A stretch of DNA of 64,000 nt from assembly GCA_947258555.1 (NCBI GenBank), contig CAMYJF010000004.1, positions 1 to 64,000 on the forward strand. The letters run 5' to 3'. The notes under the pieces were generated by a model, which saw nothing but the letters and a program-made list of their open reading frames with translations, was not told where the DNA came from and searched no databases. Both the position numbers and the translations under genes were made by a program. Origin of the DNA: an uncultured Eudoraea sp. (GTDB lineage Bacteria; Bacteroidota; Bacteroidia; Flavobacteriales; Flavobacteriaceae). Positions 1-64,000 of the stretch are shown here, one piece after another. Every line of letters begins with the position of its first letter. Within the stretch, counting starts at the first letter, position 1.

Positions 1-418
1 CACCTAAAGAAACCTCCGGCAGTCCAAGGCGTGCATTATGACTTGCTACTCTAAAATGACAAGCCATGGCCAGCTCAAGTCCACCACCGAGTGCAAATCC
101 GTTCACCGCAGCAATTACAGGCGTTTTTAAATTTTCCACAAAGTTGAAAAGCTTTTCTTGTCCTTCTTTTGACAAGTGTTTGCCTTCTTTTGCTGTATAG
201 TCAGCAAATTCCGCAATATCTGCGCCTGCAACAAAGGCCTTTTGTCCACTTCCAGTGAGAATTATGACCCGAATATCATTGTCATCATCCAGACTTTGCA
301 TGGCCTGATGCAGTTCATTGATAGTTTCTTTATTCAGGGCATTCAATTTATCAGGCCGATTTACAGTTACTACGGCAATTGGGCCTTCGATCTCTAGAAG
401 CACATTCTTTAATTTCAT
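1..418 (-). CDS. Enoyl-CoA hydratase/isomerase (crotonase) family protein, partial at window edge
   Basis: Only the first 139 or so codons are in the window; the gene runs off the left edge. The translation starts MKLKNVLLEIEGPIAVVTVNRPD and contains the two crotonase oxyanion-hole regions: an AGADI segment near residue 67 and a NGFALGGGLELA segment near residue 107. Family members bind acyl-CoA thioesters and hydrate or isomerise them, usually in fatty-acid or amino-acid catabolism; the substrate cannot be told from half a protein. The ATG overlaps the stop of the upstream sensor kinase by 4 nt (ATGA), so the two are probably translationally coupled. The glutamate positions that would separate hydratase from isomerase lie at or beyond the edge. 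Confidence 0.92.
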   Translation of the reverse strand, partial: MKLKNVLLEIEGPIAVVTVNRPDKLNALNKETINELHQAMQSLDDDNDIRVIILTGSGQKAFVAGADIAEFADYTAKEGKHLSKEGQEKLFNFVENLKTPVIAAVNGFALGGGLELAMACHFRVASHNARLGLPEVSLG

Positions 419-1911
419 GTCGCAATCTTTTCGTTGATTTTGGGCAAGGTTACCGTAAATACAGTCCCTTTACCAGGTTTAGAAGCAAAATGGATCGTAC
501 CATTGTAGGTTTCGACAATATTTTTCACCATTCCCAGGCCTAATCCTGTTCCACTGGACTTTGTGGTGAATTTTGGTTCAAAAATCATTTCCTTTACTTC
601 ATCAGCTATACCAATTCCATTATCTGCGACTATGATCATGACATTATCATCCTCCCCAACAACAGAAACTTCAATTAGGGGATTTTCAATATCGGGCATA
701 GCTTGAATGGCGTTCTTGACCAGGTTTGTTACAACGCGTACTAATTGGGTTTTATCCAATTTCGCTATGATCTTTTCTTCATTAGCAATGAATTGAACAT
801 AAGGTTCATTAAATATATCCAATGCCAGTTTTACCGTATTAACCACATCCAGCGTCTCCTTTTGCTGTGCAGGCATATCAGCAAAATTCGAGAAAGCCGA
901 AGCAATATTGCTCATTATATCGATCTGTTGGATCAGGGTTTCCGAGTACTCTTTTACTTTCTCTTTGGCCTTTGGATCAGTTGGGTCAAAGGATTTTTCA
1001 AAACTTTGTACGCTCAGGCGCATGGGGGTGAGTGGATTTTTTATTTCATGGGCCACCTGTTTTGCCATTTCGCGCCATGCCTGTTCCCTTTCACTTCTGG
1101 CTAATTTAGCCGCACTCTCTTCTAACTCGTCGATCATCCCATTATAAGAGTCTATCAACAACCCTATTTCTTCTCCGGGGTTTTCGATAAGTATTTTTTC
1201 ATTTCTTTTGGAGAGATCGGTCTGAACTAGTTTGTCTGAGATCGTCTGAAGTGAGCGCGTAATATATTTAGAAATGAAATATGCCAATCCTATAGCTAAT
1301 AATAACATCACCAGGTAGACCCCTCCTAAACGGATCAAAAATTCACGAAGCTCCATTTCATTAAAGGAATTGTCTTCGTAATAGGGTAGGTTTAAAATCC
1401 CGATGGGCTTAAACTTGTAATCCGTGATATACGTATAGGACGCCTGGTAGCGTCCTTCCTGGGACGTATTCTCCTCGACATACCGCTTCGTAGGACTTGC
1501 CGTTAAATTATTCAGGACCTCGGCATCCAGGCAGGTAGATATTTCCTCGTTTCGAAAAGAGAGATGGGAGCTTTTAAGGAGTTGCCCTTCGAGGTCATAA
1601 ATATTAAAATTTACATTTTGAACATCAGCAATGCGGTAAATCTCATTTTTAAAGATCAGGGCAAGATTCTCAGTTACCACAGGGTAGGTAGTCTCCTTCA
1701 AAGTGTATTCAATACTCTGCTTGATCTGATCTTCTTTTCGTTCCAGCCTGCTCTGGTGGTAGTCTTCAGACTGTTCGCGATATTGATAAATGGTCACACC
1801 TGCAATAAGTACCGAAGCGATCAATACCAGAAAGATCATGGTAATAAAGATGCGCGAACGAAGGGATAATTTCTTGAACAAGAGCCCGGTATTTTGGGAT
1901 AAAGATAGCAA
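415..1911 (-). CDS. NtrY-like sensor histidine kinase (TM-periplasmic-TM-HAMP-HisKA-HATPase)
   Basis: Inner-membrane sensor kinase of 498 residues. There is a first membrane helix near residues 20-42, a periplasmic domain of about 150 residues, a second helix near 195-215, a HAMP linker to about 265, and the phosphoacceptor motif AHEIKNPLTPM with His288. The ATP-binding domain shows an N box (NLVKNAIQAM), G1 (DNGIGIAD) and G2 (GTGLGLGMVKNIV). The NPLTPMRLS form of the H box is typical of NtrY-type kinases. No response regulator is in the window, so the partner is unknown. The gene lies 56 nt downstream of an Asp-box gene and overlaps the crotonase gene by 4 nt. Confidence 0.93.
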   Translation of the reverse strand: MLSLSQNTGLLFKKLSLRSRIFITMIFLVLIASVLIAGVTIYQYREQSEDYHQSRLERKEDQIKQSIEYTLKETTYPVVTENLALIFKNEIYRIADVQNVNFNIYDLEGQLLKSSHLSFRNEEISTCLDAEVLNNLTASPTKRYVEENTSQEGRYQASYTYITDYKFKPIGILNLPYYEDNSFNEMELREFLIRLGGVYLVMLLLAIGLAYFISKYITRSLQTISDKLVQTDLSKRNEKILIENPGEEIGLLIDSYNGMIDELEESAAKLARSEREQAWREMAKQVAHEIKNPLTPMRLSVQSFEKSFDPTDPKAKEKVKEYSETLIQQIDIMSNIASAFSNFADMPAQQKETLDVVNTVKLALDIFNEPYVQFIANEEKIIAKLDKTQLVRVVTNLVKNAIQAMPDIENPLIEVSVVGEDDNVMIIVADNGIGIADEVKEMIFEPKFTTKSSGTGLGLGMVKNIVETYNGTIHFASKPGKGTVFTVTLPKINEKIAT

Positions 1912-1967
1912 TAATCAGTCCAAAGTATTCCAGGACTTTTGAGGCTATATGGGCATATGCCATCTGC

Positions 1968-4900
1968 CTATTTCAATCGAACTGCACCTATTCCAGATTC
2001 CCAAAGATTCTGATTATAAGCAGGTATTTCTTTATTTAATAAACTTTCCGCTTTCGCATTTAGGCCAACCCACTGAGAATCTAATTCTGCGCGCCTATCT
2101 TTAGACGATTTGTTCACTCGCGGTAATGTGCTCCTCGTCTGGTCTATTAGAAACAAGTATTCTGCAGTAAACTTATTTGGGAAATTTTCAACATCATCAT
2201 AGGCCTTAGATTTACGTTGAACCATGTCCTCATCCCAGCTTTTTAATTTAGTGAGCAATTCCTTTCCTGCCTTCTTAAGTGCAGGATCCTCCAGTTCTGA
2301 TACGATCGACTTTATTTGATTCTGAGCCTTAAACAACATGTTTACTTTGGTGTGCATATCTGTTAGATTCCCTTCAATCTCCTTCATAAACTTGTCGTAG
2401 GTATCATATCGTGAAGCCGGAATGTTGAATCCCGGGGTTTCCTGAATTATTGCAGTCGTTTCCGCCTTTTGATCTCCCATGGAGAGTAGTAGTGTATAGG
2501 TGCCCGGAATAGCTTTATGCCCTCTGAATCCTGCTTCTATATACACCCCCGGTATCCCAGGAAGTAAGGGATAGCTCATGTCCCACACAAAACGATTGAG
2601 TCCTTCTTTTTTTGATAAAACCGGAGCTGGAGGAGGACCTCCACCATTGTGTTTTACATAATCTTTGTCTTTTTCAGAACTAAATGTCCGCACTTCACTT
2701 CCATTGCCGTTCAGAATCTTAAGAGTTATTTCAGTGCTATCCGTTTGTGCTGGTAGTTGATAGTAAATGACCATACCGTTGGCAGGATTCAACCCTTTAA
2801 ATGGATGGGTGCCTTTCTGATTCGTGCTATTACCGCTTAACGGACTTCCCCAGGAGGCATTTAATGCCGGTTCAGGTGTTAAGATCCTTAATCCTTTGGA
2901 CTGAAGGTTGTATTGTTGCAAAACTGCAAGATCATCCAGCACCCAAAAAGACCGGCCTGAGGTAGCTACAATAAGGTCACCTTTATGCACTTTCAGGTCT
3001 GTGATTGGCGTTACAGGAAGGTTTCGCTGCAACGACTCCCATTTTGCGCCTCCGTTCCAGGAAACATACATCCCCTGTTCTGTTCCGGCATAAAGGAGGT
3101 CCTTCCTCACAGCATCTTCACGGACGACTCTTGTAAAGGCGCCATAGGGGATACCGGTGCTGATATTCGTCCAGCTTTTTCCGTAATCTGTGGTCCTGTA
3201 CAGCCCTGGCGTATAGTCGTTAAACTTGTATCTGGTTGTTGCAATGTATGCTGTCCCCGGATCATGAGGGGAAATATCAATGGCATTTATCAGGCATTCT
3301 ATTAAGCCCTTGGGAGTCACATTTGTCCAATTCTGGCCCCCGTCCCGGGTCAGATAAACCAGGCCGTCATCACTCCCTGTCCAGAACACCCCTTTCTCAT
3401 GTGGCGATTCTATCATATAAGCAATTGTCCCGTAGTTTTCGGCTCCTACTGCTTCTATCGTATAAGGGCCACCGCCTGCACCCTGTTTCTCGTCCATATT
3501 TCGGGTTAGATCCGGAGACACTTCTTCCCAGGATTCACCCATATCACGTGTGCGTAATACCATTTGAGCACAATGATAATAGGTGCCCGGTTCATGCTTT
3601 GACCAAATAATCGGGGCATTCCAATTATAGAGATATTTCATATCCCTGGCTTCACGACCCAGGTATTGGATAGGTGCGGCCATTATTTTAGTGTCCTGCT
3701 TGAGGTCCATATCTAACATGTCTATAGTGCCCAAATAGCTTCCACCAGCCACATATTTAGGATTATCAGGATCAAATGCCAAAAATGCACTTTCTCCTCC
3801 AGCGGCATAGGTCCAATCTTGTTCTCCAATGCTTCCGCGACCGACAGACAGACTTGCAATGCGAACGGAAGTATTATCCTGTTGCCCGCCATAAATATTA
3901 TATGGAAATAAATTATCTGCATTTATACGATAGAACTGTGCCGTAGGCATATTGCCCTGAGTAGACCAGGTTTTGCCAAAATTGAAAGAAATCGCTGCCC
4001 CGCCATCATTGGCGATCACCATATTTTGAGAATTATCCGGATTGATCCAGAGATCGTGAAAATCGCCGTGTGTTCCTCTTAGTCTCTCCCATGTTTTCCC
4101 TCCGTCTTGCGACCTCAGCGCAGGCGCACTCATGACATACACCGTATTCTCATCGTTCGGATCGGCAAAAACTTCAATATAATACCATGCCCGCTGGACC
4201 AGTCTGTTATCTCCGCTAATCATACTCCAGGAGTCTCCTGCATTGTTTGAAACAAAGAGACCTCCCTGGTCCTTGTCGGAGTCACTTTCAATAAGCGCAA
4301 ACACCTTATCAGGGTTTGCCGGACTTACGGCAATGGCCATTTTACCTAATTCTTCTGGCAGTCCTTTGTGTATTTTCGACCAGGTTTCACCCCCGTCTGT
4401 CGACTTATACAAACCACTTCCCTCACCCCCACTTATCACAATGTGCGGCTTTCGCTGATGGTGCCACATTGCCGCATATAGTACCCTTGGATTGCCAGGG
4501 TCAATAGACAATTCGGAACAGCCTGTCAATTCATTTACAAAGAGCACGTTCTTCCAGGTTTTACCCCCATCTGTGGTTTTGAAAATACCCCGTTCTTTGT
4601 TAGGTCCATAAAGCGCTCCTTGTGCTGCTACCCAGGCAACATCCGCATTCGTTGGGTGCACTACGATCCTTGAAATATGCTGGGTGGCTTTAAGGCCCAT
4701 GTGTTCCCATGTCTTTCCGGCATCAGTAGATTTATACACCCCATCTCCATAGGAGGTCATTACGCCTCTGGGTGCGTGTTCACCCATTCCGCAATACAAT
4801 ACATTCGAATCTGATGGCGCAACTACAATGGCACCTACCGAACCTGTCTTAAAAAAGCCGTCTGAAATATTTTCCCATCGTTGCCCCGCATCGGCAGTCT

Positions 4901-5114
4901 TCCATAACCCACCACCAGTTGTCCCCATATAATAGGTCAGTGGATCGCCTATAACCCCCGACGCACACACAGAGCGGCCTCCTCTAAAAGGTCCTATATT
5001 CCTGTAAGTAAGCGGACTGTAATACGATTCAGCATCTGCGGATTGAGCCGTTGCCGGCATATCGTAAAAGAAAAAAAATGCCCCAATGGACACAATCCAT
5101 TTAATTGATTTCAT
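1968..5114 (-). CDS. Secreted Asp-box (VPS10/sortilin-like) beta-propeller protein, copy 1
   Basis: 1048 residues with a signal peptide (about residues 1-23, ending TAQS). The mature protein carries about eleven Asp-box turns of the form S/T-x-D-x-G-x-x-W (for example [36 protein letters not shown]), as in sortilin/BNR propellers, followed by an alpha-helical C-terminal region of about 150 residues. No type IX secretion sorting domain is visible at the C-terminus, so it may stay periplasmic or be exported another way. Databases often call such proteins glycosyl hydrolases on the basis of BNR repeats, but I see no catalytic residues supporting that. The next copy lies only 17 nt upstream on the same strand, so the pair is probably co-transcribed. 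Function unknown. Confidence 0.88.
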
Positions 5115-5131
5115 GTATATGCTTTTTTGTC

Positions 5132-8100
5132 TTATTCTTCTATGAACAGGTAATTGAGGTTGGCAGCATTAAAAGCGGCATTGAAGGCCGAGATCTCCTT
5201 ATCCACCAAGGCATCAAATGTCTCCAATTGTGTATTGATCTGTGCAGTCAGTTCGTTCTTCACTGCCACATCCTGGTCTGTTGGAGGAAAATCATCGAAA
5301 CCGACAAGGCTATTCAGATACCCCAATTTATTCGTCAGTCGGATCGGGAAATTCAATGGGTCTTGATTACTCTGGTTTTTTGTTTGATACAGCGCTTTTT
5401 CAATATCACCAAAATCATCTTTCATTTTCTTAGCCTTATCAAGCAAATCTTTTATCTCCTCATTCCCTTTGTATTGTTTCATAAAGGCCTCTAATTGAGT
5501 GGATACTTTTCGAATCTTCTTGATGGATTGATGCGCCCGATCTATGGACTTGTTGATGTCCATGATGAAATCGTGCTGCTTTTGTATATCAGCGATGCTT
5601 ACTTCAGCGCGGGGATCCGGAATAATCTTGAAATCCCGGGAATTTGTATTTCTATTGACAGATAGATTGACTTTATAAGAACCAGGCACGGCCTTGGGTC
5701 CGCTTAAATTTGCAGCCCATAAGATCATCCCTTTTAATCGTTCAGCGTCTTTGCCCCGTGTATTCCACACATGCGTATTTCCGCCTTTCTTAACCTTTAA
5801 TTTATCGTCCTTTTCTTTGGCATATGTGCTATAGGAAGCCAGCGTATCTCCCTGCATTGTTGTATATGTAAGGGAGATAGAATCCTTCTTGGAGAACTCT
5901 TTCAGATAAAAATGAGTGATCACCCCATTTGGATGGTTTTGACCCGCTGTTAAGGAAGGTGTACTACTCGATCTTCCCTTGGTACGATACGAGTCTTTAG
6001 GCTTGAACAGTATGTTCGAAGCATTTTTACTCGAAGCATCCAATTGATGAAGTACTGTCAAGTCATCCAGGATCCAGACACTTCTGCCTTGTGTGGCCAC
6101 TACCAGGTTATTGTCTTTTAATGCGAGATCTGTAATAGGAACAATAGGCAGGTTTAATTGAAATTTTTGCCAGCTCGTACCGTCATTAAATGATATGTAC
6201 ATTCCCGTTTCCGTTCCGGCATAAAGCAAGCCTTTTCTTTTAGGGTCTTCGCGCAAAGCCCTGGTGAAATGTTCATTATCTATCCCATTTGTGATCTTAG
6301 TCCATGTATTTCCGAAATCGGTGGTTTTGTATAAATAGGGTTTGAAATCTCCCAGCTTATATCGCGTGGCTGCCACATAGCATGTCCCTTCATCAAAAGC
6401 GGAAGGTTCAATGCTGTTCACCATACTCCATTCAGGCATATTCGCAGGGGTGACATTCGTCCAATTCTGACCTCCGTCTCTGGTAACATGAACCAGGCCA
6501 TCATCACTCCCCACCCACATTAGTCCTTCTTTGATCGGACTCTCATTTGCGGAGAATATGGTACAATAATATTCTACTCCCGTATTATCCTGTGTTATAG
6601 GTCCGCCACTTGACACAAGTTTAGTTGGGTCATTTCTGGTGAGATCGCCGCTTAATAGTTTCCAACTTTGACCTTCATCTGTACTCATATGAACCTGGTT
6701 CGAAAAAGTATAGAGCTTCTTCGGATCGTGTTTGCTGAAAATAATAGGAAAGTTCCATTGGAATCTATACTTCATGCCTTCTGCTCCATATCCCATGGGA
6801 TTATCCGGCCACACATTGATCGCTCGTCGCGTATTTTTTTCATGATTTACCCGTGTCAGGAATCCCCCATAACTGCCACCGTACACTATGTCATTATTAT
6901 TTGGATCTACTGCGATATGTGCGCTTTCTCCACCAGCTGTAGGTTCCCAGTCGTCTTCATCAATCGTGCGACCATCACTCCTATGTTTAATGCGTACGGT
7001 CGAATTATCCTGTTGGGCAACATAGATCCTGTACGGGAAGGAATTGTCCGTAGTAACCCGATAGAATTGTGCCGTAGGTTGATTGTAATAAGTGCTCCAT
7101 GTTTCACCTCCATCGTAGGAGACCTGAGCGCCCCCGTCATCTCCAATGATCATACGCTTTTGATCTTCCGGAGCGATCCAGAGATCGTGATGATCTCCGT
7201 GCGGGGCATTAAATGTCTTAAAAGTTCGTCCGCCATCCGTCGATTTGTGATAGCGTACATTGAGTACATATACCAGGTCTTCATCTTCAGTATCTGCATA
7301 GACCCGGGTGTAATACCAGGCCCTCTGGCGTAGTTTACGTTCGCTATTTACCTGGGCCCATTTTTTACCTCCATCATCTGAACGGTACAAGCCCCCTTTT
7401 TCCTTATTCTCCACAATAGCCCAAACACGCTGGGAGTTCTTTGGGGAAACAGTAACCCCAATAATGCCCAATGTGTCTTTTGGGAATCCTTCATTCTTAG
7501 AGATATCCTTCCAGGTTTCCCCGCTATCCGTACTTTTCCAAAGTGCAGATCCGGGTCCGCCGCTACTTAAACTATAAGGTGTACGCTGTACCCGCCAGGT
7601 AGATGCGTATAAAATTCTTGGGTTATTTGGATCAATAACCAGGTCTACAGCTCCCGCCTGGTTATTGGTATACAATACTTTTCGCCATGAGTTACCGCCA
7701 TCAATACTTTTGTATACACCTCTGTCCTGGCTAGGTTTGTAAATATTTCCCATTACAGCTGCAAACACTATGTTATGATCTGTTGGGTGAACTTTTAGTC
7801 TGGGAATATGCCTGCTATTTTCCAGACCTGCTTGTTTCCAGGTTTTCCCGGCATCTTCCGTTTTCCATACCCCATATCCAGAGGAGACATTACCGCGAAC
7901 CGTCTTTTCACCGCCACCTACATAAATTACATTCTGGTCGCTTTTAGCCACTTCAACAGCCCCAATACTGCCTCCAAAATATCCATCTGAAATATTTTCC
8001 CAGCTGCGACCTCCGTTTTCAGTTCGCCAAACCCCTCCGCCGGTAGCTCCAAAATAAAATAGGTTGGGCTTCCCCGACACACCGGTTACCGCTGCTGATC

Positions 8101-8269
8101 GACCTCCCCTAAATGGGCCTACAAGTCTGTATTCCATGCTGGAATACAATTCTTCAGGATAGGTTTGTGTTGTGTTTGAATTCTTAGTTCTTCGTTGAGC
8201 AGAAAGTGTAATGCAAAAAAGTAAACATCCCAGTAGAATGAAATACGCTTGGTTGGTAATGGTTTTCAT
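5132..8269 (-). CDS. Secreted Asp-box (VPS10/sortilin-like) beta-propeller protein, copy 2
   Basis: 1045 residues, collinear paralogue of the downstream gene. Shared landmarks include FRGGRSA near the N-terminus, RAWYY in the middle, GGESA and a [16 protein letters not shown] block. There is a signal peptide (about residues 1-24, ITLSAQ end), eleven Asp boxes, and a helical lysine-rich C-terminal region that may form a coiled coil. The two proteins are clearly related but well diverged, so the tandem duplication is old rather than recent. This is probably the first gene of the transcription unit, since a -7-like element and a 12-bp palindrome lie just upstream. The ligand or role is not evident; binding of extracellular protein or glycan would be a guess. 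Confidence 0.88.
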
Positions 8270-8584
8270 GTAGTAATTCTTGAATTAGAAGTAATAAATG
8301 TAATGAAATTTCATCGAGCCCTGGTTGATAACTTTGTAGGGTATTCCTTATTATTTTTGTATCTTAGGCCTTGTCGTCCTCATATCTTCCCCCGGGTCGA
8401 CTTTCCCTTAAGTAGCAGTAAATGTGCATATTATGAGAATATTTATGCTATTTATGGAATACTGCCTGAGAGTGTAAGCTTGAAAGGCAAAATTAGTTGA
8501 GGAATGAAATTATGTCGCGGACATTATGGAAATGACTCTCATAAACAACAATCAATTTATTAACCTAGAACAAATCACCCAGCC
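8270..8584. other. Divergent intergenic region between Asp-box copy 2 and the DUF1059 gene
   Basis: 315 nt without a convincing gene. On the minus side it holds a -7-like element TACATTTA (8295-8302) and a perfect 12-bp palindrome (8303-8314) directly upstream of it. On the plus side TATTTTTG at 8352-8359 fits the Bacteroidota -7 consensus but lies about 225 nt before the DUF1059 start, with no -33 at normal spacing. The rest is AT-rich with no terminator hairpin. Confidence 0.5.
8295..8314 (-). promoter_or_regulatory. Putative promoter and palindrome upstream of the tandem Asp-box genes
   Basis: Read on the minus strand, TACATTTA (8295-8302) differs by one base from the -7 consensus TAnnTTTG. 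ATGAAATTTCAT (8303-8314), a perfect 12-bp palindrome, abuts it on the upstream side where an operator could block or help polymerase. The start codon is at 8269, giving a short leader. No clear -33 element was found. Confidence 0.35.
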
Positions 8585-8773
8585 ATGAAAAAAATAATTC
8601 GATGTCGAGATGTTGGCTATGATTGCGATGGAATTTTTCACGCGTATAGTGAAGAAGAAGCAATGTTCAAGGCTGCTGCACATGCCAGAAAGGTACACCA
8701 CCTAAAATGGCTTACAATAGATGTAGCAGAAAGATTGAGGCGGGTAATGCGCACAGAGGAAGTAGCTGCCTAA
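8585..8773 (+). CDS. DUF1059 family small protein
   Basis: 62 residues beginning MKKIIRCRDVGYDCDG, matching the DUF1059 pattern: CRDxGxxC near the N-terminus, then a helix ending in AxHARxVH (here AAAHARKVHHL). No signal peptide, so probably cytoplasmic. The two cysteines and several histidines could bind metal, but the family has no established function that I know. It stands alone: the MATE gene downstream is on the opposite strand and the upstream gene diverges. The ATG is preceded by an A/T-rich stretch without a Shine-Dalgarno sequence. Confidence 0.85.
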   Translation: MKKIIRCRDVGYDCDGIFHAYSEEEAMFKAAAHARKVHHLKWLTIDVAERLRRVMRTEEVAA

Positions 8774-8787
8774 CTCATTTTCTCCCC

Positions 8788-10173
8788 CTAAACTTTGGAT
8801 GCCAAATTAAGTCGGATCTCCTTTCGCAGATAGTATCCGGTAACTAATGTTGCCAGGATATCAGCGATGGGAAAAGAAATCCATACGCCAATTTCTCCGA
8901 TAAACAAAGGAAGGATCAGTACAAGCGGAATGAAGAAAAACCCTTGCCTGGTCAATGTTAGCAAAAGAGCTGGGATGGCTTTCCCTATGGCCTGAAAATA
9001 GGCAGCGCCAATTAGTTGTAAGGCGATAAATGGTGTGGCCGCAAACACCCAGCGCATTGCAGCCGGGGTGTTCTTAAGTACAAATTCATTGGTTGCTGAT
9101 TCCTGGACACTCATATATGCATTATCCGAGATGAACCAAGAAGTAATAAATTCCGGGAAAATCATTAATCCCACAAATATTAAGACTGCCATGATCGTAG
9201 CATATTTGATCGCAGTATAAATAGTGTTTTTTACCCTTTCGAATTTCCGCGCTCCATAATTATAGCTTGCAATAGGAAGAAATCCCTGGGTAACCCCGTA
9301 TACAGGAAAAAGAGCAAACATCAACATGCGGCCTATAATCGCATAAACGGCAACCATAGCCTCCCCGCCAAGTTCGAAGAGAATGTTATTCATGACCAGA
9401 TAAGTAATACTCGTAGCTGCCTGACGGCCCAGAGTAACTCCTCCCAAGCTTCCAATTTCCTTTATTATTGGAGCGCGTAATAGAAAATTACTCGCCTTGA
9501 GCCAAAGTTCGGAATATGAGGATCGGAAGTACCATAAGATGTAGGCGAAACACAAAAAGTAGCTCCCAGTTGTAGCCCAGGCCGCCCCGTGCATACCCCA
9601 ATCGAATATATAGATAAAAATATAGTCAAGAACAAGATTCCCAATGGAAGGAATGATCATGGCTATCATGGCAAATTTGGGTTTTCCTTCAGCTCGGATC
9701 ACTGTATTTCCCATCATACACAAAGCGAGAAAAGGGATGCCATATAAGACAATGACATAGTAGATCTTGGCTAGAGGAAAAATGTCACCCTTACCTCCAA
9801 AAGCCGGAATTAAACTATCCACATAATAAAGGCCAAGAAGGGCCATGGTTATAGTCACCAATAAAGTAAGGCTGACTTGGTTACCGAAGGTATGGAGTGC
9901 CTTTTCGTGATCTCCGGCGCCTAGAGCCCGGGAGATCATGCTGCTGCCTCCAATTCCAATGGCCAAACCCAAAGCGGCAATGAAAAAGGATACTGGGAGC
10001 ACTACATTAATTGCGGCAATGGCGATGGATCCAATCCAATTCCCGACAAAAATGGTGTCCACCAAAATATTCAGACTCATCACAAGGATCCCTATAGACG
10101 CAGGTACCGCTTGCTTGATCAGCAAGGATCCGATAGGTTTCAATCCGAGTTCATCTGATAAGTAGTTTGCCAT
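8788..10173 (-). CDS. MATE family multidrug/cation efflux transporter
   Basis: 461 residues and about twelve hydrophobic segments forming two homologous six-helix bundles, the normal MATE size. Recognisable features are IKQAVPASIGILVMSLN in TM1, ISRALGAGDHEKA after TM2, and PVYGVTQGFLPIASYNYGA in the second half. MATE proteins export cationic drugs or metabolites using Na+ or H+ gradients; substrate and coupling ion cannot be read from sequence. The gene diverges from the DUF1460 gene. A -7-like element on the minus strand (TACCTTTA, 10211-10218) lies about 38 nt before its ATG. Confidence 0.93.
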   Translation of the reverse strand: MANYLSDELGLKPIGSLLIKQAVPASIGILVMSLNILVDTIFVGNWIGSIAIAAINVVLPVSFFIAALGLAIGIGGSSMISRALGAGDHEKALHTFGNQVSLTLLVTITMALLGLYYVDSLIPAFGGKGDIFPLAKIYYVIVLYGIPFLALCMMGNTVIRAEGKPKFAMIAMIIPSIGNLVLDYIFIYIFDWGMHGAAWATTGSYFLCFAYILWYFRSSYSELWLKASNFLLRAPIIKEIGSLGGVTLGRQAATSITYLVMNNILFELGGEAMVAVYAIIGRMLMFALFPVYGVTQGFLPIASYNYGARKFERVKNTIYTAIKYATIMAVLIFVGLMIFPEFITSWFISDNAYMSVQESATNEFVLKNTPAAMRWVFAATPFIALQLIGAAYFQAIGKAIPALLLTLTRQGFFFIPLVLILPLFIGEIGVWISFPIADILATLVTGYYLRKEIRLNLASKV

Positions 10174-10210
10174 GGGTGCTTTTGCCCTTTGCCCTGGGTT
10201 AGAAAAGGTG

Positions 10211-10218
10211 TAAAGGTA
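10211..10218 (-). promoter_or_regulatory. Putative -7 element of the MATE gene
   Basis: TACCTTTA on the minus strand differs in the last base from TAnnTTTG and gives a leader of about 34 nt. No good -33 element at the expected spacing. Confidence 0.35.
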
Positions 10219-10300
10219 CTATTAGTTCTTGAAGGGCTTTTAAGAATTCACATCTCCAGAAGAGCAACGATAAAAGCAGGAAAGCCAGTGTAATAAATGC

Positions 10301-10308
10301 TATTTTTA
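10301..10308 (+). promoter_or_regulatory. Putative -7 element of the DUF1460 gene, leaderless configuration
   Basis: TATTTTTA (one mismatch to TAnnTTTG) ends only 4 nt before the ATG at 10313. Since the element is centred near -7, transcription would start at or next to the start codon. Confidence 0.4.
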
Positions 10309-10312
10309 CCCT

Positions 10313-11161
10313 ATGGCACGAACTCATTTTCTCTTATTTTTATTTATCCTGGCAGGAGTGCTAACTGCGAATGCACAACAATTTGTTTGCAGTCCATTGG
10401 ACAGTTTGGATTTTAAAAAACGAATTGCACAGATCCAGGAACTAGCTGAAACCAAAGACGCTGATCTGTTGGTCTCGATAGGAAAGACCTTCTTAGATAC
10501 ACCCTATGTTGCTCATACGCTGGATCAGGGTTCAAAAGAAGAATTGGTGATCAATTTTATGGGATTAGATTGCACCACTTTCGTAGAAAATGTATTGGCT
10601 TTTACATTGATGCATTCAGAAGAGGAAAACAGCCTGGAACAATTCGCCCGGCAACTTACAAAGATCCGATACCGTGATGGGGTGATGCATGGCTATGCAT
10701 CCCGACTTCATTATTTTACCGAATGGATCGCAGACAATGAAGAGAAGGGGATACTGAAGGATGTTACAAAATTATTAGGTGGTGTCTTAGTAGAAGCCCC
10801 CAGAACATTTATGAGTGGGCATCGAGAGGCATACCCATTACTTGCTGATGAGGATAATTTTCAAGGGGTTATTCAAACAGAAGCAAGCCTAAAAACCAGG
10901 CCATACTATGTGATCCCTTTATCCCGATTAGAAGTACTGGAATCAAACTTAAGAGAGGGTGACATTATTGCTTTTGCTACCAAAATTAAGGGCTTAGATG
11001 TTACACATACGGCATTGGCAATTAAAGTAGAAGATCGGATCCATATCCTGCATGCTTCAAGCAGTGGGCAGGTAGAGATCTCCAAACGCCCTTTGTTGGA
11101 GTATACAAAAGGGATTAAAAATTCGAATGGATTGATCGTTGCCCGACTAACACCACAATGA
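10313..11161 (+). CDS. DUF1460 family protein (N-acetylmuramoyl-L-alanine amidase-like, NlpC/P60 fold), secreted
   Basis: 282 residues with a signal peptide (about residues 1-22, ending TANAQ). The core shows NFMGLDCTTFVENVLAF, whose Cys in the DCTTFVE motif is the expected nucleophile of the papain-like NlpC/P60 superfamily, and a later THTALAIK segment that supplies the catalytic His. DUF1460 proteins are periplasmic amidases, or amidase-like proteins, acting on peptidoglycan fragments; this assignment is by family. Length fits. The PhzF-like gene follows 44 nt downstream on the same strand. A -7-like element ends 4 nt before the ATG. Confidence 0.88.
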   Translation: MARTHFLLFLFILAGVLTANAQQFVCSPLDSLDFKKRIAQIQELAETKDADLLVSIGKTFLDTPYVAHTLDQGSKEELVINFMGLDCTTFVENVLAFTLMHSEEENSLEQFARQLTKIRYRDGVMHGYASRLHYFTEWIADNEEKGILKDVTKLLGGVLVEAPRTFMSGHREAYPLLADEDNFQGVIQTEASLKTRPYYVIPLSRLEVLESNLREGDIIAFATKIKGLDVTHTALAIKVEDRIHILHASSSGQVEISKRPLLEYTKGIKNSNGLIVARLTPQ

Positions 11162-11205
11162 GAGAAACTACTCCCTAATTATATGGGTCTAAGAACCCTG
11201 CTTCT

Positions 11206-11994
11206 ATGAAACAAAAAATTTATCAGGTAGACGCATTTGCCTCGGCCCTGTTCAAAGGAAACCCGGCAGCTGTGTGTATCATGGAATCATGGCCTACCGA
11301 TGTGCTTATGCAGGATATTGCTATGGAGAACAATTTATCAGAAACCGCTTTTGTAGTAAAAAATGAAGAGCGCTATGATATACGATGGTTTACCCCTGGC
11401 GTGGAGGTTGATCTTTGCGGACATGCGACCTTGGCTTCAGCTTTTGTGCTCTTTACATTTCATGAGCCTGAGGCAGAAAAATTAGCGTTCTTTTCTCACA
11501 GAAGTGGACCATTATCGGTATTACGGCTATCAGATGGCAGCCTTAGTTTAAATTTTCCTGCAGATACTATCGCCCAGGTCGATCCTTTAGCAGAATTAAA
11601 TCAGGCAATGGGCATAACGCCACAGAAGACCTATAAAGGGAAAACAGATATCATGCTCATTTATAGATCTCAAACAGAGATAGAAGCACTGCAACCTAAT
11701 TTCTTTTTGATGAAATCTTTGCCTGTACGGGGTGTCATAGCAACCGCGCCGGGCCAAGATGTTGATTTTGTTTCTCGTTTTTTTGCTCCACAGTCCGGAG
11801 TAGATGAGGATCCGGTAACCGGTTCTGCACACACCACTTTAACGCCCTACTGGTCTGCTGAATTGGATAAGGAGTTGCTATTTGCACGACAGTTGTCTCA
11901 ACGTGGTGGAGACCTCATGTGTCGTATGATGGGCGACAGAGTTGAAATTACCGGTAAGGCTAAACTTTACCTGGAAGGTGAGATCAACATTTAA
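11206..11994 (+). CDS. PhzF family isomerase/epimerase
   Basis: 262 residues with the diaminopimelate-epimerase-like fold of PhzF. Visible motifs: YQVDAFASALFKGNPAAVC at the N-terminus, the catalytic glutamate in NNLSETAFV, the DLCGHATLASAFV segment, and GVDEDPVTGSAHTTL near the C-terminus. Family members isomerise small acidic metabolites; the phenazine role applies only to organisms with a phz cluster, which is not seen here, so the substrate is unknown. Cytoplasmic. It may be co-transcribed with the DUF1460 gene upstream. Confidence 0.92.
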   Translation: MKQKIYQVDAFASALFKGNPAAVCIMESWPTDVLMQDIAMENNLSETAFVVKNEERYDIRWFTPGVEVDLCGHATLASAFVLFTFHEPEAEKLAFFSHRSGPLSVLRLSDGSLSLNFPADTIAQVDPLAELNQAMGITPQKTYKGKTDIMLIYRSQTEIEALQPNFFLMKSLPVRGVIATAPGQDVDFVSRFFAPQSGVDEDPVTGSAHTTLTPYWSAELDKELLFARQLSQRGGDLMCRMMGDRVEITGKAKLYLEGEINI

Positions 11995-12079
11995 AAATGT
12001 ATTTCCCCGGGCACTATTCTTCAACTAGGTAAACCCATTAGAGTATCGTATTTTTACGTTGGTCTAATACACCACGACT

Positions 12080-13183
12080 ATGGGTCTTCTGATTTTCTAC
12101 GCCTTAATTTCAGTAATATTTTCTTTTTTGTGTTCCATTCTCGAGGCGGTTTTGCTCAGTGTTACTCCAACCTTTGTAAATGTCAAAATTAAAGAGGGCA
12201 AGCATTACGCGCGTATTCTGGAAGTACTCAAAAAAGACGTAGATAAGCCATTAATAGCCATTCTTACTTTAAATACCATAGCCCATACCGTAGGGGCGAT
12301 CTTAGTAGGTGTTCAGGCAAAAGTGGCTTATGCAGAAGCTTATGGCACCCAAACCAGACGTATTCTTGGGATTAACTTTACCGAGGATGTTATGGTCGGT
12401 GTTGTTTCTACCTTAATGACCATATTAATTCTGGTAGCCTCTGAGATCATTCCAAAAACAATAGGCGCAACCTACTGGAAGAAACTTGCCAATTTCACGG
12501 CCAAAACATTAAAAGCCATGGTCTGGTTCCTTAAATGGACGGGCATCTTATGGGTCCTTCAACTATTTACCCGATTAATCGGAAAAAAAGATCACAAAGG
12601 AAGTGTTCTGAGTCGGGAGGATTTTACAACAATGGCAGATATTGCCCATGAAGAAGGTGTATTCCAGGAATCGGAATCTAAGGTAATAAAGAACCTCTTA
12701 CGTTTTGACGAAGTTTTTGTTAAAGATATTATGACCCCCAGGGCAGTGATGAAAATCGCGCGCCAAACGCAATCTGTCAGGGATTTTTTCGAAGAAAATC
12801 CCAAATTACGCTTTTCACGTATTCCTGTTTATGGTGAAGAAGCGGATGTAATTACCGGTTTTGTTCTAAAAGATCGGGTCTTAGAAGAATTAGTTCATAA
12901 AAATGATGAACAACCCCTGTCATCCATTAAAAGGGAGTTGTTAGTAACAAAGCGCAATACGCCTATCCCACAGTTATTTGAAACATTTATTGGGAAAAGA
13001 GAGCATATTGCCTTAGTCGTAGACGAATATGGCTCAGTAAGTGGGCTGGTCACCATGGAAGATATCCTGGAAACCTTATTAGGATTAGAGATCATGGATG
13101 AAAGTGATAACGTTGAAGACTTACAACTCCTGGCGCGCAAGAAATGGGAAGAACGCGCCAAGCGCACAGGGATAATCGAGTAA
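12080..13183 (+). CDS. CNNM/DUF21 membrane protein with CBS pair (hemolysin C/CorB-like)
   Basis: 367 residues. The N-terminal half (about 1-180) is a DUF21/CNNM domain with about four membrane segments (FYALISVIFSFLCSILEAVLLS, LNTIAHTVGAILVG, LMTILILVASEIIPKTIGA). The second half is a CBS domain pair (VKDIMTPRAVM near 215, DEYGSVSGLVTMEDILE near 315). The C-terminal CorC/HlyC domain of longer relatives is missing. Relatives transport or regulate Mg2+ and other divalent cations; that role is inferred from family. The MGMT gene begins 1 nt after its stop, implying an operon. Confidence 0.9.
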   Translation: MGLLIFYALISVIFSFLCSILEAVLLSVTPTFVNVKIKEGKHYARILEVLKKDVDKPLIAILTLNTIAHTVGAILVGVQAKVAYAEAYGTQTRRILGINFTEDVMVGVVSTLMTILILVASEIIPKTIGATYWKKLANFTAKTLKAMVWFLKWTGILWVLQLFTRLIGKKDHKGSVLSREDFTTMADIAHEEGVFQESESKVIKNLLRFDEVFVKDIMTPRAVMKIARQTQSVRDFFEENPKLRFSRIPVYGEEADVITGFVLKDRVLEELVHKNDEQPLSSIKRELLVTKRNTPIPQLFETFIGKREHIALVVDEYGSVSGLVTMEDILETLLGLEIMDESDNVEDLQLLARKKWEERAKRTGIIE

Positions 13184-13184
13184 A

Positions 13185-13658
13185 ATGGAAAAGGCTTATT
13201 TGGACACTGCTATAGGTGTTGTGGAAATTACCGGAGAGCGTGGTGCGGTATTTACTGTTGGATTTGTCAAAGAAAAATCAGAAAATTCATTTTCTGATTC
13301 CGGAATGGTGGCTAACGCCAAAACACAACTGGAAGAATATTTCGAAGGTGAAAGATCAGAATTTGATCTGATATTGACGCCTTATGGTACAGCATTTCAG
13401 CGGGGTGTCTGGGATGCTCTACAGCAGATCCCACATGGAAAGACGATCTCCTATTTGGAATTAAGTCGAAAATTAGGAGACGTGTCGGCCATAAGGGCAG
13501 TCGCCTCAGCAAATGGGAAAAACCCTATTGCCATAATAATCCCTTGTCATAGGGTAATTGGAAGTGACGGATCACTAACCGGCTATGCCGGAGGCTTGCA
13601 TAGAAAGCGATTTTTGATCAATTTAGAATCTCCGGTGCATCAAACCACACTTTTTTAA
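13185..13658 (+). CDS. ogt: Methylated-DNA--protein-cysteine S-methyltransferase
   Basis: 157 residues. The active-site motif IIIPCHRVIGSDGS places the acceptor cysteine at about residue 121, with the DNA-binding helix-turn-helix (IPHGKTISYLELSRKLG) before it and the GYAGGLHRKRFLI tail after it. It repairs O6-alkylguanine by irreversible transfer of the alkyl group to itself. It has the short Ogt form with no Ada regulatory domain. Starts one base after the CNNM gene stop, so translation is probably coupled. Confidence 0.95.
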   Translation: MEKAYLDTAIGVVEITGERGAVFTVGFVKEKSENSFSDSGMVANAKTQLEEYFEGERSEFDLILTPYGTAFQRGVWDALQQIPHGKTISYLELSRKLGDVSAIRAVASANGKNPIAIIIPCHRVIGSDGSLTGYAGGLHRKRFLINLESPVHQTTLF

Positions 13659-13676
13659 CAAACCGACCGGACCCCT

Positions 13677-13712
13677 TTTGTAACATGAATAAATTTGTAA
13701 GGGTTACAAATT
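13677..13712. repeat. Inverted repeat cluster between the alkyltransferase and exonuclease genes
   Basis: AATTTGTAA (13692-13700) and TTACAAATT (13704-13712) form a perfect 9-bp inverted repeat around GGG. A further half-site TTTGTAAC (13677-13684) can pair instead with GTTACAAA (13703-13710). No T-run follows, so it does not look like a terminator; it could be an operator or a structured 3' end of the upstream mRNA. Confidence 0.4.
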
Positions 13713-13782
13713 AATCAAGCATTATATATGTTTTTCCATTTGCCGCATTCAAACTGCAGCAATTGACCCTATATTACTACGT

Positions 13783-13808
13783 TTAGTGTATTTTGACAAG
13801 CACACTAA
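13783..13808. repeat. Inverted repeat upstream of the DnaQ-like exonuclease gene
   Basis: TTAGTGT (13783-13789) and ACACTAA (13802-13808) form a 7-bp inverted repeat with 12 nt between, ending about 21 nt before the ATG. The position suits an operator or promoter-associated element, but the repeat is short enough to be chance. Confidence 0.25.
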
Positions 13809-13829
13809 TCTACACAATCATTCTTGCTG

Positions 13830-14543
13830 ATGATACATAAAATTAATCTGGAACATATTCTCTTTTTGGATATCGAAACCGCACCGCAAAAAGCCGATTT
13901 TTCGGAGTTGAGTCAGGCAGAACAAGAATTATGGGCTGAAAAGACAAAATACAAGAGAAATGAAAACGAAAAACCTTCAGAATTCTATAAAAATGCAGGT
14001 ATTTGGGCCGAATTTGGTCAAATACTGTGTATTTCGGCCGGTTTTTTCACATTTTCGGGCCAAAAACGGAAATTTCGTATTACTTCATTTTCTGGTAATG
14101 AGCTGGATCTCCTTCAAAATTTTAATGCCTTATTAAACAAGCACTTTAATAAACGTTATCATCGTTTGTGTGCACACAATGGAAAAGAATTTGATTTCCC
14201 CTTTCTCGCGCGAAGGAATCTAATTAACAGCCTCGATCTGCCCGCTCAATTACAGCATTTTGGAAAGAAACCGTGGGAAGTCCCTCATTTAGATACCATG
14301 GAGCTATGGAAATTTGGGGATTTTAAGCATTATACCTCCCTAAAACTTCTCGCCCATGTACTGGGTGTTCCTTCACCAAAAGAGGATATGGATGGCAGCA
14401 AGGTCAGAAATGTCTATTATATCGAAAAAGATCTGGAGCGAATTATCAGATATTGTGAGACCGATGTCATCACCATTGCCAGGATCTTTCTAAAACTGCA
14501 GGGGAAGTCACCCATGGCAGATGAGGAGATCGTTCGTGTTTAA
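13830..14543 (+). CDS. DnaQ-like 3'-5' exonuclease (PolB-exonuclease-related)
   Basis: 237 residues when started at the ATG at 13830; a TTG two codons earlier is less likely. It shows the DEDD exonuclease residues: FLDIETAP (Asp, Glu) at the N-terminus, AHNGKEFDFPFLARR (Asp) in the middle, and RYCETDVITIARIFL (YxxxD-type last Asp) near the C-terminus. It resembles the stand-alone 3'-5' exonucleases related to the exonuclease domain of DNA polymerase B. Proofreading or nucleic-acid trimming is inferred. It converges on the EEP gene, with stops sharing TTAA. Confidence 0.88.
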   Translation: MIHKINLEHILFLDIETAPQKADFSELSQAEQELWAEKTKYKRNENEKPSEFYKNAGIWAEFGQILCISAGFFTFSGQKRKFRITSFSGNELDLLQNFNALLNKHFNKRYHRLCAHNGKEFDFPFLARRNLINSLDLPAQLQHFGKKPWEVPHLDTMELWKFGDFKHYTSLKLLAHVLGVPSPKEDMDGSKVRNVYYIEKDLERIIRYCETDVITIARIFLKLQGKSPMADEEIVRV

Positions 14544-15538
14544 TTTTTATAAGACAATTGGATATAGACAGGAAAGTGATCGCTATATCCTCCTAAATAT
14601 TTCTTCCCTGCATAGGTCCTGAAGGGGATGCCACGAAAGCGTCCCTTCCATTCTTTCAGATCCTCTGCATCAAATATGTTGGCATGTGAAAAACTATGAG
14701 TGCCGATACGATGATCAAATAAGTTATGTGAGACCAGGATCTGATCGAACAAGCCCCAGGTGAACTTATAATTAGCGCTCCCGCGATCTGGGGTTAAAGC
14801 GCTCCCGCGATCTGGGGTTAACAACTTCTCCATTGGATTGTACAAATCTGCCGATTCCACCAGATGTTTAATGCTTTCTGATTTTGGGCCGTCGTTAAAA
14901 TCTCCCATTAATATAAAATGTGGATCCTCTTCCTGGTTCTTAATCGTTTCCATTAATTCAAGGACCCGATTAGCCGCTGCTATTCTTTTATAGGAAGTTT
15001 CCTCGTCACCGGAGCGCTTGGAAGGCCAATGGTTCACTAAAATATGAAATGACTCCCCGTTGAGTTCACCTTTTACATATAGAATATCCCTTGTTGCATC
15101 TGGTTGCCCATCGAGATTCTTAATATGAAGTGGTATTGCTTCTGAATGCACTACTTTGAATTGTTTGTCGCGGTAAAGCAGGGCCGTGTCAATGCCTCGT
15201 TCATCCGGTGAATCGTAATGAACATAAGCCATATTACGGTGTTTTAGGGCATCAGCATCGATTAGATCGTCCAGTACCTTTTTATTCTCCACCTCAGCAA
15301 CTCCTATAATTACGGGCATATAAGTATTGTTATGTGTGCCCAGTTTGCTGATTATTTTTGAAAGTTTCTTGATCTTTTTCCGATACCTTTTCTTGGTCCA
15401 CTTCATTTTCCCGCCGGGAGTGAAATCATCGTCAAGCGTATGTGCATGATTCTTTATGTCGAATAAATTCTCCAGATTATAAAAAGCGATCGTATACAAG
15501 TTGTCCGATTTCTTGCTTTTGAAAATATTGAGGGCCAT
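14540..15538 (-). CDS. Endonuclease/exonuclease/phosphatase family protein
   Basis: 332 residues from the ATG at 15538; a longer frame to 15616 would run into the divergent hflX start and has no better start. EEP-fold motifs are all present: FYNLENLFD, GVAEVENKKV, LVNHWPSKRSGD, LMGDFNDGP and YSDHFPVY (catalytic His). No signal peptide, so probably cytoplasmic. Family members hydrolyse phosphodiesters in nucleic acids or lipids; the substrate is not clear. An in-frame 24-bp tandem duplication near the C-terminus repeats eight residues (LTPDRGSA) twice. Confidence 0.9.
   Translation of the reverse strand: MALNIFKSKKSDNLYTIAFYNLENLFDIKNHAHTLDDDFTPGGKMKWTKKRYRKKIKKLSKIISKLGTHNNTYMPVIIGVAEVENKKVLDDLIDADALKHRNMAYVHYDSPDERGIDTALLYRDKQFKVVHSEAIPLHIKNLDGQPDATRDILYVKGELNGESFHILVNHWPSKRSGDEETSYKRIAAANRVLELMETIKNQEEDPHFILMGDFNDGPKSESIKHLVESADLYNPMEKLLTPDRGSALTPDRGSANYKFTWGLFDQILVSHNLFDHRIGTHSFSHANIFDAEDLKEWKGRFRGIPFRTYAGKKYLGGYSDHFPVYIQLSYKN
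14775..14822. repeat. Two-copy 24-bp tandem repeat inside the EEP gene
   Basis: Units 14775-14798 and 14799-14822 are identical except for their last base. The period is a multiple of three, so the protein keeps its frame and carries LTPDRGSA twice, just before the YKFTWG segment. Near identity suggests a recent slippage event. Confidence 0.95.
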
Positions 15539-15558
15539 AGATTGTTTGATAAGGCAGT

Positions 15559-15599
15559 TAAATGTACAAAAATCACTTAAGTGCGATTCCGTAGCTTTG
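15559..15599. promoter_or_regulatory. Divergent promoter region with shared palindrome (EEP gene / hflX)
   Basis: On the plus strand TAGCTTTG (15592-15599) is a perfect TAnnTTTG -7 element 16 nt before the hflX ATG. On the minus strand TACATTTA (15559-15566) is a near match 20 nt before the EEP ATG. The 10-bp palindrome CACTTAAGTG (15574-15583) lies almost exactly midway between the two, as a shared operator would. Confidence 0.45.
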
Positions 15600-15615
15600 C
15601 AGTGATATACAGGCA

Positions 15616-16821
15616 ATGCTCGAAAAGAAAGAATCTAAACTGGAGAAATCCATCCTGATAGGTGTAATTAGCCCGCAAGTCAGCGAGGAGATAGTTACAG
15701 AACATCTCGATGAACTGGAATTTCTCACTTATACTGCAGGAGGCGAAGTCTTAAAAAGATTCACCCAACGTGTACAAACGCCCAATCCGAAGACCCATAT
15801 CGGAAGTGGGAAAATGAATGAAATTGAAGACTATATAAATCAGGAGGAGATAACTACTGTTATCTTTGACGATGAGCTTTCTGCAGCTCAGCAACGAAAT
15901 ATAGAAAAGCAATTCAAGTGTAAAATACTGGACCGGACCGGACTAATCCTGGATATTTTTGCCCAGCGCGCCAAAACCAGTTATGCCAGGACCCAGGTTG
16001 AATTAGCACAATACGAATATTTACTTCCACGATTAACTGGGTTGTGGACACACCTTGAGCGACAACGTGGTGGTATTGGCATGCGAGGACCCGGTGAAAC
16101 GGAAATTGAGACGGATAGGCGTATTGTTCGGGACCGGATCTCATTACTGAAAAAGAAGCTTGCCAAAATTGACAGGCAAATGGAGACCCAACGGGGGAAT
16201 CGAGGTGCCTTAGTGCGGGTAGCACTAGTGGGTTACACCAATGTGGGTAAATCTACACTGATGAATGTGATCAGTAAAAGCAAGGTTTTTGCAGAAAATA
16301 AACTCTTTGCCACACTTGATACAACAGTGCGTAAGGTTGTTATTGGGAACTTGCCTTTCTTGCTTTCCGACACTGTTGGTTTCATCAGAAAACTTCCAAC
16401 GCAATTGGTCGAAAGTTTTAAAAGTACCCTGGATGAAGTCCGAGAAGCAGATCTGCTGGTTCACGTTGTTGATATTTCCCATCCCAACTTTGAAGATCAT
16501 ATAGAGGCCGTAAACAAGGTGCTCGAAGAAATTGATAGTGCCAAGAAACCCACCTTGCTCGTTTTTAATAAGATCGATCAGTATGTTTCGGAGCAGATCG
16601 AAGAAGACGATCTGGTCACTATCCGGACGAGTAAGCATTTTAGTATTGAAGAATGGAAGAAGACCTGGTTTCAACGATTGGGCGACAATGTGATATTCAT
16701 ATCAGCACTGAAGAAAGAAAATTTAGAAGAGTTCAGGACTGTTCTTTATAAAATGGTTCGTGAAATTCACATTTCAAGATTCCCATACAATAACTTTCTC
16801 TACCCTGAGATCCCTCAATAA
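15616..16821 (+). CDS. hflX: GTPase HflX
   Basis: 401 residues. N-terminal HflX domain with HIGSGKMNEI near residue 61 and the glycine-rich RGGIGMRGPGETEIETDRR segment near 151-169, followed by a coiled coil and a G domain: G1 GYTNVGKST (about 206-214), G3 DTVGFIRKLP, G4 NKID, G5 SALKKEN. HflX binds the 50S subunit and splits stalled or hibernating ribosomes; this is known for the family. Cytoplasmic. Single-gene unit with its own -7 element, ending well before the terminator at 17099. Confidence 0.95.
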   Translation: MLEKKESKLEKSILIGVISPQVSEEIVTEHLDELEFLTYTAGGEVLKRFTQRVQTPNPKTHIGSGKMNEIEDYINQEEITTVIFDDELSAAQQRNIEKQFKCKILDRTGLILDIFAQRAKTSYARTQVELAQYEYLLPRLTGLWTHLERQRGGIGMRGPGETEIETDRRIVRDRISLLKKKLAKIDRQMETQRGNRGALVRVALVGYTNVGKSTLMNVISKSKVFAENKLFATLDTTVRKVVIGNLPFLLSDTVGFIRKLPTQLVESFKSTLDEVREADLLVHVVDISHPNFEDHIEAVNKVLEEIDSAKKPTLLVFNKIDQYVSEQIEEDDLVTIRTSKHFSIEEWKKTWFQRLGDNVIFISALKKENLEEFRTVLYKMVREIHISRFPYNNFLYPEIPQ

Positions 16822-17151
16822 GGTATTTTACTTTGTAGTCCTTATATACCATTCATCGATGAAATTGAACACTTGATATTTTTCACAACAAAATGACCGT
16901 TGTTCACAACATAAATTTATCTGCACAGATATCTCAGCCTATATTTACATCGTGATTTGAAACAAAGATTATCCCCCAAAGTAATTGAGGATCAGATCAC
17001 AGGCACATGACAAAAGAGATCCCCAAATCTCAACTTGGCCCAAAAAAGCCTTCCCGATCTAATCGGGACGAACCGAAATCTTACAACTAGTACCTACTAA
17101 AAACCCCGACCTAACAGCCGGGGTTTTTATCTTTATATACTTTTACTTTCC
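16822..17151. other. Intergenic region between hflX and the DUF3078 gene
   Basis: 330 nt. It holds a bidirectional terminator (17099-17128), a small hairpin TTCCCGATCTAATCGGGA at 17051-17068, and a 27-codon basic reading frame on the plus strand (17007-17090) ending just before the terminator. No tRNA- or tmRNA-like structure was recognised. It could be the hflX 3' UTR or an independent small RNA. Confidence 0.5.
17099..17128. terminator. Bidirectional Rho-independent terminator
   Basis: AAAAACCCCG (17099-17108) pairs perfectly with CGGGGTTTTT (17119-17128) around a 10-nt loop. A/T flanks give a U-run on both strands, so it can end hflX-side transcripts on plus and DUF3078 transcripts on minus. 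Confidence 0.9.
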
Positions 17152-18078
17152 TTAGAACGAGTAACTGAGACCAAGCGTCCAGTACGACTGAACATCATTG
17201 TCTACGGAATCAAATGTCTCTCCCGGATTTCCCAGAGTATTCACTGAGTAATTCAAGGCTTCCATCTTACTGCTGCGAAGTCCGAAGTCGAAACCAACCC
17301 CGATCATCTTCCACAGTGTATACGCAAATGAGTTGGTCCACTGCCAGTTGCTAAAATCGCCAGTTTCATAACTCTGGAAGGTGGTGAAATTTGTTTTAAA
17401 GGCCACATCTCCAATGCTGCGCGTATAATCCGCAACGATCTTTGCACCCAAGGAAGAATTAAAAATTGCATCCTCTTTTGCAAAAACGAAGTTGTAATTC
17501 AAGGGGTGGATCACAACAACCAAATCAGTAATGGGTGTCCAGGTAGCCCCAACCCCAAGATCCAGATATCCGGGATCATTGAAATTGCTAAGTAGGGTAC
17601 TTCGGTATTCCCCAAGACCGGATATGGCGAATTTATCGCTCAACTTTCGTCCGTATAATGACGAAATGTTGAAAATATCCGTGGCCTCACGAAAATCCTC
17701 TGAATCCGTTGGATCATCTTCGTTATCCAACTTAACCCAGTTCAGGTTAACGTTACCGGAATTTCTCCAAAAGAACTTGTCTTGTTGAAGATTGGCAAAC
17801 GCATTCACAGAGACCCCGATATTTCCGGCGGAATTGTTAGGAAATCCCTGGTTGTACCAGTTGTTGAACCCTGACAGGTTGAAGCCAATGGTACCAAAAG
17901 CTCCTTTTTTCCAACCGGGCAGAGCATCGATCTCAGCTTGTAAGGCATCAACTCTTCCCTGGATGGCAGCAACCGAATCCTTTTTAGCTGCCTGTGTAGC
18001 CAACAGTTCTTCTTCGGTTTGTGCAAATGTCATGGCTGAAACGCATAAGACAGCCAGTACTACATAAATTTGTTTCAT
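17152..18078 (-). CDS. DUF3078 domain protein, putative outer-membrane beta-barrel
   Basis: 308 residues with a signal peptide (residues 1-19, ending MTFAQ), a short helical segment (KKDSVAAIQGRVDALQAEID), then alternating beta-strand sequence rich in aromatic residues (NLSGFNNWYNQGFPNN, GKLSDKFAISGLGEYRSTLL style) ending in the aromatic C-terminus SYSF typical of outer-membrane barrels. This matches DUF3078, a Bacteroidota family of unknown function. It lies 75 nt after the last suf-region gene but has its own clear promoter, so it is probably independent of the suf operon. Confidence 0.85.
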   Translation of the reverse strand: MKQIYVVLAVLCVSAMTFAQTEEELLATQAAKKDSVAAIQGRVDALQAEIDALPGWKKGAFGTIGFNLSGFNNWYNQGFPNNSAGNIGVSVNAFANLQQDKFFWRNSGNVNLNWVKLDNEDDPTDSEDFREATDIFNISSLYGRKLSDKFAISGLGEYRSTLLSNFNDPGYLDLGVGATWTPITDLVVVIHPLNYNFVFAKEDAIFNSSLGAKIVADYTRSIGDVAFKTNFTTFQSYETGDFSNWQWTNSFAYTLWKMIGVGFDFGLRSSKMEALNYSVNTLGNPGETFDSVDNDVQSYWTLGLSYSF

Positions 18079-18113
18079 GATAAAACGATTAGTGTTAACA
18101 ATGATATTAACCG

Positions 18114-18152
18114 CAAAGGTATAGATTGTTAATAAACTACAAGCTTATTAAC
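18114..18152 (-). promoter_or_regulatory. Promoter of the DUF3078 gene with inverted repeat over the -33 box
   Basis: Minus-strand TACCTTTG (18114-18121) is a perfect -7 element, with TTG of the -33 box at 18140-18142 and an 18-bp spacer. GTTAATAA (18128-18135) and TTATTAAC (18145-18152) form a perfect 8-bp inverted repeat centred on the -33 box, a position expected for an operator. Confidence 0.55.
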
Positions 18153-18153
18153 A

Positions 18154-18660
18154 TCATTTGCGCTTGATCAAAGGTACTGCAGAACACGCTTCTCCATACA
18201 TGATGCTTTTAGCCACTTTTTCCAATTTTTGTGTGGCCATCAAGTACGCATTCGCAGGTACTGCTACCTTAGAACATCCTTTAATTATGGTGGGTTTGTT
18301 TGTAAACGGTGTTAGATCTAAACGATCTAATTCAAGGGCAAATATAGTGTTTTCCAGGAATTCTAGATCTCCTTTGACTACTTGTTTTGCATAGGGGGAT
18401 ATACGTGTAGTTATTAACATATAAGCCCAAACAGGAATAATTGCATCTGAAGAGCAGGTCAGGGCGACAAATGAATCGGTGTATTGAGACCAGTCATGAT
18501 CTTCCACCAAAGCCCGAAATTCCTTTTCCCTTAGGACAAGACCTTCATATAGCCATTCCTTTATATCTAACAAGACACGCTCTCCTGAAGGCCTGATTTC
18601 TTCCAGATCAAGGACTACGAGGCTACTCTGTGCAACTCTATTGACAATTTCGTCTGACAT
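18154..18660 (-). CDS. DUF2480 family protein
   Basis: 168 residues, no signal peptide. It opens MSDEIVNRVAQSSLVVLDLE and has the family pattern of a central CSSDAIIPVWAYMLI segment and a C-terminal KPTIIKGCSKVAVPANAYL segment, each with a conserved-looking cysteine. DUF2480 proteins occur in Bacteroidota, commonly beside SUF genes, but have no assigned function that I know. Here it is the last gene after sufT (20-nt gap), which suggests a role linked to Fe-S assembly. That link is inference from position only. Confidence 0.85.
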   Translation of the reverse strand: MSDEIVNRVAQSSLVVLDLEEIRPSGERVLLDIKEWLYEGLVLREKEFRALVEDHDWSQYTDSFVALTCSSDAIIPVWAYMLITTRISPYAKQVVKGDLEFLENTIFALELDRLDLTPFTNKPTIIKGCSKVAVPANAYLMATQKLEKVAKSIMYGEACSAVPLIKRK

Positions 18661-18680
18661 AGGTTACTCAATTTATATAA

Positions 18681-19010
18681 TTATAGCAGTCCAAGTTCCA
18701 ATCTGGCCTCTTCACTGATCAATTCCTGTGTCCAGGGCGGATCAAAAGTGATCTCTACTACTGCACCTTTCACAGCGTTGATAGATTTTACCTTCTCTTC
18801 TACTTCTACAGGCAAGCTTTCGGCCACCGGACAATTAGGAGAGGTTAATGTCATTAGGATCTTGACATCGTAGTCCTCGTTGACAAATACATCATAGATC
18901 AGGCCTAATTCGTAAATATCAACCGGAATCTCAGGATCAAAAATCGTTTTTAAGACGCGAACGATCTTATCCCCTAATTCGGCCGTATCAATGGTTTTAT
19001 TTTCTTCCAT
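18681..19010 (-). CDS. sufT: SUF-associated MIP18/DUF59 protein (SufT-like)
   Basis: 109 residues forming one MIP18 (DUF59) domain: helical N-terminus, IFDPEIPVDIYELGLIYDV, then the MTLTSPNCPVAESLP loop with the conserved cysteine, and VEITFDPPWTQELISEEAR. Stand-alone DUF59 proteins encoded with suf genes take part in Fe-S cluster assembly or maturation of target proteins. Gap to sufE is 10 nt and to DUF2480 20 nt. Cytoplasmic. Confidence 0.9.
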   Translation of the reverse strand: MEENKTIDTAELGDKIVRVLKTIFDPEIPVDIYELGLIYDVFVNEDYDVKILMTLTSPNCPVAESLPVEVEEKVKSINAVKGAVVEITFDPPWTQELISEEARLELGLL

Positions 19011-19020
19011 GTGGTGCTTC

Positions 19021-19443
19021 TTAATTCAGTTGGGTTTGATATGCAATTGCATACAATTTTAGCTGCTTGATCATATTGACCAAACCATTGGCCCTCGTGG
19101 GTGATAAATGTTCTTTTAAGCCGATCTTATCAATAAACTCCATCTCCGCATCTATTATATCCTGAGGCTTCTGATGGCTTAGTACACGGATCAATATAGC
19201 AATTATACCTTTCGTTATAATTGCATCGCTATCCGCTGTGAATACCAGTTTATCATCTTCCATTTCGGCATGGACCCATACCTTGCTTTGACAGCCTTTT
19301 ATCAGGTTGTCATCCAGCTTGAATTTAGCGTCAATAAGCGGTAAAGATCGGCCAAGGTCTATCATGTGTTCGTAGCGCTGTGTCCAGTCGTCAAACAGCT
19401 CAAATTCCTCTTGTATCTCCTCCTGTATGTCGGCTATCTTCAT
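19021..19443 (-). CDS. sufE: Cysteine desulfurase activator SufE
   Basis: 140 residues with the SufE fold. The sulfur-accepting cysteine is in LIKGCQSKVWV (about residue 50), and GLKEHLSPTRANGLVNMI marks the C-terminal part. SufE accepts persulfide sulfur from SufS and passes it to the SufBCD scaffold. The preceding lipoprotein gene ends 4 nt upstream, so the two are almost certainly translated from one mRNA. Confidence 0.95.
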   Translation of the reverse strand: MKIADIQEEIQEEFELFDDWTQRYEHMIDLGRSLPLIDAKFKLDDNLIKGCQSKVWVHAEMEDDKLVFTADSDAIITKGIIAILIRVLSHQKPQDIIDAEMEFIDKIGLKEHLSPTRANGLVNMIKQLKLYAIAYQTQLN

Positions 19444-19447
19444 ATTC

Positions 19448-19888
19448 TTAATTCTCGATCGTTCTTTCAGCTAGTTCCAATAAGGCTTCCACCAGAGGTT
19501 TTATCTCTTCCGGGGGATTCCCATGATCAAAACTAGGGCTTTCAAACTTCTTTTCGATAGTCTTCACCACTAATCCTGCCATAGGTGCACGATCTACTTC
19601 CTGCCAGGAAGTGGAAGGTTCTATATCACTTAACTTCTTTAGTTCAATGGCTTCGATCAGGCTCAATAGCGCATCCCAATCTTCAATTTCGATCGGATAT
19701 ACCTGGCCATCCTCAGATCTTCTATCCATTCGGACCTGCATCATGGTAGGCATAACCCTAACCTGGTAAAAGTATCCTCGCGTACTGGCTGTATACGTGA
19801 TCTCAGCAATATCCATGATATTCCTGTCTTTCTGACTACAGCCTTTTAAGACAGCTAAGCTAAGCACTGCCATCATCAAATATTTCAT
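19448..19888 (-). CDS. Small predicted lipoprotein embedded in the suf operon
   Basis: 146 residues beginning MKYLMMAVLSLAVLKGCSQKD, with a lipobox-like LKGC cysteine at about residue 17, so probably a membrane-anchored lipoprotein. The rest is a mixed alpha/beta domain with no motif I recognise; one helix near the C-terminus is PPEEIKPLVEALLELAERT. It sits between sufS and sufE, 4 nt from sufE and 78 nt from sufS. A secreted protein in a cytoplasmic Fe-S pathway is unexpected and the functional link is open. Confidence 0.8.
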   Translation of the reverse strand: MKYLMMAVLSLAVLKGCSQKDRNIMDIAEITYTASTRGYFYQVRVMPTMMQVRMDRRSEDGQVYPIEIEDWDALLSLIEAIELKKLSDIEPSTSWQEVDRAPMAGLVVKTIEKKFESPSFDHGNPPEEIKPLVEALLELAERTIEN

Positions 19889-19908
19889 CTTCCTATGCTC
19901 TGGAACGG

Positions 19909-19916
19909 CAAAAATA
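19909..19916 (-). promoter_or_regulatory. Putative internal suf promoter (-7 element)
   Basis: Minus-strand TATTTTTG matches TAnnTTTG exactly and lies in the only long gap of the operon, about 20 nt before the lipoprotein ATG. It could express lipoprotein-sufE-sufT-DUF2480 separately. No -33 element at standard spacing, so confidence is limited. Confidence 0.4.
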
Positions 19917-19966
19917 AATAAACGCCCCTAATGCCCCGTTCTAATTAAGGTTTTACTAAGAAAACT

Positions 19967-21193
19967 TTATAGTAACATCTTGATAGCCCGTTCAATACCT
20001 AAAATCAAAGCATCTACCTCTGCTGTGTTATTGTAAAAACTAAAACTGGCACGTACCGTTCCGGGGATATTATAGAAGTTCATAATAGGTTGGGCGCAGT
20101 GATGCCCGGTACGGACGGCTATACCCATTTTATCTAATAAGGTCCCAAGGTCATAGGGATGGATCCCTTCAATATTGAAGGAAATAACTGCAGCCTTTTC
20201 CGATGAAGTTCCAAATATTCTCATTCCAGGGATTTCCAGCATCTTTTTTGTCGCGTATTGCAGCAACTCATCCTCATAATCGGAGATGTTCTGCATACCA
20301 ATGGCATCAATGTATCTAATCGCTACGCCAAAGGCGATCCCACCACTGATATTTGGTGTTCCTGCCTCAAACTTATGAGGCAAATCAGCATAAGTGGTCT
20401 TTTCAAAGGTCACCTCGCTGATCATTTCGCCACCCCCTTGATACGGAGGTAGCATACGTAACCATTCTTCCTTACCGTAAAGCATGCCGATCCCTGTTGG
20501 ACCACACATTTTATGTGCCGATGCCGTATAAAAATCTACATCAAGTGCCTGCAGATCTACAGCCATATGAGGAGCAGCCTGGGCGCCGTCTATCAACACA
20601 GCAGCGCCTGCATCATGGGCCCATTGGATCATGTCTTTTACCGGATTGATCGTACCCAGTGCATTTGATACATGGTTAAAAAAGACCAGCCGCGTTTTGT
20701 CATTGAGTAAATCGCGATAGGTATCCAGAATCAAATCTCCTTCTTCATCCATAGGGATGACTTTTAAAACAGCGCCAGTATAGTCGCAAAGCATTTGTAC
20801 GGGTACGATATTGGAATGGTGTTCCATGGCCGAAACAAGTACCTCATCACCCGGTTTTAACACAGAGCGGAAACCATGAGTAACGATATTGATGCTATGA
20901 GTCGTTCCTGAAGTAAAAATAATTTCATGGTTATGTTTTGCATTAAAATGGCCTTGCACCACTTTTCTTGCAAATTCATATGCTTCGGTGGCTTCCTGGG
21001 CTAGAGTATGAACACCGCGATGAATATTCGCATTATAATAACTGTAATATTTCGTGATCGCATCGATAACCAGCTGGGGTGTCTGGGATGTGGCAGCATT
21101 GTCAAAATAAACGAGGGGGTACCCATTGATTTCCCGCTGTAGTATGGGAAAGTCTTTTCGAATCGCTTGAATATCGAGAGCCGTAGAAGGCAT
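19967..21193 (-). CDS. sufS: SufS-type cysteine desulfurase
   Basis: 408 residues, a group II cysteine desulfurase. The PLP lysine is in TASAHKMCGPTGIGMLYG (about K228), the cofactor-binding His in SAMEHHSNIVP, and the catalytic cysteine in RTGHHCAQPIM near residue 370. It removes sulfur from cysteine and hands it to SufE, whose gene lies two positions downstream. Nineteen nt separate it from sufD. Confidence 0.96.
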   Translation of the reverse strand: MPSTALDIQAIRKDFPILQREINGYPLVYFDNAATSQTPQLVIDAITKYYSYYNANIHRGVHTLAQEATEAYEFARKVVQGHFNAKHNHEIIFTSGTTHSINIVTHGFRSVLKPGDEVLVSAMEHHSNIVPVQMLCDYTGAVLKVIPMDEEGDLILDTYRDLLNDKTRLVFFNHVSNALGTINPVKDMIQWAHDAGAAVLIDGAQAAPHMAVDLQALDVDFYTASAHKMCGPTGIGMLYGKEEWLRMLPPYQGGGEMISEVTFEKTTYADLPHKFEAGTPNISGGIAFGVAIRYIDAIGMQNISDYEDELLQYATKKMLEIPGMRIFGTSSEKAAVISFNIEGIHPYDLGTLLDKMGIAVRTGHHCAQPIMNFYNIPGTVRASFSFYNNTAEVDALILGIERAIKMLL

Positions 21194-21212
21194 ATTTATG
21201 GTTTTAGCCTTG

Positions 21213-22529
21213 TTACAGGTCGAATCCTAATCTGACTTCTAACTTACCGGCTATAAGCTTATTAATTCTTTTTTTCAGTTCTGGAATGCGCACACTCTCC
21301 AATACGTTATTGGCAAAGGCGTACATTAAAAGAGCAGCTGCTTCTTTTTCAGGAATGCCCCTGGTCTGCAGATAAAATAGCGCTTCGCGGTCTAATTGAC
21401 CAATGGTACAACCATGTGAACACTTGACATCATCGGCAAAGATCTCCAATTGTGGTTTGGAGTTTACAGTAGCCCGATCGCTGATCAGGACATTGTTGTT
21501 TTGCTGAAAAGCATTTGTTTTTTGTGCGATCTCATCTACAATTATCTTCCCATTGAATACACCCGTTGCCCGATCATTGAATATTCCTTTATAATCCTGA
21601 TGGCTTTCACTATTGGGTTGTCGATGGTGTACCAACGTATGGTGATCCACATGTTGTTTTTCATCCAGGATGGTCACGCCTTTCAATGTGGAATCAACGT
21701 ATTCGCCGTTCTGGTAGAAATTGAGATTATTGCGTGTCAATTTACCTCCAAAGGCGAAAGTGTGCACGCTCACATGACTTTTTCCTTTCTGGTCGATATA
21801 GGTGTTATCGATCAGAGAAGCCCCTGGCATATCATTCTGCACTTTATAATAATCTATAATGGCATTCGCTCCGGCAAAGATCTCGGTGACTGAATTTGTA
21901 AGCACCTCATTTTCTGTTAAACTCTGATGCCGTTCAATCACCTGTAGTTCGGCATTTTCTTCAACAATAATGAGATTCCTGGGTTGCAACATAATAGCCG
22001 ATTCACTGCCTGAACTAAAATGAAGAATTTCCACAGGTTTTATCGGGGCCTTATGTTTTGGAATATAGATATAAGCACCTTCTTTACTGAAAGCTGTATT
22101 TAAACTGGTTAGTGAATCGTCTTTGGCCGCGCTCTTATTAAAATAGACATCAACAACAGGCTTATACATAGGTTTGGTAAGGGCTGCGCTCAACAAACAA
22201 ATATCCACGCCGTCATGGGTAGTTTCTGATAGGTAAGAGCTATAGATCCCATCTATGAAAACGATCTTATAGGTATCAATTTCATGAAGGAAATACTTCT
22301 TTACATCTCTGTATTCAAGGGCCTCTGCTTCTTTGGGAAAAATGCTGAAATTTGTCTTCTGTAGTTGTTTCAATGAGGTGTATTTCCAAGCCTCTTCTTT
22401 TCTTCCCGGAAATCCTTTATCCTCAAATGTCTTTATAGCTTCAGAGCGAATATCGTGCACCGGATGGTCCACATCGATGGTATTCTCGAAGGCCAGAAAT
22501 GAAGAGACTAATTTTTCCTTTAGGTCCAT
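21213..22529 (-). CDS. sufD: Fe-S cluster assembly protein SufD
   Basis: 438 residues. The C-terminal half is the SufB/SufD right-handed beta-helix, with HTFAFGGKLTRNNLNFYQ, GIFNDRATGVFNGKI and VKCSHGCTIGQLDREALFYL, the last holding the conserved cysteine and histidines at the SufB interface. SufD pairs with SufB and SufC in the scaffold complex that builds Fe-S clusters. Position sufB-sufC-sufD is canonical. Confidence 0.96.
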   Translation of the reverse strand: MDLKEKLVSSFLAFENTIDVDHPVHDIRSEAIKTFEDKGFPGRKEEAWKYTSLKQLQKTNFSIFPKEAEALEYRDVKKYFLHEIDTYKIVFIDGIYSSYLSETTHDGVDICLLSAALTKPMYKPVVDVYFNKSAAKDDSLTSLNTAFSKEGAYIYIPKHKAPIKPVEILHFSSGSESAIMLQPRNLIIVEENAELQVIERHQSLTENEVLTNSVTEIFAGANAIIDYYKVQNDMPGASLIDNTYIDQKGKSHVSVHTFAFGGKLTRNNLNFYQNGEYVDSTLKGVTILDEKQHVDHHTLVHHRQPNSESHQDYKGIFNDRATGVFNGKIIVDEIAQKTNAFQQNNNVLISDRATVNSKPQLEIFADDVKCSHGCTIGQLDREALFYLQTRGIPEKEAAALLMYAFANNVLESVRIPELKKRINKLIAGKLEVRLGFDL

Positions 22530-22547
22530 AATAAGACAGCTTTTAGC

Positions 22548-23300
22548 TTAGGCAACAGATTCATTTTTCAGCCAGTCATAACCCTTTTCTTCTAACTCAA
22601 GGGCTAAATCCTTGTTGCCAGATTTAACGATCTTACCTTCGTGCAACACATGAACAAAATCAGGCACGATGTGTTCTAAAAGTCTTTGATAATGTGTGAT
22701 CACGATAATGGCATTATCCTTACCCCTTAGTTTATTTACCCCATTTGCCACGATCCGGAGGGCATCAATATCCAGGCCCGAATCTGTTTCATCCAGGATG
22801 GCCAATTTAGGTTCAAGCATAGCCATTTGGAAAATCTCATTCCTCTTTTTCTCCCCGCCTGAAAAGCCTTCATTCAGGGAACGCGATAAAAACTTTCTGT
22901 CAATGTCTAAAAGCTCAGATTTCTGGCGAATTTGCTTGAGCATTTCATTGGCTGGCATTTCTTTTTCCCCTCTGGCTTTCCGTGATTCATTGATCGCAGT
23001 TTTCATAAAATTGGTCACCGTGACCCCTGGGATCTCTACCGGATATTGGAAGGACATAAATACGCCTTTGTGCGCGCGTTCTTCAGGAGAAACATCTTCC
23101 AGATCCTCTCCGTTCAGGAGCACGATACCCTGGGTAACCTCAAATTCTTCTTTCCCTGCAATGACTGATGCCAGGGTACTTTTTCCGGAACCGTTCGGGC
23201 CCATTATGGCATGAACTTCCCCGGGATTAACCTCAAGGTTGATCCCATTTAATATTTCATTGCCTTCAACACCGGCATGTAAATCTTTGATCTTTAACAT
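22548..23300 (-). CDS. sufC: Fe-S cluster assembly ATPase SufC
   Basis: 250 residues from the ATG at 23300 (MLKIKDLHAGVEG); a TTG five codons upstream is a weaker alternative. ABC ATPase with Walker A GPNGSGKST, signature LNEGFSGGEKKRNEI (the SufC-specific SGGEKKRNE form) and Walker B AILDETDSGLDIDAL. It powers conformational change in the SufBCD scaffold. Cytoplasmic, without a transmembrane partner. Confidence 0.97.
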   Translation of the reverse strand: MLKIKDLHAGVEGNEILNGINLEVNPGEVHAIMGPNGSGKSTLASVIAGKEEFEVTQGIVLLNGEDLEDVSPEERAHKGVFMSFQYPVEIPGVTVTNFMKTAINESRKARGEKEMPANEMLKQIRQKSELLDIDRKFLSRSLNEGFSGGEKKRNEIFQMAMLEPKLAILDETDSGLDIDALRIVANGVNKLRGKDNAIIVITHYQRLLEHIVPDFVHVLHEGKIVKSGNKDLALELEEKGYDWLKNESVA

Positions 23301-23336
23301 TTGTGTACTCTTCAATCTGTTATCAATTGATCTTTA

Positions 23337-24782
23337 TTATCCTACTGAGCCTTCAAGGCTGATCTCTAATAATTTTTGTGCTTCCACGGCAAACTCCATC
23401 GGAAGCTTATTCAAAACTTCTTTACTAAACCCATTGACAATTAAGGCAATTGCTTTTTCTGTATCAATCCCACGCTGGTTGCAATAAAAGATCTGATCCT
23501 CGCCGATCTTACTCGTTGTGGCCTCGTGTTCTATCTGAGCTGTTTTATTCTTTACTTCAATATAAGGGAAGGTATGCGCCCCGCACTGATTCCCCATTAA
23601 GAGTGAATCGCACTGAGAGAAATTCCTGGCATTCGATGCCCTGCTATGCACTTGCACAAGCCCTCTATAGCTGTTTTGTGATCTCCCCGCAGAGATCCCT
23701 TTACTAATAATGGTACTCCTGGTGTTTTTTCCTAAATGGATCATCTTCGTCCCTGTGTCGGCTTGCTGGTAGTTATTCGTTACAGCTATCGAATAGAATT
23801 CACCAATGGAATTATCCCCTTTAAGAATACAGGAAGGATATTTCCAGGTAATTGCGGATCCTGTTTCAACTTGTGTCCATGAGATCTTTGCATTCTTCTC
23901 ACAAATACCTCTTTTAGTGACAAAATTGAAAACACCACCCTTGCCTTCTTTATTGCCAGGAAACCAATTTTGCACAGTAGAATACTTGATCTCTGCATCG
24001 TCTAAAGCGATCAGTTCTACAACGGCGGCATGGAGTTGATTTTCATCACGTGAAGGGGCAGTACAGCCCTCCAGGTAGCTCACATAGCTACCTTCATCGG
24101 CTATGACCAGTGTGCGCTCGAATTGTCCGGTTCCCGCCTGATTGATTCGGAAGTAGGTCGACAATTCCATTGGACAGCGCACTCCTTTCGGGATGTAACA
24201 GAAAGAACCATCTGAAAAAACAGCAGAATTTAAGGCCGCGTAGAAATTGTCCTTTTGTGGGACCACAGAGCCTATATATTTCTTTACCAATTCTGGATGT
24301 TCTCTGATGGCTTCGGCCATGGAGCAAAAAATGATCCCTCTTTCGGCCAATGTCTTTTTAAAAGTCGTTGCTACAGATACGGAATCCATAACAATGTCTA
24401 CGGCTACCCCAGCTAATTTCTTTTGTTCCTCAATTGGGATACCCAATCGCTTAAACGTGTCTAGCAATTCGGGATCTACCTCATCGAGGCTCTCATATTT
24501 TGGTTTTTTGTTAGGTGCTGAGTAATAGGATATATCCTGGAATTCAGGTTTTTTGTAGTTGATATTAGCCCATTCAGGCTCTTCCATTTTTTTCCATATA
24601 CGAAACGACTCCAGTCGCCATTCCGTCATCCACTCTGGTTCTTCCTTCTTTTTGGAAATAGCCCGTACAATATTTTCATCTAAGCCTTTAGGAAAGGTGT
24701 CCGACTCAATATCTGTATAGAAACCATATTCGTATTCCTTGGTTTCCAGTTCCTTCTTTAATTCCTCTTCAGTATATGCCAT
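23337..24782 (-). CDS. sufB: Fe-S cluster assembly scaffold SufB
   Basis: 481 residues, the usual length. Characteristic segments are [50 protein letters not shown] and the C-terminal [22 protein letters not shown]. The cysteine in YLEGCTAP and the ligand residues near GEDQ belong to the sulfur-transfer tunnel and nascent cluster site known for SufB. Second gene of the operon after the A-type carrier. Confidence 0.97.
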
Positions 24783-24811
24783 TAGATCGCTCTTGGTTTA
24801 GAAAAAAGAAC

Positions 24812-25141
24812 TTAGAGTGAAAAGCTTTCCCCACATCCACAGGTTCGCTGTGCATTCGGATTGTTAAATACAAATCCCTTGCCGTTGAGTCCCCCCGAAT
24901 ATTCCAAAGTCGTCCCAACGAGGTATAAAAAACTTTTCTTATCTACGATTATGCGTACGTTATTATCCTCAAATACCTTATCCAATTCGTTCGCTGCCTT
25001 GTCAAAATCCAATTCGTAGGACAGACCACTGCAACCACCACTCTTAACACCCACACGCACATAGTCTTTCGATGCATCAAAACCCCCTTCGGTCATTAAT
25101 GCTACCACTCTTTTTTTTGCGCCTTCAGATACTTTGATCAT
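24812..25141 (-). CDS. sufA: A-type Fe-S carrier (SufA/IscA/HesB family)
   Basis: 109 residues forming one HesB domain. The three cluster-binding cysteines are visible: one in GVKSGGCSGLSYELDF (about residue 37) and two in the C-terminal RTCGCGESF. It carries Fe-S clusters from the scaffold to apoproteins. First gene of the suf operon, with a -7 element and operator-like repeat directly upstream. Confidence 0.93.
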   Translation of the reverse strand: MIKVSEGAKKRVVALMTEGGFDASKDYVRVGVKSGGCSGLSYELDFDKAANELDKVFEDNNVRIIVDKKSFLYLVGTTLEYSGGLNGKGFVFNNPNAQRTCGCGESFSL

Positions 25142-25171
25142 TCCTTATATGGATTAATTCTAAATAGAGTA

Positions 25172-25206
25172 CAAATATAGCGCAAACCTAGGGTTTTACC
25201 ATAGGT
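25172..25206 (-). promoter_or_regulatory. suf operon promoter with overlapping imperfect palindrome
   Basis: Minus-strand TATATTTG (25172-25179) matches the -7 consensus and lies 30 nt before the sufA ATG. ACCTAGGG (25186-25193) and CCATAGGT (25199-25206) form an inverted repeat of 8 bp with one mismatch and a 5-nt spacer, occupying the -33 region where no good TTG box is seen. That is where an iron- or Fe-S-responsive regulator could bind. Confidence 0.5.
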
Positions 25207-25265
25207 AATAACATTATTCTAACGATAAAAGAATAAGAAAATATTATAGTAAAAGAGTAGCTGTA

Positions 25266-26612
25266 TTATCTGATCTTGACCACTACCAGATCTGTACTTC
25301 CTTTATGAGATATCCCAGCCATATCGGGGCTTAGGCTTTCGCCGATCAGGACTATGCTTTTATCCGCATTTTCAACTGCATCAAATGCAAAATCCAGGTC
25401 CTGGCCCCCAAAGGATTGTTGCCACACTACCTGTCCATTATCATCTGTGCGCAGGACCCACATATCATTCTCTCCAAAATTATCGGAACTATCCCCATCG
25501 ATGCTTTTTGAATTACCGGAAATGATATAGCCCCCGCGTTTTGCAATATGAATGCTCCTGGCCAATTCTGAAGCCGTTCCACCAATGCTTTTCTCCCATA
25601 ATAAATCCCCTTGTTTGTCTATTTTGATCATCCAAATATCAGATTCACCAATGGGGCTTGAAATGTCATTATCAGAAGAAAACGAATGCCCGGCAACAAC
25701 ATAGGCCCTGTCATTGGTAAGGCTAATATCATAGGCAATATCTATCCCGCTTCCTCCATAGGATCTTTCCCAGATCATTTGGCCTTCCTCCGAGATCTTT
25801 ATGATCCAGAAATCGTAACTGCCCCTGGAATTACTAATGTCGAAATCATTACTCTCGGATGCGCCTGCCATTATATAGCCTCCATCCCAGGCAGGAACTA
25901 CTGAATAGGCCCGGTCATTATTCGTCCCCCCAAAATAACGACGCCATTGCAGGTTCCCATTACCATCGATCTTCGTTCCCCAAAATTCGCCGACTCCGTG
26001 TCGGGCACTGGGGATTGCCTTATCATCGTAGCCATCGGAGCGGGCAGAAGTAATATCCAGAAAACCGACAAAAAAGAAGCCACCATCCGCTGTTTGTATG
26101 ATATCATAGGAATGATCATGACCAGAAAAACCAAAGCTGCGTTCCCATAATATATTGCCCTTGGAATCGAGCCTTAGGATCCAATTGTCATGAAATCCTT
26201 CATTGTTGCTGGAATCTCCATCGCTGCTCATAGCGTATCCAGTTATCGCATAGCCGCCATCTGCAGTTTGTATAATAGATTGACCCTGGTCATCTCGAGA
26301 ACCCCCATAGGTTTTGCTCCACAGCACCTCTCCTTCATCATCCAGGCGAAGTAACCAATAATCGTTCACAGCTGTTGTTTTCTCTGCCAGCTCCCCATCT
26401 GTGCTATTGGAAAAGCCAAAAATGGCATAACCACCGTCCTGGGTGCTGATAATGGATCGCCCTGTATCTTCGCCACTACCCCCATAGGATTTTACCCATT
26501 CAAGTTCGCCAATGAAAAAAGTATCATCGATCTCCCCATTGATGTTGTAGATCTCATCATCCTGGCATGAGAAGATCGCAAATAAACCAAGTATGTATAT
26601 TGCTTTTTTCAA
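25266..26612 (-). CDS. Lipoprotein with seven tandem propeller repeats
   Basis: 448 residues. A lipobox-like FAIFSCQDDE puts the lipidated cysteine at about residue 16. The mature part consists of seven repeats of about 55 residues built on the pattern GxxxWxxxxGGSxxDxxxxIxxTxDGGYxxxGxSxSxDGD, each ending in WxxxxDxxG; this suggests a seven-bladed beta-propeller. Start MKKAIYILG is well supported. Probably surface or periplasmic; ligand unknown. Its stop-to-start gap with the upstream choice-of-anchor B lipoprotein is 8 nt, so the two form an operon. Confidence 0.85.
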   Translation of the reverse strand: MKKAIYILGLFAIFSCQDDEIYNINGEIDDTFFIGELEWVKSYGGSGEDTGRSIISTQDGGYAIFGFSNSTDGELAEKTTAVNDYWLLRLDDEGEVLWSKTYGGSRDDQGQSIIQTADGGYAITGYAMSSDGDSSNNEGFHDNWILRLDSKGNILWERSFGFSGHDHSYDIIQTADGGFFFVGFLDITSARSDGYDDKAIPSARHGVGEFWGTKIDGNGNLQWRRYFGGTNNDRAYSVVPAWDGGYIMAGASESNDFDISNSRGSYDFWIIKISEEGQMIWERSYGGSGIDIAYDISLTNDRAYVVAGHSFSSDNDISSPIGESDIWMIKIDKQGDLLWEKSIGGTASELARSIHIAKRGGYIISGNSKSIDGDSSDNFGENDMWVLRTDDNGQVVWQQSFGGQDLDFAFDAVENADKSIVLIGESLSPDMAGISHKGSTDLVVVKIR

Positions 26613-26620
26613 AGAGCGCT

Positions 26621-27880
26621 TTAATTAGAACGCTGAACGATAAAGAGTCCGGAATTAATGTCAGATATGATAATTTTACCGGAATCGAAATATGGGTAAA
26701 CACTCCATACACCACTAAATTGAGCTGCATTATTTACCGGGTAGGTATCAAAGAATCCTGTCTCTGTAATGGTTTGGGATTCTATTCCTGAAATATCTAA
26801 AACGCGCATCCCAGCCGTATAATTAGAAAGGAAATATTCATCCCCCTTGACATACCCATTATGGTCTATAGCAGAAGTAGGGCCCAGATAGGTAGTGTGT
26901 AAAACGGGATTATCCATATCCGTCATATCGAATATCAAAGTCCGCGAATTAAACAAGAAGTCTATCTCATCCAATTCATCCCCTACGATCAGATACTTGT
27001 GATCTTCCGTGAACCAGCCCTGGTGGGTATAAGCCCTGTTGGAATAATTGATCACACTTAGATTTGCAGGGTTTGCCTTATCGCTCACATCAACCACTAC
27101 TACACTCGTTTCATTTGCGCCCACATAGATCTCTTTCCCCACATGTTCGGCATCAGGGCCGTTATATGTAATTACGTTAGCGTCATGGGTGTAACCATTA
27201 ATGGCCAGGCCCCCATCAGCTGCGGGATTAACCGGGTCTTGCACATTGACAAAATGTGCGCCGCCAAAATACGCGTCATCACGTGCAGTACCTACGGCAT
27301 AGGCATAGCCGCTATCTTCATTGATAACAATATTATGGGCATTCCCAAATCCCGTAAAATTTGCATCGGCACTAAAGACAATGGGCGGACTTGCCACATC
27401 GCGCAATTGGGTTAGATCAAATACCTGCATCCCATGACCTCCGGCCTCAGCTACTACAAAGGCATGATCATTATACACCTTGATATCACGCCAGGCACTG
27501 GAGGTAGTTGCCGTAGGAAGCCTCCCCACATAGACTAGATTCTCAGTATCTGAGATATCCACAAAAGCTGTCCCGTTATCAAGCCCGATAAGCGCGTATT
27601 CCTTCGAGGTCATAGGATCGGTCCAACCCCAAATATCATTGGCAGATTGAGATCCAAATTCATTTAAGGAAATGCGGCCTAATAGATCATAGCCATCGCA
27701 AGCATATATTCCAGCCATTCCATTTTCACATGCCTGGAAACCAGTCTCACCGGTATTATTGTTGTTGTTGTTATTATTGGAGTTGTTGTCTCCCGGATCT
27801 ATCATGACATCCGGTCCATCATCCTTCGAACAGGAAAAACATAGTAATGCACATGCAAGTAGGAGCAAAATACGATTCAT
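26621..27880 (-). CDS. Choice-of-anchor B family lipoprotein (LVIVD-type propeller)
   Basis: 419 residues with a lipobox (ALLCFSCSKDD, cysteine about residue 17) and a low-complexity Asn linker (eight Asn after a short NNS, then TGETG). The following domain has repeats such as GLDNGTAFVDISDTENLVYVGRL, GMQVFDLTQLRDV and GMRVLDISGIESQ, typical of LVIVD repeat propellers in the choice-of-anchor B family. Such proteins are cell-surface or secreted in Bacteroidota; biochemical role unknown. It diverges from thiL. Confidence 0.87.
   Translation of the reverse strand: MNRILLLLACALLCFSCSKDDGPDVMIDPGDNNSNNNNNNNNTGETGFQACENGMAGIYACDGYDLLGRISLNEFGSQSANDIWGWTDPMTSKEYALIGLDNGTAFVDISDTENLVYVGRLPTATTSSAWRDIKVYNDHAFVVAEAGGHGMQVFDLTQLRDVASPPIVFSADANFTGFGNAHNIVINEDSGYAYAVGTARDDAYFGGAHFVNVQDPVNPAADGGLAINGYTHDANVITYNGPDAEHVGKEIYVGANETSVVVVDVSDKANPANLSVINYSNRAYTHQGWFTEDHKYLIVGDELDEIDFLFNSRTLIFDMTDMDNPVLHTTYLGPTSAIDHNGYVKGDEYFLSNYTAGMRVLDISGIESQTITETGFFDTYPVNNAAQFSGVWSVYPYFDSGKIIISDINSGLFIVQRSN
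27755..27778. repeat. Trinucleotide microsatellite coding for poly-Asn
   Basis: Eight consecutive AAT/AAC codons on the minus strand, with two more Asn codons just beyond one Ser codon. Changes in repeat number would alter linker length without breaking the frame. Confidence 0.9.
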
Positions 27881-27930
27881 AGCAAGAATTTTACATTGGA
27901 CTCACTAGTAAAGATACGGTTTATCCTGCT

Positions 27931-27938
27931 TATTTTTG
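27931..27938 (+). promoter_or_regulatory. Putative -7 element of thiL, leaderless configuration
   Basis: TATTTTTG matches TAnnTTTG exactly and ends 4 nt before the thiL ATG, so the mRNA would begin at or next to the start codon. No TPP riboswitch fits in the 62-nt gap. Confidence 0.5.
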
Positions 27939-27942
27939 TTTT

Positions 27943-28983
27943 ATGCTCGAAGACAAAACACCTCAAAGAACACCCTTAGAAGAACTTGGAGAATTCGGTC
28001 TGATCAAACATTTAACCCATTCTTTCGATCTCAGCCATGAAAGTTCCAAACTAGGCATCGGAGACGATGCTGCGATCATTGGCAGCAGAGATCCCATAGT
28101 TATCACGACGGATATGCTGGTGGAAGGAGTACACTTTGATCTCTCCTATATGCCGTTGAAACATCTTGGATACAAGGCCGTGATAGTCAATCTATCTGAT
28201 ATTTATGCCATGAATGCCCAGCCCAAGCAGATCACTGTATCCTTGGCCGTTTCCAACAGATTCCCTTTAGAAGCGCTTGAAGAACTTTATGAAGGCATTG
28301 GGCAGGCCTGCAAAGTGTACAATATAGATCTCGTTGGAGGCGATACTGTCTCTTCTCAAAAAGGACTCATCATCAGCATCACGGCAATTGGACAGGTAAA
28401 GGAAGATCAAATTGTATACCGCAAGGGTGCAAAAGTGAATGACCTTCTTGTTGTGAGTGGCGATCTAGGGGGCGCCTATATTGGATTACAAGTACTCAGG
28501 CGCGAACAGGAAGTTTTTAAGGCAAACCCAGATCATCAACCCGATCTCGAGCCTTACAGCTATATAGTAGAAAGGCAATTAAAGCCAGAAGCACGGAAAG
28601 ATGTGGTTAGCCTCCTGAAAGAACTGTCTGTTCATCCAACTTCTATGATCGATATAAGTGACGGACTCTCATCTGAGATCCTGCACCTCTGCGAAGAAGG
28701 TAATGTGGGCTGTGAATTGTACGAAGAAAAGATCCCTATAGATCCAACAGTGATACGAGCTTGTGAAGAATTTGATCTCGATCCTACATTGGTTGTCTTG
28801 AGTGGAGGGGAGGATTATGAACTCTTATTCACCATTGATCAAAAGGAATACCCCAATATAAAAGGCAACCCTCATTTAACTGTTGTGGGGCATATAACAG
28901 CCAAGAATGAGGGTGCCAATTTAATTACCAGGAACAATACTAAAATTCCCATCACCGCTCAGGGATGGAATGCATTTTCCTAA
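27943..28983 (+). CDS. thiL: Thiamine-monophosphate kinase
   Basis: 346 residues. AIRS/PurM-like ATP-binding fold with GIGDDAAIIG, TTDMLVEGVHFDLSYMP, DLVGGDTVSSQKG, MIDISDGLSSEI and a C-terminal LSGGEDYELLFTI. It phosphorylates thiamine monophosphate to thiamine pyrophosphate, the last step of the pathway. No other thiamine genes are in the window. The gene converges on the small CxxC protein downstream. Confidence 0.95.
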   Translation: MLEDKTPQRTPLEELGEFGLIKHLTHSFDLSHESSKLGIGDDAAIIGSRDPIVITTDMLVEGVHFDLSYMPLKHLGYKAVIVNLSDIYAMNAQPKQITVSLAVSNRFPLEALEELYEGIGQACKVYNIDLVGGDTVSSQKGLIISITAIGQVKEDQIVYRKGAKVNDLLVVSGDLGGAYIGLQVLRREQEVFKANPDHQPDLEPYSYIVERQLKPEARKDVVSLLKELSVHPTSMIDISDGLSSEILHLCEEGNVGCELYEEKIPIDPTVIRACEEFDLDPTLVVLSGGEDYELLFTIDQKEYPNIKGNPHLTVVGHITAKNEGANLITRNNTKIPITAQGWNAFS

Positions 28984-28989
28984 CTAAGT

Positions 28990-29205
28990 TTATGCCACTT
29001 GATGTGTCGCTTTCCTTTTATTATAAAGGTCTTCGAGCGTACTGTTGATCTCCTTGTTTTCAGGAGTTAAAAGTGAAAGATTGCCATTAACATCTGTAGT
29101 GACTTCTCTACTACAGTGAGCGCAACTGTACTCTTTGATGTGCTTGGTAACATTTTTGGTCACGATGTAGTGATGACCCAGAATGGAACAAATAAACTTC
29201 TTCAT
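28990..29205 (-). CDS. Small protein with a CxxC zinc-ribbon-like motif
   Basis: 71 residues, beginning MKKFICSILGHHYIVTKNV, with a YSCAHCSREVTTD segment. The arrangement of Cys6, His11-12 and CAHC resembles small DUF1660-like metal-binding proteins (MK.ICxxxGHxx...CxxC), so a single metal site is plausible. No signal peptide or membrane segment. It sits alone between thiL and brnQ, divergent from the latter. Function unknown. Confidence 0.7.
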   Translation of the reverse strand: MKKFICSILGHHYIVTKNVTKHIKEYSCAHCSREVTTDVNGNLSLLTPENKEINSTLEDLYNKRKATHQVA

Positions 29206-29451
29206 CTTGTAGGTTTAGCTTTTTGCAAGATTCGGTTTGGGGAACCTAAGCTTGGGGTTACAATTTGTTTAATTAATAATGATCAAATCGTTAGCGTTAC
29301 AGTAAAAAACGACTACTACTCGTGATTTATTGGGTGAACAGTGCATTTTTCCACCATATTTTCGATAAAGCTCACTCCTTTCGATAAAAAGCAGGAATTA
29401 GTCGACCAACTACCCGAAATTTATCGTTCCCCTGTTTCTTATTATTTCGTT

Positions 29452-29459
29452 TTACTTTG
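29452..29459 (+). promoter_or_regulatory. Putative -7 element of brnQ, leaderless configuration
   Basis: TTACTTTG has one mismatch to TAnnTTTG and ends 4 nt before the GTG start at 29464. The same 4-nt spacing is found at thiL and the DUF1460 gene, which supports the GTG as start. Confidence 0.35.
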
Positions 29460-29463
29460 TAAT

Positions 29464-30744
29464 GTGAAGTTTTCAAGAGATACACTAATTACCGCCCTAG
29501 CTTTATTTTCCCTCTTTTTTGGAGCAGGCAATCTGATCCTTCCTCCACTGCTGGGGTTTCAATCGGGATCCTTATGGTGGATCGTAACCCTGGGATTTTG
29601 TCTGTCCGCAGTACTGATCCCAATTTGGGGGATCCTTGCCCACGCACGGCTTCAAGGCACCATGTATGATTTTGCCAAAAAGGTATCACCCACTTTCAGT
29701 ATTATTTACTGCACCCTTATCTATATCATCTCCGTTTCTCTCCCTTCTCCTAGAACAGCATCTGTAACACATGAAATGGCAATAGCTCCATTCTCAGATA
29801 GCCCCTCCTGGGTTACCGCATCTATATACTTTGTGATTGTCTTCATATTTGTTATGAACAGGTCTAAGATCGTGAGTATCATAGGGAAATGGCTTACACC
29901 AGCGATCTTATTGATCCTCCTGGCTATAATTGGAATAACCTTATTCATTCCAAACCTGGAAATGGCCATATCAGATATGCCTAACCCTTTTTCCGTAGGT
30001 CTCTTGGAAGGGTATCAAACCTTTGACGCTATAGGGGCTGTTGTTGTCGGAGGGGTGATCATTATTTCCATCAACCTGAATAATCCTAATGCAAGCTACA
30101 AGGACAAACGTCGGCAGATCGCACAAGCAGGCTGGTTAGCAGGCTTTGCACTCTTCCTTGTCTATGCCGGTCTTATTGTAACCGGGGCATTATGGCAAGG
30201 TGGTTTTGAGGCAGATATTAGCAGAACCAGGCTTCTTACCAGCATTGGAAGTGCCACTTTAGGAGCCACTACTAATATATTTTTGAGTTTGCTCATTGCA
30301 CTTGCTTGTTTTACCACAGCAGTGGGAATCATAACGGGTGCTTCGGATTTTGCTAAACATAAATTCAACAATTCCCAGAGAGCATATACGATCACAGCAT
30401 TAGTCAGTAGTATTCTTGGAATACTTATGGGACAATTTAATGTGGGCTATATAATATTGGTTGCGCTCCCTGTGCTTTTGCTCATTTATCCGGCAACGAT
30501 CGCTTTGATCATCCTAAATAATTTACCTGAAAGATTGGCAAGCGCCAGAATCTTTAAATGGGTGATCGGTTTTACCCTCTTAATGAGCATTCCCGATTTT
30601 CTGGGAAGTGTGGGATATCCGGGACTTAAATCTTTTCTTCTTCCCTTAGTGCCCTTTATGGAACAAAGTATGGGTTGGGTGATTCCCGCCTTGCTGGGCT
30701 TTGGGATAGGGTATCTGCTGGAAAGGCGATCAGCTGTTCATTAA
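29464..30744 (+). CDS. brnQ: Branched-chain amino acid:cation symporter BrnQ
   Basis: 426 residues when started at GTG 29464. The frame is open for 41 more codons upstream, but the family starts directly before the DTLITALALFSLFFGAGNLILPP segment, so the upstream part is probably not translated. About twelve membrane helices; further family segments are GLLEGYQTFDAIGAVVVGGVII and the ALACFTTAVGIITGASDF helix. It imports leucine, isoleucine and valine with Na+ or H+. It converges with the aminopeptidase P gene, overlapping it by 15 nt at the 3' ends. Confidence 0.9.
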   Translation: MKFSRDTLITALALFSLFFGAGNLILPPLLGFQSGSLWWIVTLGFCLSAVLIPIWGILAHARLQGTMYDFAKKVSPTFSIIYCTLIYIISVSLPSPRTASVTHEMAIAPFSDSPSWVTASIYFVIVFIFVMNRSKIVSIIGKWLTPAILLILLAIIGITLFIPNLEMAISDMPNPFSVGLLEGYQTFDAIGAVVVGGVIIISINLNNPNASYKDKRRQIAQAGWLAGFALFLVYAGLIVTGALWQGGFEADISRTRLLTSIGSATLGATTNIFLSLLIALACFTTAVGIITGASDFAKHKFNNSQRAYTITALVSSILGILMGQFNVGYIILVALPVLLLIYPATIALIILNNLPERLASARIFKWVIGFTLLMSIPDFLGSVGYPGLKSFLLPLVPFMEQSMGWVIPALLGFGIGYLLERRSAVH

Positions 30745-32022
30745 GGATTCTATTTCTTCCGCATCTATTGGTATTCCCGACATCAGATTTATGGGATTTC
30801 CTTTTACCTGAATGACTACATCATCTTCCAAACGTATTCCCATTTTTTCATCCGGAATATAAATCCCGGGTTCTACCGTAAACACCATATTGGCTTTCAT
30901 TGGCATTTTGAGTGCGCCATAGTCATGGGTGTCTAATCCTATATGATGACTGGTTCCATGCATGAAGTATTTCTTATATGCCGGCCAATCTTTATCCTCT
31001 TTTTGTATATCGGCTTTATCTAACAATCCCAGGCCAAGCAATTCTGATGTCATTACCTTCCCTACTTCTTTGTGGTATTCTTTCCAGATCGTGCCGGGAA
31101 CCAGCATGTTAGTCGCTTCATTCTTTACTCTCAGTACAGCCTCATACACCTCTTTCTGTCTTTTTGTGAAACGGCCATTTACCGGTATAGTTCTGGTCAT
31201 ATCGCTGGAATAATTGGCATAGGATGCACCCACATCCATTAGCAAAAGATCCCCATCCTTACATTGATTGATGTTTTCTATATAATGAAGGACATTAGCA
31301 TTTTGGCCTGATGCAATAATTGGGGTGTACGCAAATCCATCTGAACGATTGCGAATAAATTCATGAAGATATTCTGCTTCAATCTCATATTCCCAAACTT
31401 CTGGAGCAACAAAACCTAATACTCGGCGGAAGCCTTTCTCAGTGATCGAACAAGCCTTTTGGATCAAATCGATCTCTTCCTGTTCTTTTACTCCTCGAAT
31501 CTCTTGTAGAATAGGATTGCTTTTGGCCCATTGATGTGCGGGGAAATCCTTTTTGCACCGTTGAATAAAACGGTCTTCCCGGGTTTGTGTCTCTACCGCC
31601 TGGCGATAATGTTCATTCGTATTAAAATATATGGTGTCTGCTTCTGTCATAAGATCAAAGAAGATCTTATCAAAGTCTGAAAGCCAATGAACGGTCTGGA
31701 TACCCGAAACTTTTGTCGCGGCCTGCTTTGTTAACTTTTCTCCTTCCCAGACAGCGATATGTTCATTCGTCTCTCGAACAAATGCCACTTCGCGGTATTT
31801 CGGATCGCTCGCCTCAGGAAAAAGTAAAATAATCGATTCTTCCTGGTCAATCCCGCTTAAGTAAAAGATATCCCGGTGTTGTTGAAAAGGGATGGTGCTG
31901 TCTGCACTGATGGGATAGATGTCATTGGAATTAAAAACAGCAATACTTCTTGACTTCATTTGAGCTGTAAACTTCTTCCGATTCTTAATGAACAAGGTGT
32001 TGGGAATGAGATCGTATTTCAT
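30730..32022 (-). CDS. pepP: Aminopeptidase P family protein (Xaa-Pro aminopeptidase)
   Basis: 430 residues from the ATG at 32022. An N-terminal creatinase-like domain is followed by the pita-bread M24 domain with all metal ligands visible: Asp in LLMDVGASYANYSSDMTR (two Asp), His in HGTSHHIGLDTHD, Glu in VFTVEPGIY and Glu in GIRLEDDVVI. It removes N-terminal residues preceding proline, normally with Mn2+. No signal peptide. It has a textbook promoter on the minus strand about 17-47 nt upstream. Confidence 0.94.
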   Translation of the reverse strand: MKYDLIPNTLFIKNRKKFTAQMKSRSIAVFNSNDIYPISADSTIPFQQHRDIFYLSGIDQEESIILLFPEASDPKYREVAFVRETNEHIAVWEGEKLTKQAATKVSGIQTVHWLSDFDKIFFDLMTEADTIYFNTNEHYRQAVETQTREDRFIQRCKKDFPAHQWAKSNPILQEIRGVKEQEEIDLIQKACSITEKGFRRVLGFVAPEVWEYEIEAEYLHEFIRNRSDGFAYTPIIASGQNANVLHYIENINQCKDGDLLLMDVGASYANYSSDMTRTIPVNGRFTKRQKEVYEAVLRVKNEATNMLVPGTIWKEYHKEVGKVMTSELLGLGLLDKADIQKEDKDWPAYKKYFMHGTSHHIGLDTHDYGALKMPMKANMVFTVEPGIYIPDEKMGIRLEDDVVIQVKGNPINLMSGIPIDAEEIESLMNS

Positions 32023-32038
32023 CAAAGTTGATTTTTTT

Positions 32039-32069
32039 CAAATGTACATATTCAATTATGGCCAACAAA
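32039..32069 (-). promoter_or_regulatory. Promoter of the aminopeptidase P gene
   Basis: Minus-strand TTTG (32066-32069) as -33, a 19-bp spacer, and TACATTTG (32039-32046) as -7: an exact fit to the Bacteroidota consensus. The leader would be about 13 nt. The -33 element overlaps the U-run of the hairpin at 32072-32090. Confidence 0.65.
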
Positions 32070-32090
32070 AAAGGAGGCCAATGGCTTCCT
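32066..32090 (-). terminator. Terminator-like hairpin abutting the pepP promoter
   Basis: AGGAGGCC (32072-32079) pairs with GGCTTCCT (32083-32090) with one imperfect pair, followed on the minus strand by TTTTTTG. It could stop minus-strand transcription entering from the Asp-box gene and insulate the pepP promoter. Confidence 0.45.
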
Positions 32091-32157
32091 AGATCATCAT
32101 TGTTTCGTGTTGCGCAGGCAAATCGCTATTTTCATCCTCCAATTAAACCACTATACA

Positions 32158-35007
32158 ATGAAAAATGTACTCCTTTCCCTTCTTCTTTTAGCTGGGTTCA
32201 ACTTAGTCGCACAACCGAATGCCAGTGCTGCTGATGAGGTGATCCAGGCATTGGAATTAAAAACAGCTGCCGCAAATTCTTCCCTGATAAAAAATCTAAA
32301 ATTCACGAATATTGGTCCGACCGTGATGAGCGGAAGGGTGACGGATATTGATGCCAATCCGGCCAGGCCGCATGAATTTTATGTCGCCTATGCCTCAGGG
32401 GGCCTTTGGTATACGAAGAACAATGGAGCATCCTTTGAGCCTGTCCTGGACAATTCAGCAACCCAGAATGTCGGAGATATTGCTGTAGACTGGAAAAACG
32501 GAACCCTATGGGTAGGAACAGGCGAAAACAATTCTTCTCGTTCATCATATGCCGGGATTGGACTGTTAAAGTCTACTGATAGAGGAAAAACATGGACGCA
32601 TGTGGGGTTATCCGATTCTCATCACATTGGTCGGATCCTGATCAATCCAAACAATCCGGATGAAGTTGTTGTAGGTGTAACCGGACATTTATATTCCCCG
32701 AATGAAGAACGTGGTATATACAAGACGGTTGATGGTGGGAATAGTTGGCGAAAGACTTTGTTCATTTCTGAAAATACAGGGATTATCGATGTAGCCAGAG
32801 CCCCGGGAAATTTCAGTGTGATGTACGCTGCTGCCTGGCAAAAAGATCGTAAGGCGTGGAATTTTACTGGAAATGGGAGCGAATCCGGCATATATAAAAG
32901 TACAGACGCAGGAGATTCATGGGAATTGGTCTCTACCCAAGGAAGTGGCTTTCCAACAGGAGATGGAGTAGGCCGGATAGGCTTTGCTGTCTACGATGAA
33001 AATATAGTATATGTTGTGCACGACAATCAATTCAGGCGAGAAGAAAAAGATGAGCCTGCACCTCCCCAGGCAGGGCTTGGCAAAGATGATTTCAAAGAGA
33101 TGGCCACTGCTGATTTCCTAAAACTGGATGATAAAAAACTACAAACATTCCTTAATCGAAATCGTTTTCCAAAGAAGTACACAGCTGAAAAGGTAAAATC
33201 TATGGTGCGATCCCAGGCTATTATGCCAGATGCCCTGGCTAAGTATCTCGAAAATGCTAATTCCCTCTTGTTCGACACTCCTGTAATTGGTGCCGAAGTA
33301 TATAAAAGTACGGACGGCGGCACTAGCTGGAAAAAAACACATGAGAACTATATTGATGATCTCTATTACAGCTACGGATATTATTTTGGACAGATCAATG
33401 CAGATCCAAACAACCAGGACAAGATCTACCTGGGTGGGGTGCCTTTGATCAAATCGGATGATGGCGGAAAGACCTTTACTTCTATCAATGGGGACAATGT
33501 TCATGCAGATCATCATTCTCTTTGGATCAACCCGGCCATGTCCGGACACCTGATCAATGGAAATGACGGGGGGATCAATATCTCATACGATGATGGCGCG
33601 AATTGGTCTAAACACAATTCTCCTTCAGTGGGTCAGTTTTATGATATTCATGTTGATAATGAAGAACCCTATAACGTCTATGGCGGACTTCAGGACAATG
33701 GTGTTTGGAAAGGCCCGCATGATGCCGAAGAGTCGAGTGATTGGCATGGTACCGGAAAATACCCGTGGTTACGAATAATGGGAGGAGACGGGATGCAGAC
33801 CCAGGTAGATTCAAGGAATGCCAATATTGTGTATACCGGTTTTCAATTTGGGAATTATTTTCGTTTAGACCTTTCGACTAAATCCAATACGCGTATACAA
33901 CCTAAACACGACCTGGGTGAAAATCCATATCGTTTTAATTGGCAATCTCCCATTCTGTTATCTCCGCATAACCAGGACATCTTATATTTTGGCAGTAATC
34001 ATTTGCACCGCTCTTTAAACAAAGGAGACGAGTGGGAAACCATTTCACCGGACCTTACCCATGGCAGTAAAAAAGGCAATGTGGCTTACGGGACGCTTAC
34101 GACGATCTCAGAATCTGAATTTGCTTTTGGCTTGCTCTATGTCGGCACAGATGATGGTCGCATCCAGCTAAGTAATAATGCAGGAGGGTCTTGGGAAGAT
34201 ATATCAACAAACTTACCTCAAGACATGTGGGTAAGCCGGGTGCAGGCTTCTACACATAAAAAAGAACGGGTATATGCCACGTTAAACGGATATCGATGGG
34301 ACGATTTTTCACCATATGTATATAGGAGTGATGATTACGGAAAGACATGGGTTGATATTGGCAATGAGCTCCCGATGTCTCCGGTAAATGCCTTTGCTGA
34401 AGATCCGCATAATCAAGACCTCTTGTTTGTCGGCACAGATAACGGGCTCTATGCAAGTTTTGACCGTGGAGCAAGTTGGCATTTGTTTCAAAATGGAATT
34501 CCGGAAGTAGCCATCCATGACTTGGTTATTCAACCCGAAGCAAAACATCTATTAGTAGGTACTCACGGACGTAGTATTTACATGGCAGATATTGCTAAAC
34601 TGGAAAAAATGAGTCCCGAGGTTTTTACAAAACCACTATATGTATTTGACGTAGAGAACATTAAACATTCAACCCGTTGGGGAAATACGTTTTGGTCTTG
34701 GGGGGATCCGAGTACACCAGGATTAGATGTCACTTTTTATTCTAAAGACGGAGGTGCGCATGAATTCCAGGTTAAGACAGCAGATGGAGTGGTTGTAAGT
34801 GAAACGGAAATGAATGCCGACAAAGGAATAAACATCATTTCCTATGATGTTGCTTTTTCTAAGGCAGGTAAAATGGCGTACCGTAAGAAAGTTAAAAAAG
34901 AGATGAAAGCCGCATCAAATGGGAAGACCTATTTGCCTAAGGGCGATTATACCATTGTTATCTCAGGCAAAAATGTAGAAGAGTCACTTGAGTTCAGTAT
35001 CGAATAA
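32158..35007 (+). CDS. Secreted Asp-box (VPS10/sortilin-like) beta-propeller protein, copy 3
   Basis: 949 residues from the ATG at 32158, chosen because a signal peptide (about residues 1-19, LAGFNLVAQ end) begins there; upstream in-frame sequence lacks sense. About eleven Asp boxes ([36 protein letters not shown] and others). It is distantly related to the tandem pair at 1968-8269. Unlike them it has an insertion of roughly 75 mostly helical, charged residues between blades (around 33030-33290) and a shorter C-terminal region. No recognisable type IX sorting domain. Function unknown. Confidence 0.88.
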   Translation: MKNVLLSLLLLAGFNLVAQPNASAADEVIQALELKTAAANSSLIKNLKFTNIGPTVMSGRVTDIDANPARPHEFYVAYASGGLWYTKNNGASFEPVLDNSATQNVGDIAVDWKNGTLWVGTGENNSSRSSYAGIGLLKSTDRGKTWTHVGLSDSHHIGRILINPNNPDEVVVGVTGHLYSPNEERGIYKTVDGGNSWRKTLFISENTGIIDVARAPGNFSVMYAAAWQKDRKAWNFTGNGSESGIYKSTDAGDSWELVSTQGSGFPTGDGVGRIGFAVYDENIVYVVHDNQFRREEKDEPAPPQAGLGKDDFKEMATADFLKLDDKKLQTFLNRNRFPKKYTAEKVKSMVRSQAIMPDALAKYLENANSLLFDTPVIGAEVYKSTDGGTSWKKTHENYIDDLYYSYGYYFGQINADPNNQDKIYLGGVPLIKSDDGGKTFTSINGDNVHADHHSLWINPAMSGHLINGNDGGINISYDDGANWSKHNSPSVGQFYDIHVDNEEPYNVYGGLQDNGVWKGPHDAEESSDWHGTGKYPWLRIMGGDGMQTQVDSRNANIVYTGFQFGNYFRLDLSTKSNTRIQPKHDLGENPYRFNWQSPILLSPHNQDILYFGSNHLHRSLNKGDEWETISPDLTHGSKKGNVAYGTLTTISESEFAFGLLYVGTDDGRIQLSNNAGGSWEDISTNLPQDMWVSRVQASTHKKERVYATLNGYRWDDFSPYVYRSDDYGKTWVDIGNELPMSPVNAFAEDPHNQDLLFVGTDNGLYASFDRGASWHLFQNGIPEVAIHDLVIQPEAKHLLVGTHGRSIYMADIAKLEKMSPEVFTKPLYVFDVENIKHSTRWGNTFWSWGDPSTPGLDVTFYSKDGGAHEFQVKTADGVVVSETEMNADKGINIISYDVAFSKAGKMAYRKKVKKEMKAASNGKTYLPKGDYTIVISGKNVEESLEFSIE

Positions 35008-35016
35008 AGAAGATGC

Positions 35017-35982
35017 TTACTTCCCGATATGGAATAGCGCTTCGCCCTGGTTAACCACGGCCTGGTGATTTATGCAAAAGACAAAGCCATCATAGGGAGC
35101 TTTGACCTGCTTTCTTCGGCGGGCATAGGTATCTGTTACTATGCCTAGTTCTTGTCCTTTTTTGATAGCAGAACCATTTTTGACTTCCGGAATGAACATG
35201 CCGGCAGTAGGAGCCCTTAGCCATTTTCGTTCTGTTATCATGACAGGATCATGCTTTTCTGCATACAGCGGATCAAGTTCGGCGACCATTTCAAAATGAT
35301 GAAGTACATTGAGGATCCCCTGCATACCTTCAAGTATGGCATAGTCATCAAATCGCATACTCTCACCTGCTTCGAAGACCACTACAGGAACACCTCTCTT
35401 AAACGCTGCACTACGGAATGAACCTTTGATCAATCTGGCCGGAAATACGAAAGGTGCCTGGAAGACCTCAGCAATCTGCCTGCTAACTTCATCTTCTTCA
35501 GTATATCTGATCTGGGGATAATTATGGCGTTGTGCCCCGCCTGTATGAAGATCAATACCAAAATCTATCTGATCCAATATTTGTGAGGTATAGTGATAGG
35601 CCATCCTACTTGCCATGGATCCGGTCTTTGTTCCAGGGAAACTTCTGTTCACGTCTTTCCCATCGGGAACATCCCTGGAAAAATGGATAAATCCAAAAAT
35701 ATTAAGGATGGGTACAGCGATCACCGCACCCCTATCTACATGAAAGGATTCTTCCTGAAGCATCCTCCTGACGATCTCAATGCCATTGATCTCATCACCG
35801 TGAAGGCCAGCCTGTACTAAGACCGTAGGACCAGGCTTTTTGGAATTAAATACATAAATTGGAATATCGATGAGTGTCCCGGTTGGCAGGCGATCAATAC
35901 TAATCTTAACTAGTTTATGTTCGCCGGAGGAGACCGTTTCCTTACCTATAGAAATACTTTTGCTTTTTTCTTCTTTTGGCAT
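35017..35982 (-). CDS. Succinylglutamate desuccinylase/aspartoacylase family protein (M14-like)
   Basis: 321 residues. Zinc ligands His and Glu are in QAGLHGDEINGIEI, with a further His in DLHTGG and the catalytic Glu in VVVFEAGESMRFDD. A beta-rich C-terminal domain (LRAPTAGMFIPEVKNGS...) resembles a lipoyl/hammerhead fold common in this subfamily. Members hydrolyse N-acyl amino acids or gamma-glutamyl-type bonds. The coding sequence overlaps rimK by 41 nt, so a role in reversing or trimming RimK products is plausible, but this is inference. Confidence 0.9.
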   Translation of the reverse strand: MPKEEKSKSISIGKETVSSGEHKLVKISIDRLPTGTLIDIPIYVFNSKKPGPTVLVQAGLHGDEINGIEIVRRMLQEESFHVDRGAVIAVPILNIFGFIHFSRDVPDGKDVNRSFPGTKTGSMASRMAYHYTSQILDQIDFGIDLHTGGAQRHNYPQIRYTEEDEVSRQIAEVFQAPFVFPARLIKGSFRSAAFKRGVPVVVFEAGESMRFDDYAILEGMQGILNVLHHFEMVAELDPLYAEKHDPVMITERKWLRAPTAGMFIPEVKNGSAIKKGQELGIVTDTYARRRKQVKAPYDGFVFCINHQAVVNQGEALFHIGK

Positions 35983-36850
35983 TTTTTTCGACGAATTTTA
36001 TGATCTCTTTGGCGATATCAACACCCGTTGCTCCTTCGATTCCCTGAAGTCCGGGAGAGGCATTTACCTCGATTAGAAGCGGACCTTGATTAGAGCGTAT
36101 GATATCTACACCGGCGACGCCCAGTCCTAAATACTTTACAGCGTTGAGTGCAATAAATTGTTCCTTAGGCGTAGGCTCTATAACTTCTGTATTCCCACCC
36201 CGATGCACATTGGAGCGAAATTCTCCTAGCTCACTGCTTCGTTTCATGCTGGCAACGATCTTATTACCCACAACAAAGATTCGAATGTCTTCGCCATTGG
36301 ATTCTTCAACATATTTTTGAAGCAAGATACTGGTATTCATCTTATAGAATGTATCAATGATGGACTTAGCCGATTTTTTGGTTTCCGCCAGGATCACACC
36401 CAGACCCTGTGTGCCTTCTTGTAGTTTTATGATCACAGGCGTTCCGCCAATGATCTTGATCTGTTCTTCAATATTATCGGGGTTAACAGAAAATAATGTT
36501 TCAGGGATCGGGATGCGCTTACGCGCCATGATTTGAAGTGTCCGGACCTTGTTTCGGGCACGGGTGATCCCCAAGGAACGAGCTGTACTAAAAATACCAT
36601 TCATCTCAAATTGTTTGACAATGGCAGCTCCGTGTCTTGTTACTTTCGCGCCAATTCTGGGAATAACGGCATCATATGTTTTGGTGATGTTCTCATCTCT
36701 GAAATAGATCTGAGGCTTCCCAGAACCTAATTTCACACTGCATTTAGTGTGATCGATCACATCTACTTCATGCCCTGCATTCTCCGCCGCCTCTGCCAGA
36801 CGCTGGGTGGAATAGACCGACATGCTCACTGATAAAATGCAGATGTTCAT
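35942..36850 (-). CDS. rimK: RimK family ATP-grasp alpha-L-glutamate ligase
   Basis: 302 residues. The N-terminal part (MNICILSVSMSVYSTQRLAEAA) and ATP-grasp motifs IIKLQEGTQGLGVILAE, SILLQKYVEESNGEDIRIFVVG and LLIEVNASPGLQGIEGATG match RimK, which adds glutamates to the C-terminus of ribosomal protein S6 or makes oligoglutamate. The basic tail KRRKKQ lies within the overlap with the downstream M14-like gene. The usual third partner, an ATP-dependent zinc protease, is not present here. Confidence 0.93.
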   Translation of the reverse strand: MNICILSVSMSVYSTQRLAEAAENAGHEVDVIDHTKCSVKLGSGKPQIYFRDENITKTYDAVIPRIGAKVTRHGAAIVKQFEMNGIFSTARSLGITRARNKVRTLQIMARKRIPIPETLFSVNPDNIEEQIKIIGGTPVIIKLQEGTQGLGVILAETKKSAKSIIDTFYKMNTSILLQKYVEESNGEDIRIFVVGNKIVASMKRSSELGEFRSNVHRGGNTEVIEPTPKEQFIALNAVKYLGLGVAGVDIIRSNQGPLLIEVNASPGLQGIEGATGVDIAKEIIKFVEKNAKRRKKQKYFYR

Positions 36851-36913
36851 GGTTAGTGCTAATAAAATTTATCCAGGTTGTGGTGTTTAAAAAAATACCC
36901 TCTTTTTACTTAA

Positions 36914-36960
36914 CCCGAATAAAAATAAGAGAATTTTATACCAAGAGAACGTTATTCGGG
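36914..36960. repeat. Long-spaced inverted repeat upstream of sdhC
   Basis: CCCGAATAA (36914-36922) and TTATTCGGG (36952-36960) are perfect 9-bp inverted repeats with 29 nt between, in the rimK-sdhC divergent region about 110 nt upstream of the sdh -7 element. It could bind a regulator of either gene. Confidence 0.45.
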
Positions 36961-37048
36961 CAATTATGTTTCAAGTGTCAAAGATTGCCTTCCGGCAAGT
37001 GCATTACTTATATTCCCTCTAAATAGGAATAGATTGGTCATTGGGAGT

Positions 37049-37079
37049 TTGTTAAAAATCCGGCTGTACCCTACCTTTG
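37049..37079 (+). promoter_or_regulatory. sdhCAB promoter
   Basis: TTG of the -33 box (37049-37051, within TTTG), a 20-bp spacer and a perfect -7 element TACCTTTG (37072-37079). The ATG is at 37099, giving a leader of about 16 nt. Confidence 0.65.
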
Positions 37080-37098
37080 TGACTCTTAAATTTTGACT

Positions 37099-37767
37099 AT
37101 GGGTGCATTGATAAAGTCCTCCATTCTCCGCAAAGTCGTAATGGCACTTTCCGGACTCTTTCTAGTTCTTTTCTTAGCGCTGCATGTAACGATCAACTTT
37201 ACCTCCGTTTTTTCACCGGATCTCTTTAACGAGTTATCTCATTTTATGGGTTATAATCCGGTTGTTCAGTTTCTCATGCAACCTATTCTGATCCTTGGCG
37301 TGATCCTGCATTTTGTATTGGGGATCGTACTGGAAATTCAAAATTCCAGGGCTCGGTCCGTAAATTATGCCCAATTCAAAGGTGGGGCAAATGCAAGTTG
37401 GGTTTCGCGAAATATGATCATTTCAGGTTTGGTAGTCCTGGCCTTTTTGGGATTGCATTTTTACGACTTCTGGATCCATGAGATCACTTTTAAATATGTT
37501 GAGTCCAATCCGGAAGATCCGACAAGATATTACGAGGAAACTGTCCAGAAATTTATCCCAATGTGGAGAACCGTCATTTATGTGATCGCCTTTTTCTTAC
37601 TCGGAATGCACTTATGGCATGGCTTTTCTTCTTCCCTTCAAAGTATGGGGTGGAATAATAAATATACAGTCTCTATAAAGGCATTTACCAAGCTGTATGC
37701 CCTCATAGTCCCTGCTGGTTTTATCATTATAGCCTTGTATCATCATTTTAACCATCTTAGTCAATAA
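37099..37767 (+). CDS. sdhC: Succinate dehydrogenase cytochrome b subunit SdhC
   Basis: 222 residues from the ATG at 37099; an in-frame TTG two codons earlier is less likely. Five membrane helices with histidines placed as heme ligands ([46 protein letters not shown]). This is the single-subunit, diheme-type cytochrome b of Bacteroidota complex II, without a separate SdhD. It anchors SdhAB to the membrane and reacts with menaquinone. Two nt before sdhA. Confidence 0.95.
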
Positions 37768-37769
37768 AC

Positions 37770-39773
37770 ATGGGTAGCTTAGAATCTAAAATTCCTTCAG
37801 GACCGCTCGCAGAAAAATGGACAAAGCATAAGAACGATATTGACCTTGTTAACCCGGCCAATAAACGGAATATTGATGTCATTGTAGTAGGAACCGGTTT
37901 AGCAGGTGGAGCTGCCGCAGCAACCCTGGCCGAGTTGGGTTACAATGTAAAAACATTCTGCTACCAGGATTCTCCAAGGCGCGCGCATTCTATTGCCGCC
38001 CAGGGTGGGATCAATGCTTCTAAAAACTATCAGGGTGATGGCGATAGCGACTATCGTTTATTTTATGATACTGTAAAAGGAGGCGATTACCGATCCAGAG
38101 AAGCCAATGTATACAGACTTGCTGAAGTCTCAGGTAATATCATTGACCAATGTGTGGCACAAGGCGTGCCTTTTGCCCGGGAATATGGTGGTTTATTAGA
38201 CAACCGTTCCTTTGGAGGTGTACTCGTATCCCGGACATTTTACGCCAAAGGTCAGACGGGTCAGCAACTATTATTAGGTGCTTATTCAGCTATGAACAGG
38301 CAGATAAACCGGGGAAAAATAAAATCTTATACAAGGCATGAAATGCTGGATCTTGTTTTAATAGATGGAAAAGCAAGAGGAATTATTGCCAGGGATCTGG
38401 TTACCGGTGAAATTGAACGACATTCAGGTCATGCAGTAGTCCTGGCTACAGGTGGATACGGCAACGTTTTCTTCCTTTCAACCAATGCCATGGGAAGTAA
38501 TGTGACAGCGGCGTGGAGGGCTCATCGCCGCGGTGCATATTTTGCAAATCCATGCTATACACAAATACATCCTACCTGTATCCCGGTATCAGGAGATCAT
38601 CAATCCAAACTTACACTAATGTCTGAGTCCCTTCGGAATGATGGACGGATCTGGGTGCCAAAACGATTAGAAGATGCTCAAGCTATCCGGGAAGGTAAAC
38701 TGAAGCCTACAGAGCTTACAGAAGATGAAAGAGATTATTATCTGGAAAGACGCTATCCGGCATTCGGTAACCTTGTCCCCAGGGACGTGGCATCCCGTGC
38801 AGCAAAAGAGCGTTGTGATGCCGGCTTCGGTGTCAACAAAACAGGGGAAGCCGTATATCTTGATTTCGCAGCAGCCATCCAACGCTATGGGAAAGAGAAA
38901 GCCCTGACATCGGGTATTAAAGATCCCGATAAAGGAACACTTACACAATTAGGTGAAGAAGTTATTGAGGCTAAATACGGTAACCTCTTCCAGATGTATG
39001 AGAAGATCGTAGATGAAAATCCCTATAAAACACCCATGATGATCTATCCGGCTGTCCATTATACGATGGGGGGGTTATGGGTAGACTATAATTTGCAAAC
39101 TACTATTAAAGGCTGCTATTGTGCAGGAGAAGCAAATTTCAGTGATCACGGTGCCAACCGCTTAGGGGCCTCTGCTTTGATGCAGGGATTGGCTGACGGA
39201 TATTTTGTGTTGCCATACACTATAGGAGATTACTTATCAGATGATATACGCACGGGGCCAATTAGTACGGATAGTCCGGAATTTGAGGCGACAGAAAAAG
39301 AAGTCCTGGAGCGTATTAACAAATTAATGAATACCAATGGAACGCATTCTGTGGATTACTACCACAAGAAACTTGGTAAGATCATGTGGAATAAATGCGG
39401 AATGTCAAGAAATGCGGAAGATTTGAAATCGGCAATAGATGAGATTGCTGAGCTCCGAAAAGATTTTTGGGAGAATGTTAAAATCCCGGGCGAAGAAGGG
39501 CAGTTCAATCAAGAACTTGAAAAAGCCGGCCGTGTTGCTGATTTTCTTGAACTAGGAGAACTTTTTGCCAAGGATGCCCTTCAAAGGAACGAGTCCTGTG
39601 GTGGCCATTTCAGAGAAGAATACCAAACCCCAGAAGGAGAAGCCTTGCGAGATGATGAAAATTTCAAATATGCGGCTGCCTGGGAATTCAAAGGTGCGCC
39701 TTCTGAAGCTGTTATGCATAAAGAAGAATTAGTCTTTGAAAATATAGAATTGAAAACGCGTAGTTATAAATAA
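37770..39773 (+). CDS. sdhA: Succinate dehydrogenase/fumarate reductase flavoprotein subunit SdhA
   Basis: 667 residues. FAD-binding [21 protein letters not shown] at the N-terminus, and the covalent flavin histidine in [16 protein letters not shown] (about H73). The active-site segment [14 protein letters not shown], the catalytic arginine region [14 protein letters not shown] and the [15 protein letters not shown] segment are present. It oxidises succinate to fumarate in the TCA cycle. Second gene of sdhCAB. Confidence 0.96.
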
Positions 39774-39781
39774 TAGCTAGT

Positions 39782-40528
39782 ATGAATTTAGTATTAAAGA
39801 TCTGGCGGCAGGAAAATGCTGAAGCAAAAGGAAAAATGGTGGAGTATCCCATGTCTAATGTTGAAGGGGATATGTCTTTTCTGGAAATGCTTGATGTTCT
39901 TAATGAAGATTTGATCAATAAAGGAGAAGAACCTGTTGCTTTCGATCATGACTGTCGGGAAGGTATATGTGGTACCTGCTCTCTTATGATCAATGGAGAA
40001 CCTCATGGCCCGGATAGATTAATTACTACCTGTCAACTCCATATGCGCAAATTCAGTGATGGGGATACCATCGTGATAGAACCCTTTAGAGCTACGGCCT
40101 TTCCTATCATAAAAGATCTGGTAGTAGATAGAAATGCCTTAGAACGAATTCAACAGGCTGGTGGATTTATTTCTGTAAATACCTCTGGAAATACTGTAGA
40201 TGCCAATGCAATTCCTATAGCGAAAGATAAGGCAGATGAAGCCATGGATGCAGCAACCTGTATTGGATGTGGCGCATGTGTAGCTGCTTGTAAGAATGCA
40301 AGTGCTATGCTATTCACCTCAGCAAAGGTTTCACAATTTGCCCTGCTACCCCAAGGACGTGTAGAAGCCACTGATCGGGTAATGAACATGGTACGCCAAA
40401 TGGACTTGGAAGGATTTGGCAATTGTACCAATACTGGTGCCTGCGAGGTAGAGTGCCCAAAGGGAATATCTCTTGAAAATATTGCCCGAATGAACCGGGA
40501 ATATATGAGTGCTATTGTTAAAGGATAA
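39782..40528 (+). CDS. sdhB: Succinate dehydrogenase iron-sulfur subunit SdhB
   Basis: 248 residues. The [2Fe-2S] cysteines are in [15 protein letters not shown] with a further Cys in ITTCQLHM. The C-terminal ferredoxin domain has [15 protein letters not shown] and [15 protein letters not shown] for the [4Fe-4S] and [3Fe-4S] clusters. It passes electrons from SdhA to SdhC. Eight nt after sdhA. An aminotransferase gene follows 36 nt later on the same strand and may be read through. Confidence 0.96.
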
Positions 40529-40564
40529 TCTTCATATCTTATAAGAATTGATTTTCCTAAACCT

Positions 40565-41707
40565 ATGCAACTCCAGTCAAAACTACCCGATTTTCAAACC
40601 TCTATTTTTACGGTCATGAGCCAACTGGCTCATGAAGAAAATGCAATTAATCTTTCACAGGGATTTCCCAATTTTGATCCGGATCCCCATCTTTTAGACC
40701 TCGTAGATAAAGCTATGAGGGAGGGACATAATCAATATGCGCCCATGGCAGGTATTTTTAGTCTGCGGGAAGGTCTGGCACAAAAATGCGAGGAACAATT
40801 TGGGGTGTCATATGACCCGGCAGATGAGATCAACATAACGGCTGGGGCAACTCAGGCCATTTACACTACACTGACTGCCTTTGTACAAGCTGGAGATGAA
40901 GTGATCATTTTTAAGCCGGCCTATGATTGCTATGAACCCGCAATTCTTGCGAGTGGTGGTATTTCGGTTCCCATTCAAATGAAAGGCAAGGATTATAAAG
41001 TAGACTGGGATGAATTCAGATCCTGCCTTACGCCACGTACCCGTATGGTTGTCATAAATACACCACATAATCCCAGTGGAGCCGTGTTCTCAACAGCCGA
41101 TATGCAGGAATTGGAAGCTTCCTTAAAAGGTACCGATATCCTTGTGCTTAGTGATGAGGTCTATGAACATATTGTATTTGATGATTACAAGCATGTTAGC
41201 GCAGCTATGCTACCGGGTCTGAAAGAACGGAGCCTTATTTGTTATTCCTTCGGTAAAACTTTTCACACTACGGGTTGGAAAATGGGCTATTGCCTGGCAC
41301 CAAAGTATTTGATGAAGGAGTTTCAAAAAGTACATGAATACAATGTGTTTAGCGTAAACCATCCTATTCAAAAAGCCCTGGCCACCTATTTAAAAGATCC
41401 CGGGCACTATCTAGATCTGGGGCCATTCTTCCAGGAAAAACGGGATTATTTTCTTAAAGGCCTCAAAGGCAGTTCTTTCCACTGGACACCCAGTTCGGGA
41501 ACCTATTTTCAACTTTTAGATTATTCCGCCATATCTGACGAAGCCGATATGCAATTTGCAAAGCGATTGACACGTGAGTACAAGGTAGCCAGTATACCTG
41601 TATCTGTATTTAACCTGAATAATGAAGACAGGAAACAATTGCGATTTTGCTTTGCGAAAACAAAAGATACTTTATCAAAAGCTTTGGATATTTTGCAAAA
41701 ACTTTAA
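40565..41707 (+). CDS. PLP-dependent aminotransferase, methionine aminotransferase (YbdL) type
   Basis: 380 residues, fold-type I class I/II aminotransferase. INLSQGFPNFDPDP, YAPMAGIFSLREGL, NTPHNPSGAVF and the PLP lysine in SFGKTFHTTGWKMGY. The GFPNF and KTFHTTGWK forms resemble the methionine (YbdL) and kynurenine aminotransferase subgroup, so 4-methylthio-2-oxobutanoate/methionine exchange is the best guess. Ends overlap the convergent serine hydrolase by 4 nt. Confidence 0.9.
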   Translation: MQLQSKLPDFQTSIFTVMSQLAHEENAINLSQGFPNFDPDPHLLDLVDKAMREGHNQYAPMAGIFSLREGLAQKCEEQFGVSYDPADEINITAGATQAIYTTLTAFVQAGDEVIIFKPAYDCYEPAILASGGISVPIQMKGKDYKVDWDEFRSCLTPRTRMVVINTPHNPSGAVFSTADMQELEASLKGTDILVLSDEVYEHIVFDDYKHVSAAMLPGLKERSLICYSFGKTFHTTGWKMGYCLAPKYLMKEFQKVHEYNVFSVNHPIQKALATYLKDPGHYLDLGPFFQEKRDYFLKGLKGSSFHWTPSSGTYFQLLDYSAISDEADMQFAKRLTREYKVASIPVSVFNLNNEDRKQLRFCFAKTKDTLSKALDILQKL

Positions 41708-42855
41708 GGCAGCGATCTATAGACCAAATTCAGAAATTCTTCTAGTTTAGAAGGCTCTAACCATCGTGTAACGATAACCAGCTTCTTTTCCTGGTCCACT
41801 ATTATGAAATTTCCACCAAAACCGGCTGCATAAAATAAGGTGTCGGGAAGATTATCCCAATGTCTGTTTCCTTCCTCATTTAGCCACCACATATATCCAT
41901 AATTCGGATTTGGAACAGAAGGGGTCGTGGCTTTATCTATCCACGCCTGACTTATCAATTGCTCATTCTTCCATTTACCATCGGCCATAAAGAGCAAGCC
42001 AAAGCGTGCCATATCCATTGTGTTAATAAACATCCCTCCGCCTGAATGTCCTCCACCGGTCACCGATTTCATTTGTAATCCATCAATCACAGTCCAGGCA
42101 TTTTCATAGCCAAACCATCGCCAGGTAGTTGATGCCCCGATTGGATCCATTATATGAGTTTTCAAAACTTCCGGCAAGGGTTTTCGCCATACATGGGTCA
42201 TTGCATATGCCAATACATTTACACGCACGTCATTATATTCCATGACTGTCCCCGGTTCCTGTAAAGTCCTGTTTTTCCAATCATCAATGCCTCCTTCCCG
42301 CGGAGGTCTGTCTGCCCAATCCAGTCCGCCCCATAAATTTCCGCTCCAATCAGAGGTTTGATGCAATAGATGCTCCCAGCTGATCTTGCTATTATGGTCT
42401 CCTTCAAAAGTCCCATCCCATACATATGCGCCGGCCGTGTCCTGCAGATCAGATATTAGCCCCTTATCCCAGGCCAAAGCAGTTGTGGTTGACAAGAAAC
42501 TTTTTGTCACACTAAAAGTCATATCCACCCGGGTAATATCTCCCCATTGTTTAATGAGATAGCCGTTCTTAAGAACCATGCCCGCAGGTCCTCCCCTTTT
42601 CTTAGTAGGCCCTGTAATTTTATGATAGGGTTCCCTTTCAAATCCTTTTAGAATTGCTCGTCTAAGATCTCGTGGGCCCGAATACTCGTTCTCTTCTGCA
42701 AAGGAAACTGCCTGTGTTAATGCCTGGTCTGAAATACTAAATTCAGAAGCTTGCCTGGCTTCCCATTGCGGATAGCGATCTGGAAAATACACTTCTTGGG
42801 CAGTAAGGATCCCGCCAAGGCAAAGGAAAAAACTAAGGGTGTAAGAAAATTTCAT
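41704..42855 (-). CDS. Secreted serine hydrolase of the beta-lactamase (class C) family
   Basis: 383 residues with a signal peptide (about residues 1-19, LGGILTAQE). The catalytic SxxK is in TFSVTKSFLS, the Tyr of the YxN motif in EYNDVRVNVLA, and a HSGGGMF segment fits the third motif region. Class C-like serine hydrolases include esterases, peptidases and amidases; the substrate is unknown. No resistance function should be assumed. It lies 15 nt after the GNAT gene. Confidence 0.88.
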   Translation of the reverse strand: MKFSYTLSFFLCLGGILTAQEVYFPDRYPQWEARQASEFSISDQALTQAVSFAEENEYSGPRDLRRAILKGFEREPYHKITGPTKKRGGPAGMVLKNGYLIKQWGDITRVDMTFSVTKSFLSTTTALAWDKGLISDLQDTAGAYVWDGTFEGDHNSKISWEHLLHQTSDWSGNLWGGLDWADRPPREGGIDDWKNRTLQEPGTVMEYNDVRVNVLAYAMTHVWRKPLPEVLKTHIMDPIGASTTWRWFGYENAWTVIDGLQMKSVTGGGHSGGGMFINTMDMARFGLLFMADGKWKNEQLISQAWIDKATTPSVPNPNYGYMWWLNEEGNRHWDNLPDTLFYAAGFGGNFIIVDQEKKLVIVTRWLEPSKLEEFLNLVYRSLP

Positions 42856-42870
42856 ATGATCCGGATTATA

Positions 42871-43395
42871 TCAGGAAGGTAATAAATCCAACTTCATCAA
42901 CCAATCCATTTGTTTGTCAGTGCCAATGTAGTATGGATGCCTGCCAAATTTTATAAAACCATTCCTCTCATAAAAACGAATAGCTCCAGTATTCTCCTCC
43001 CATACCCCAAGCCATATGAAATCCTTCCCTGCTCTTCTGGCCAGTTTTATGGCTTCCTCAAGCATCCACTGTCCAATATTTTGATTCTGAAAAGCCTGTA
43101 TTATATAGATCCGTTCCAATTCCGCCCCTTCCTTACTCTTTATATCGGTTTGGGCATTCAGATAGTTTACTTTGAAATAGCCTGCAAGCTTCCCATCGAC
43201 ATAAACCAAATAAAAATAGGAATCTGGATTGTTCAATTCTTCTTGAATACGCTTCTCGCTAAAGGCTTCCTCTAGATAAGTCTTGAAGTCTTTCGGATCA
43301 TTGACTGCAGCAAAGGCATCAATAAATGTTTGCTGACCTAATTCCACAAGAAGAGACAGTTCTTTTGGAGTACATGGAATTAGTTCAAGCGGCAT
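42871..43395 (-). CDS. GNAT family N-acetyltransferase
   Basis: 174 residues. The acetyl-CoA loop is in QNQNIGQWMLEEAIKLAR, followed by WLGVWEENTGAIRFYERNGF, the typical C-terminal GNAT motif. Substrate unknown. Probably co-transcribed with the serine hydrolase downstream. A minus-strand terminator hairpin ends only about 28 nt upstream of its ATG, leaving little room for a separate promoter. Confidence 0.92.
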   Translation of the reverse strand: MPLELIPCTPKELSLLVELGQQTFIDAFAAVNDPKDFKTYLEEAFSEKRIQEELNNPDSYFYLVYVDGKLAGYFKVNYLNAQTDIKSKEGAELERIYIIQAFQNQNIGQWMLEEAIKLARRAGKDFIWLGVWEENTGAIRFYERNGFIKFGRHPYYIGTDKQMDWLMKLDLLPS

Positions 43396-43422
43396 AGTTG
43401 GGAATTAAAATCCCCTAAAAAT

Positions 43423-43450
43423 AAAAAGAGCTATGATCATCTCATAGCTC
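43423..43450 (-). terminator. Rho-independent terminator (minus strand)
   Basis: GAGCTATGA (43428-43436) pairs perfectly with TCATAGCTC (43442-43450) around a 5-nt loop and is followed on the minus strand by TTTTTATTTTT. It ends transcripts from scoAB or from the small frame upstream. Confidence 0.85.
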
Positions 43451-43476
43451 CTTGTGCAATTTTCTCTTTTGAAATA

Positions 43477-43584
43477 CTATAGCGTAAATATCTTTCTAAG
43501 CAGCAAAACTAATCCACTGTAAAAATCATTTCGATACACTTGCACTTCATCCTCCGTTGGGAGATTGCTAATTTGAGTTTCCAT
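43477..43584 (-). CDS. Possible small protein of 35 residues
   Basis: A complete ATG-to-TAG frame reading METQISNLPTEDEVQVYRND and then a hydrophobic, basic stretch ending RKIFTL. Acidic N-terminal half, amphipathic or hydrophobic C-terminal half. A terminator follows 27 nt after the stop, so the layout is that of a tiny stand-alone gene. No homologue recognised. A frame this short can arise by chance, and it could also be part of a long scoB 3' UTR. Confidence 0.3.
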   Translation of the reverse strand: METQISNLPTEDEVQVYRNDFYSGLVLLLRKIFTL

Positions 43585-43756
43585 AATAGCAACGGGTTAG
43601 ATAGTGTTATTCTTAGGTTTAACTTCGGTTCTATTCTTTATTTTGGGTAAATGTAGAACGAAGGAGTAATATAGGGAAAATATTGTTGTCAAGGGAAGCT
43701 TTTTTGTGGTGTGTTCGACCAATGACAACTATTTCTACGTCAAAATGTTAAATAGG

Positions 43757-44410
43757 CTACAATTTCATTTCAGGTATTTCGCCTTCGACGATCAGAGCCC
43801 CTTCTGTAGCCTCCCGGATCTGGTCAACCGTCACACCCGGCGCTCTTTCGAGCAATTTAAAGCCTTCAGGAGTTACTTCCATCACAGCCAGGTTGGTAAC
43901 GATCTTCTTAACACATCCAACACCTGTCAGGGGTAAGGTACACCGTTTTAAAAGCTTGGATTTTCCCGCTTTATTGGTATGCATCATTGCTACAATGATG
44001 TTTTCAGCCGAGGCAACAAGATCCATAGCACCACCCATGCCCTTCACCATTTTTCCCGGGATTTTCCAATTGGCTATATCCCCATTTTCAGCCACTTCCA
44101 TAGCCCCTAAAATGGTCAGGTCTACATGCTGACCCCTGATCATATTAAAGCTCGTTGCCGAATCAAAAAAAGAAGCTCCGGCCAAAGTGGTAATCGTTTG
44201 CTTGCCTGCGTTTATGACATCAGCATCTTCTTCTCCTTCGAATGGAAAAGGCCCCATTCCCAACACGCCATTCTCACTTTGAAATTCAACCTGAATGTCA
44301 TCTCTAACAAAATTGGCAACGAGGGTTGGGATTCCAATACCAAGGTTCACGTAGTATCCGTCTTTTACCTCTCGAGCGATCCGCTTTGCTATTCCATTTT
44401 TATCGAGCAT
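43757..44410 (-). CDS. scoB: 3-oxoacid CoA-transferase subunit B
   Basis: 217 residues. The catalytic glutamate is in the QSENGVLGMGPFPFEG motif, with GIGIPTLVANF near the N-terminus and the NMIRGQHVDLTILGAMEV segment. With ScoA it transfers CoA from succinyl-CoA to acetoacetate or another 3-oxoacid. Starts 5 nt after scoA ends. Confidence 0.94.
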   Translation of the reverse strand: MLDKNGIAKRIAREVKDGYYVNLGIGIPTLVANFVRDDIQVEFQSENGVLGMGPFPFEGEEDADVINAGKQTITTLAGASFFDSATSFNMIRGQHVDLTILGAMEVAENGDIANWKIPGKMVKGMGGAMDLVASAENIIVAMMHTNKAGKSKLLKRCTLPLTGVGCVKKIVTNLAVMEVTPEGFKLLERAPGVTVDQIREATEGALIVEGEIPEMKL

Positions 44411-44415
44411 ACCTA

Positions 44416-45117
44416 CTATTCTTTAGGGCGTACTGTTTTTTGTTCGATCCGTTTCTCGTACCGTTCTCCCTGAATAATACGTTGTACGAATATTCCCGGT
44501 ATATGTATTTGGTTTGGATCAAGGGTTCCGGCTGGCACAAGTTCCTCTACCTCTGCTACTGTAATTGTTGCCGCCCCGCACATACATGGATTGAAATTAC
44601 GCGCCGTTCCTTTAAATATCAGGTTGCCTGCTTCATCTCCTTTCCATGCTTTTACAAAAGCGAAATCGGCTTTGTATGCCGGTTCCAGGACGTACATTTT
44701 GCCTTCAAATTCACGGGTTTCTTTTCCTTCGGCTACTTCAGTACCAAAGCCAGCTGGCGTATAAAAAGCAGGGAAACCACCCTGGGCCGCGCGACACTTT
44801 TCTGCCAGGGTGCCCTGGGGAGTGAGCTCCACGTCTAATTCGCCGCTGAGCATTTGTCGTTCGAATTCATCATTCTCTCCAACATAGGAGGAGATCATTT
44901 TTTTTATCTGACGGTTTTGAAGTAAGAGCCCTAAACCGAAATCGTCTACCCCGGCATTGTTACTGATGCAAGTGATATCTTTTATGCCTAAGCGGACCAA
45001 TTCTCCAATCGCATTTTCAGGAATACCGCAAAGTCCAAAGCCTCCCAACATGAATGTCATGCTGTCTTCAACCCCTTGAAGTGCCTCTGAAACATTTTTG
45101 ACAGTCTTATTTATCAT
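44416..45117 (-). CDS. scoA: 3-oxoacid CoA-transferase subunit A
   Basis: 233 residues with the family motif [16 protein letters not shown] near the N-terminus and [12 protein letters not shown] after it; the CoA-binding [16 protein letters not shown] segment is also visible. Forms the heteromeric enzyme with ScoB. The start is 16 nt after the PBP1A stop, so ketone/3-oxoacid metabolism shares a transcript with the cell-envelope genes upstream. Confidence 0.94.
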
Positions 45118-45133
45118 AGTTTAACGTTCGAGT

Positions 45134-47476
45134 TTAAAAATCAAGATCTTCCAGATCATCTTCCAGCTCATTTTTCTTTTCCGTTTCTTCTTCGATCAAA
45201 GAACAATCTACGCGAATACTCAAAGAGCTCGGTTTAGGAAATTCTCCTTGGGAAACACCCAATTCTTCATTCTCATAATTCTTTTCCATATACAAAGCCC
45301 AGATAGGTAGGGCCATGGAAGCCCCCTGCCCATAGGCAATGGTTTTAAAGTGGGTCGCCCTGTCATCGCCTCCTACCCAAACACCGGTCACCAGATTCGG
45401 GACCATGCCCATAAACCAACCGTCACTCTGGTTCTGTGTAGTTCCGGTCTTACCGGCTATTGGATTTGAGAACTCATAGGGATATCCGGTAATAATCTCC
45501 TTATAGAGTGGATCATTCTTTTTCCAGGAATGCCGCAATCGGGTCCCGGAACCTCCTTGTGTAACTCCTTCCATAAGGTTTAACATGGTATATGCCACAT
45601 CCTTGCTCAATACATCGCGTGTCTCCGGAACATATTCATATAATACAGCGCCGTTTCGGTCTTCTATCCGGGTTACCATCACCGGTTTCACATAGACTCC
45701 TTCATTTACAAAAGTCCCATAGGCCCCTACCATTTCATATACATTAAAATCAGGTGTTCCCAGGGCAATGGACGGTACTTCAGGGATCTCACTGGTCAGT
45801 CCCAGGTTTTTTACAATAGAGACCACAGGTTTAGGGCCTACTTGATCTATGAGTCGGGCAGTTACCGTATTCACTGAATTTGCCAGGGCTCGTTTGAGTG
45901 TAAAGTTCTTTCCCGAATATCGACCGTCAGCATTCTTTGGACACCAAGGTTCAGGATTGCCATGCTTTTCGGCCTCAATACAATATTGCAGATCAGGCAG
46001 CGAATCGCAAGGGGAATATCGCAATTGATCAATGGCTGCCGCATAGATAAAAGGTTTAAAAACAGAACCTGCCTGACGGGCACCCTGGATCACATTGTCG
46101 TACTGAAAATGCTTGTAGTTCACGCCACCCACCCAGGCTTTAACGTGGCCAGTTTGTGGTTCCATAGACATCATTGAAGCTCGTAGATGCTTCTTGTAGT
46201 AAAGAATAGAATCCATTGGAGTCATAATAGTATCCTTTTCTTGTGTTTCCTTTGACCAGTCAAAAACGGTCATTTCTGTTTCCTCCAGAAAAGAGTCACG
46301 GATCTTCTTCTCTGATACACCAGAAGCCTTCATTGCCCTCCAGCGCTCAGAATTTTTCATCGCCCGTTCTATGATGCGTTCGGTTTCTTCAGGTGTCAGA
46401 TCAAGGAATGGGGTGGTTGGATTTCGTTCTCTGGTATTTTGAACAAAAAACTCTGCCTGCAGCTTTTTCATATGTGCAGCAACTGCCTCTTCCGCATTTG
46501 CCTGCATCCGCGAATCGATGGTTGTATAGATCTTGAGCCCGTCCAGGTAAATATTCCATTTTTCATCCTCCCCACCTGCAACAGGCTTTGGATTTTCATC
46601 GATCCATTTATTCAGGAAGCGTTGCAGATACATTCGGAAATAGGTAGCCAGGCCTTCCCTATGTGATTCCGGATTAAAGTTGATATCCATCTTCAGACCT
46701 ATTAATGAGTCTTTTTCGTTCTCAGAAATGTACTCGTACTTCGCCATTTGGGAAAGAACCGTATTTCTTCGATCCAATACTAAAGATTCGCGCCGAATGG
46801 GATTGTAAAGGGAAGAGTTTTTAAGCATCCCGACAAGGACAGCCGATTCTTCCGTCTTAAGTTCCTGGGGTTCCTTGCCGAAGTAGATACGTGCAGCAGA
46901 TCGGATCCCATCTGCATTATAGTTGAAATCATAGATATTCATATACATAGCTATGATCTCTTCCTTAGTATAATTGCGTTCCAGGCGCGTGGCGATCACC
47001 CACTCTTTGATCTTTTGGGTAATGGCCTGGACTTTATTCTTGGATCTAACCCCGACAAAAAGTTGTCTTGCCAACTGCTGGGATATCGTACTGGCCCCTC
47101 CTCTGGTACCCAGAAAGAAAACAGCTCTTGCAAAACCACGTGCGTCTATTCCTGAATGCTCATAATAGCGGGCATCCTCTGTTGCTATCAAGGCCTGGAT
47201 CAAATTCTCAGGGAGATCCTCGTAGGCAATAGGAGTCCTATTGTCGTCAAGGTAAAATTTACCTAATGTCGCTCCATCCGAGGAAACAATCTCTGTGGCT
47301 AAGTTAGTCTGTGGGTTCTCTAATCTCTCAAATGTAGGCATCGGACCAAACACGCCCCAACCAGCCATAAGAAAGATGAGCAGTGCCGCCAAAATGCCTA
47401 TGCCAAATAAGGCCCAGAACCACTTGATAAATTTCCTGAACTCACTGAATTGTGCTGTAAGTTTTTGCTTTGCCAT
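45134..47476 (-). CDS. Class A penicillin-binding protein (PBP1A family)
   Basis: 780 residues. One N-terminal membrane helix (about 20-40) anchors a GT51 glycosyltransferase domain (ATEDARYYEHSGID, RGGASTISQQLARQLF) and a transpeptidase domain with the active serine in AGSVFKPFIYAAA, an SVN motif (LANSVNTVTA) and KTGTTQNQSDGWF. It polymerises and cross-links peptidoglycan in the periplasm. It starts 3 nt after gldH ends; ricT-gldH-PBP1A is a conserved flavobacterial order as far as I recall. Confidence 0.95.
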   Translation of the reverse strand: MAKQKLTAQFSEFRKFIKWFWALFGIGILAALLIFLMAGWGVFGPMPTFERLENPQTNLATEIVSSDGATLGKFYLDDNRTPIAYEDLPENLIQALIATEDARYYEHSGIDARGFARAVFFLGTRGGASTISQQLARQLFVGVRSKNKVQAITQKIKEWVIATRLERNYTKEEIIAMYMNIYDFNYNADGIRSAARIYFGKEPQELKTEESAVLVGMLKNSSLYNPIRRESLVLDRRNTVLSQMAKYEYISENEKDSLIGLKMDINFNPESHREGLATYFRMYLQRFLNKWIDENPKPVAGGEDEKWNIYLDGLKIYTTIDSRMQANAEEAVAAHMKKLQAEFFVQNTRERNPTTPFLDLTPEETERIIERAMKNSERWRAMKASGVSEKKIRDSFLEETEMTVFDWSKETQEKDTIMTPMDSILYYKKHLRASMMSMEPQTGHVKAWVGGVNYKHFQYDNVIQGARQAGSVFKPFIYAAAIDQLRYSPCDSLPDLQYCIEAEKHGNPEPWCPKNADGRYSGKNFTLKRALANSVNTVTARLIDQVGPKPVVSIVKNLGLTSEIPEVPSIALGTPDFNVYEMVGAYGTFVNEGVYVKPVMVTRIEDRNGAVLYEYVPETRDVLSKDVAYTMLNLMEGVTQGGSGTRLRHSWKKNDPLYKEIITGYPYEFSNPIAGKTGTTQNQSDGWFMGMVPNLVTGVWVGGDDRATHFKTIAYGQGASMALPIWALYMEKNYENEELGVSQGEFPKPSSLSIRVDCSLIEEETEKKNELEDDLEDLDF

Positions 47477-47479
47477 TCC

Positions 47480-47953
47480 CTATTCTACTTTTTCAATTTC
47501 AAGACCTACATCAGTAATGCCTTGCAGTCGATCAATTCCCAGTTCTTCCCCATTATGGCGCATAGCATGTGCGATGTGTATCCTATATACGCCGTTCTCA
47601 GGAAAAACGACGTTCTCTTTATACCATAATTTGCTTTCTTTCACGCTACCCATACCGGAACCAAGCCATTGACCATCCGGCTCAGCCATGGTATATTCCA
47701 GGGTGTCTTGAAGTTGATTTCCTCCCGGAAAAGTAATTGATGTAATGAGGAACAGATTACTATAAGGAAAGGACTCGTCATTTCTTATGGTAATAAATAG
47801 ATTGTGAAGTCCGACAGAATCGGTACTTGTATATTCAAATAGCAAGTGCTCATTTTTATCCCATCCGGAAGTTGGAACGGCCTGATATGAAGAGTAGAGC
47901 AAGCCCTCTGTGCAACCTGCCAGAAGTATACATAAAATGATGACTTTACGCAT
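47480..47953 (-). CDS. gldH: Gliding motility lipoprotein GldH
   Basis: 157 residues from the ATG at 47953 (MRKVIILCILLAGCTEG), chosen because the lipobox LAGC follows directly. The body has the GldH pattern: YSSYQAVPTSGWDKNEHLLFEY and a C-terminal VYRIHIAHAMRHNGEELGI. GldH is a lipoprotein required for gliding and type IX secretion-dependent functions in flavobacteria. Its start overlaps the ricT stop by 8 nt. Confidence 0.93.
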   Translation of the reverse strand: MRKVIILCILLAGCTEGLLYSSYQAVPTSGWDKNEHLLFEYTSTDSVGLHNLFITIRNDESFPYSNLFLITSITFPGGNQLQDTLEYTMAEPDGQWLGSGMGSVKESKLWYKENVVFPENGVYRIHIAHAMRHNGEELGIDRLQGITDVGLEIEKVE

Positions 47954-49109
47954 TCCGTCTCTGCTTATTCCGGTTCTTCCCCGATCTTTTCTTCCTTCGA
48001 TTTCGAGATCTCTTTGGTTTATCAAATCGCGTTAGGCTATCCTGGCCGACTGCATTCTCGAAAAGAAGATTTTCATTGCTCACATTTTCGACAGCATATT
48101 CTTCCAGGCTGGCTACTTTCCTATCCCCCTTCTTATTGTGATCCAGGATCTCGCTTACTTGTTCCGTAGACAATCTGTGCCAGTTTGACGCATCATCTTT
48201 ATAAGAAAACCACATCATACCTTTGAAGATATCTGCTTTCTGGCAAAATGCCAGTCCCTTTTCCGTTTTTAGTTTTGTATCGGTAGCAGGGAAATTCTTC
48301 AGGGCTTCAAGATACAGATCCAATTCGTAGTTCAAACAGCATTTTAGTTTTCCACACTGACCTGCCAGCTTTTGAGGATTGAGTGATAATTGTTGGTAGC
48401 GTGCCGAGGCTGTACTTACAGATCTAAAGTCTGTCAGCCAGGTACTGCAACACAATTCTCTCCCACAAGATCCTAGCCCACCCAATCGTTGCGCTTCCTG
48501 TCGATATCCTATTTGTCGCATTTCGATCCGGATTCCAAAGGCCTTGGCCATATCTTTTATGAGCTGCCTGAAATCTACCCGATCTTCAGCTGTATAGTAA
48601 AAAGTAGCTTTTGATCCATCTCCCTGAAATTCTACATCTGAGATCTTCATCTCAAGACCGAGGATTATGGCCATTTCCCGGGATCTTTTTTTGATCTCAT
48701 CTTCCTTTCCCCGGCATTTCTGCCATTTATCTATATCCCGTTGTGTAGCTTTCCGGTAAACTTTTGGGAGTTCTGAATCCGAGGCATCTTCTTTTTTGCG
48801 TTTCATCTGGATGCGCACCAATTCACCTGTCAAGGTCACTATGCCGACATCATGACCTGTTTTGGCCTGAGTGGCAACAACACTGCCTATGGAAAGAGGT
48901 AAATTTTCGGAATTCCTAAAAAATTCCTTTCGGCTGTTTTTGAAACGAACTTCCACACAGTCGAATGCCATTTTATCATCTGGCAGAGACATATTTGAAA
49001 GCCAATCAAATACTGTTAGCTTATTGCAACCATCAGATCCACATGTGCCATTATTACGGCATCCCCTGGGCTGTCCATCCTTTTCGGTTGAACAATTGTT
49101 ACAACCCAT
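47946..49109 (-). CDS. ricT: PSP1 domain protein, RicT-like
   Basis: 387 residues. A cysteine-rich N-terminus (Cys at about 3, 6, 17, 23 and 28) precedes the PSP1 domain with CGRELCCSTWL and QCGKLKCCLNYELD, the conserved cysteine clusters of RicT/PSP1. In Firmicutes RicT belongs to an Fe-S complex affecting RNase Y; Bacteroidota function is unknown. The C-terminus is Arg/Lys-rich (KRSRNRRKKRSGKNRNK), suggesting nucleic-acid contact. First gene of the ricT-gldH-PBP1A-scoAB unit. Confidence 0.92.
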   Translation of the reverse strand: MGCNNCSTEKDGQPRGCRNNGTCGSDGCNKLTVFDWLSNMSLPDDKMAFDCVEVRFKNSRKEFFRNSENLPLSIGSVVATQAKTGHDVGIVTLTGELVRIQMKRKKEDASDSELPKVYRKATQRDIDKWQKCRGKEDEIKKRSREMAIILGLEMKISDVEFQGDGSKATFYYTAEDRVDFRQLIKDMAKAFGIRIEMRQIGYRQEAQRLGGLGSCGRELCCSTWLTDFRSVSTASARYQQLSLNPQKLAGQCGKLKCCLNYELDLYLEALKNFPATDTKLKTEKGLAFCQKADIFKGMMWFSYKDDASNWHRLSTEQVSEILDHNKKGDRKVASLEEYAVENVSNENLLFENAVGQDSLTRFDKPKRSRNRRKKRSGKNRNKQRRNA

Positions 49110-49150
49110 ATTTTTTATATTGATTCATCCAAAAAATCTGTGATTTTTCG

Positions 49151-49165
49151 ATGAACAAGGTTCAT
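49151..49165. repeat. Palindrome in the ricT leader
   Basis: ATGAAC-AAG-GTTCAT is a perfect 6-bp inverted repeat about 42-56 nt before the ricT ATG. Next to it AAAAATC (49132-49138) and GATTTTT (49142-49148) form a second 7-bp repeat, so the leader can fold into two hairpins. Confidence 0.4.
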
Positions 49166-49261
49166 ATTCTACTATAGGCTAAAGATAGTATTTTTTGCGG
49201 GTTCAAATGGGTTGGTCTGTGCGGGGTAGTACGGGATCTAAGGAAGCAAAACAAACGTTGA

Positions 49262-50293
49262 CTATTTCTTATACTTCAGCACTTCGGAACGGCCCTTTTT
49301 AAATATCTTATTGCTGACCTCTTTGCCACGTCGCAATGCTTTTTGTTCTTCTTCAGGCAGGGCAATAATTTCCTTACATGCTGTCGAACAACACTCATCC
49401 ATTTTAGTTGCACAATCCTCGCATTGTATGAACAAAAGATGGCAGGCTTCATTGGCGCAGTTAACATGTTTGTCGCATTCATGCCCGCATTGATGGCATT
49501 GTGCAATGACATCTTCCGAAATTCGTTCGGCCCGCCTGTGGTCAAAAACAAAGTTCTTTCCTATGAACTTGTTTTCCAATTCCTGGGATCGTACTTGTCT
49601 TGTATATTCAATGATCCCACCTTCTAATTGGTATACCTGTTTGAATCCTTTGTGCTTAAAATATGCACTGGCCTTTTCACAACGTATCCCTCCAGTGCAA
49701 TACATTACCAATTTTTTATCCTCTTTGTGTTCAGATAATTCGTCCTCAATAATATCCAGGGAATCCCTAAAAGTGTCTACGTCCGGTGTAATAGCATTAT
49801 CAAAATGCCCGATCTCACTTTCATAGTGATTCCTCATATCTACTACAATGGCATCTTCCTTTTCAACCAGTTCATTAAACTCGCGCGCATTTACATGTTT
49901 CCCCTTCCTGGTAACATCAAATGTCACATCATTCAGGCCGTCAGCAACAATTTTATGACGAACCTTTATTTTCAATTTGAGAAAGGATAAATTGTCTTGC
50001 TCTATTGCAATATTCAGCCTGACCCCCTCTAAAAAACTAATACTATCAAGATGAGACTTGAATGCATCAAAGTTTTTCGCGGGTACCGAAAGTTGAGCGT
50101 TAACTCCTTCTTTGGCCACATAGATCCGGCCAAGTACATCGAGGGTGTCCCAATGAATGAATAAGTGATTGCGAAAGATGACTGGATTTCCAATATGAGC
50201 ATAGGCATAGAAGGAAATAGTGAGTCTGTCCTCCCCCGCTTCCTCTATAAGTGCTCTTCGTTCCTTCGCGCTTAATGTGTTGTACAGTTGCAT
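49262..50293 (-). CDS. trhO: tRNA uridine(34) hydroxylase TrhO (rhodanese-related)
   Basis: 343 residues from the ATG at 50293 (MQLYNTLSAKERRAL), preferred over a GTG three codons upstream. N-terminal UPF0176 domain, central rhodanese domain with the cysteine loop YCTGGIRCEKAS (about C199), and a C-terminal cysteine-rich domain (CHQCGHECDKHVNC and CCSTACKE) that probably binds zinc. TrhO hydroxylates U34 of some tRNAs. It has its own strong promoter. Confidence 0.94.
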   Translation of the reverse strand: MQLYNTLSAKERRALIEEAGEDRLTISFYAYAHIGNPVIFRNHLFIHWDTLDVLGRIYVAKEGVNAQLSVPAKNFDAFKSHLDSISFLEGVRLNIAIEQDNLSFLKLKIKVRHKIVADGLNDVTFDVTRKGKHVNAREFNELVEKEDAIVVDMRNHYESEIGHFDNAITPDVDTFRDSLDIIEDELSEHKEDKKLVMYCTGGIRCEKASAYFKHKGFKQVYQLEGGIIEYTRQVRSQELENKFIGKNFVFDHRRAERISEDVIAQCHQCGHECDKHVNCANEACHLLFIQCEDCATKMDECCSTACKEIIALPEEEQKALRRGKEVSNKIFKKGRSEVLKYKK

Positions 50294-50329
50294 GCTATAC
50301 ACGGAATTAAGTTAGTAAACAAAGAGGTG

Positions 50330-50360
50330 CAAAAATAAGGATCCCTTGGTGTTTCACCAA
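50330..50360 (-). promoter_or_regulatory. trhO promoter with palindrome over the -33 box
   Basis: Minus-strand TTGG at 50357-50360 as -33, a 20-bp spacer counted from TTG and a perfect -7 TATTTTTG (50330-50337). The perfect inverted repeat TTGGTG-AAA-CACCAA (50346-50360) starts exactly at the -33 box and runs into the spacer. Confidence 0.65.
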
Positions 50361-50390
50361 CTCTTTGAAGCAATGATTAAGGTCTAAAAA

Positions 50391-50419
50391 ACAAAAAGAG
50401 CCTTGGAATCAAGGCTCTT
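50391..50419 (-). terminator. Rho-independent terminator (minus strand) upstream of trhO
   Basis: AAGAGCCTTG (50396-50405) pairs perfectly with CAAGGCTCTT (50410-50419) around a 4-nt loop, followed on the minus strand by a U-rich TTTTTGTTTTTT run. It must end a transcript that starts upstream of it on the minus strand, that is, between here and recA. Confidence 0.9.
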
Positions 50420-50432
50420 AAAGGACCACCCC

Positions 50433-50573
50433 TCAGGTGCTTTCTTTTTCATAGAGTACTTCGTAAGGAGATGGCCATCTTTGCCCAAGATCTATAATAA
50501 TCCTGGAAGAATATGTCGAGATAATCCATCTGTTATACCTAAGATACATTCCGTTCAAAAAGGTTGCTTTCAT
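50433..50573 (-). CDS. Possible small protein of 46 residues
   Basis: An ATG-to-TGA frame starting [18 protein letters not shown], then a serine/arginine-rich middle and ending [13 protein letters not shown]. It is basic and aromatic-rich. The stop is 14 nt from a perfect terminator on the same strand. No homologue recognised and no clear promoter seen upstream, where the sequence runs into recA. Either a real tiny gene or a small RNA that happens to contain a frame. Confidence 0.35.
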
Positions 50574-50576
50574 GAT

Positions 50577-50606
50577 TGTTATATGCAGAAAGAAGTACTA
50601 TTTTAG
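50577..50606 (+). promoter_or_regulatory. Putative recA promoter
   Basis: TTG (50577-50579), a 19-bp spacer and TATTTTAG (50599-50606), one mismatch to TAnnTTTG, ending 19 nt before the ATG at 50626. No LexA-type palindrome was recognised. Confidence 0.4.
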
Positions 50607-50625
50607 CCCTTCTAAGAAGATTGAT

Positions 50626-51621
50626 ATGAGCAGTGAAAAGGATGCCAAGTTAAAAGCGCTACAATTAACCCTCGATAAACTAGATAAGACCTATGGAAAA
50701 GGCGCAGTTATGAAGATGGGGGACTCGGTTATTGAGGAGGTAGAAGTTATACCTTCTGGTTCATTGGGGCTGGATATTGCACTTGGCGTAGGCGGTTATC
50801 CAAGAGGACGTGTTGTAGAGATCTATGGCCCGGAATCTTCAGGTAAAACAACCTTGACACTGCACGCTATTGCCGAAGCTCAAAAAAATGGTGGTATTGC
50901 TGCTTTTATTGATGCTGAGCATGCTTTTGATCGGTTTTATGCCGAAAATCTAGGTATAGATATTGACAACCTCATCATTTCACAACCCGATAATGGAGAA
51001 CAAGCACTGGAGATCGCTGATAATTTAATTCGCTCTGGCGCCATTGATATAGTTGTTATCGATTCCGTGGCGGCGTTAACTCCCAAAAGTGAAATTGAAG
51101 GTGAAATGGGAGACTCCAAGATGGGTTTACATGCGCGGCTCATGTCACAGGCCTTACGGAAGCTCACAGGATCGATCAGTAAGACCAATTGCACTGTAGT
51201 TTTTATTAACCAGCTTAGGGAAAAGATCGGGGTGATGTTTGGTAACCCTGAGACTACTACGGGGGGAAATGCGCTAAAATTCTATGCATCTGTGCGTTTG
51301 GATATTCGTCGCTCCACGCAAATTAAGGACACTGATGGCCGAGTACTGGGTAATAAAACCCGTGTAAAAGTGGTCAAGAACAAAGTAGCTCCTCCTTTTA
51401 AGTTGGCCGAATTTGATATCATGTACGGGGAAGGTATCTCCAAAGTAGGTGAGATCATTGATCTAGGCGTTAATTTTGATATCATAAAAAAGAGCGGATC
51501 TTGGTTCAGTTATGGGGATACTAAACTAGGACAAGGTCGTGACGCGGTTAAAGCACTCCTCCTGGATAATCCCGAACTTATGGAAGAATTGGAGGCAGGT
51601 ATCAAGGAAGCTTTGGCTTAA
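50626..51621 (+). CDS. recA: Recombinase RecA
   Basis: 331 residues from the ATG at 50626 ([13 protein letters not shown]). Walker A GPESSGKT (about 68-75), Walker B region [15 protein letters not shown]-binding loop 2 segment [23 protein letters not shown]. The C-terminal acidic tail is short compared with enterobacterial RecA. RecA drives homologous recombination and, where present, the SOS response. Single-gene unit as far as visible. Confidence 0.97.
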
Positions 51622-51716
51622 AACACTAATTTCCTGTAGGGTACATCCCTTTTCAGCTGTTATAAGGTAAAGCAACCTTTAATCAACCTCAACATCTTAT
51701 TTTAATACAGGAATTG

Positions 51717-52133
51717 ATGATGAAGAAGATCGTTATTGTTTGTCTGATTTTTGGGATGTTGCTGTTCAATGGTTGTGATATTGATTCGGCAGAACCCAAT
51801 TTCTTTTTTGTGCCCCTTGTAATCACTTCAGTCGAATTGCCGGAATACTTTGAACATGGGGCGGTTTATACCATAAATGTGACCTATGCGCGGCCCAATT
51901 CATGTGTAACCTATGAAGGATTTGATATTAATTCTGATGGGGAATCCATTCGCTATATAACATGCATTGGAGCCGAATTCAATGGGGAAATATGTACACA
52001 AGCCGTATATTACGGTCAGGCGAGTTTTGAATTTCAGGTGCTAAACCTACAACCGTATACATTAAAGTTCTGGGGAGGGGAAGATGCACAAGGAAATCCT
52101 ATTTACCTGGACTTTGAAATTCCGGTAAATTAA
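51717..52133 (+). CDS. Predicted lipoprotein of unknown function
   Basis: 138 residues from the ATG at 51717 (a second ATG follows immediately). The lipobox is in MLLFNGCDIDSAEPN, cysteine about residue 20. The rest is a single beta-rich domain with a possible disulfide pair (NSCVTYEGFD and YITCIGAEFNGEICTQ), resembling small Ig-like secreted domains. It lies 38 nt upstream of an ECF sigma factor on the same strand and may be part of that signalling unit. No family recognised. Confidence 0.75.
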   Translation: MMKKIVIVCLIFGMLLFNGCDIDSAEPNFFFVPLVITSVELPEYFEHGAVYTINVTYARPNSCVTYEGFDINSDGESIRYITCIGAEFNGEICTQAVYYGQASFEFQVLNLQPYTLKFWGGEDAQGNPIYLDFEIPVN

Positions 52134-52171
52134 AACAATGACGAGCTAATAACATTAATCTGACCAACAAT

Positions 52172-52702
52172 TTGATTCTTGAAGAGCTCATAAAGAAATG
52201 TGTCGAAAGAGATCGATCTGCTCAGGAGTATTTGTACCGCAAATACGCCCATAAATTATATGGGATTTGTTTAAAGTACTCCAGGAATAAAACGGAAGCA
52301 GAAGATAATCTTCATGACAGCTTTATGACTATATATGATAAAATAGGTCAATTTAAGTCTCTCGGATCCTTTGAAGGCTGGATGAAACGGATCACCGTCA
52401 ATACCATCTTGCAGAAATACCGTAAGGAAGAATACCTGGCTCAGCTTCCCGAACAATATCAAGCGCTACATGAAGATGCGTACCAACCTTTGGAAGTAAG
52501 CCTGAACACACTATTACAATATATCCAGGAATTACCTAATAAGTACAGATTGACGTTTAACCTCTATGTCCTTGACGGATATAGCCATAAGGAAATCAGT
52601 CAACAGCTAGGCACGTCTACTGGAACGTCTAAATCTAATCTGGCCCGTGCCAGGACGATTCTGCGTGAAAAAATCAAAAATCAAAAAATAAATATTGCAT
52701 AA
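52172..52702 (+). CDS. ECF-type RNA polymerase sigma factor
   Basis: 176 residues from a TTG at 52172; no in-frame ATG precedes the sigma-2 region, so a TTG, or the CTG at 52160 that would give LTNNLILEELI, must be used. Sigma-2 region: LYGICLKYSRNKTEAEDNLHDSF and GWMKRITVN. Sigma-4 region: PNKYRLTFNLYVLDGYSHKEISQQLG followed by SKSNLARARTILREKI, a helix-turn-helix. It redirects RNA polymerase to target promoters. The barrel-containing partner gene starts 9 nt after its stop, the usual sigma/anti-sigma layout. Confidence 0.92.
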   Translation: MILEELIKKCVERDRSAQEYLYRKYAHKLYGICLKYSRNKTEAEDNLHDSFMTIYDKIGQFKSLGSFEGWMKRITVNTILQKYRKEEYLAQLPEQYQALHEDAYQPLEVSLNTLLQYIQELPNKYRLTFNLYVLDGYSHKEISQQLGTSTGTSKSNLARARTILREKIKNQKINIA

Positions 52703-52711
52703 CCTAACACA

Positions 52712-54154
52712 ATGGAAAAAGAAAATGTAGATAACCTGTTTCGGGATACCCTGGACGATTTTGCCCAGAACCCGGACCCAAAAGTTTGGGATAGAATACA
52801 GGTTTCGCTTGATCAGAAAGCGCAGAGGAAACGACGAGTGATTCCGCTTTGGTGGCAATTGGGTGGCGTTGCGGCCGCATTGGCATTGATGCTATTCCTT
52901 TCTCTCCCGGGTGCCGAATCAGATCCTTCAGTTCCTGCCAATGAGGATATTACAACAATATCTTCTGAAATAAATCCGTCCAGCGAAGAATCAGAAGAAC
53001 CCAATCTATCTAAGGAAACCAAGGGTGAATTGACGGAAGTGAACAAGTCATCAACCCCAACTGGGGTCGGCACTGGTTCTGCCCTTCCGCCTTCAAACGA
53101 AGTTGCTGTAACCCTGGCTACCTCCAAAGCCGAAGAAAAATCAACAATCTCTGCCGAACCTAAGACTGAAGTGTATTCTTCAATTACCAAATCGGATCCC
53201 GCTGTTGCACAGATAGATTCAGACACGGAAACCATATCTGGAGATCTTATTTCAGATATCCCGCTTGTATCGGAAACTTTGAGTACAGAAGAAGAAATTC
53301 AAGGAATCCCTGCTAACCAATCCACTGCAGTAGCAGAAGTCCAAGAAGAGGAAACTGCAAAAGAATACAGAGATCTATTTGAAGAGATCAGCGAGGAGGA
53401 GATTCCTGAAGGAAGTGATTCGGAAGGAAAATGGGCTGTCGGGCCAAGCATTGCTCCCGTTTATTACACAGCCAGTGGTACAGGTTCTCCTATAGATAAT
53501 TCCTTTGTAAATAATGAAAAGGCAGGGAATATAAACATGAGTTATGGGGTAAAAGTTACCTATAATCTCTCGGATAAATGGCAATTGCGCTCTGGACTCC
53601 ATAAAGTAGACTACACCTATGACACAAACGATATCATATTCTCTTCTTCTTTATCTACAACGGCTAGTACCACTATGAGAAATATAGATTTTGCATCTAC
53701 ATCAGACTATCTCGTTGTTGAATCAAATTCTTTACCTATCACCAAAGCAGGGGCGACAGGGTCGAACGAAATTGCGGCAAAAAATCCAGCCCGTTCGGGA
53801 ACAATGATACAGGAAATGGGCTATTTGGAAATTCCGGTAGAAATTAATTATGTATTGCTGGACAAAAAAGTAGGTGTAAACGTGGTAAGCGGCGTAAGTT
53901 CCTTGTTTCTTCTAGACAATGTTATAAATCTGGAATCTGAAAATGGTACCACGGAAATGGGTACGGCTAATAATATCAATTCTCTGAATTTCAGCGCGAA
54001 TTTCGGATTAGGAATAGATTATGATATATCTAAAAAAGTAAAACTTCAATTAGAGCCTCTGATAAAATACCAGCTTAATACTTTCTCAAATACCTCCGGG
54101 CAATTCAGGCCATATACTCTTGGTATTTATAGTGGTATTCAATATAAGTTTTAA
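52712..54154 (+). CDS. Dual membrane-spanning anti-sigma-like protein with C-terminal outer-membrane beta-barrel
   Basis: 480 residues in four parts. Residues 1-43 are cytoplasmic (MEKENVDNLFRDTLDDFAQN, then PKVWDRIQVSLDQK), like short anti-sigma domains. Residues 44-65 form one membrane helix (WWQLGGVAAALALMLFLSL) after a basic KRR patch, giving N-in topology. Residues 66-239 are a Ser/Thr/Glu/Pro-rich linker without structure motifs. Residues 240-480 are beta-strands of an outer-membrane barrel ending in IYSGIQYKF with the aromatic terminal residue. There is no cleavable signal peptide, so the chain should span both membranes and bind the sigma factor encoded just upstream. This matches the reported dual membrane-spanning anti-sigma (Dma) family of Bacteroides; the signal sensed is unknown. 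Confidence 0.8.
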   Translation: MEKENVDNLFRDTLDDFAQNPDPKVWDRIQVSLDQKAQRKRRVIPLWWQLGGVAAALALMLFLSLPGAESDPSVPANEDITTISSEINPSSEESEEPNLSKETKGELTEVNKSSTPTGVGTGSALPPSNEVAVTLATSKAEEKSTISAEPKTEVYSSITKSDPAVAQIDSDTETISGDLISDIPLVSETLSTEEEIQGIPANQSTAVAEVQEEETAKEYRDLFEEISEEEIPEGSDSEGKWAVGPSIAPVYYTASGTGSPIDNSFVNNEKAGNINMSYGVKVTYNLSDKWQLRSGLHKVDYTYDTNDIIFSSSLSTTASTTMRNIDFASTSDYLVVESNSLPITKAGATGSNEIAAKNPARSGTMIQEMGYLEIPVEINYVLLDKKVGVNVVSGVSSLFLLDNVINLESENGTTEMGTANNINSLNFSANFGLGIDYDISKKVKLQLEPLIKYQLNTFSNTSGQFRPYTLGIYSGIQYKF

Positions 54155-54200
54155 TAATATTGTTGGTTAGTTAATTTGCTTTCCCCGCAAATTAAAATAA

Positions 54201-54229
54201 ACGCCCTGAATTCCTTCAGGGTGTTTTTT
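54201..54229 (+). terminator. Rho-independent terminator of the sigma/anti-sigma unit
   Basis: ACGCCCTGAA (54201-54210) pairs with TTCAGGGTGT (54215-54224; one G-U pair) around TTCC, followed by a T-run. It ends the plus-strand unit just before the convergent acyltransferase stop. Confidence 0.9.
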
Positions 54230-54962
54230 ATGTCGAAAGTTCAGATAGGATCTTTTGTCTGATGGTCGTTTTAAGACTTTCAATATCTTGGGTATTGAGT
54301 TCATCTGTCCTGTAAAATGGGAATACAGTTGCCCTTAATTTTCCCGGAGACCCTCCATTGAAGGAAAATGGAAACCGTTTTTTACAATCATAAAACACTA
54401 TGGGTACTATAGGTATCTGATGTTCTATAGCCAGGCTAAAGGCACCATCCTTAAATTCATCAAGAAGAACGGATTCATCAGGCACACCGCCTTCGGGAAA
54501 TATCCCTATGCTCAAGCCCGTTGCCAGTCGCTTTTGTGCCCGCAAATAAACTCCGGTTCTACTTTTTCTGCTTTCCCTGTCAACCATAATGCATACCCTT
54601 TTATAAAAAAATCCGAAAATGGGAATTTTCACCAATTCCTTTTTCCCTACAAAAACAAATGGATTTCGAGTGCATTTAAGCAGCAGCATTATGTCGAGTA
54701 TACTCGTATGATTTGCTATGAACATATAGCTCTCCCCATGACTGATAGTCTCTTTATGGGTGATCTTTGGGATGCATCCCATGCCGTATAAAATAGTATT
54801 TGCCCAAATATTGCGTGCCATCCAGAACACTTGTGGATAAGTGCGCTCCGATAAAGAAAACAAAACCAAGAGCGGAAAAAAAATAAGGATTGGCAAGGCG
54901 GCAAGGATATAAAACCAGATCTTATAGAGCAGTCGCCCGAATTTTACCAATATGGAGTGCAT
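54228..54962 (-). CDS. 1-acyl-sn-glycerol-3-phosphate acyltransferase (PlsC-like)
   Basis: 244 residues from the ATG at 54962 (MHSILVKFGRLLYKIW); a longer frame would overlap trpS regulatory sequence. One N-terminal membrane helix, then the acyltransferase motifs NHTSILDIMLL (HxxxxD) and FPEGGVPDES. It adds the second acyl chain in phospholipid synthesis, or a related lysophospholipid acylation. It diverges from trpS with 70 nt between starts. Confidence 0.92.
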   Translation of the reverse strand: MHSILVKFGRLLYKIWFYILAALPILIFFPLLVLFSLSERTYPQVFWMARNIWANTILYGMGCIPKITHKETISHGESYMFIANHTSILDIMLLLKCTRNPFVFVGKKELVKIPIFGFFYKRVCIMVDRESRKSRTGVYLRAQKRLATGLSIGIFPEGGVPDESVLLDEFKDGAFSLAIEHQIPIVPIVFYDCKKRFPFSFNGGSPGKLRATVFPFYRTDELNTQDIESLKTTIRQKILSELST

Positions 54963-55003
54963 GGCTAAAAGTAATAATTTTAGTAAGGTTTTAGGATTTC
55001 TGT

Positions 55004-55011
55004 TACTTTTG
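55004..55011 (+). promoter_or_regulatory. Putative -7 element of trpS
   Basis: TACTTTTG is an exact TAnnTTTG match, 21 nt before the trpS ATG. No TTG at standard -33 spacing, and no T-box or trp leader peptide visible in the short leader. Confidence 0.5.
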
Positions 55012-55032
55012 CCTACCATAAGACACCTGCCC

Positions 55033-56001
55033 ATGGCGCGCATTTTAACTGGTATTCAAAGCACAGGAACTCCCCATTTGGGAAATATTCTAGGGGCCAT
55101 ACTCCCGGCCATTAAAATGGCCTCCAATAAAGACAATGAATCTTTTCTATTTATTGCAGATATGCATTCCCTGACACAGATCAAGGATGCAGAAGAATTA
55201 CGAGCAAATACGTATGCCACTGCGGCCGCATGGATGGCTTGTGGCCTGGATACCAATGCTACAGTTTTCTATCGCCAGAGCGATGTAACCCAGGTAACAG
55301 AGCTCGCCTGGTACCTTAGTTGTTTTTTTCCGTATCAAAGGCTTACCCTGGCACATTCGTTTAAAGACAAAGCAGATCGTTTAGAAGATGTGAATGCCGG
55401 ATTGTTCTCCTATCCTATGTTGATGGCCGCAGATATTCTCTTATACGATGCAGATATAGTCCCTGTCGGTAAAGATCAACTACAGCATCTGGAAATGACC
55501 CGTGATGTTGCTGCTCGATTTCATCATCAGATGGGGGATGCTTTTGTGATCCCGGAAGCCAAGGTTCACGAAAATTCCATGTATGTTCCTGGTACTGATG
55601 GAGAAAAAATGAGCAAGAGCAAAGACAATCTAATTAACATCTTTCTGCCGGAAAAAGCGCTGCGGAAACAGATCATGCAGATAGAAACAGACAGTACTCC
55701 TTTGGAAGAACCTAAAGATCCTGACACCGATACTGTCTTCAAATTGTATTCCCTATTGGCTTCGGATAGTGAGATCGCCGAGATGCGTTCTAACTATCTG
55801 GCCGGAAATTATGGCTATGGCCATGCCAAGCAAGCCCTTTTTGAAACTATTAGTGCACGTTTTGAGGAAGCGAGGAACTCATTTGATCATTATATGGCAC
55901 ACAAAAACGAGTTAGACGCCGTTCTTGCCAAAGGGGCCGAAAAGGCCAACGCAGTTGCCGATGAAGTTTTAGGCAGGGTCAGGAATTTGCTGGGTTATTA
56001 G
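55033..56001 (+). CDS. trpS: Tryptophanyl-tRNA synthetase
   Basis: 322 residues from the ATG at 55033 (MARILTGIQSTGTPHLGN). Class Ic synthetase: the HIGH-like motif is TGTPHLGN and the KMSKS motif is GEKMSKSKDN. YPMLMAADILLYDADIVPVGKDQ is the tryptophan-binding region. Charges tRNA-Trp. Stop overlaps the convergent dprA stop by 4 nt. Confidence 0.96.
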   Translation: MARILTGIQSTGTPHLGNILGAILPAIKMASNKDNESFLFIADMHSLTQIKDAEELRANTYATAAAWMACGLDTNATVFYRQSDVTQVTELAWYLSCFFPYQRLTLAHSFKDKADRLEDVNAGLFSYPMLMAADILLYDADIVPVGKDQLQHLEMTRDVAARFHHQMGDAFVIPEAKVHENSMYVPGTDGEKMSKSKDNLINIFLPEKALRKQIMQIETDSTPLEEPKDPDTDTVFKLYSLLASDSEIAEMRSNYLAGNYGYGHAKQALFETISARFEEARNSFDHYMAHKNELDAVLAKGAEKANAVADEVLGRVRNLLGY

Positions 56002-57101
56002 ATCAGTTCAAAATATTTTCCCGGAAGAGGGGCGACAACCCCCTTCATTTCCATATTCAATAGAAGAGAGGAAGCTTTAAAAATTGGTAGTTCGCAAGCC
56101 AGGGAAATAGTGTCCAACTCCTGACGTCCGTGTTCCTGCAGAAAGTTAAAGACGCGCTGTTCTACCTCGTCTAATTCTACAAATAATTTTTTCTGTCTGC
56201 CAATGGTGACATTCTTGTCTACATCCCATCCCATAAAATATATAAGTTCGGCTGCTGAGCTTATCATCTGTGCTTTTTGTTTCTTAATGAGATCATTACA
56301 GCCCTTACTAAATTCATCATTTACTCTTCCCGGAACGGCAAATACTTCCCTGTTGTAATGAAAAGCCAGGTCTGCAGTAACAAGACTTCCTCCACGTTCA
56401 GCAGATTCAACCACTACAGTTGCTTCACTTAATCCTGCAATGATCCTGTTCCGGCGCAAAAAATTCTCCCTATCGGGTTTACTGGTACTCCAGAATTCGG
56501 TTATGAATCCGCCATTCTTCTCTATCTCCGCAACATATTCCTGATGCACTTTAGGATAGATCTGGTTAAGCCCATGAGCCAGACATCCGATAGTTTGAAT
56601 TCCCTGTGTTACGGCTTCTTTTTGAACACAAATATCCACTCCGTAAGCCATTCCACTCACAATTACCGGGTCTAGTGGAGCTAGCCCTTTTACCAGTTCT
56701 TTACAGAAAGAGGCCCCGTAAGATGTCATATTCCTGGTCCCCACTACACTGATTAATAATCGGTCTTGAATATCAATAGCGCCCCGATGAAAAAGTATCA
56801 AAGGAGCGTCCGGACAATGAAGAAGTCTGGATGGAAATGCTTCGTCCTGATAGTAGGTATATGCTACGTTGTTTCGTTGAATATATTCCCATTCTTCTAT
56901 AGCCTCTTTCAAATAAACCTCATCCTTAAGCCCTTCTAAAGACCAGCTGCCAATTCCTTCGATCTTGAGGAGGTGTTTCCTTTTGTCGGAAAAAACAGCA
57001 GATGGACTCCCACAATAAGCGATCAGCTTTTTAGCTGTTATATCTCCTATTCTTGGAATTCGTTGTAAACGCAAGACCGCAATTATCTCTTTATCAACCA
57101 T
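55998..57101 (-). CDS. dprA: DNA-processing protein DprA
   Basis: 367 residues. N-terminal helix-hairpin-helix (LRLQRIPRIGDITAKKLIAY), central Rossmann-like DprA core with VVGTRNMTSYG, GLAPLDPVIVSGMAYGVD and SAERGGSLVTADLAFHYNREVFAVPG, and a C-terminal winged-helix-like domain (about 300-367). It loads RecA onto incoming single-stranded DNA in natural transformation. RecA is encoded about 5 kb away but not in the same unit. Confidence 0.94.
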   Translation of the reverse strand: MVDKEIIAVLRLQRIPRIGDITAKKLIAYCGSPSAVFSDKRKHLLKIEGIGSWSLEGLKDEVYLKEAIEEWEYIQRNNVAYTYYQDEAFPSRLLHCPDAPLILFHRGAIDIQDRLLISVVGTRNMTSYGASFCKELVKGLAPLDPVIVSGMAYGVDICVQKEAVTQGIQTIGCLAHGLNQIYPKVHQEYVAEIEKNGGFITEFWSTSKPDRENFLRRNRIIAGLSEATVVVESAERGGSLVTADLAFHYNREVFAVPGRVNDEFSKGCNDLIKKQKAQMISSAAELIYFMGWDVDKNVTIGRQKKLFVELDEVEQRVFNFLQEHGRQELDTISLACELPIFKASSLLLNMEMKGVVAPLPGKYFELI

Positions 57102-57170
57102 TTAATTCAATACAATATTTCAATATCTTTAATCGTTCACTAGATGTTGATAAAAAGTCAGGGGTCTGGT

Positions 57171-57200
57171 TTTGAAGGCCCTTTATTTTTTCCATCTTTG
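57171..57200 (+). promoter_or_regulatory. Promoter of the HU/SPOR gene, leaderless configuration
   Basis: TTTG (57171-57174) as -33, 18-bp spacer and CATCTTTG (57193-57200; one mismatch to TAnnTTTG) as -7. The ATG at 57206 begins only 5 nt after the element. Confidence 0.5.
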
Positions 57201-57205
57201 TTAGG

Positions 57206-58168
57206 ATGCAAATTGAAGGATATATTGATGAATTACTATACCGCTACAACTGTGTTGTAGTCCCCGATTTTGGTGCATTTCTAACGCAGCGCAAACCTGC
57301 ACGTATAAACCGCATTTCCCATACACTTTACCCGCCAAGTAAGACGGTTTCCTTTAATGAACAGTTATCTTCCAACGACGGATTGCTTGTTTCTTATGTC
57401 GCCCAGGCAGAGAAATTGAGTTATGAAGAGATGTTGGAGCGGATGAAAGACATCACCGCGGATTGGAAATCCAAATTAAAAGCAGGCGAGCGGCTCACTA
57501 TAGGTTCTGTTGGGAAACTTTGGACGAATACTAGCGGAAAAATACAATTTCAGCCTAATGAAAAAGTAAATTTCCTCACTTCTTCATTCGGACTCTCATC
57601 AATAGTACATACCCCTGCAACACGGGAAGTATTAAAGGAAGAGGTTGTCGCATTGGAAGAAAAAGTTCCGTTCATAATCACTCAGGAAAAGCGTGAAACT
57701 TTTAATTTCAGGCCCTATTTGAAATATGCCGCTGTCATTCTACTTGCCTTCTCTACAGGGGTAACAGGATTCAGGGCTTTCGAAAATACCTTATCAAACA
57801 GTACGCTTGTTCGTAACAATGCCCAGGAACAAGTAAACAAACAAATTCAGGAAGCAACATTTTTTGACACTAAGCCTGTTGAATTGGCTCCGGTGAAGCT
57901 CAATGTTTCTCTTGTAGAAAAAGAAGCTGAAGTATCCTCAGCAGCACATCATATTATTGCCGGTGCTTTCCGCGTTCGGGCAAATGCGGATAAAAAGGTG
58001 CGGCAATTAAAAAGGAAAGGATATGATGCCTATTATGTAGGTACCAATGCGTATGGCCTGCATCAAGTGGCTTTTAGTGGATTTGACAATGTAGATGAAG
58101 CCCTGGAATTCTTAACCCGGGTGAGACGAACAGAATCCAGAGATGCCTGGTTACTCTCCAAGCGATAA
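57206..58168 (+). CDS. HU-CCDC81/SPOR domain protein
   Basis: 320 residues. Two HU-like (CCDC81 type) segments occupy about 1-130 (YNCVVVPDFGAFLTQRKPA, AGERLTIGSVGKLW), one membrane helix is at about 171-188 (YLKYAAVILLAFSTGVTGF), and a SPOR domain is at the C-terminus (about 248-320; IIAGAFRVRANADKKVRQLKRKGYDAY is its core). SPOR domains bind denuded glycan strands at the septum; the HU part would be cytoplasmic, possibly DNA-binding. The combination suggests a link between nucleoid and division site, which is inference. Confidence 0.9.
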   Translation: MQIEGYIDELLYRYNCVVVPDFGAFLTQRKPARINRISHTLYPPSKTVSFNEQLSSNDGLLVSYVAQAEKLSYEEMLERMKDITADWKSKLKAGERLTIGSVGKLWTNTSGKIQFQPNEKVNFLTSSFGLSSIVHTPATREVLKEEVVALEEKVPFIITQEKRETFNFRPYLKYAAVILLAFSTGVTGFRAFENTLSNSTLVRNNAQEQVNKQIQEATFFDTKPVELAPVKLNVSLVEKEAEVSSAAHHIIAGAFRVRANADKKVRQLKRKGYDAYYVGTNAYGLHQVAFSGFDNVDEALEFLTRVRRTESRDAWLLSKR

Positions 58169-58215
58169 ACCTTCACCTTAAAATATCATTTTAACCCCGT
58201 CATGGGAGATTGCGT

Positions 58216-58734
58216 ATGAAAGCGAAAACACCCGATGATTCAAGGACCATTATGACCGATACGGTCCTCCCCAGTGAAACCAATCCACTTAATAATCTTT
58301 TTGGCGGTGAGCTTTTGGCCCGGATGGACCGTGCAGCTAGCATTGCTGCGAGGCGTCATAGCAGAAGGATCACTGTAACTGCTTCGGTCAATCATGTGGC
58401 CTTTAATCGCGCTATTCCCCTGGGAAGCGTTGTCACTGTTGAAGCAGCCATTTCACGTACGTTCAATACTTCCATGGAAGTTTTTATCGATGTTTGGATC
58501 GAGGATAGGTTTACCGGTGAGCGTTCAAAAGCCAATGAAGCTATATACACATTTGTAGCGGTAGATGATACAGGAAAGCCTACAGCGATACCCCCTATTA
58601 CCCCGGTAACGGCTCTGGAAAAAGAAAGATTTGAAGGCGCATTAAGACGCAAGCAGCTCAGTTTGGTCCTGGCCGGCAAAATGAAACCTCAGGATGCCAC
58701 CGAATTAAAAGCCCTTTTCCTGGGCGATAAATAA
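58216..58734 (+). CDS. Acyl-CoA thioesterase (hotdog fold, YciA/BACH type)
   Basis: 172 residues from the ATG at 58216; a TTG two codons upstream is less likely. Hotdog motif region TNPLNNLFGGELLARMDRAASIAARRH followed by SVNHVAFNRAIPLGSVV. Cleaves acyl-CoA to free acid and CoA; chain preference unknown. Converges on the aldo-keto reductase gene. Confidence 0.91.
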   Translation: MKAKTPDDSRTIMTDTVLPSETNPLNNLFGGELLARMDRAASIAARRHSRRITVTASVNHVAFNRAIPLGSVVTVEAAISRTFNTSMEVFIDVWIEDRFTGERSKANEAIYTFVAVDDTGKPTAIPPITPVTALEKERFEGALRRKQLSLVLAGKMKPQDATELKALFLGDK

Positions 58735-58741
58735 GAAGTCC

Positions 58742-59578
58742 TTAAAAATCGAAATTATCCGGGTCAGGGCCGAAGCGTTTTCCCCGGTCTAATGCGTCCA
58801 GCGCATTCATATCATCTTTACTTAAGAAAAAATCAAAGATATCTGCATTGGCGATAATGCGGTCTTTTTTGGACGACTTAGGGATTGTGATCACGCCTTT
58901 TTGAAGATCATATCTCAAGACGATCTGAGGGATCGATTTCTGGTATTTTGTAGCGAGCTCTCCCATTAAAGGCACATCAAATATATGACCTTGCATAAGT
59001 GGCGACCAAGCTTCATATTGGATCTTGTTCGAACGACAAAAATCCAGGAGGCCTTGTTGTACCAGGTAGGGATGAAATTCCATTTGGTTCACCATGGGCA
59101 CTACTTCTGCCGAATTGAGCAGATCTTCAAGGTGGTGTTGCATAAAATTACTGACCCCAATAGAGCGCACTCTTTTTTCTGCATATAAACGCTCAAGGGC
59201 CTTCCAGGTGTCTTTATACAAACCGGATTTAGGCCAGTGTATCAGATATAGGTCCAGGTAATCCAAACCCAATCTATCCATAGTAGCATCAAAAGCGCGT
59301 AACGTATTATCATAACCTTGATCCGAATTCCAGACTTTACTTACGACAAACAAAGATTCCCGTGCCACAGAACAAGTTCGTACACCTTCACCTACGCCCT
59401 TTTCATTGTTGTAAATGGCGGCGGTATCTATATGTCTGTATCCCACATCGACTGCCCAGCGTATGGCATTTGCAACTTCCTGCCCATCCTGGGACAAATA
59501 AACCCCGAGACCGAAGTAAGGCATTTTAACCCCATTATGAAGTGTAAAGCAACCTTGAACATCAGTAATTTCTTCCAT
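58742..59578 (-). CDS. Aldo/keto reductase
   Basis: 278 residues, TIM-barrel AKR. The catalytic tetrad is visible: Asp in GYRHIDTAAIY, Tyr in the same segment, Lys in FVVSKVW and His in LYLIHWPK. The NADPH-binding C-terminal IPKSSKKDRIIAN loop is present. Resembles the 2,5-diketogluconate reductase/glyoxal reductase group; substrate unknown. Separated from the EnvC-like gene upstream by 9 nt. Confidence 0.93.
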   Translation of the reverse strand: MEEITDVQGCFTLHNGVKMPYFGLGVYLSQDGQEVANAIRWAVDVGYRHIDTAAIYNNEKGVGEGVRTCSVARESLFVVSKVWNSDQGYDNTLRAFDATMDRLGLDYLDLYLIHWPKSGLYKDTWKALERLYAEKRVRSIGVSNFMQHHLEDLLNSAEVVPMVNQMEFHPYLVQQGLLDFCRSNKIQYEAWSPLMQGHIFDVPLMGELATKYQKSIPQIVLRYDLQKGVITIPKSSKKDRIIANADIFDFFLSKDDMNALDALDRGKRFGPDPDNFDF

Positions 59579-59587
59579 ATTGGTGTC

Positions 59588-60814
59588 TTATAATCTATAG
59601 ATCCATTCCTCCGGATTGAGCCGGGTCGCATCCCGATAAAGGTAGAATTTCAATTGGGTAAGCCCGTTGAACCTATTCGTATAGATAGTCCCCAATTCTT
59701 CTTTTGCGCCTACCTTATCCCCTTTTTTCACATAGAGTTCTTGCAGGTTGTAATAGGTGCTGATAAAATTTCCATGTTTCACCTGAACTCCTTTGTTACC
59801 TCCCGGTACGGCAAGAATGGCAATAACTTCGCCTTCAAACACAGCGCGGGCCTTTGCGCCTTGATCTGTCGCTATAATGACCCCATTACTTTGGTGCTTG
59901 ATCCCGGGATAAACGGCATCTTTGTATACGCCATAACCCTGCCGTTTCACGCCTTTTTCTACAGGCCAAATTAATTGTCCCTTATTGGATGAAAAATTGG
60001 TGGAAATGATGGACGCCTCAGGGGTAAGGGTAAATCTGGCAGAACTACCACTACGCCCGCTGTTTCTATTAGATGCTGCTATGGCGCTTTTGATCAAACG
60101 ATCAATCTGTTCATCTATACGCCGTGCCTCACGCTTTTTCTTTTTCACCGCATCGGCATACTTGCTCTCATTTTGTCTTATACTCTTTAACAGCTCTTTC
60201 TGGGCTTTTACTTCTGTAAGCATCCTGTTTCTTGCGCGTCGGTTTTCGGCGATCAATTTTTGTTTGTCTTTGCGCTGAGATGTTAGTTCTAAATTCAGAT
60301 TTGTAAGTTCTTCTGTCTTTTCCTGGATCTCAAAGCCCTGCTGTTTTCTATGCGAGGTATATTGCTTCATATACTGCATACGCTTATAAATCTGAAAGAA
60401 GTTATGGGAGGATAGCAGAAACATTATATGGCTGTTTTGCGACCTGTTCTGATAGGATTTACGGATCATATTAGAATAGTCTTCCTTCAGAGCTTCGAGA
60501 TCTTCTCTAAGCTTACTAATACTTCTGATATTTGTTGAGATCTGCCTGTTTAACAGATTGGCTTGCTGGTTGGTTACGCGTATCAATTGCTGGCGTACAT
60601 TCATCTTTCTATCCAGGACTTCTATCTGTTCCAGCACATCGCCGCGTTGTTGTTTTTCAGCGTATAATAATCTGTTTATATCTGAGATCTCTTTTTGAAG
60701 ACGTGTTCGTTTTGCCTCCAATGCCCTTTGTTCATTGGTCTGTGACCACAGATTACCTGACAAAAGCAAGGCAAATGTCAAGATCAATATCCTTTGGATC
60801 CAGATGTTCTTCAT
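59588..60814 (-). CDS. EnvC-like murein hydrolase activator (coiled coil plus degenerate LytM)
   Basis: 408 residues with signal peptide (ALLLSGNLWSQ end, about residue 25), a long coiled coil (about 26-260) and a C-terminal M23/LytM domain (about 285-408). Catalytic residues are missing: the HxxxD site reads KHQSNGVII, the HxH region reads VKHGNFISTYYNL with Asn where the last His should be, and LHFEL is replaced by LKFYL. It should thus be a non-enzymatic activator of an amidase, as EnvC and NlpD are. Followed upstream by the DUF4292 and TPR genes in one operon. Confidence 0.9.
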   Translation of the reverse strand: MKNIWIQRILILTFALLLSGNLWSQTNEQRALEAKRTRLQKEISDINRLLYAEKQQRGDVLEQIEVLDRKMNVRQQLIRVTNQQANLLNRQISTNIRSISKLREDLEALKEDYSNMIRKSYQNRSQNSHIMFLLSSHNFFQIYKRMQYMKQYTSHRKQQGFEIQEKTEELTNLNLELTSQRKDKQKLIAENRRARNRMLTEVKAQKELLKSIRQNESKYADAVKKKKREARRIDEQIDRLIKSAIAASNRNSGRSGSSARFTLTPEASIISTNFSSNKGQLIWPVEKGVKRQGYGVYKDAVYPGIKHQSNGVIIATDQGAKARAVFEGEVIAILAVPGGNKGVQVKHGNFISTYYNLQELYVKKGDKVGAKEELGTIYTNRFNGLTQLKFYLYRDATRLNPEEWIYRL

Positions 60815-60819
60815 TCTTC

Positions 60820-61605
60820 CTATTCTAAAACGATCTCTTCGTATCCCTGGGGGATCTTATACGGGAAATTCAAAGGCCTATCGAATTCTAAATTTCGATA
60901 TTCGAGATCTATCTGTGTGCGTTCATTCATGTCTATGGCCGTAATGCCAATTTCCGTGGGCATAATCGTATTGTTGTGCGACTTGTATTTTAAGTAGCGG
61001 ATTTCCAACAATCTTTTTTTCCAGGGTTGCGAAACCCGTTGAGATGCCAATTTAAAATAAGTAGGTTCTATATTGAAAAGGATTTTAAACAGCTCTTGTG
61101 CCTCTTCTGGTTTCAACTGATAATAGCTATCATTTAGCTGAGCCTCATATGATTCCTGTCTCAAATCAAACAAGGCCTGACCGAACAGAATATTCTGCAC
61201 TTTTTGAAAATCAAGATCGGTCCCTACGATCCTGCTCAGATAGACAAAATCTCCATCAAAATACTGCTGATCCAATTTATTGTAAAACGACACACGATCC
61301 GGTGTGATATAGGCTTTTACCACACCTAGCGGAGCACTTATCCAAATGGCCTTATCTCTTTTCATTCGTAAGCTAACGCCAAGGTTAGAAGTAGACCGAC
61401 CATCGTTATAAGCGATCCTGACCCTTCCTCTTAAGGTCGTGAATTGAAGTTCATTCTTGTAATGGTTCTTAATGATACTGCGAACAGAAATGTTCTCGTC
61501 GGGACCTGCGACAATTACAGGCTTAGCCGACTTACATCCGATCAGGAAGATCAGCGTCATGGCTGTCAGGGCATATGCAAAAATCCGGTTACTCTTCTTC
61601 ATCAT
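60820..61605 (-). CDS. DUF4292 family lipoprotein
   Basis: 261 residues with a lipobox (LIFLIGCKSAKP, cysteine about residue 24). The mature part is a beta-rich domain (ELQFTTLRGRVRIAYNDGR, APLGVVKAYITPDRVSFYN), matching DUF4292, whose fold resembles LolB/LolA-like lipoprotein carriers. An outer-membrane lipoprotein localisation role has been suggested by such similarity but is not established. Five nt from the EnvC-like gene and 3 nt from the TPR gene. Confidence 0.86.
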   Translation of the reverse strand: MMKKSNRIFAYALTAMTLIFLIGCKSAKPVIVAGPDENISVRSIIKNHYKNELQFTTLRGRVRIAYNDGRSTSNLGVSLRMKRDKAIWISAPLGVVKAYITPDRVSFYNKLDQQYFDGDFVYLSRIVGTDLDFQKVQNILFGQALFDLRQESYEAQLNDSYYQLKPEEAQELFKILFNIEPTYFKLASQRVSQPWKKRLLEIRYLKYKSHNNTIMPTEIGITAIDMNERTQIDLEYRNLEFDRPLNFPYKIPQGYEEIVLE

Positions 61606-61608
61606 CGA

Positions 61609-62535
61609 TTACAGTCCCGATTTCACTTTGCTAAGATACATATTTGCCTTAGAAGCATTGCCCAGGGACTGGTAGGCAGTGGCGAGTGCTTTATAAAATT
61701 TATTTGCCAGGCTGGCATCGTCAAATAAATAGTCTAAACCGGTTTCAAGCGATCGAACAGCCGTTTTATTGTTCCCCAATTTATGGAGCGCCCAACCATG
61801 GCTATAATAGAAATAGGGTTGATTGGGATAGGCTTCAAGTGCAGATTCGGATGTTTCCAACACCTTTTGTGCATTGCCCGAATTTATATGGTTTTCTATT
61901 TGAGTTCGAATGCTACTAACTGGATCGTTTGGACGTTCTACAGCGGCTTCTTTAGTTTCCTTGGCCTGATTTCCTTTTTTTCCGGCAGCGGCTATGGAAT
62001 CTTCGATCTTTCGTTTGAGTTGTACGTGTTTATCGGATTGCGATAAGTATTTGGTCAACTCCAGCGCATCTTTGTATCGCTTGTTCTTAAAAAGACTTTT
62101 ACTCAGATTATGAGCCAGCTCTTCATTGCTAATTGGGATAGTCCCGATCACCTGATCTGTGGCCATGTTCCTTCTGATTAAAATTGCTACCAGGGTATTG
62201 GCGTACCAGTAATTATCCGGTTCTGCAACCACGGCTTCCAAAGAAAACTCAAGCGCATCCTCCAATTTCTTGTCAGCCAGATAACACTGTGCCAATTCAT
62301 GGTTCAATACCACATAGTCCGGTTCCAGGCCCTTGCATTCCAAAAGAAGATTAATGGCCCTATCATAGTTTTCAATACTTTTTTCCTTTAGAGCCTCAAA
62401 GAATTTTTCCTGGAAGGCATCTGAATATTCTTCGAGAAAAAATTCTGCACTTTCTTCTTCAATTTGTGCATTTCCCGAAAAAACGGATAGAACAAGTACG
62501 GCCATCCAACCTAAAAGTATGCCTGAAAATCGCAT
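61609..62535 (-). CDS. Tetratricopeptide repeat protein, secreted
   Basis: 308 residues with a signal peptide (VLVLSVFSGNAQ, about residues 1-23). TPR-like helical repeats follow: DRAINLLLECKGLEPDYVVLNHELAQCYLADKK style segments near 55-95, EFSLEAVVAEPDNYWYANTL, and a C-terminal pair ending RSLETGLDYLFDDASLANKFYKALATAY. Probably a periplasmic scaffold for the envelope proteins encoded downstream. Confidence 0.87.
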   Translation of the reverse strand: MRFSGILLGWMAVLVLSVFSGNAQIEEESAEFFLEEYSDAFQEKFFEALKEKSIENYDRAINLLLECKGLEPDYVVLNHELAQCYLADKKLEDALEFSLEAVVAEPDNYWYANTLVAILIRRNMATDQVIGTIPISNEELAHNLSKSLFKNKRYKDALELTKYLSQSDKHVQLKRKIEDSIAAAGKKGNQAKETKEAAVERPNDPVSSIRTQIENHINSGNAQKVLETSESALEAYPNQPYFYYSHGWALHKLGNNKTAVRSLETGLDYLFDDASLANKFYKALATAYQSLGNASKANMYLSKVKSGL

Positions 62536-62583
62536 TTATTTTCGTTAAGTTCTCTATACAAAGGTAGTTACAATTGCTCAATG

Positions 62584-63018
62584 TTATTGTTCGCCGGTAC
62601 TCCCAAAGCCTCCTTTGCCCCGTGAAGTTGAAGAAAGCGAATCCACTTCGTTCCACTCCAGGCGTTCATGCTTGGCGATCACTAATTGAGCAATTCTATC
62701 TCCATGTTCAATTGTTAAGGCTTCCTGGGATAGGTTTACAAGAATCACACCAATCTCTCCTCGGTAATCTGCATCAATAGTGCCCGGCGTATTCAATACC
62801 GTGATACCTTTTTTTAAAGCAAGGCCACTTCTGGGTCTGACCTGGGCCTCTAACCCAATAGGTAATTCTATAAACAAGCCTGTTTTGATAAGCGTCCTTT
62901 CCAAGGGATTAAGGACTATAGAGGATTCAACATTAGCACGCAGATCCATTCCGGCAGATGCATCTGTAGCATATTCCGGCAAGGCGTTGGAGGATGTATT
63001 AATTATGTTCACTTTCAT
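62584..63018 (-). CDS. dut: dUTP diphosphatase
   Basis: 144 residues, trimeric dUTPase size. Motifs: [13 protein letters not shown] (motif 1), [12 protein letters not shown] (motif 2), [16 protein letters not shown] (motif 3), [14 protein letters not shown] (motif 4) and the C-terminal [10 protein letters not shown] (motif 5). Hydrolyses dUTP to dUMP, keeping uracil out of DNA. Its start overlaps the end of the flippase gene by 20 nt. Confidence 0.96.
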
Positions 63019-64000
63019 TGGAAAGAAATATGTTTTTTAGTTCGCGGCCTTCAAGTTTGTAGATTAGGGCAAGAAAAAGCAGCCATATTGATATACCAAT
63101 TAGTATATTTCGATTAAATATATAGAATACAAGCGCTGAGAAGAATATGGACGTTATTAAATAGAAGCCTATTTTTCGCATATTATACGGAATTGGATAT
63201 TGTTTTTTGCCCCATAAATATGAAATAATCATCATGCTTCCATAGGCAGCCAGTGTAGCCAGCGCAGATGCAAGGTATCCGATTTTGGGAATGAGCATGA
63301 TATTAATAACGATAGTTAAAACCGCGCCGATACAGGAAATTATTGCCCCTACATATGTACGATCTGTTACTTTATACCACACCGAGAGGTTATGATAGAT
63401 CCCAAGACAAAAACCAGCTAATAAAATAATGGGGACTATAGTAAGTGCCTCCCAATATGTTGCATCTATGATCAATTTTACATAATCAATAAAAACAACT
63501 ACTGTGAGTAGTATGAAGCTACCCATGATGACAAAATAATTAGTGATCTGACCGTATGCCTTTTGCGGATTAGATGAATTCGCATGTTTGAAAAAGAAGG
63601 GTTCGATTCCTAATCTGAAAGCTGCAGCAAATAAGGTCATAAATAAAGCCAATTTATAACATGCCTGGTACTTCCCGAGTTCCGATTTTGCAATATCCTG
63701 AGGTAATAATTCAGCCAGCAGAATGCGGTCAAAGACTTCATTGATCGTAAACGCAATTCCAGCGATCATTACCGGTAAGGCATAGCGCATCATCTTTTTC
63801 CACAACTGCCCATCAAACATAAGAGTTTGTCTTGTATAGATATTACCAACAAGTAAAAGGGTGATGGCGCTTGCGATCATATTAGCGATCAAAATATAGT
63901 TGATCTCATAATGGGCCACATAGAGATTTGTCCAGAGTCCGCTTTCCGCTCCTTCTGCAAGCCTTGGTAAAAGAAGTAAAAAGAAGAGGTTTAAGCTCAG
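62999..64000 (-). CDS. Polysaccharide biosynthesis/export flippase (Wzx/MurJ-like), partial
   Basis: The frame is open to the right edge, so only the C-terminal part (about 333 residues) is seen; the first in-window start-like GTG at 63919 is not the real start. About nine hydrophobic segments with [23 protein letters not shown] and a [15 protein letters not shown] loop are typical of lipid-linked oligosaccharide flippases. It would move surface-polysaccharide or O-antigen precursors across the inner membrane. Overlaps dut by 20 nt. Confidence 0.85.

Follow-up and report, generated by a model that had tools for sequence, protein, structure and literature searches.

How could an event at the outer membrane act on a cytoplasmic sigma factor through one continuous protein? 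The question is raised by a locus of an uncultured Eudoraea sp., which lies in a 64,000-nucleotide stretch of DNA analysed here as a whole and referred to as the window. A preliminary description of this DNA had placed a lipoprotein gene, an ECF sigma factor gene and, after a gap of 9 nt, a gene for a 480-residue protein in a row, and the open reading frames are as it stated. We use the family name Dma for the 480-residue protein throughout. The source genome, a 2.73-Mb draft in 104 contigs, encodes a single Dma-type protein according to a whole-genome search, and a scan of genome contigs yielded only two genomes of the same genus.

A predicted operon conserved beside recA

The features of the locus are as follows.

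50393-50541, - strand: candidate small RNA running between the divergent promoter and its terminator; three helices with covariation
50542-50567, - strand: divergent second promoter copy on the far side of recA, GCAACC-N15-TATCT, one mismatch; same place in at least 15 relatives
51672-51697, + strand: predicted sigma-dependent operon promoter; -35 GCAACC at 51672-51677, 15-bp spacer, -10 CATCT at 51693-51697
51717-52133, + strand: 138-aa lipoprotein without a Pfam family; Cys20 in the lipobox, Cys63 and Cys93 invariant; kept 5' of the sigma gene in relatives
52172-52702, + strand: 176-aa ECF sigma factor of the Das type with a TTG start; assigned by Pfam and by a tree with Das1/Das2-type sigmas
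52712-54154, + strand: Dma-type anti-sigma, whole gene, 480 aa
52712-52840, + strand: Dma residues 1-43, predicted sigma-binding cytoplasmic segment; length and sequence conserved, homologous to Bacteroidales Dma N-termini
52841-52909, + strand: Dma residues 44-66, predicted inner-membrane helix; preceded by basic residues, AxA cleavage site absent
52910-53419, + strand: Dma residues 67-236, putative tether; E/S/T-rich, unconserved in sequence, 117-296 residues long in relatives
53420-54151, + strand: Dma residues 237-480, predicted outer-membrane beta-barrel, probably of eight strands; C-terminal Phe
54201-54229, + strand: intrinsic-terminator-like hairpin and T run 3' of dma, read directly from the sequence

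The sigma factor matches Sigma70_r2 (E 9e-13) and Sigma70_r4_2 (E 3e-16) in Pfam, and its gene adjoins dma in all 30 aligned loci. Flavobacteriaceae widely share a gene order in which recA is followed by the lipoprotein, sigma and dma genes and then by plsC and trpS, and the lipoprotein gene is present at 21 of the 30 loci, several of the others being truncated upstream. Judged by this gene order, the lipoprotein, sigma and dma genes are one conserved Flavobacteriaceae operon beside recA, behind a near-invariant promoter.

Homologues of the lipoprotein have in common the lipobox, a conserved F-K/R-F-W-x-G-like motif and, apart from the lipobox cysteine, two cysteines that never vary. We considered whether the protein could be NigD and rejected this: neither NigD_N nor NigD_C domains were found in it, a search of 20 homologues gave no NigD match, and profile comparison with hhalign reached 7%. 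The suggestion that the lipoprotein is an extra component of the system gains support from the shared operon, the shared promoter and its conservation. At one locus from a different bacterial family (L029, 2822-3232, + strand) the lipoprotein gene lies 3' of dma rather than 5' of sigma, still adjoining the pair.

Domain architecture of the 480-residue protein

Homologues of the Dma protein were detected in 37 of 60 related genomes; because 34 of the 60 carry it at E<1e-30, the protein is not a chance open reading frame. Across 30 aligned homologues the N-terminal segment, in which W26 and L33 are invariant, measures 41-45 residues and the barrel 230-250, and the spacer between helix and barrel varies as widely as listed above. 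In the window's protein this spacer is acidic and in the aligned set it is rich in E, N, K, S and T and disorder-like by composition (n=30). Conserved ends joined by a variable spacer are the sequence pattern expected of a tether.

A hydrophobic helix spans approximately residues 44-66 and follows directly on KRKRR. It is the single hydrophobic helix in 30/30 homologues, each with basic residues on its N-terminal side, and no signal-peptidase site was found after it in the 30 aligned sequences. Cleavage of the N-terminal helix, an outcome that the preliminary description had held against its own reading, is thus one that the sequence evidence speaks against.

The same data bear on an arrangement in which the protein is a single-membrane anti-sigma whose barrel is cut off after export, the two halves acting apart and no chain crossing both membranes. 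In favour of such a cut, tethering a barrel to the inner membrane places high demands on topology. However, the helix has no signal-peptidase site after it, and N-terminus, tether (always at least 117 residues) and barrel stay in one open reading frame across Flavobacteriaceae and Bacteroidales; published work, moreover, treats the Dma family as spanning both membranes (PMC13088901, PMC13114119). We consider the severed form improbable and retain the continuous chain.

At the C-terminal end, Pfam places the barrel family PF13568 at residues 239-441 (E 3e-7), and among the 30 homologues barrel models at E up to 0.1 are found in 29 (PF13505) and 23 (PF13568). The hydrophobic alternation of the barrel region exceeds that of 2000 shuffles and is not seen in the tether, and the C-terminal residue is Phe in 30/30 homologues. 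The region contains three two-residue turns and four longer loops, and therefore eight strands are the probable count; where the preliminary description had allowed for the lack of a barrel of eight or more strands, the sequence evidence instead favours eight. An AlphaFold model of the full-length chain from a three-sequence alignment reached a pLDDT of only 28.5, so the eight-stranded barrel is read from sequence patterns. Both genes share a frame in the window, and reading the TAA as Q joins them into one chain; this read-through sigma-Dma fusion, again modelled with three sequences, gave a pLDDT of 43, and neither model was good enough to use. A search of solved structures with the Dma protein returned no match. 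Pfam and the 30-homologue alignment together bear out the earlier division of the protein into cytoplasmic segment, helix, linker and barrel.

Membership in the Dma/Reo family

Dma2 of B. thetaiotaomicron begins with an anti-sigma domain, continues through a helix and a long disordered tether, and ends in a barrel; an ECF21 sigma gene adjoins, and the family is confined to Bacteroidota (PMC13088901). The Reo/EcfO pairs of P. vulgatus and B. fragilis are of the same kind (PMC9308784, PMC13114119), and Reo reaches across all compartments (PMC13114119). For comparison, Bacteroidales genomes were found via their NigD genes and their sigmas by profile. Two of the loci recovered in this way carry the published dma2 operon order of sigma, dma, DUF4943, DUF4858 or its position, and a nitronate monooxygenase-like gene, the domain names having been checked in L140 and DUF4943 in L141.

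Profiles of the flavobacterial proteins were aligned with a Bacteroidales set that includes these dma2-operon orthologues. The N-termini matched at 98.1% (hhalign, E 8e-14) and the barrels at 99.2% (E 2.5e-19), and a control with the halves swapped, N-terminus against barrel, gave no match (E 0.3-0.4). A tree of the sigmas puts the window's sigma, with its orthologues, into a single clade (support 95/83) that also contains Das1-like, Das2 and Dma3-like sigmas, and the other ECF sigmas of the source genome fall outside this Das-type clade.

Each family feature open to sequence comparison is thus found in the window's pair: an anti-sigma N-terminus homologous to known members by profile comparison; a single helix following it in all 30 homologues; a long tether, disordered to judge by length, non-conservation and composition; a C-terminal barrel homologous to known members by PF13568 and hhalign; and an ECF21-type sigma (Das) placed by its 9-nt adjacency and by the tree. 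On these sequence comparisons the 480-residue protein belongs to the known Dma/Reo family, and homology of N-terminus, barrel and sigma supports the earlier view of a flavobacterial relative of Dma. Residues 1-43 are predicted to bind and inhibit the sigma, and the chain to span both membranes with its barrel inserted in the outer one. We think it very probable that the locus represents the Dma/Reo-Das/EcfO system in its flavobacterial version, working as set out in the mechanism below.

Related chains with other partners were also observed. L142 (1266-2924, - strand) encodes a Dma3-like single chain of 553 aa with an N-terminal ECF sigma and a C-terminal outer-membrane barrel. At L074, L075, L079 and L080 the same anti-sigma N-terminus and helix are fused to vWA/YfbK domains, not to a barrel; these fusions also carry Plug and, mostly, CarboxypepD_reg domains, and a sigma of the same clade adjoins. 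The 797-aa protein of L077 joins an anti-sigma N-terminus, helix and vWA domain to a sorting tail for type IX secretion (Por_Secre_tail), a single chain that would link the cytoplasm with the secretion system or the cell surface. The 752-aa protein of L076 is about as long, and its C-terminus is tail-like. Two further ECF sigmas of the source genome (L147 and L148, on contigs C26 and C19) are related and lie outside the Dma-sigma clade, each followed by a protein of about 200 aa with one predicted helix and a secreted, adhesin-like gene.

A near-invariant promoter ahead of the operon

Upstream of the lipoprotein gene we found the motif GCAACC-N15-CATCT, with identical boxes and an exact 15-base spacer in 22 loci of the first set examined. 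It is present at all 18 first-set loci that have the lipoprotein upstream and enough DNA. A second set, sampled across the phylum and sharing a few loci with the first, shows it again at most of its loci, with variants of the -10 box. The exact motif was not found at L014, L052 and L054. It has only 3 matches in the 2.73-Mb source genome. The two away from the operon were taken as probable chance matches rather than targets: one overlaps an opposite-strand open reading frame and has no start nearby, and the other lies within an open reading frame. Beyond the two copies flanking recA, no convincing regulon member was found in the source genome.

A stricter motif, ACGCAACC, occurs in 27 of 60 relatives, all of them Dma-bearing: 27 of the 34 genomes with Dma carry it as against 0 of the 26 without. 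A Fisher test gave a p of about 1e-10; it counted 27 Dma-negative genomes rather than 26, which leaves the order of magnitude the same. Over the 60 relatives the strict motif has about 86 copies and a reversed control 4. From this co-occurrence and from expected autoregulation we infer that the window's sigma reads GCAACC-N15-CATCT.

The assignment is built on these two grounds, and the promoter might instead belong to another ECF sigma, with the Dma operon one target of several. A different ECF motif, SM6, indeed precedes both yceA, where the promoter was mapped experimentally, and an ECF/anti-sigma pair in F. psychrophilum (PMC9723704). Against another sigma stand the absence of the strict motif from 26/26 Dma-less relatives and its position at the head of the Dma operon almost everywhere, and we regard this alternative as unlikely. 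We did not equate SM6 with the window's promoter: although yceA (trhO) lies downstream of SM6, the -10 element is CGT in the one (PMC9723704) and CATCT in the other. Recognition by the Das-type sigma next to Dma remains the reading we adopt.

A divergent copy and a short transcript

A second motif copy lies beyond recA and points away from it, as in the relatives counted above. Since one-mismatch matches are common in the source genome (37, the 3 exact ones included, against 20 in a control), it is the conserved position that supports this copy. An intrinsic terminator closes the divergent unit ahead of trhO, and a separate promoter of trhO, of housekeeping type (TAnnTTTG), comes next; the mapped yceA promoter of F. 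psychrophilum offers a lead, and only that, on this recA-trhO unit.

What the unit encodes differs by genus. In eight genera it specifies a 30-residue peptide, MKFFK...NSNCKADGG, with variation highest at third codon positions. In the window's group a conserved open reading frame is lacking, and the unit folds into three helices. Of these, helix 2 is paired in 8/8 sequences, with three compensated pairs, and over the whole structure double changes occur in 14 of 29 pairs, above every shuffle; three of these eight sequences come from one genus, making the effective number smaller. Single-sequence folding gave a z of -2.5, and an Rfam search with the RNA returned nothing at threshold. In the window's group the divergent unit is therefore put forward as a candidate sigma-dependent small RNA. 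Divergent promoter copies by recA, leading into the structured RNA or the CKADGG peptide by genus, are recorded at L191-L205 and in the window at 50393-50567 (- strand).

A predicted lipoprotein regulon in relatives

Of the other motif copies, 35 are followed by a start codon no more than 60 nt away, and 31 of these 35 lie ahead of lipoprotein genes. The background, counted with the Dma operons themselves left out, is 20 of 143 open reading frames (enrichment p 5e-17). Many of the motif-linked lipoproteins start C-S/N-D-D, which resembles the surface-export signals SDDDD and SDDFE of B. fragilis and F. johnsoniae (PMC5080379), and by this likeness they are probably surface-exposed. A family of lipoproteins of about 408 aa lies directly 3' of the motif in four genera (L222, L225, L246, L250).

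Proposed mechanism

In the mechanism we propose, residues 1-43 would hold the ECF sigma in the cytoplasm, and one chain would run on from there: residues 44-66 would cross the inner membrane, the flexible acidic tether would cross the periplasm, and the eight-stranded barrel would sit in the outer membrane. The trigger would be an outer-membrane disturbance, whether faulty barrel assembly, barrel displacement or a ligand, which would free the sigma by altering the cytoplasmic end, either through pulling or through proteolysis. Signal and release step are what we infer here. The freed sigma would then recognise GCAACC-N15-CATCT, and expression of its own operon (lipoprotein, sigma, anti-sigma) would rise; as an operon under its own promoter encodes both sigma and anti-sigma, the response would feed back on itself. 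In relatives the freed sigma would also raise the probably surface-exposed lipoproteins and the short transcript divergent from recA.

One version of the release step, which leaves the identity of the parts unchanged, is regulated proteolysis: the barrel or a lipoprotein partner would only expose a cleavage site in the tether, and inner-membrane proteases would then free the sigma, as for RseA. Many single-membrane anti-sigmas are released in this RseA-type manner, and a tether that is long and apparently disordered would be easily cut; yet no conserved block that could serve as a site-1 cleavage motif is seen in the tether of the 30 aligned homologues. We hold this version to be a serious possibility, if somewhat short of an even chance. 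The earlier wording that the chain acts without a proteolytic relay, for its part, finds nothing to support it.

More broadly, and tentatively, the Dma-sigma pair of Flavobacteriaceae may be an outer-membrane stress circuit with a logic like that of enterobacterial sigma-E, in which a self-limiting operon, a set of surface lipoproteins and a short dedicated transcript divergent from recA (structured RNA or CKADGG peptide by genus) are all driven from one near-invariant promoter.

Comparison with known systems

The Dma-type regulator is already known from gut Bacteroides; in the flavobacterial case a lipoprotein, a promoter that hardly varies and a candidate small RNA accompany it. The family has so far been studied in a few gut species, and these three additions make the system testable in a new bacterial group. 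The promoter, near-invariant and easily recognised, is a ready reporter for a Dma system in free-living bacteria, and the flavobacterial member adds a predicted regulon of lipoproteins, of the same kind as in Bacteroides, and a candidate sigma-dependent RNA.

The closest comparison is with Dma2/Das2 (BT_1558/BT_1559) of B. thetaiotaomicron, which shares with the window's pair its domain order, the adjacent sigma and a homologous N-terminus and barrel. The operon partners differ: DUF4943/DUF4858 lie downstream of Dma2, whereas the window's operon has a different, conserved lipoprotein upstream. The link to vesicles is known only from B. thetaiotaomicron, and both the vesicle and the PUL roles are features of the Dma2 side.

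Dma1, reportedly the subject of a PNAS 2024 study, and its sigma Das1 have the same architecture, as does Reo/EcfO of Bacteroides fragilis and Phocaeicola vulgatus, and NigD lipoproteins belong to their regulon. The Reo/EcfO pair reacts to antibacterial toxins that stress the envelope (PMC9308784, PMC13114119), and nigD lipoprotein genes are driven by EcfO (PMC9308784). In the Bacteroidales locus L131, NigD lies directly 5' of the sigma gene, as the lipoprotein does in the window, but the flavobacterial lipoprotein has no detectable NigD homology. The regulons compare in the same way, the NigD regulon of Bacteroides having lipoprotein targets as in flavobacteria, but different proteins. At L133 a NigD gene lies directly 5' of a related ECF sigma with no Dma adjoining. 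The flavobacterial promoter and divergent RNA are without counterpart in the published Reo/EcfO and Dma accounts examined.

Two other designs set the window's pair in context. In Dma3, sigma and barrel form one chain whose sigma belongs to the same clade, whereas the window has separate sigma and anti-sigma genes. In FecI/FecR an outer-membrane event likewise reaches a cytoplasmic ECF sigma, as proposed for the window's pair; there, however, a separate TonB receptor and the inner-membrane FecR are used, while here one chain would serve, in an operon without a TonB receptor gene.
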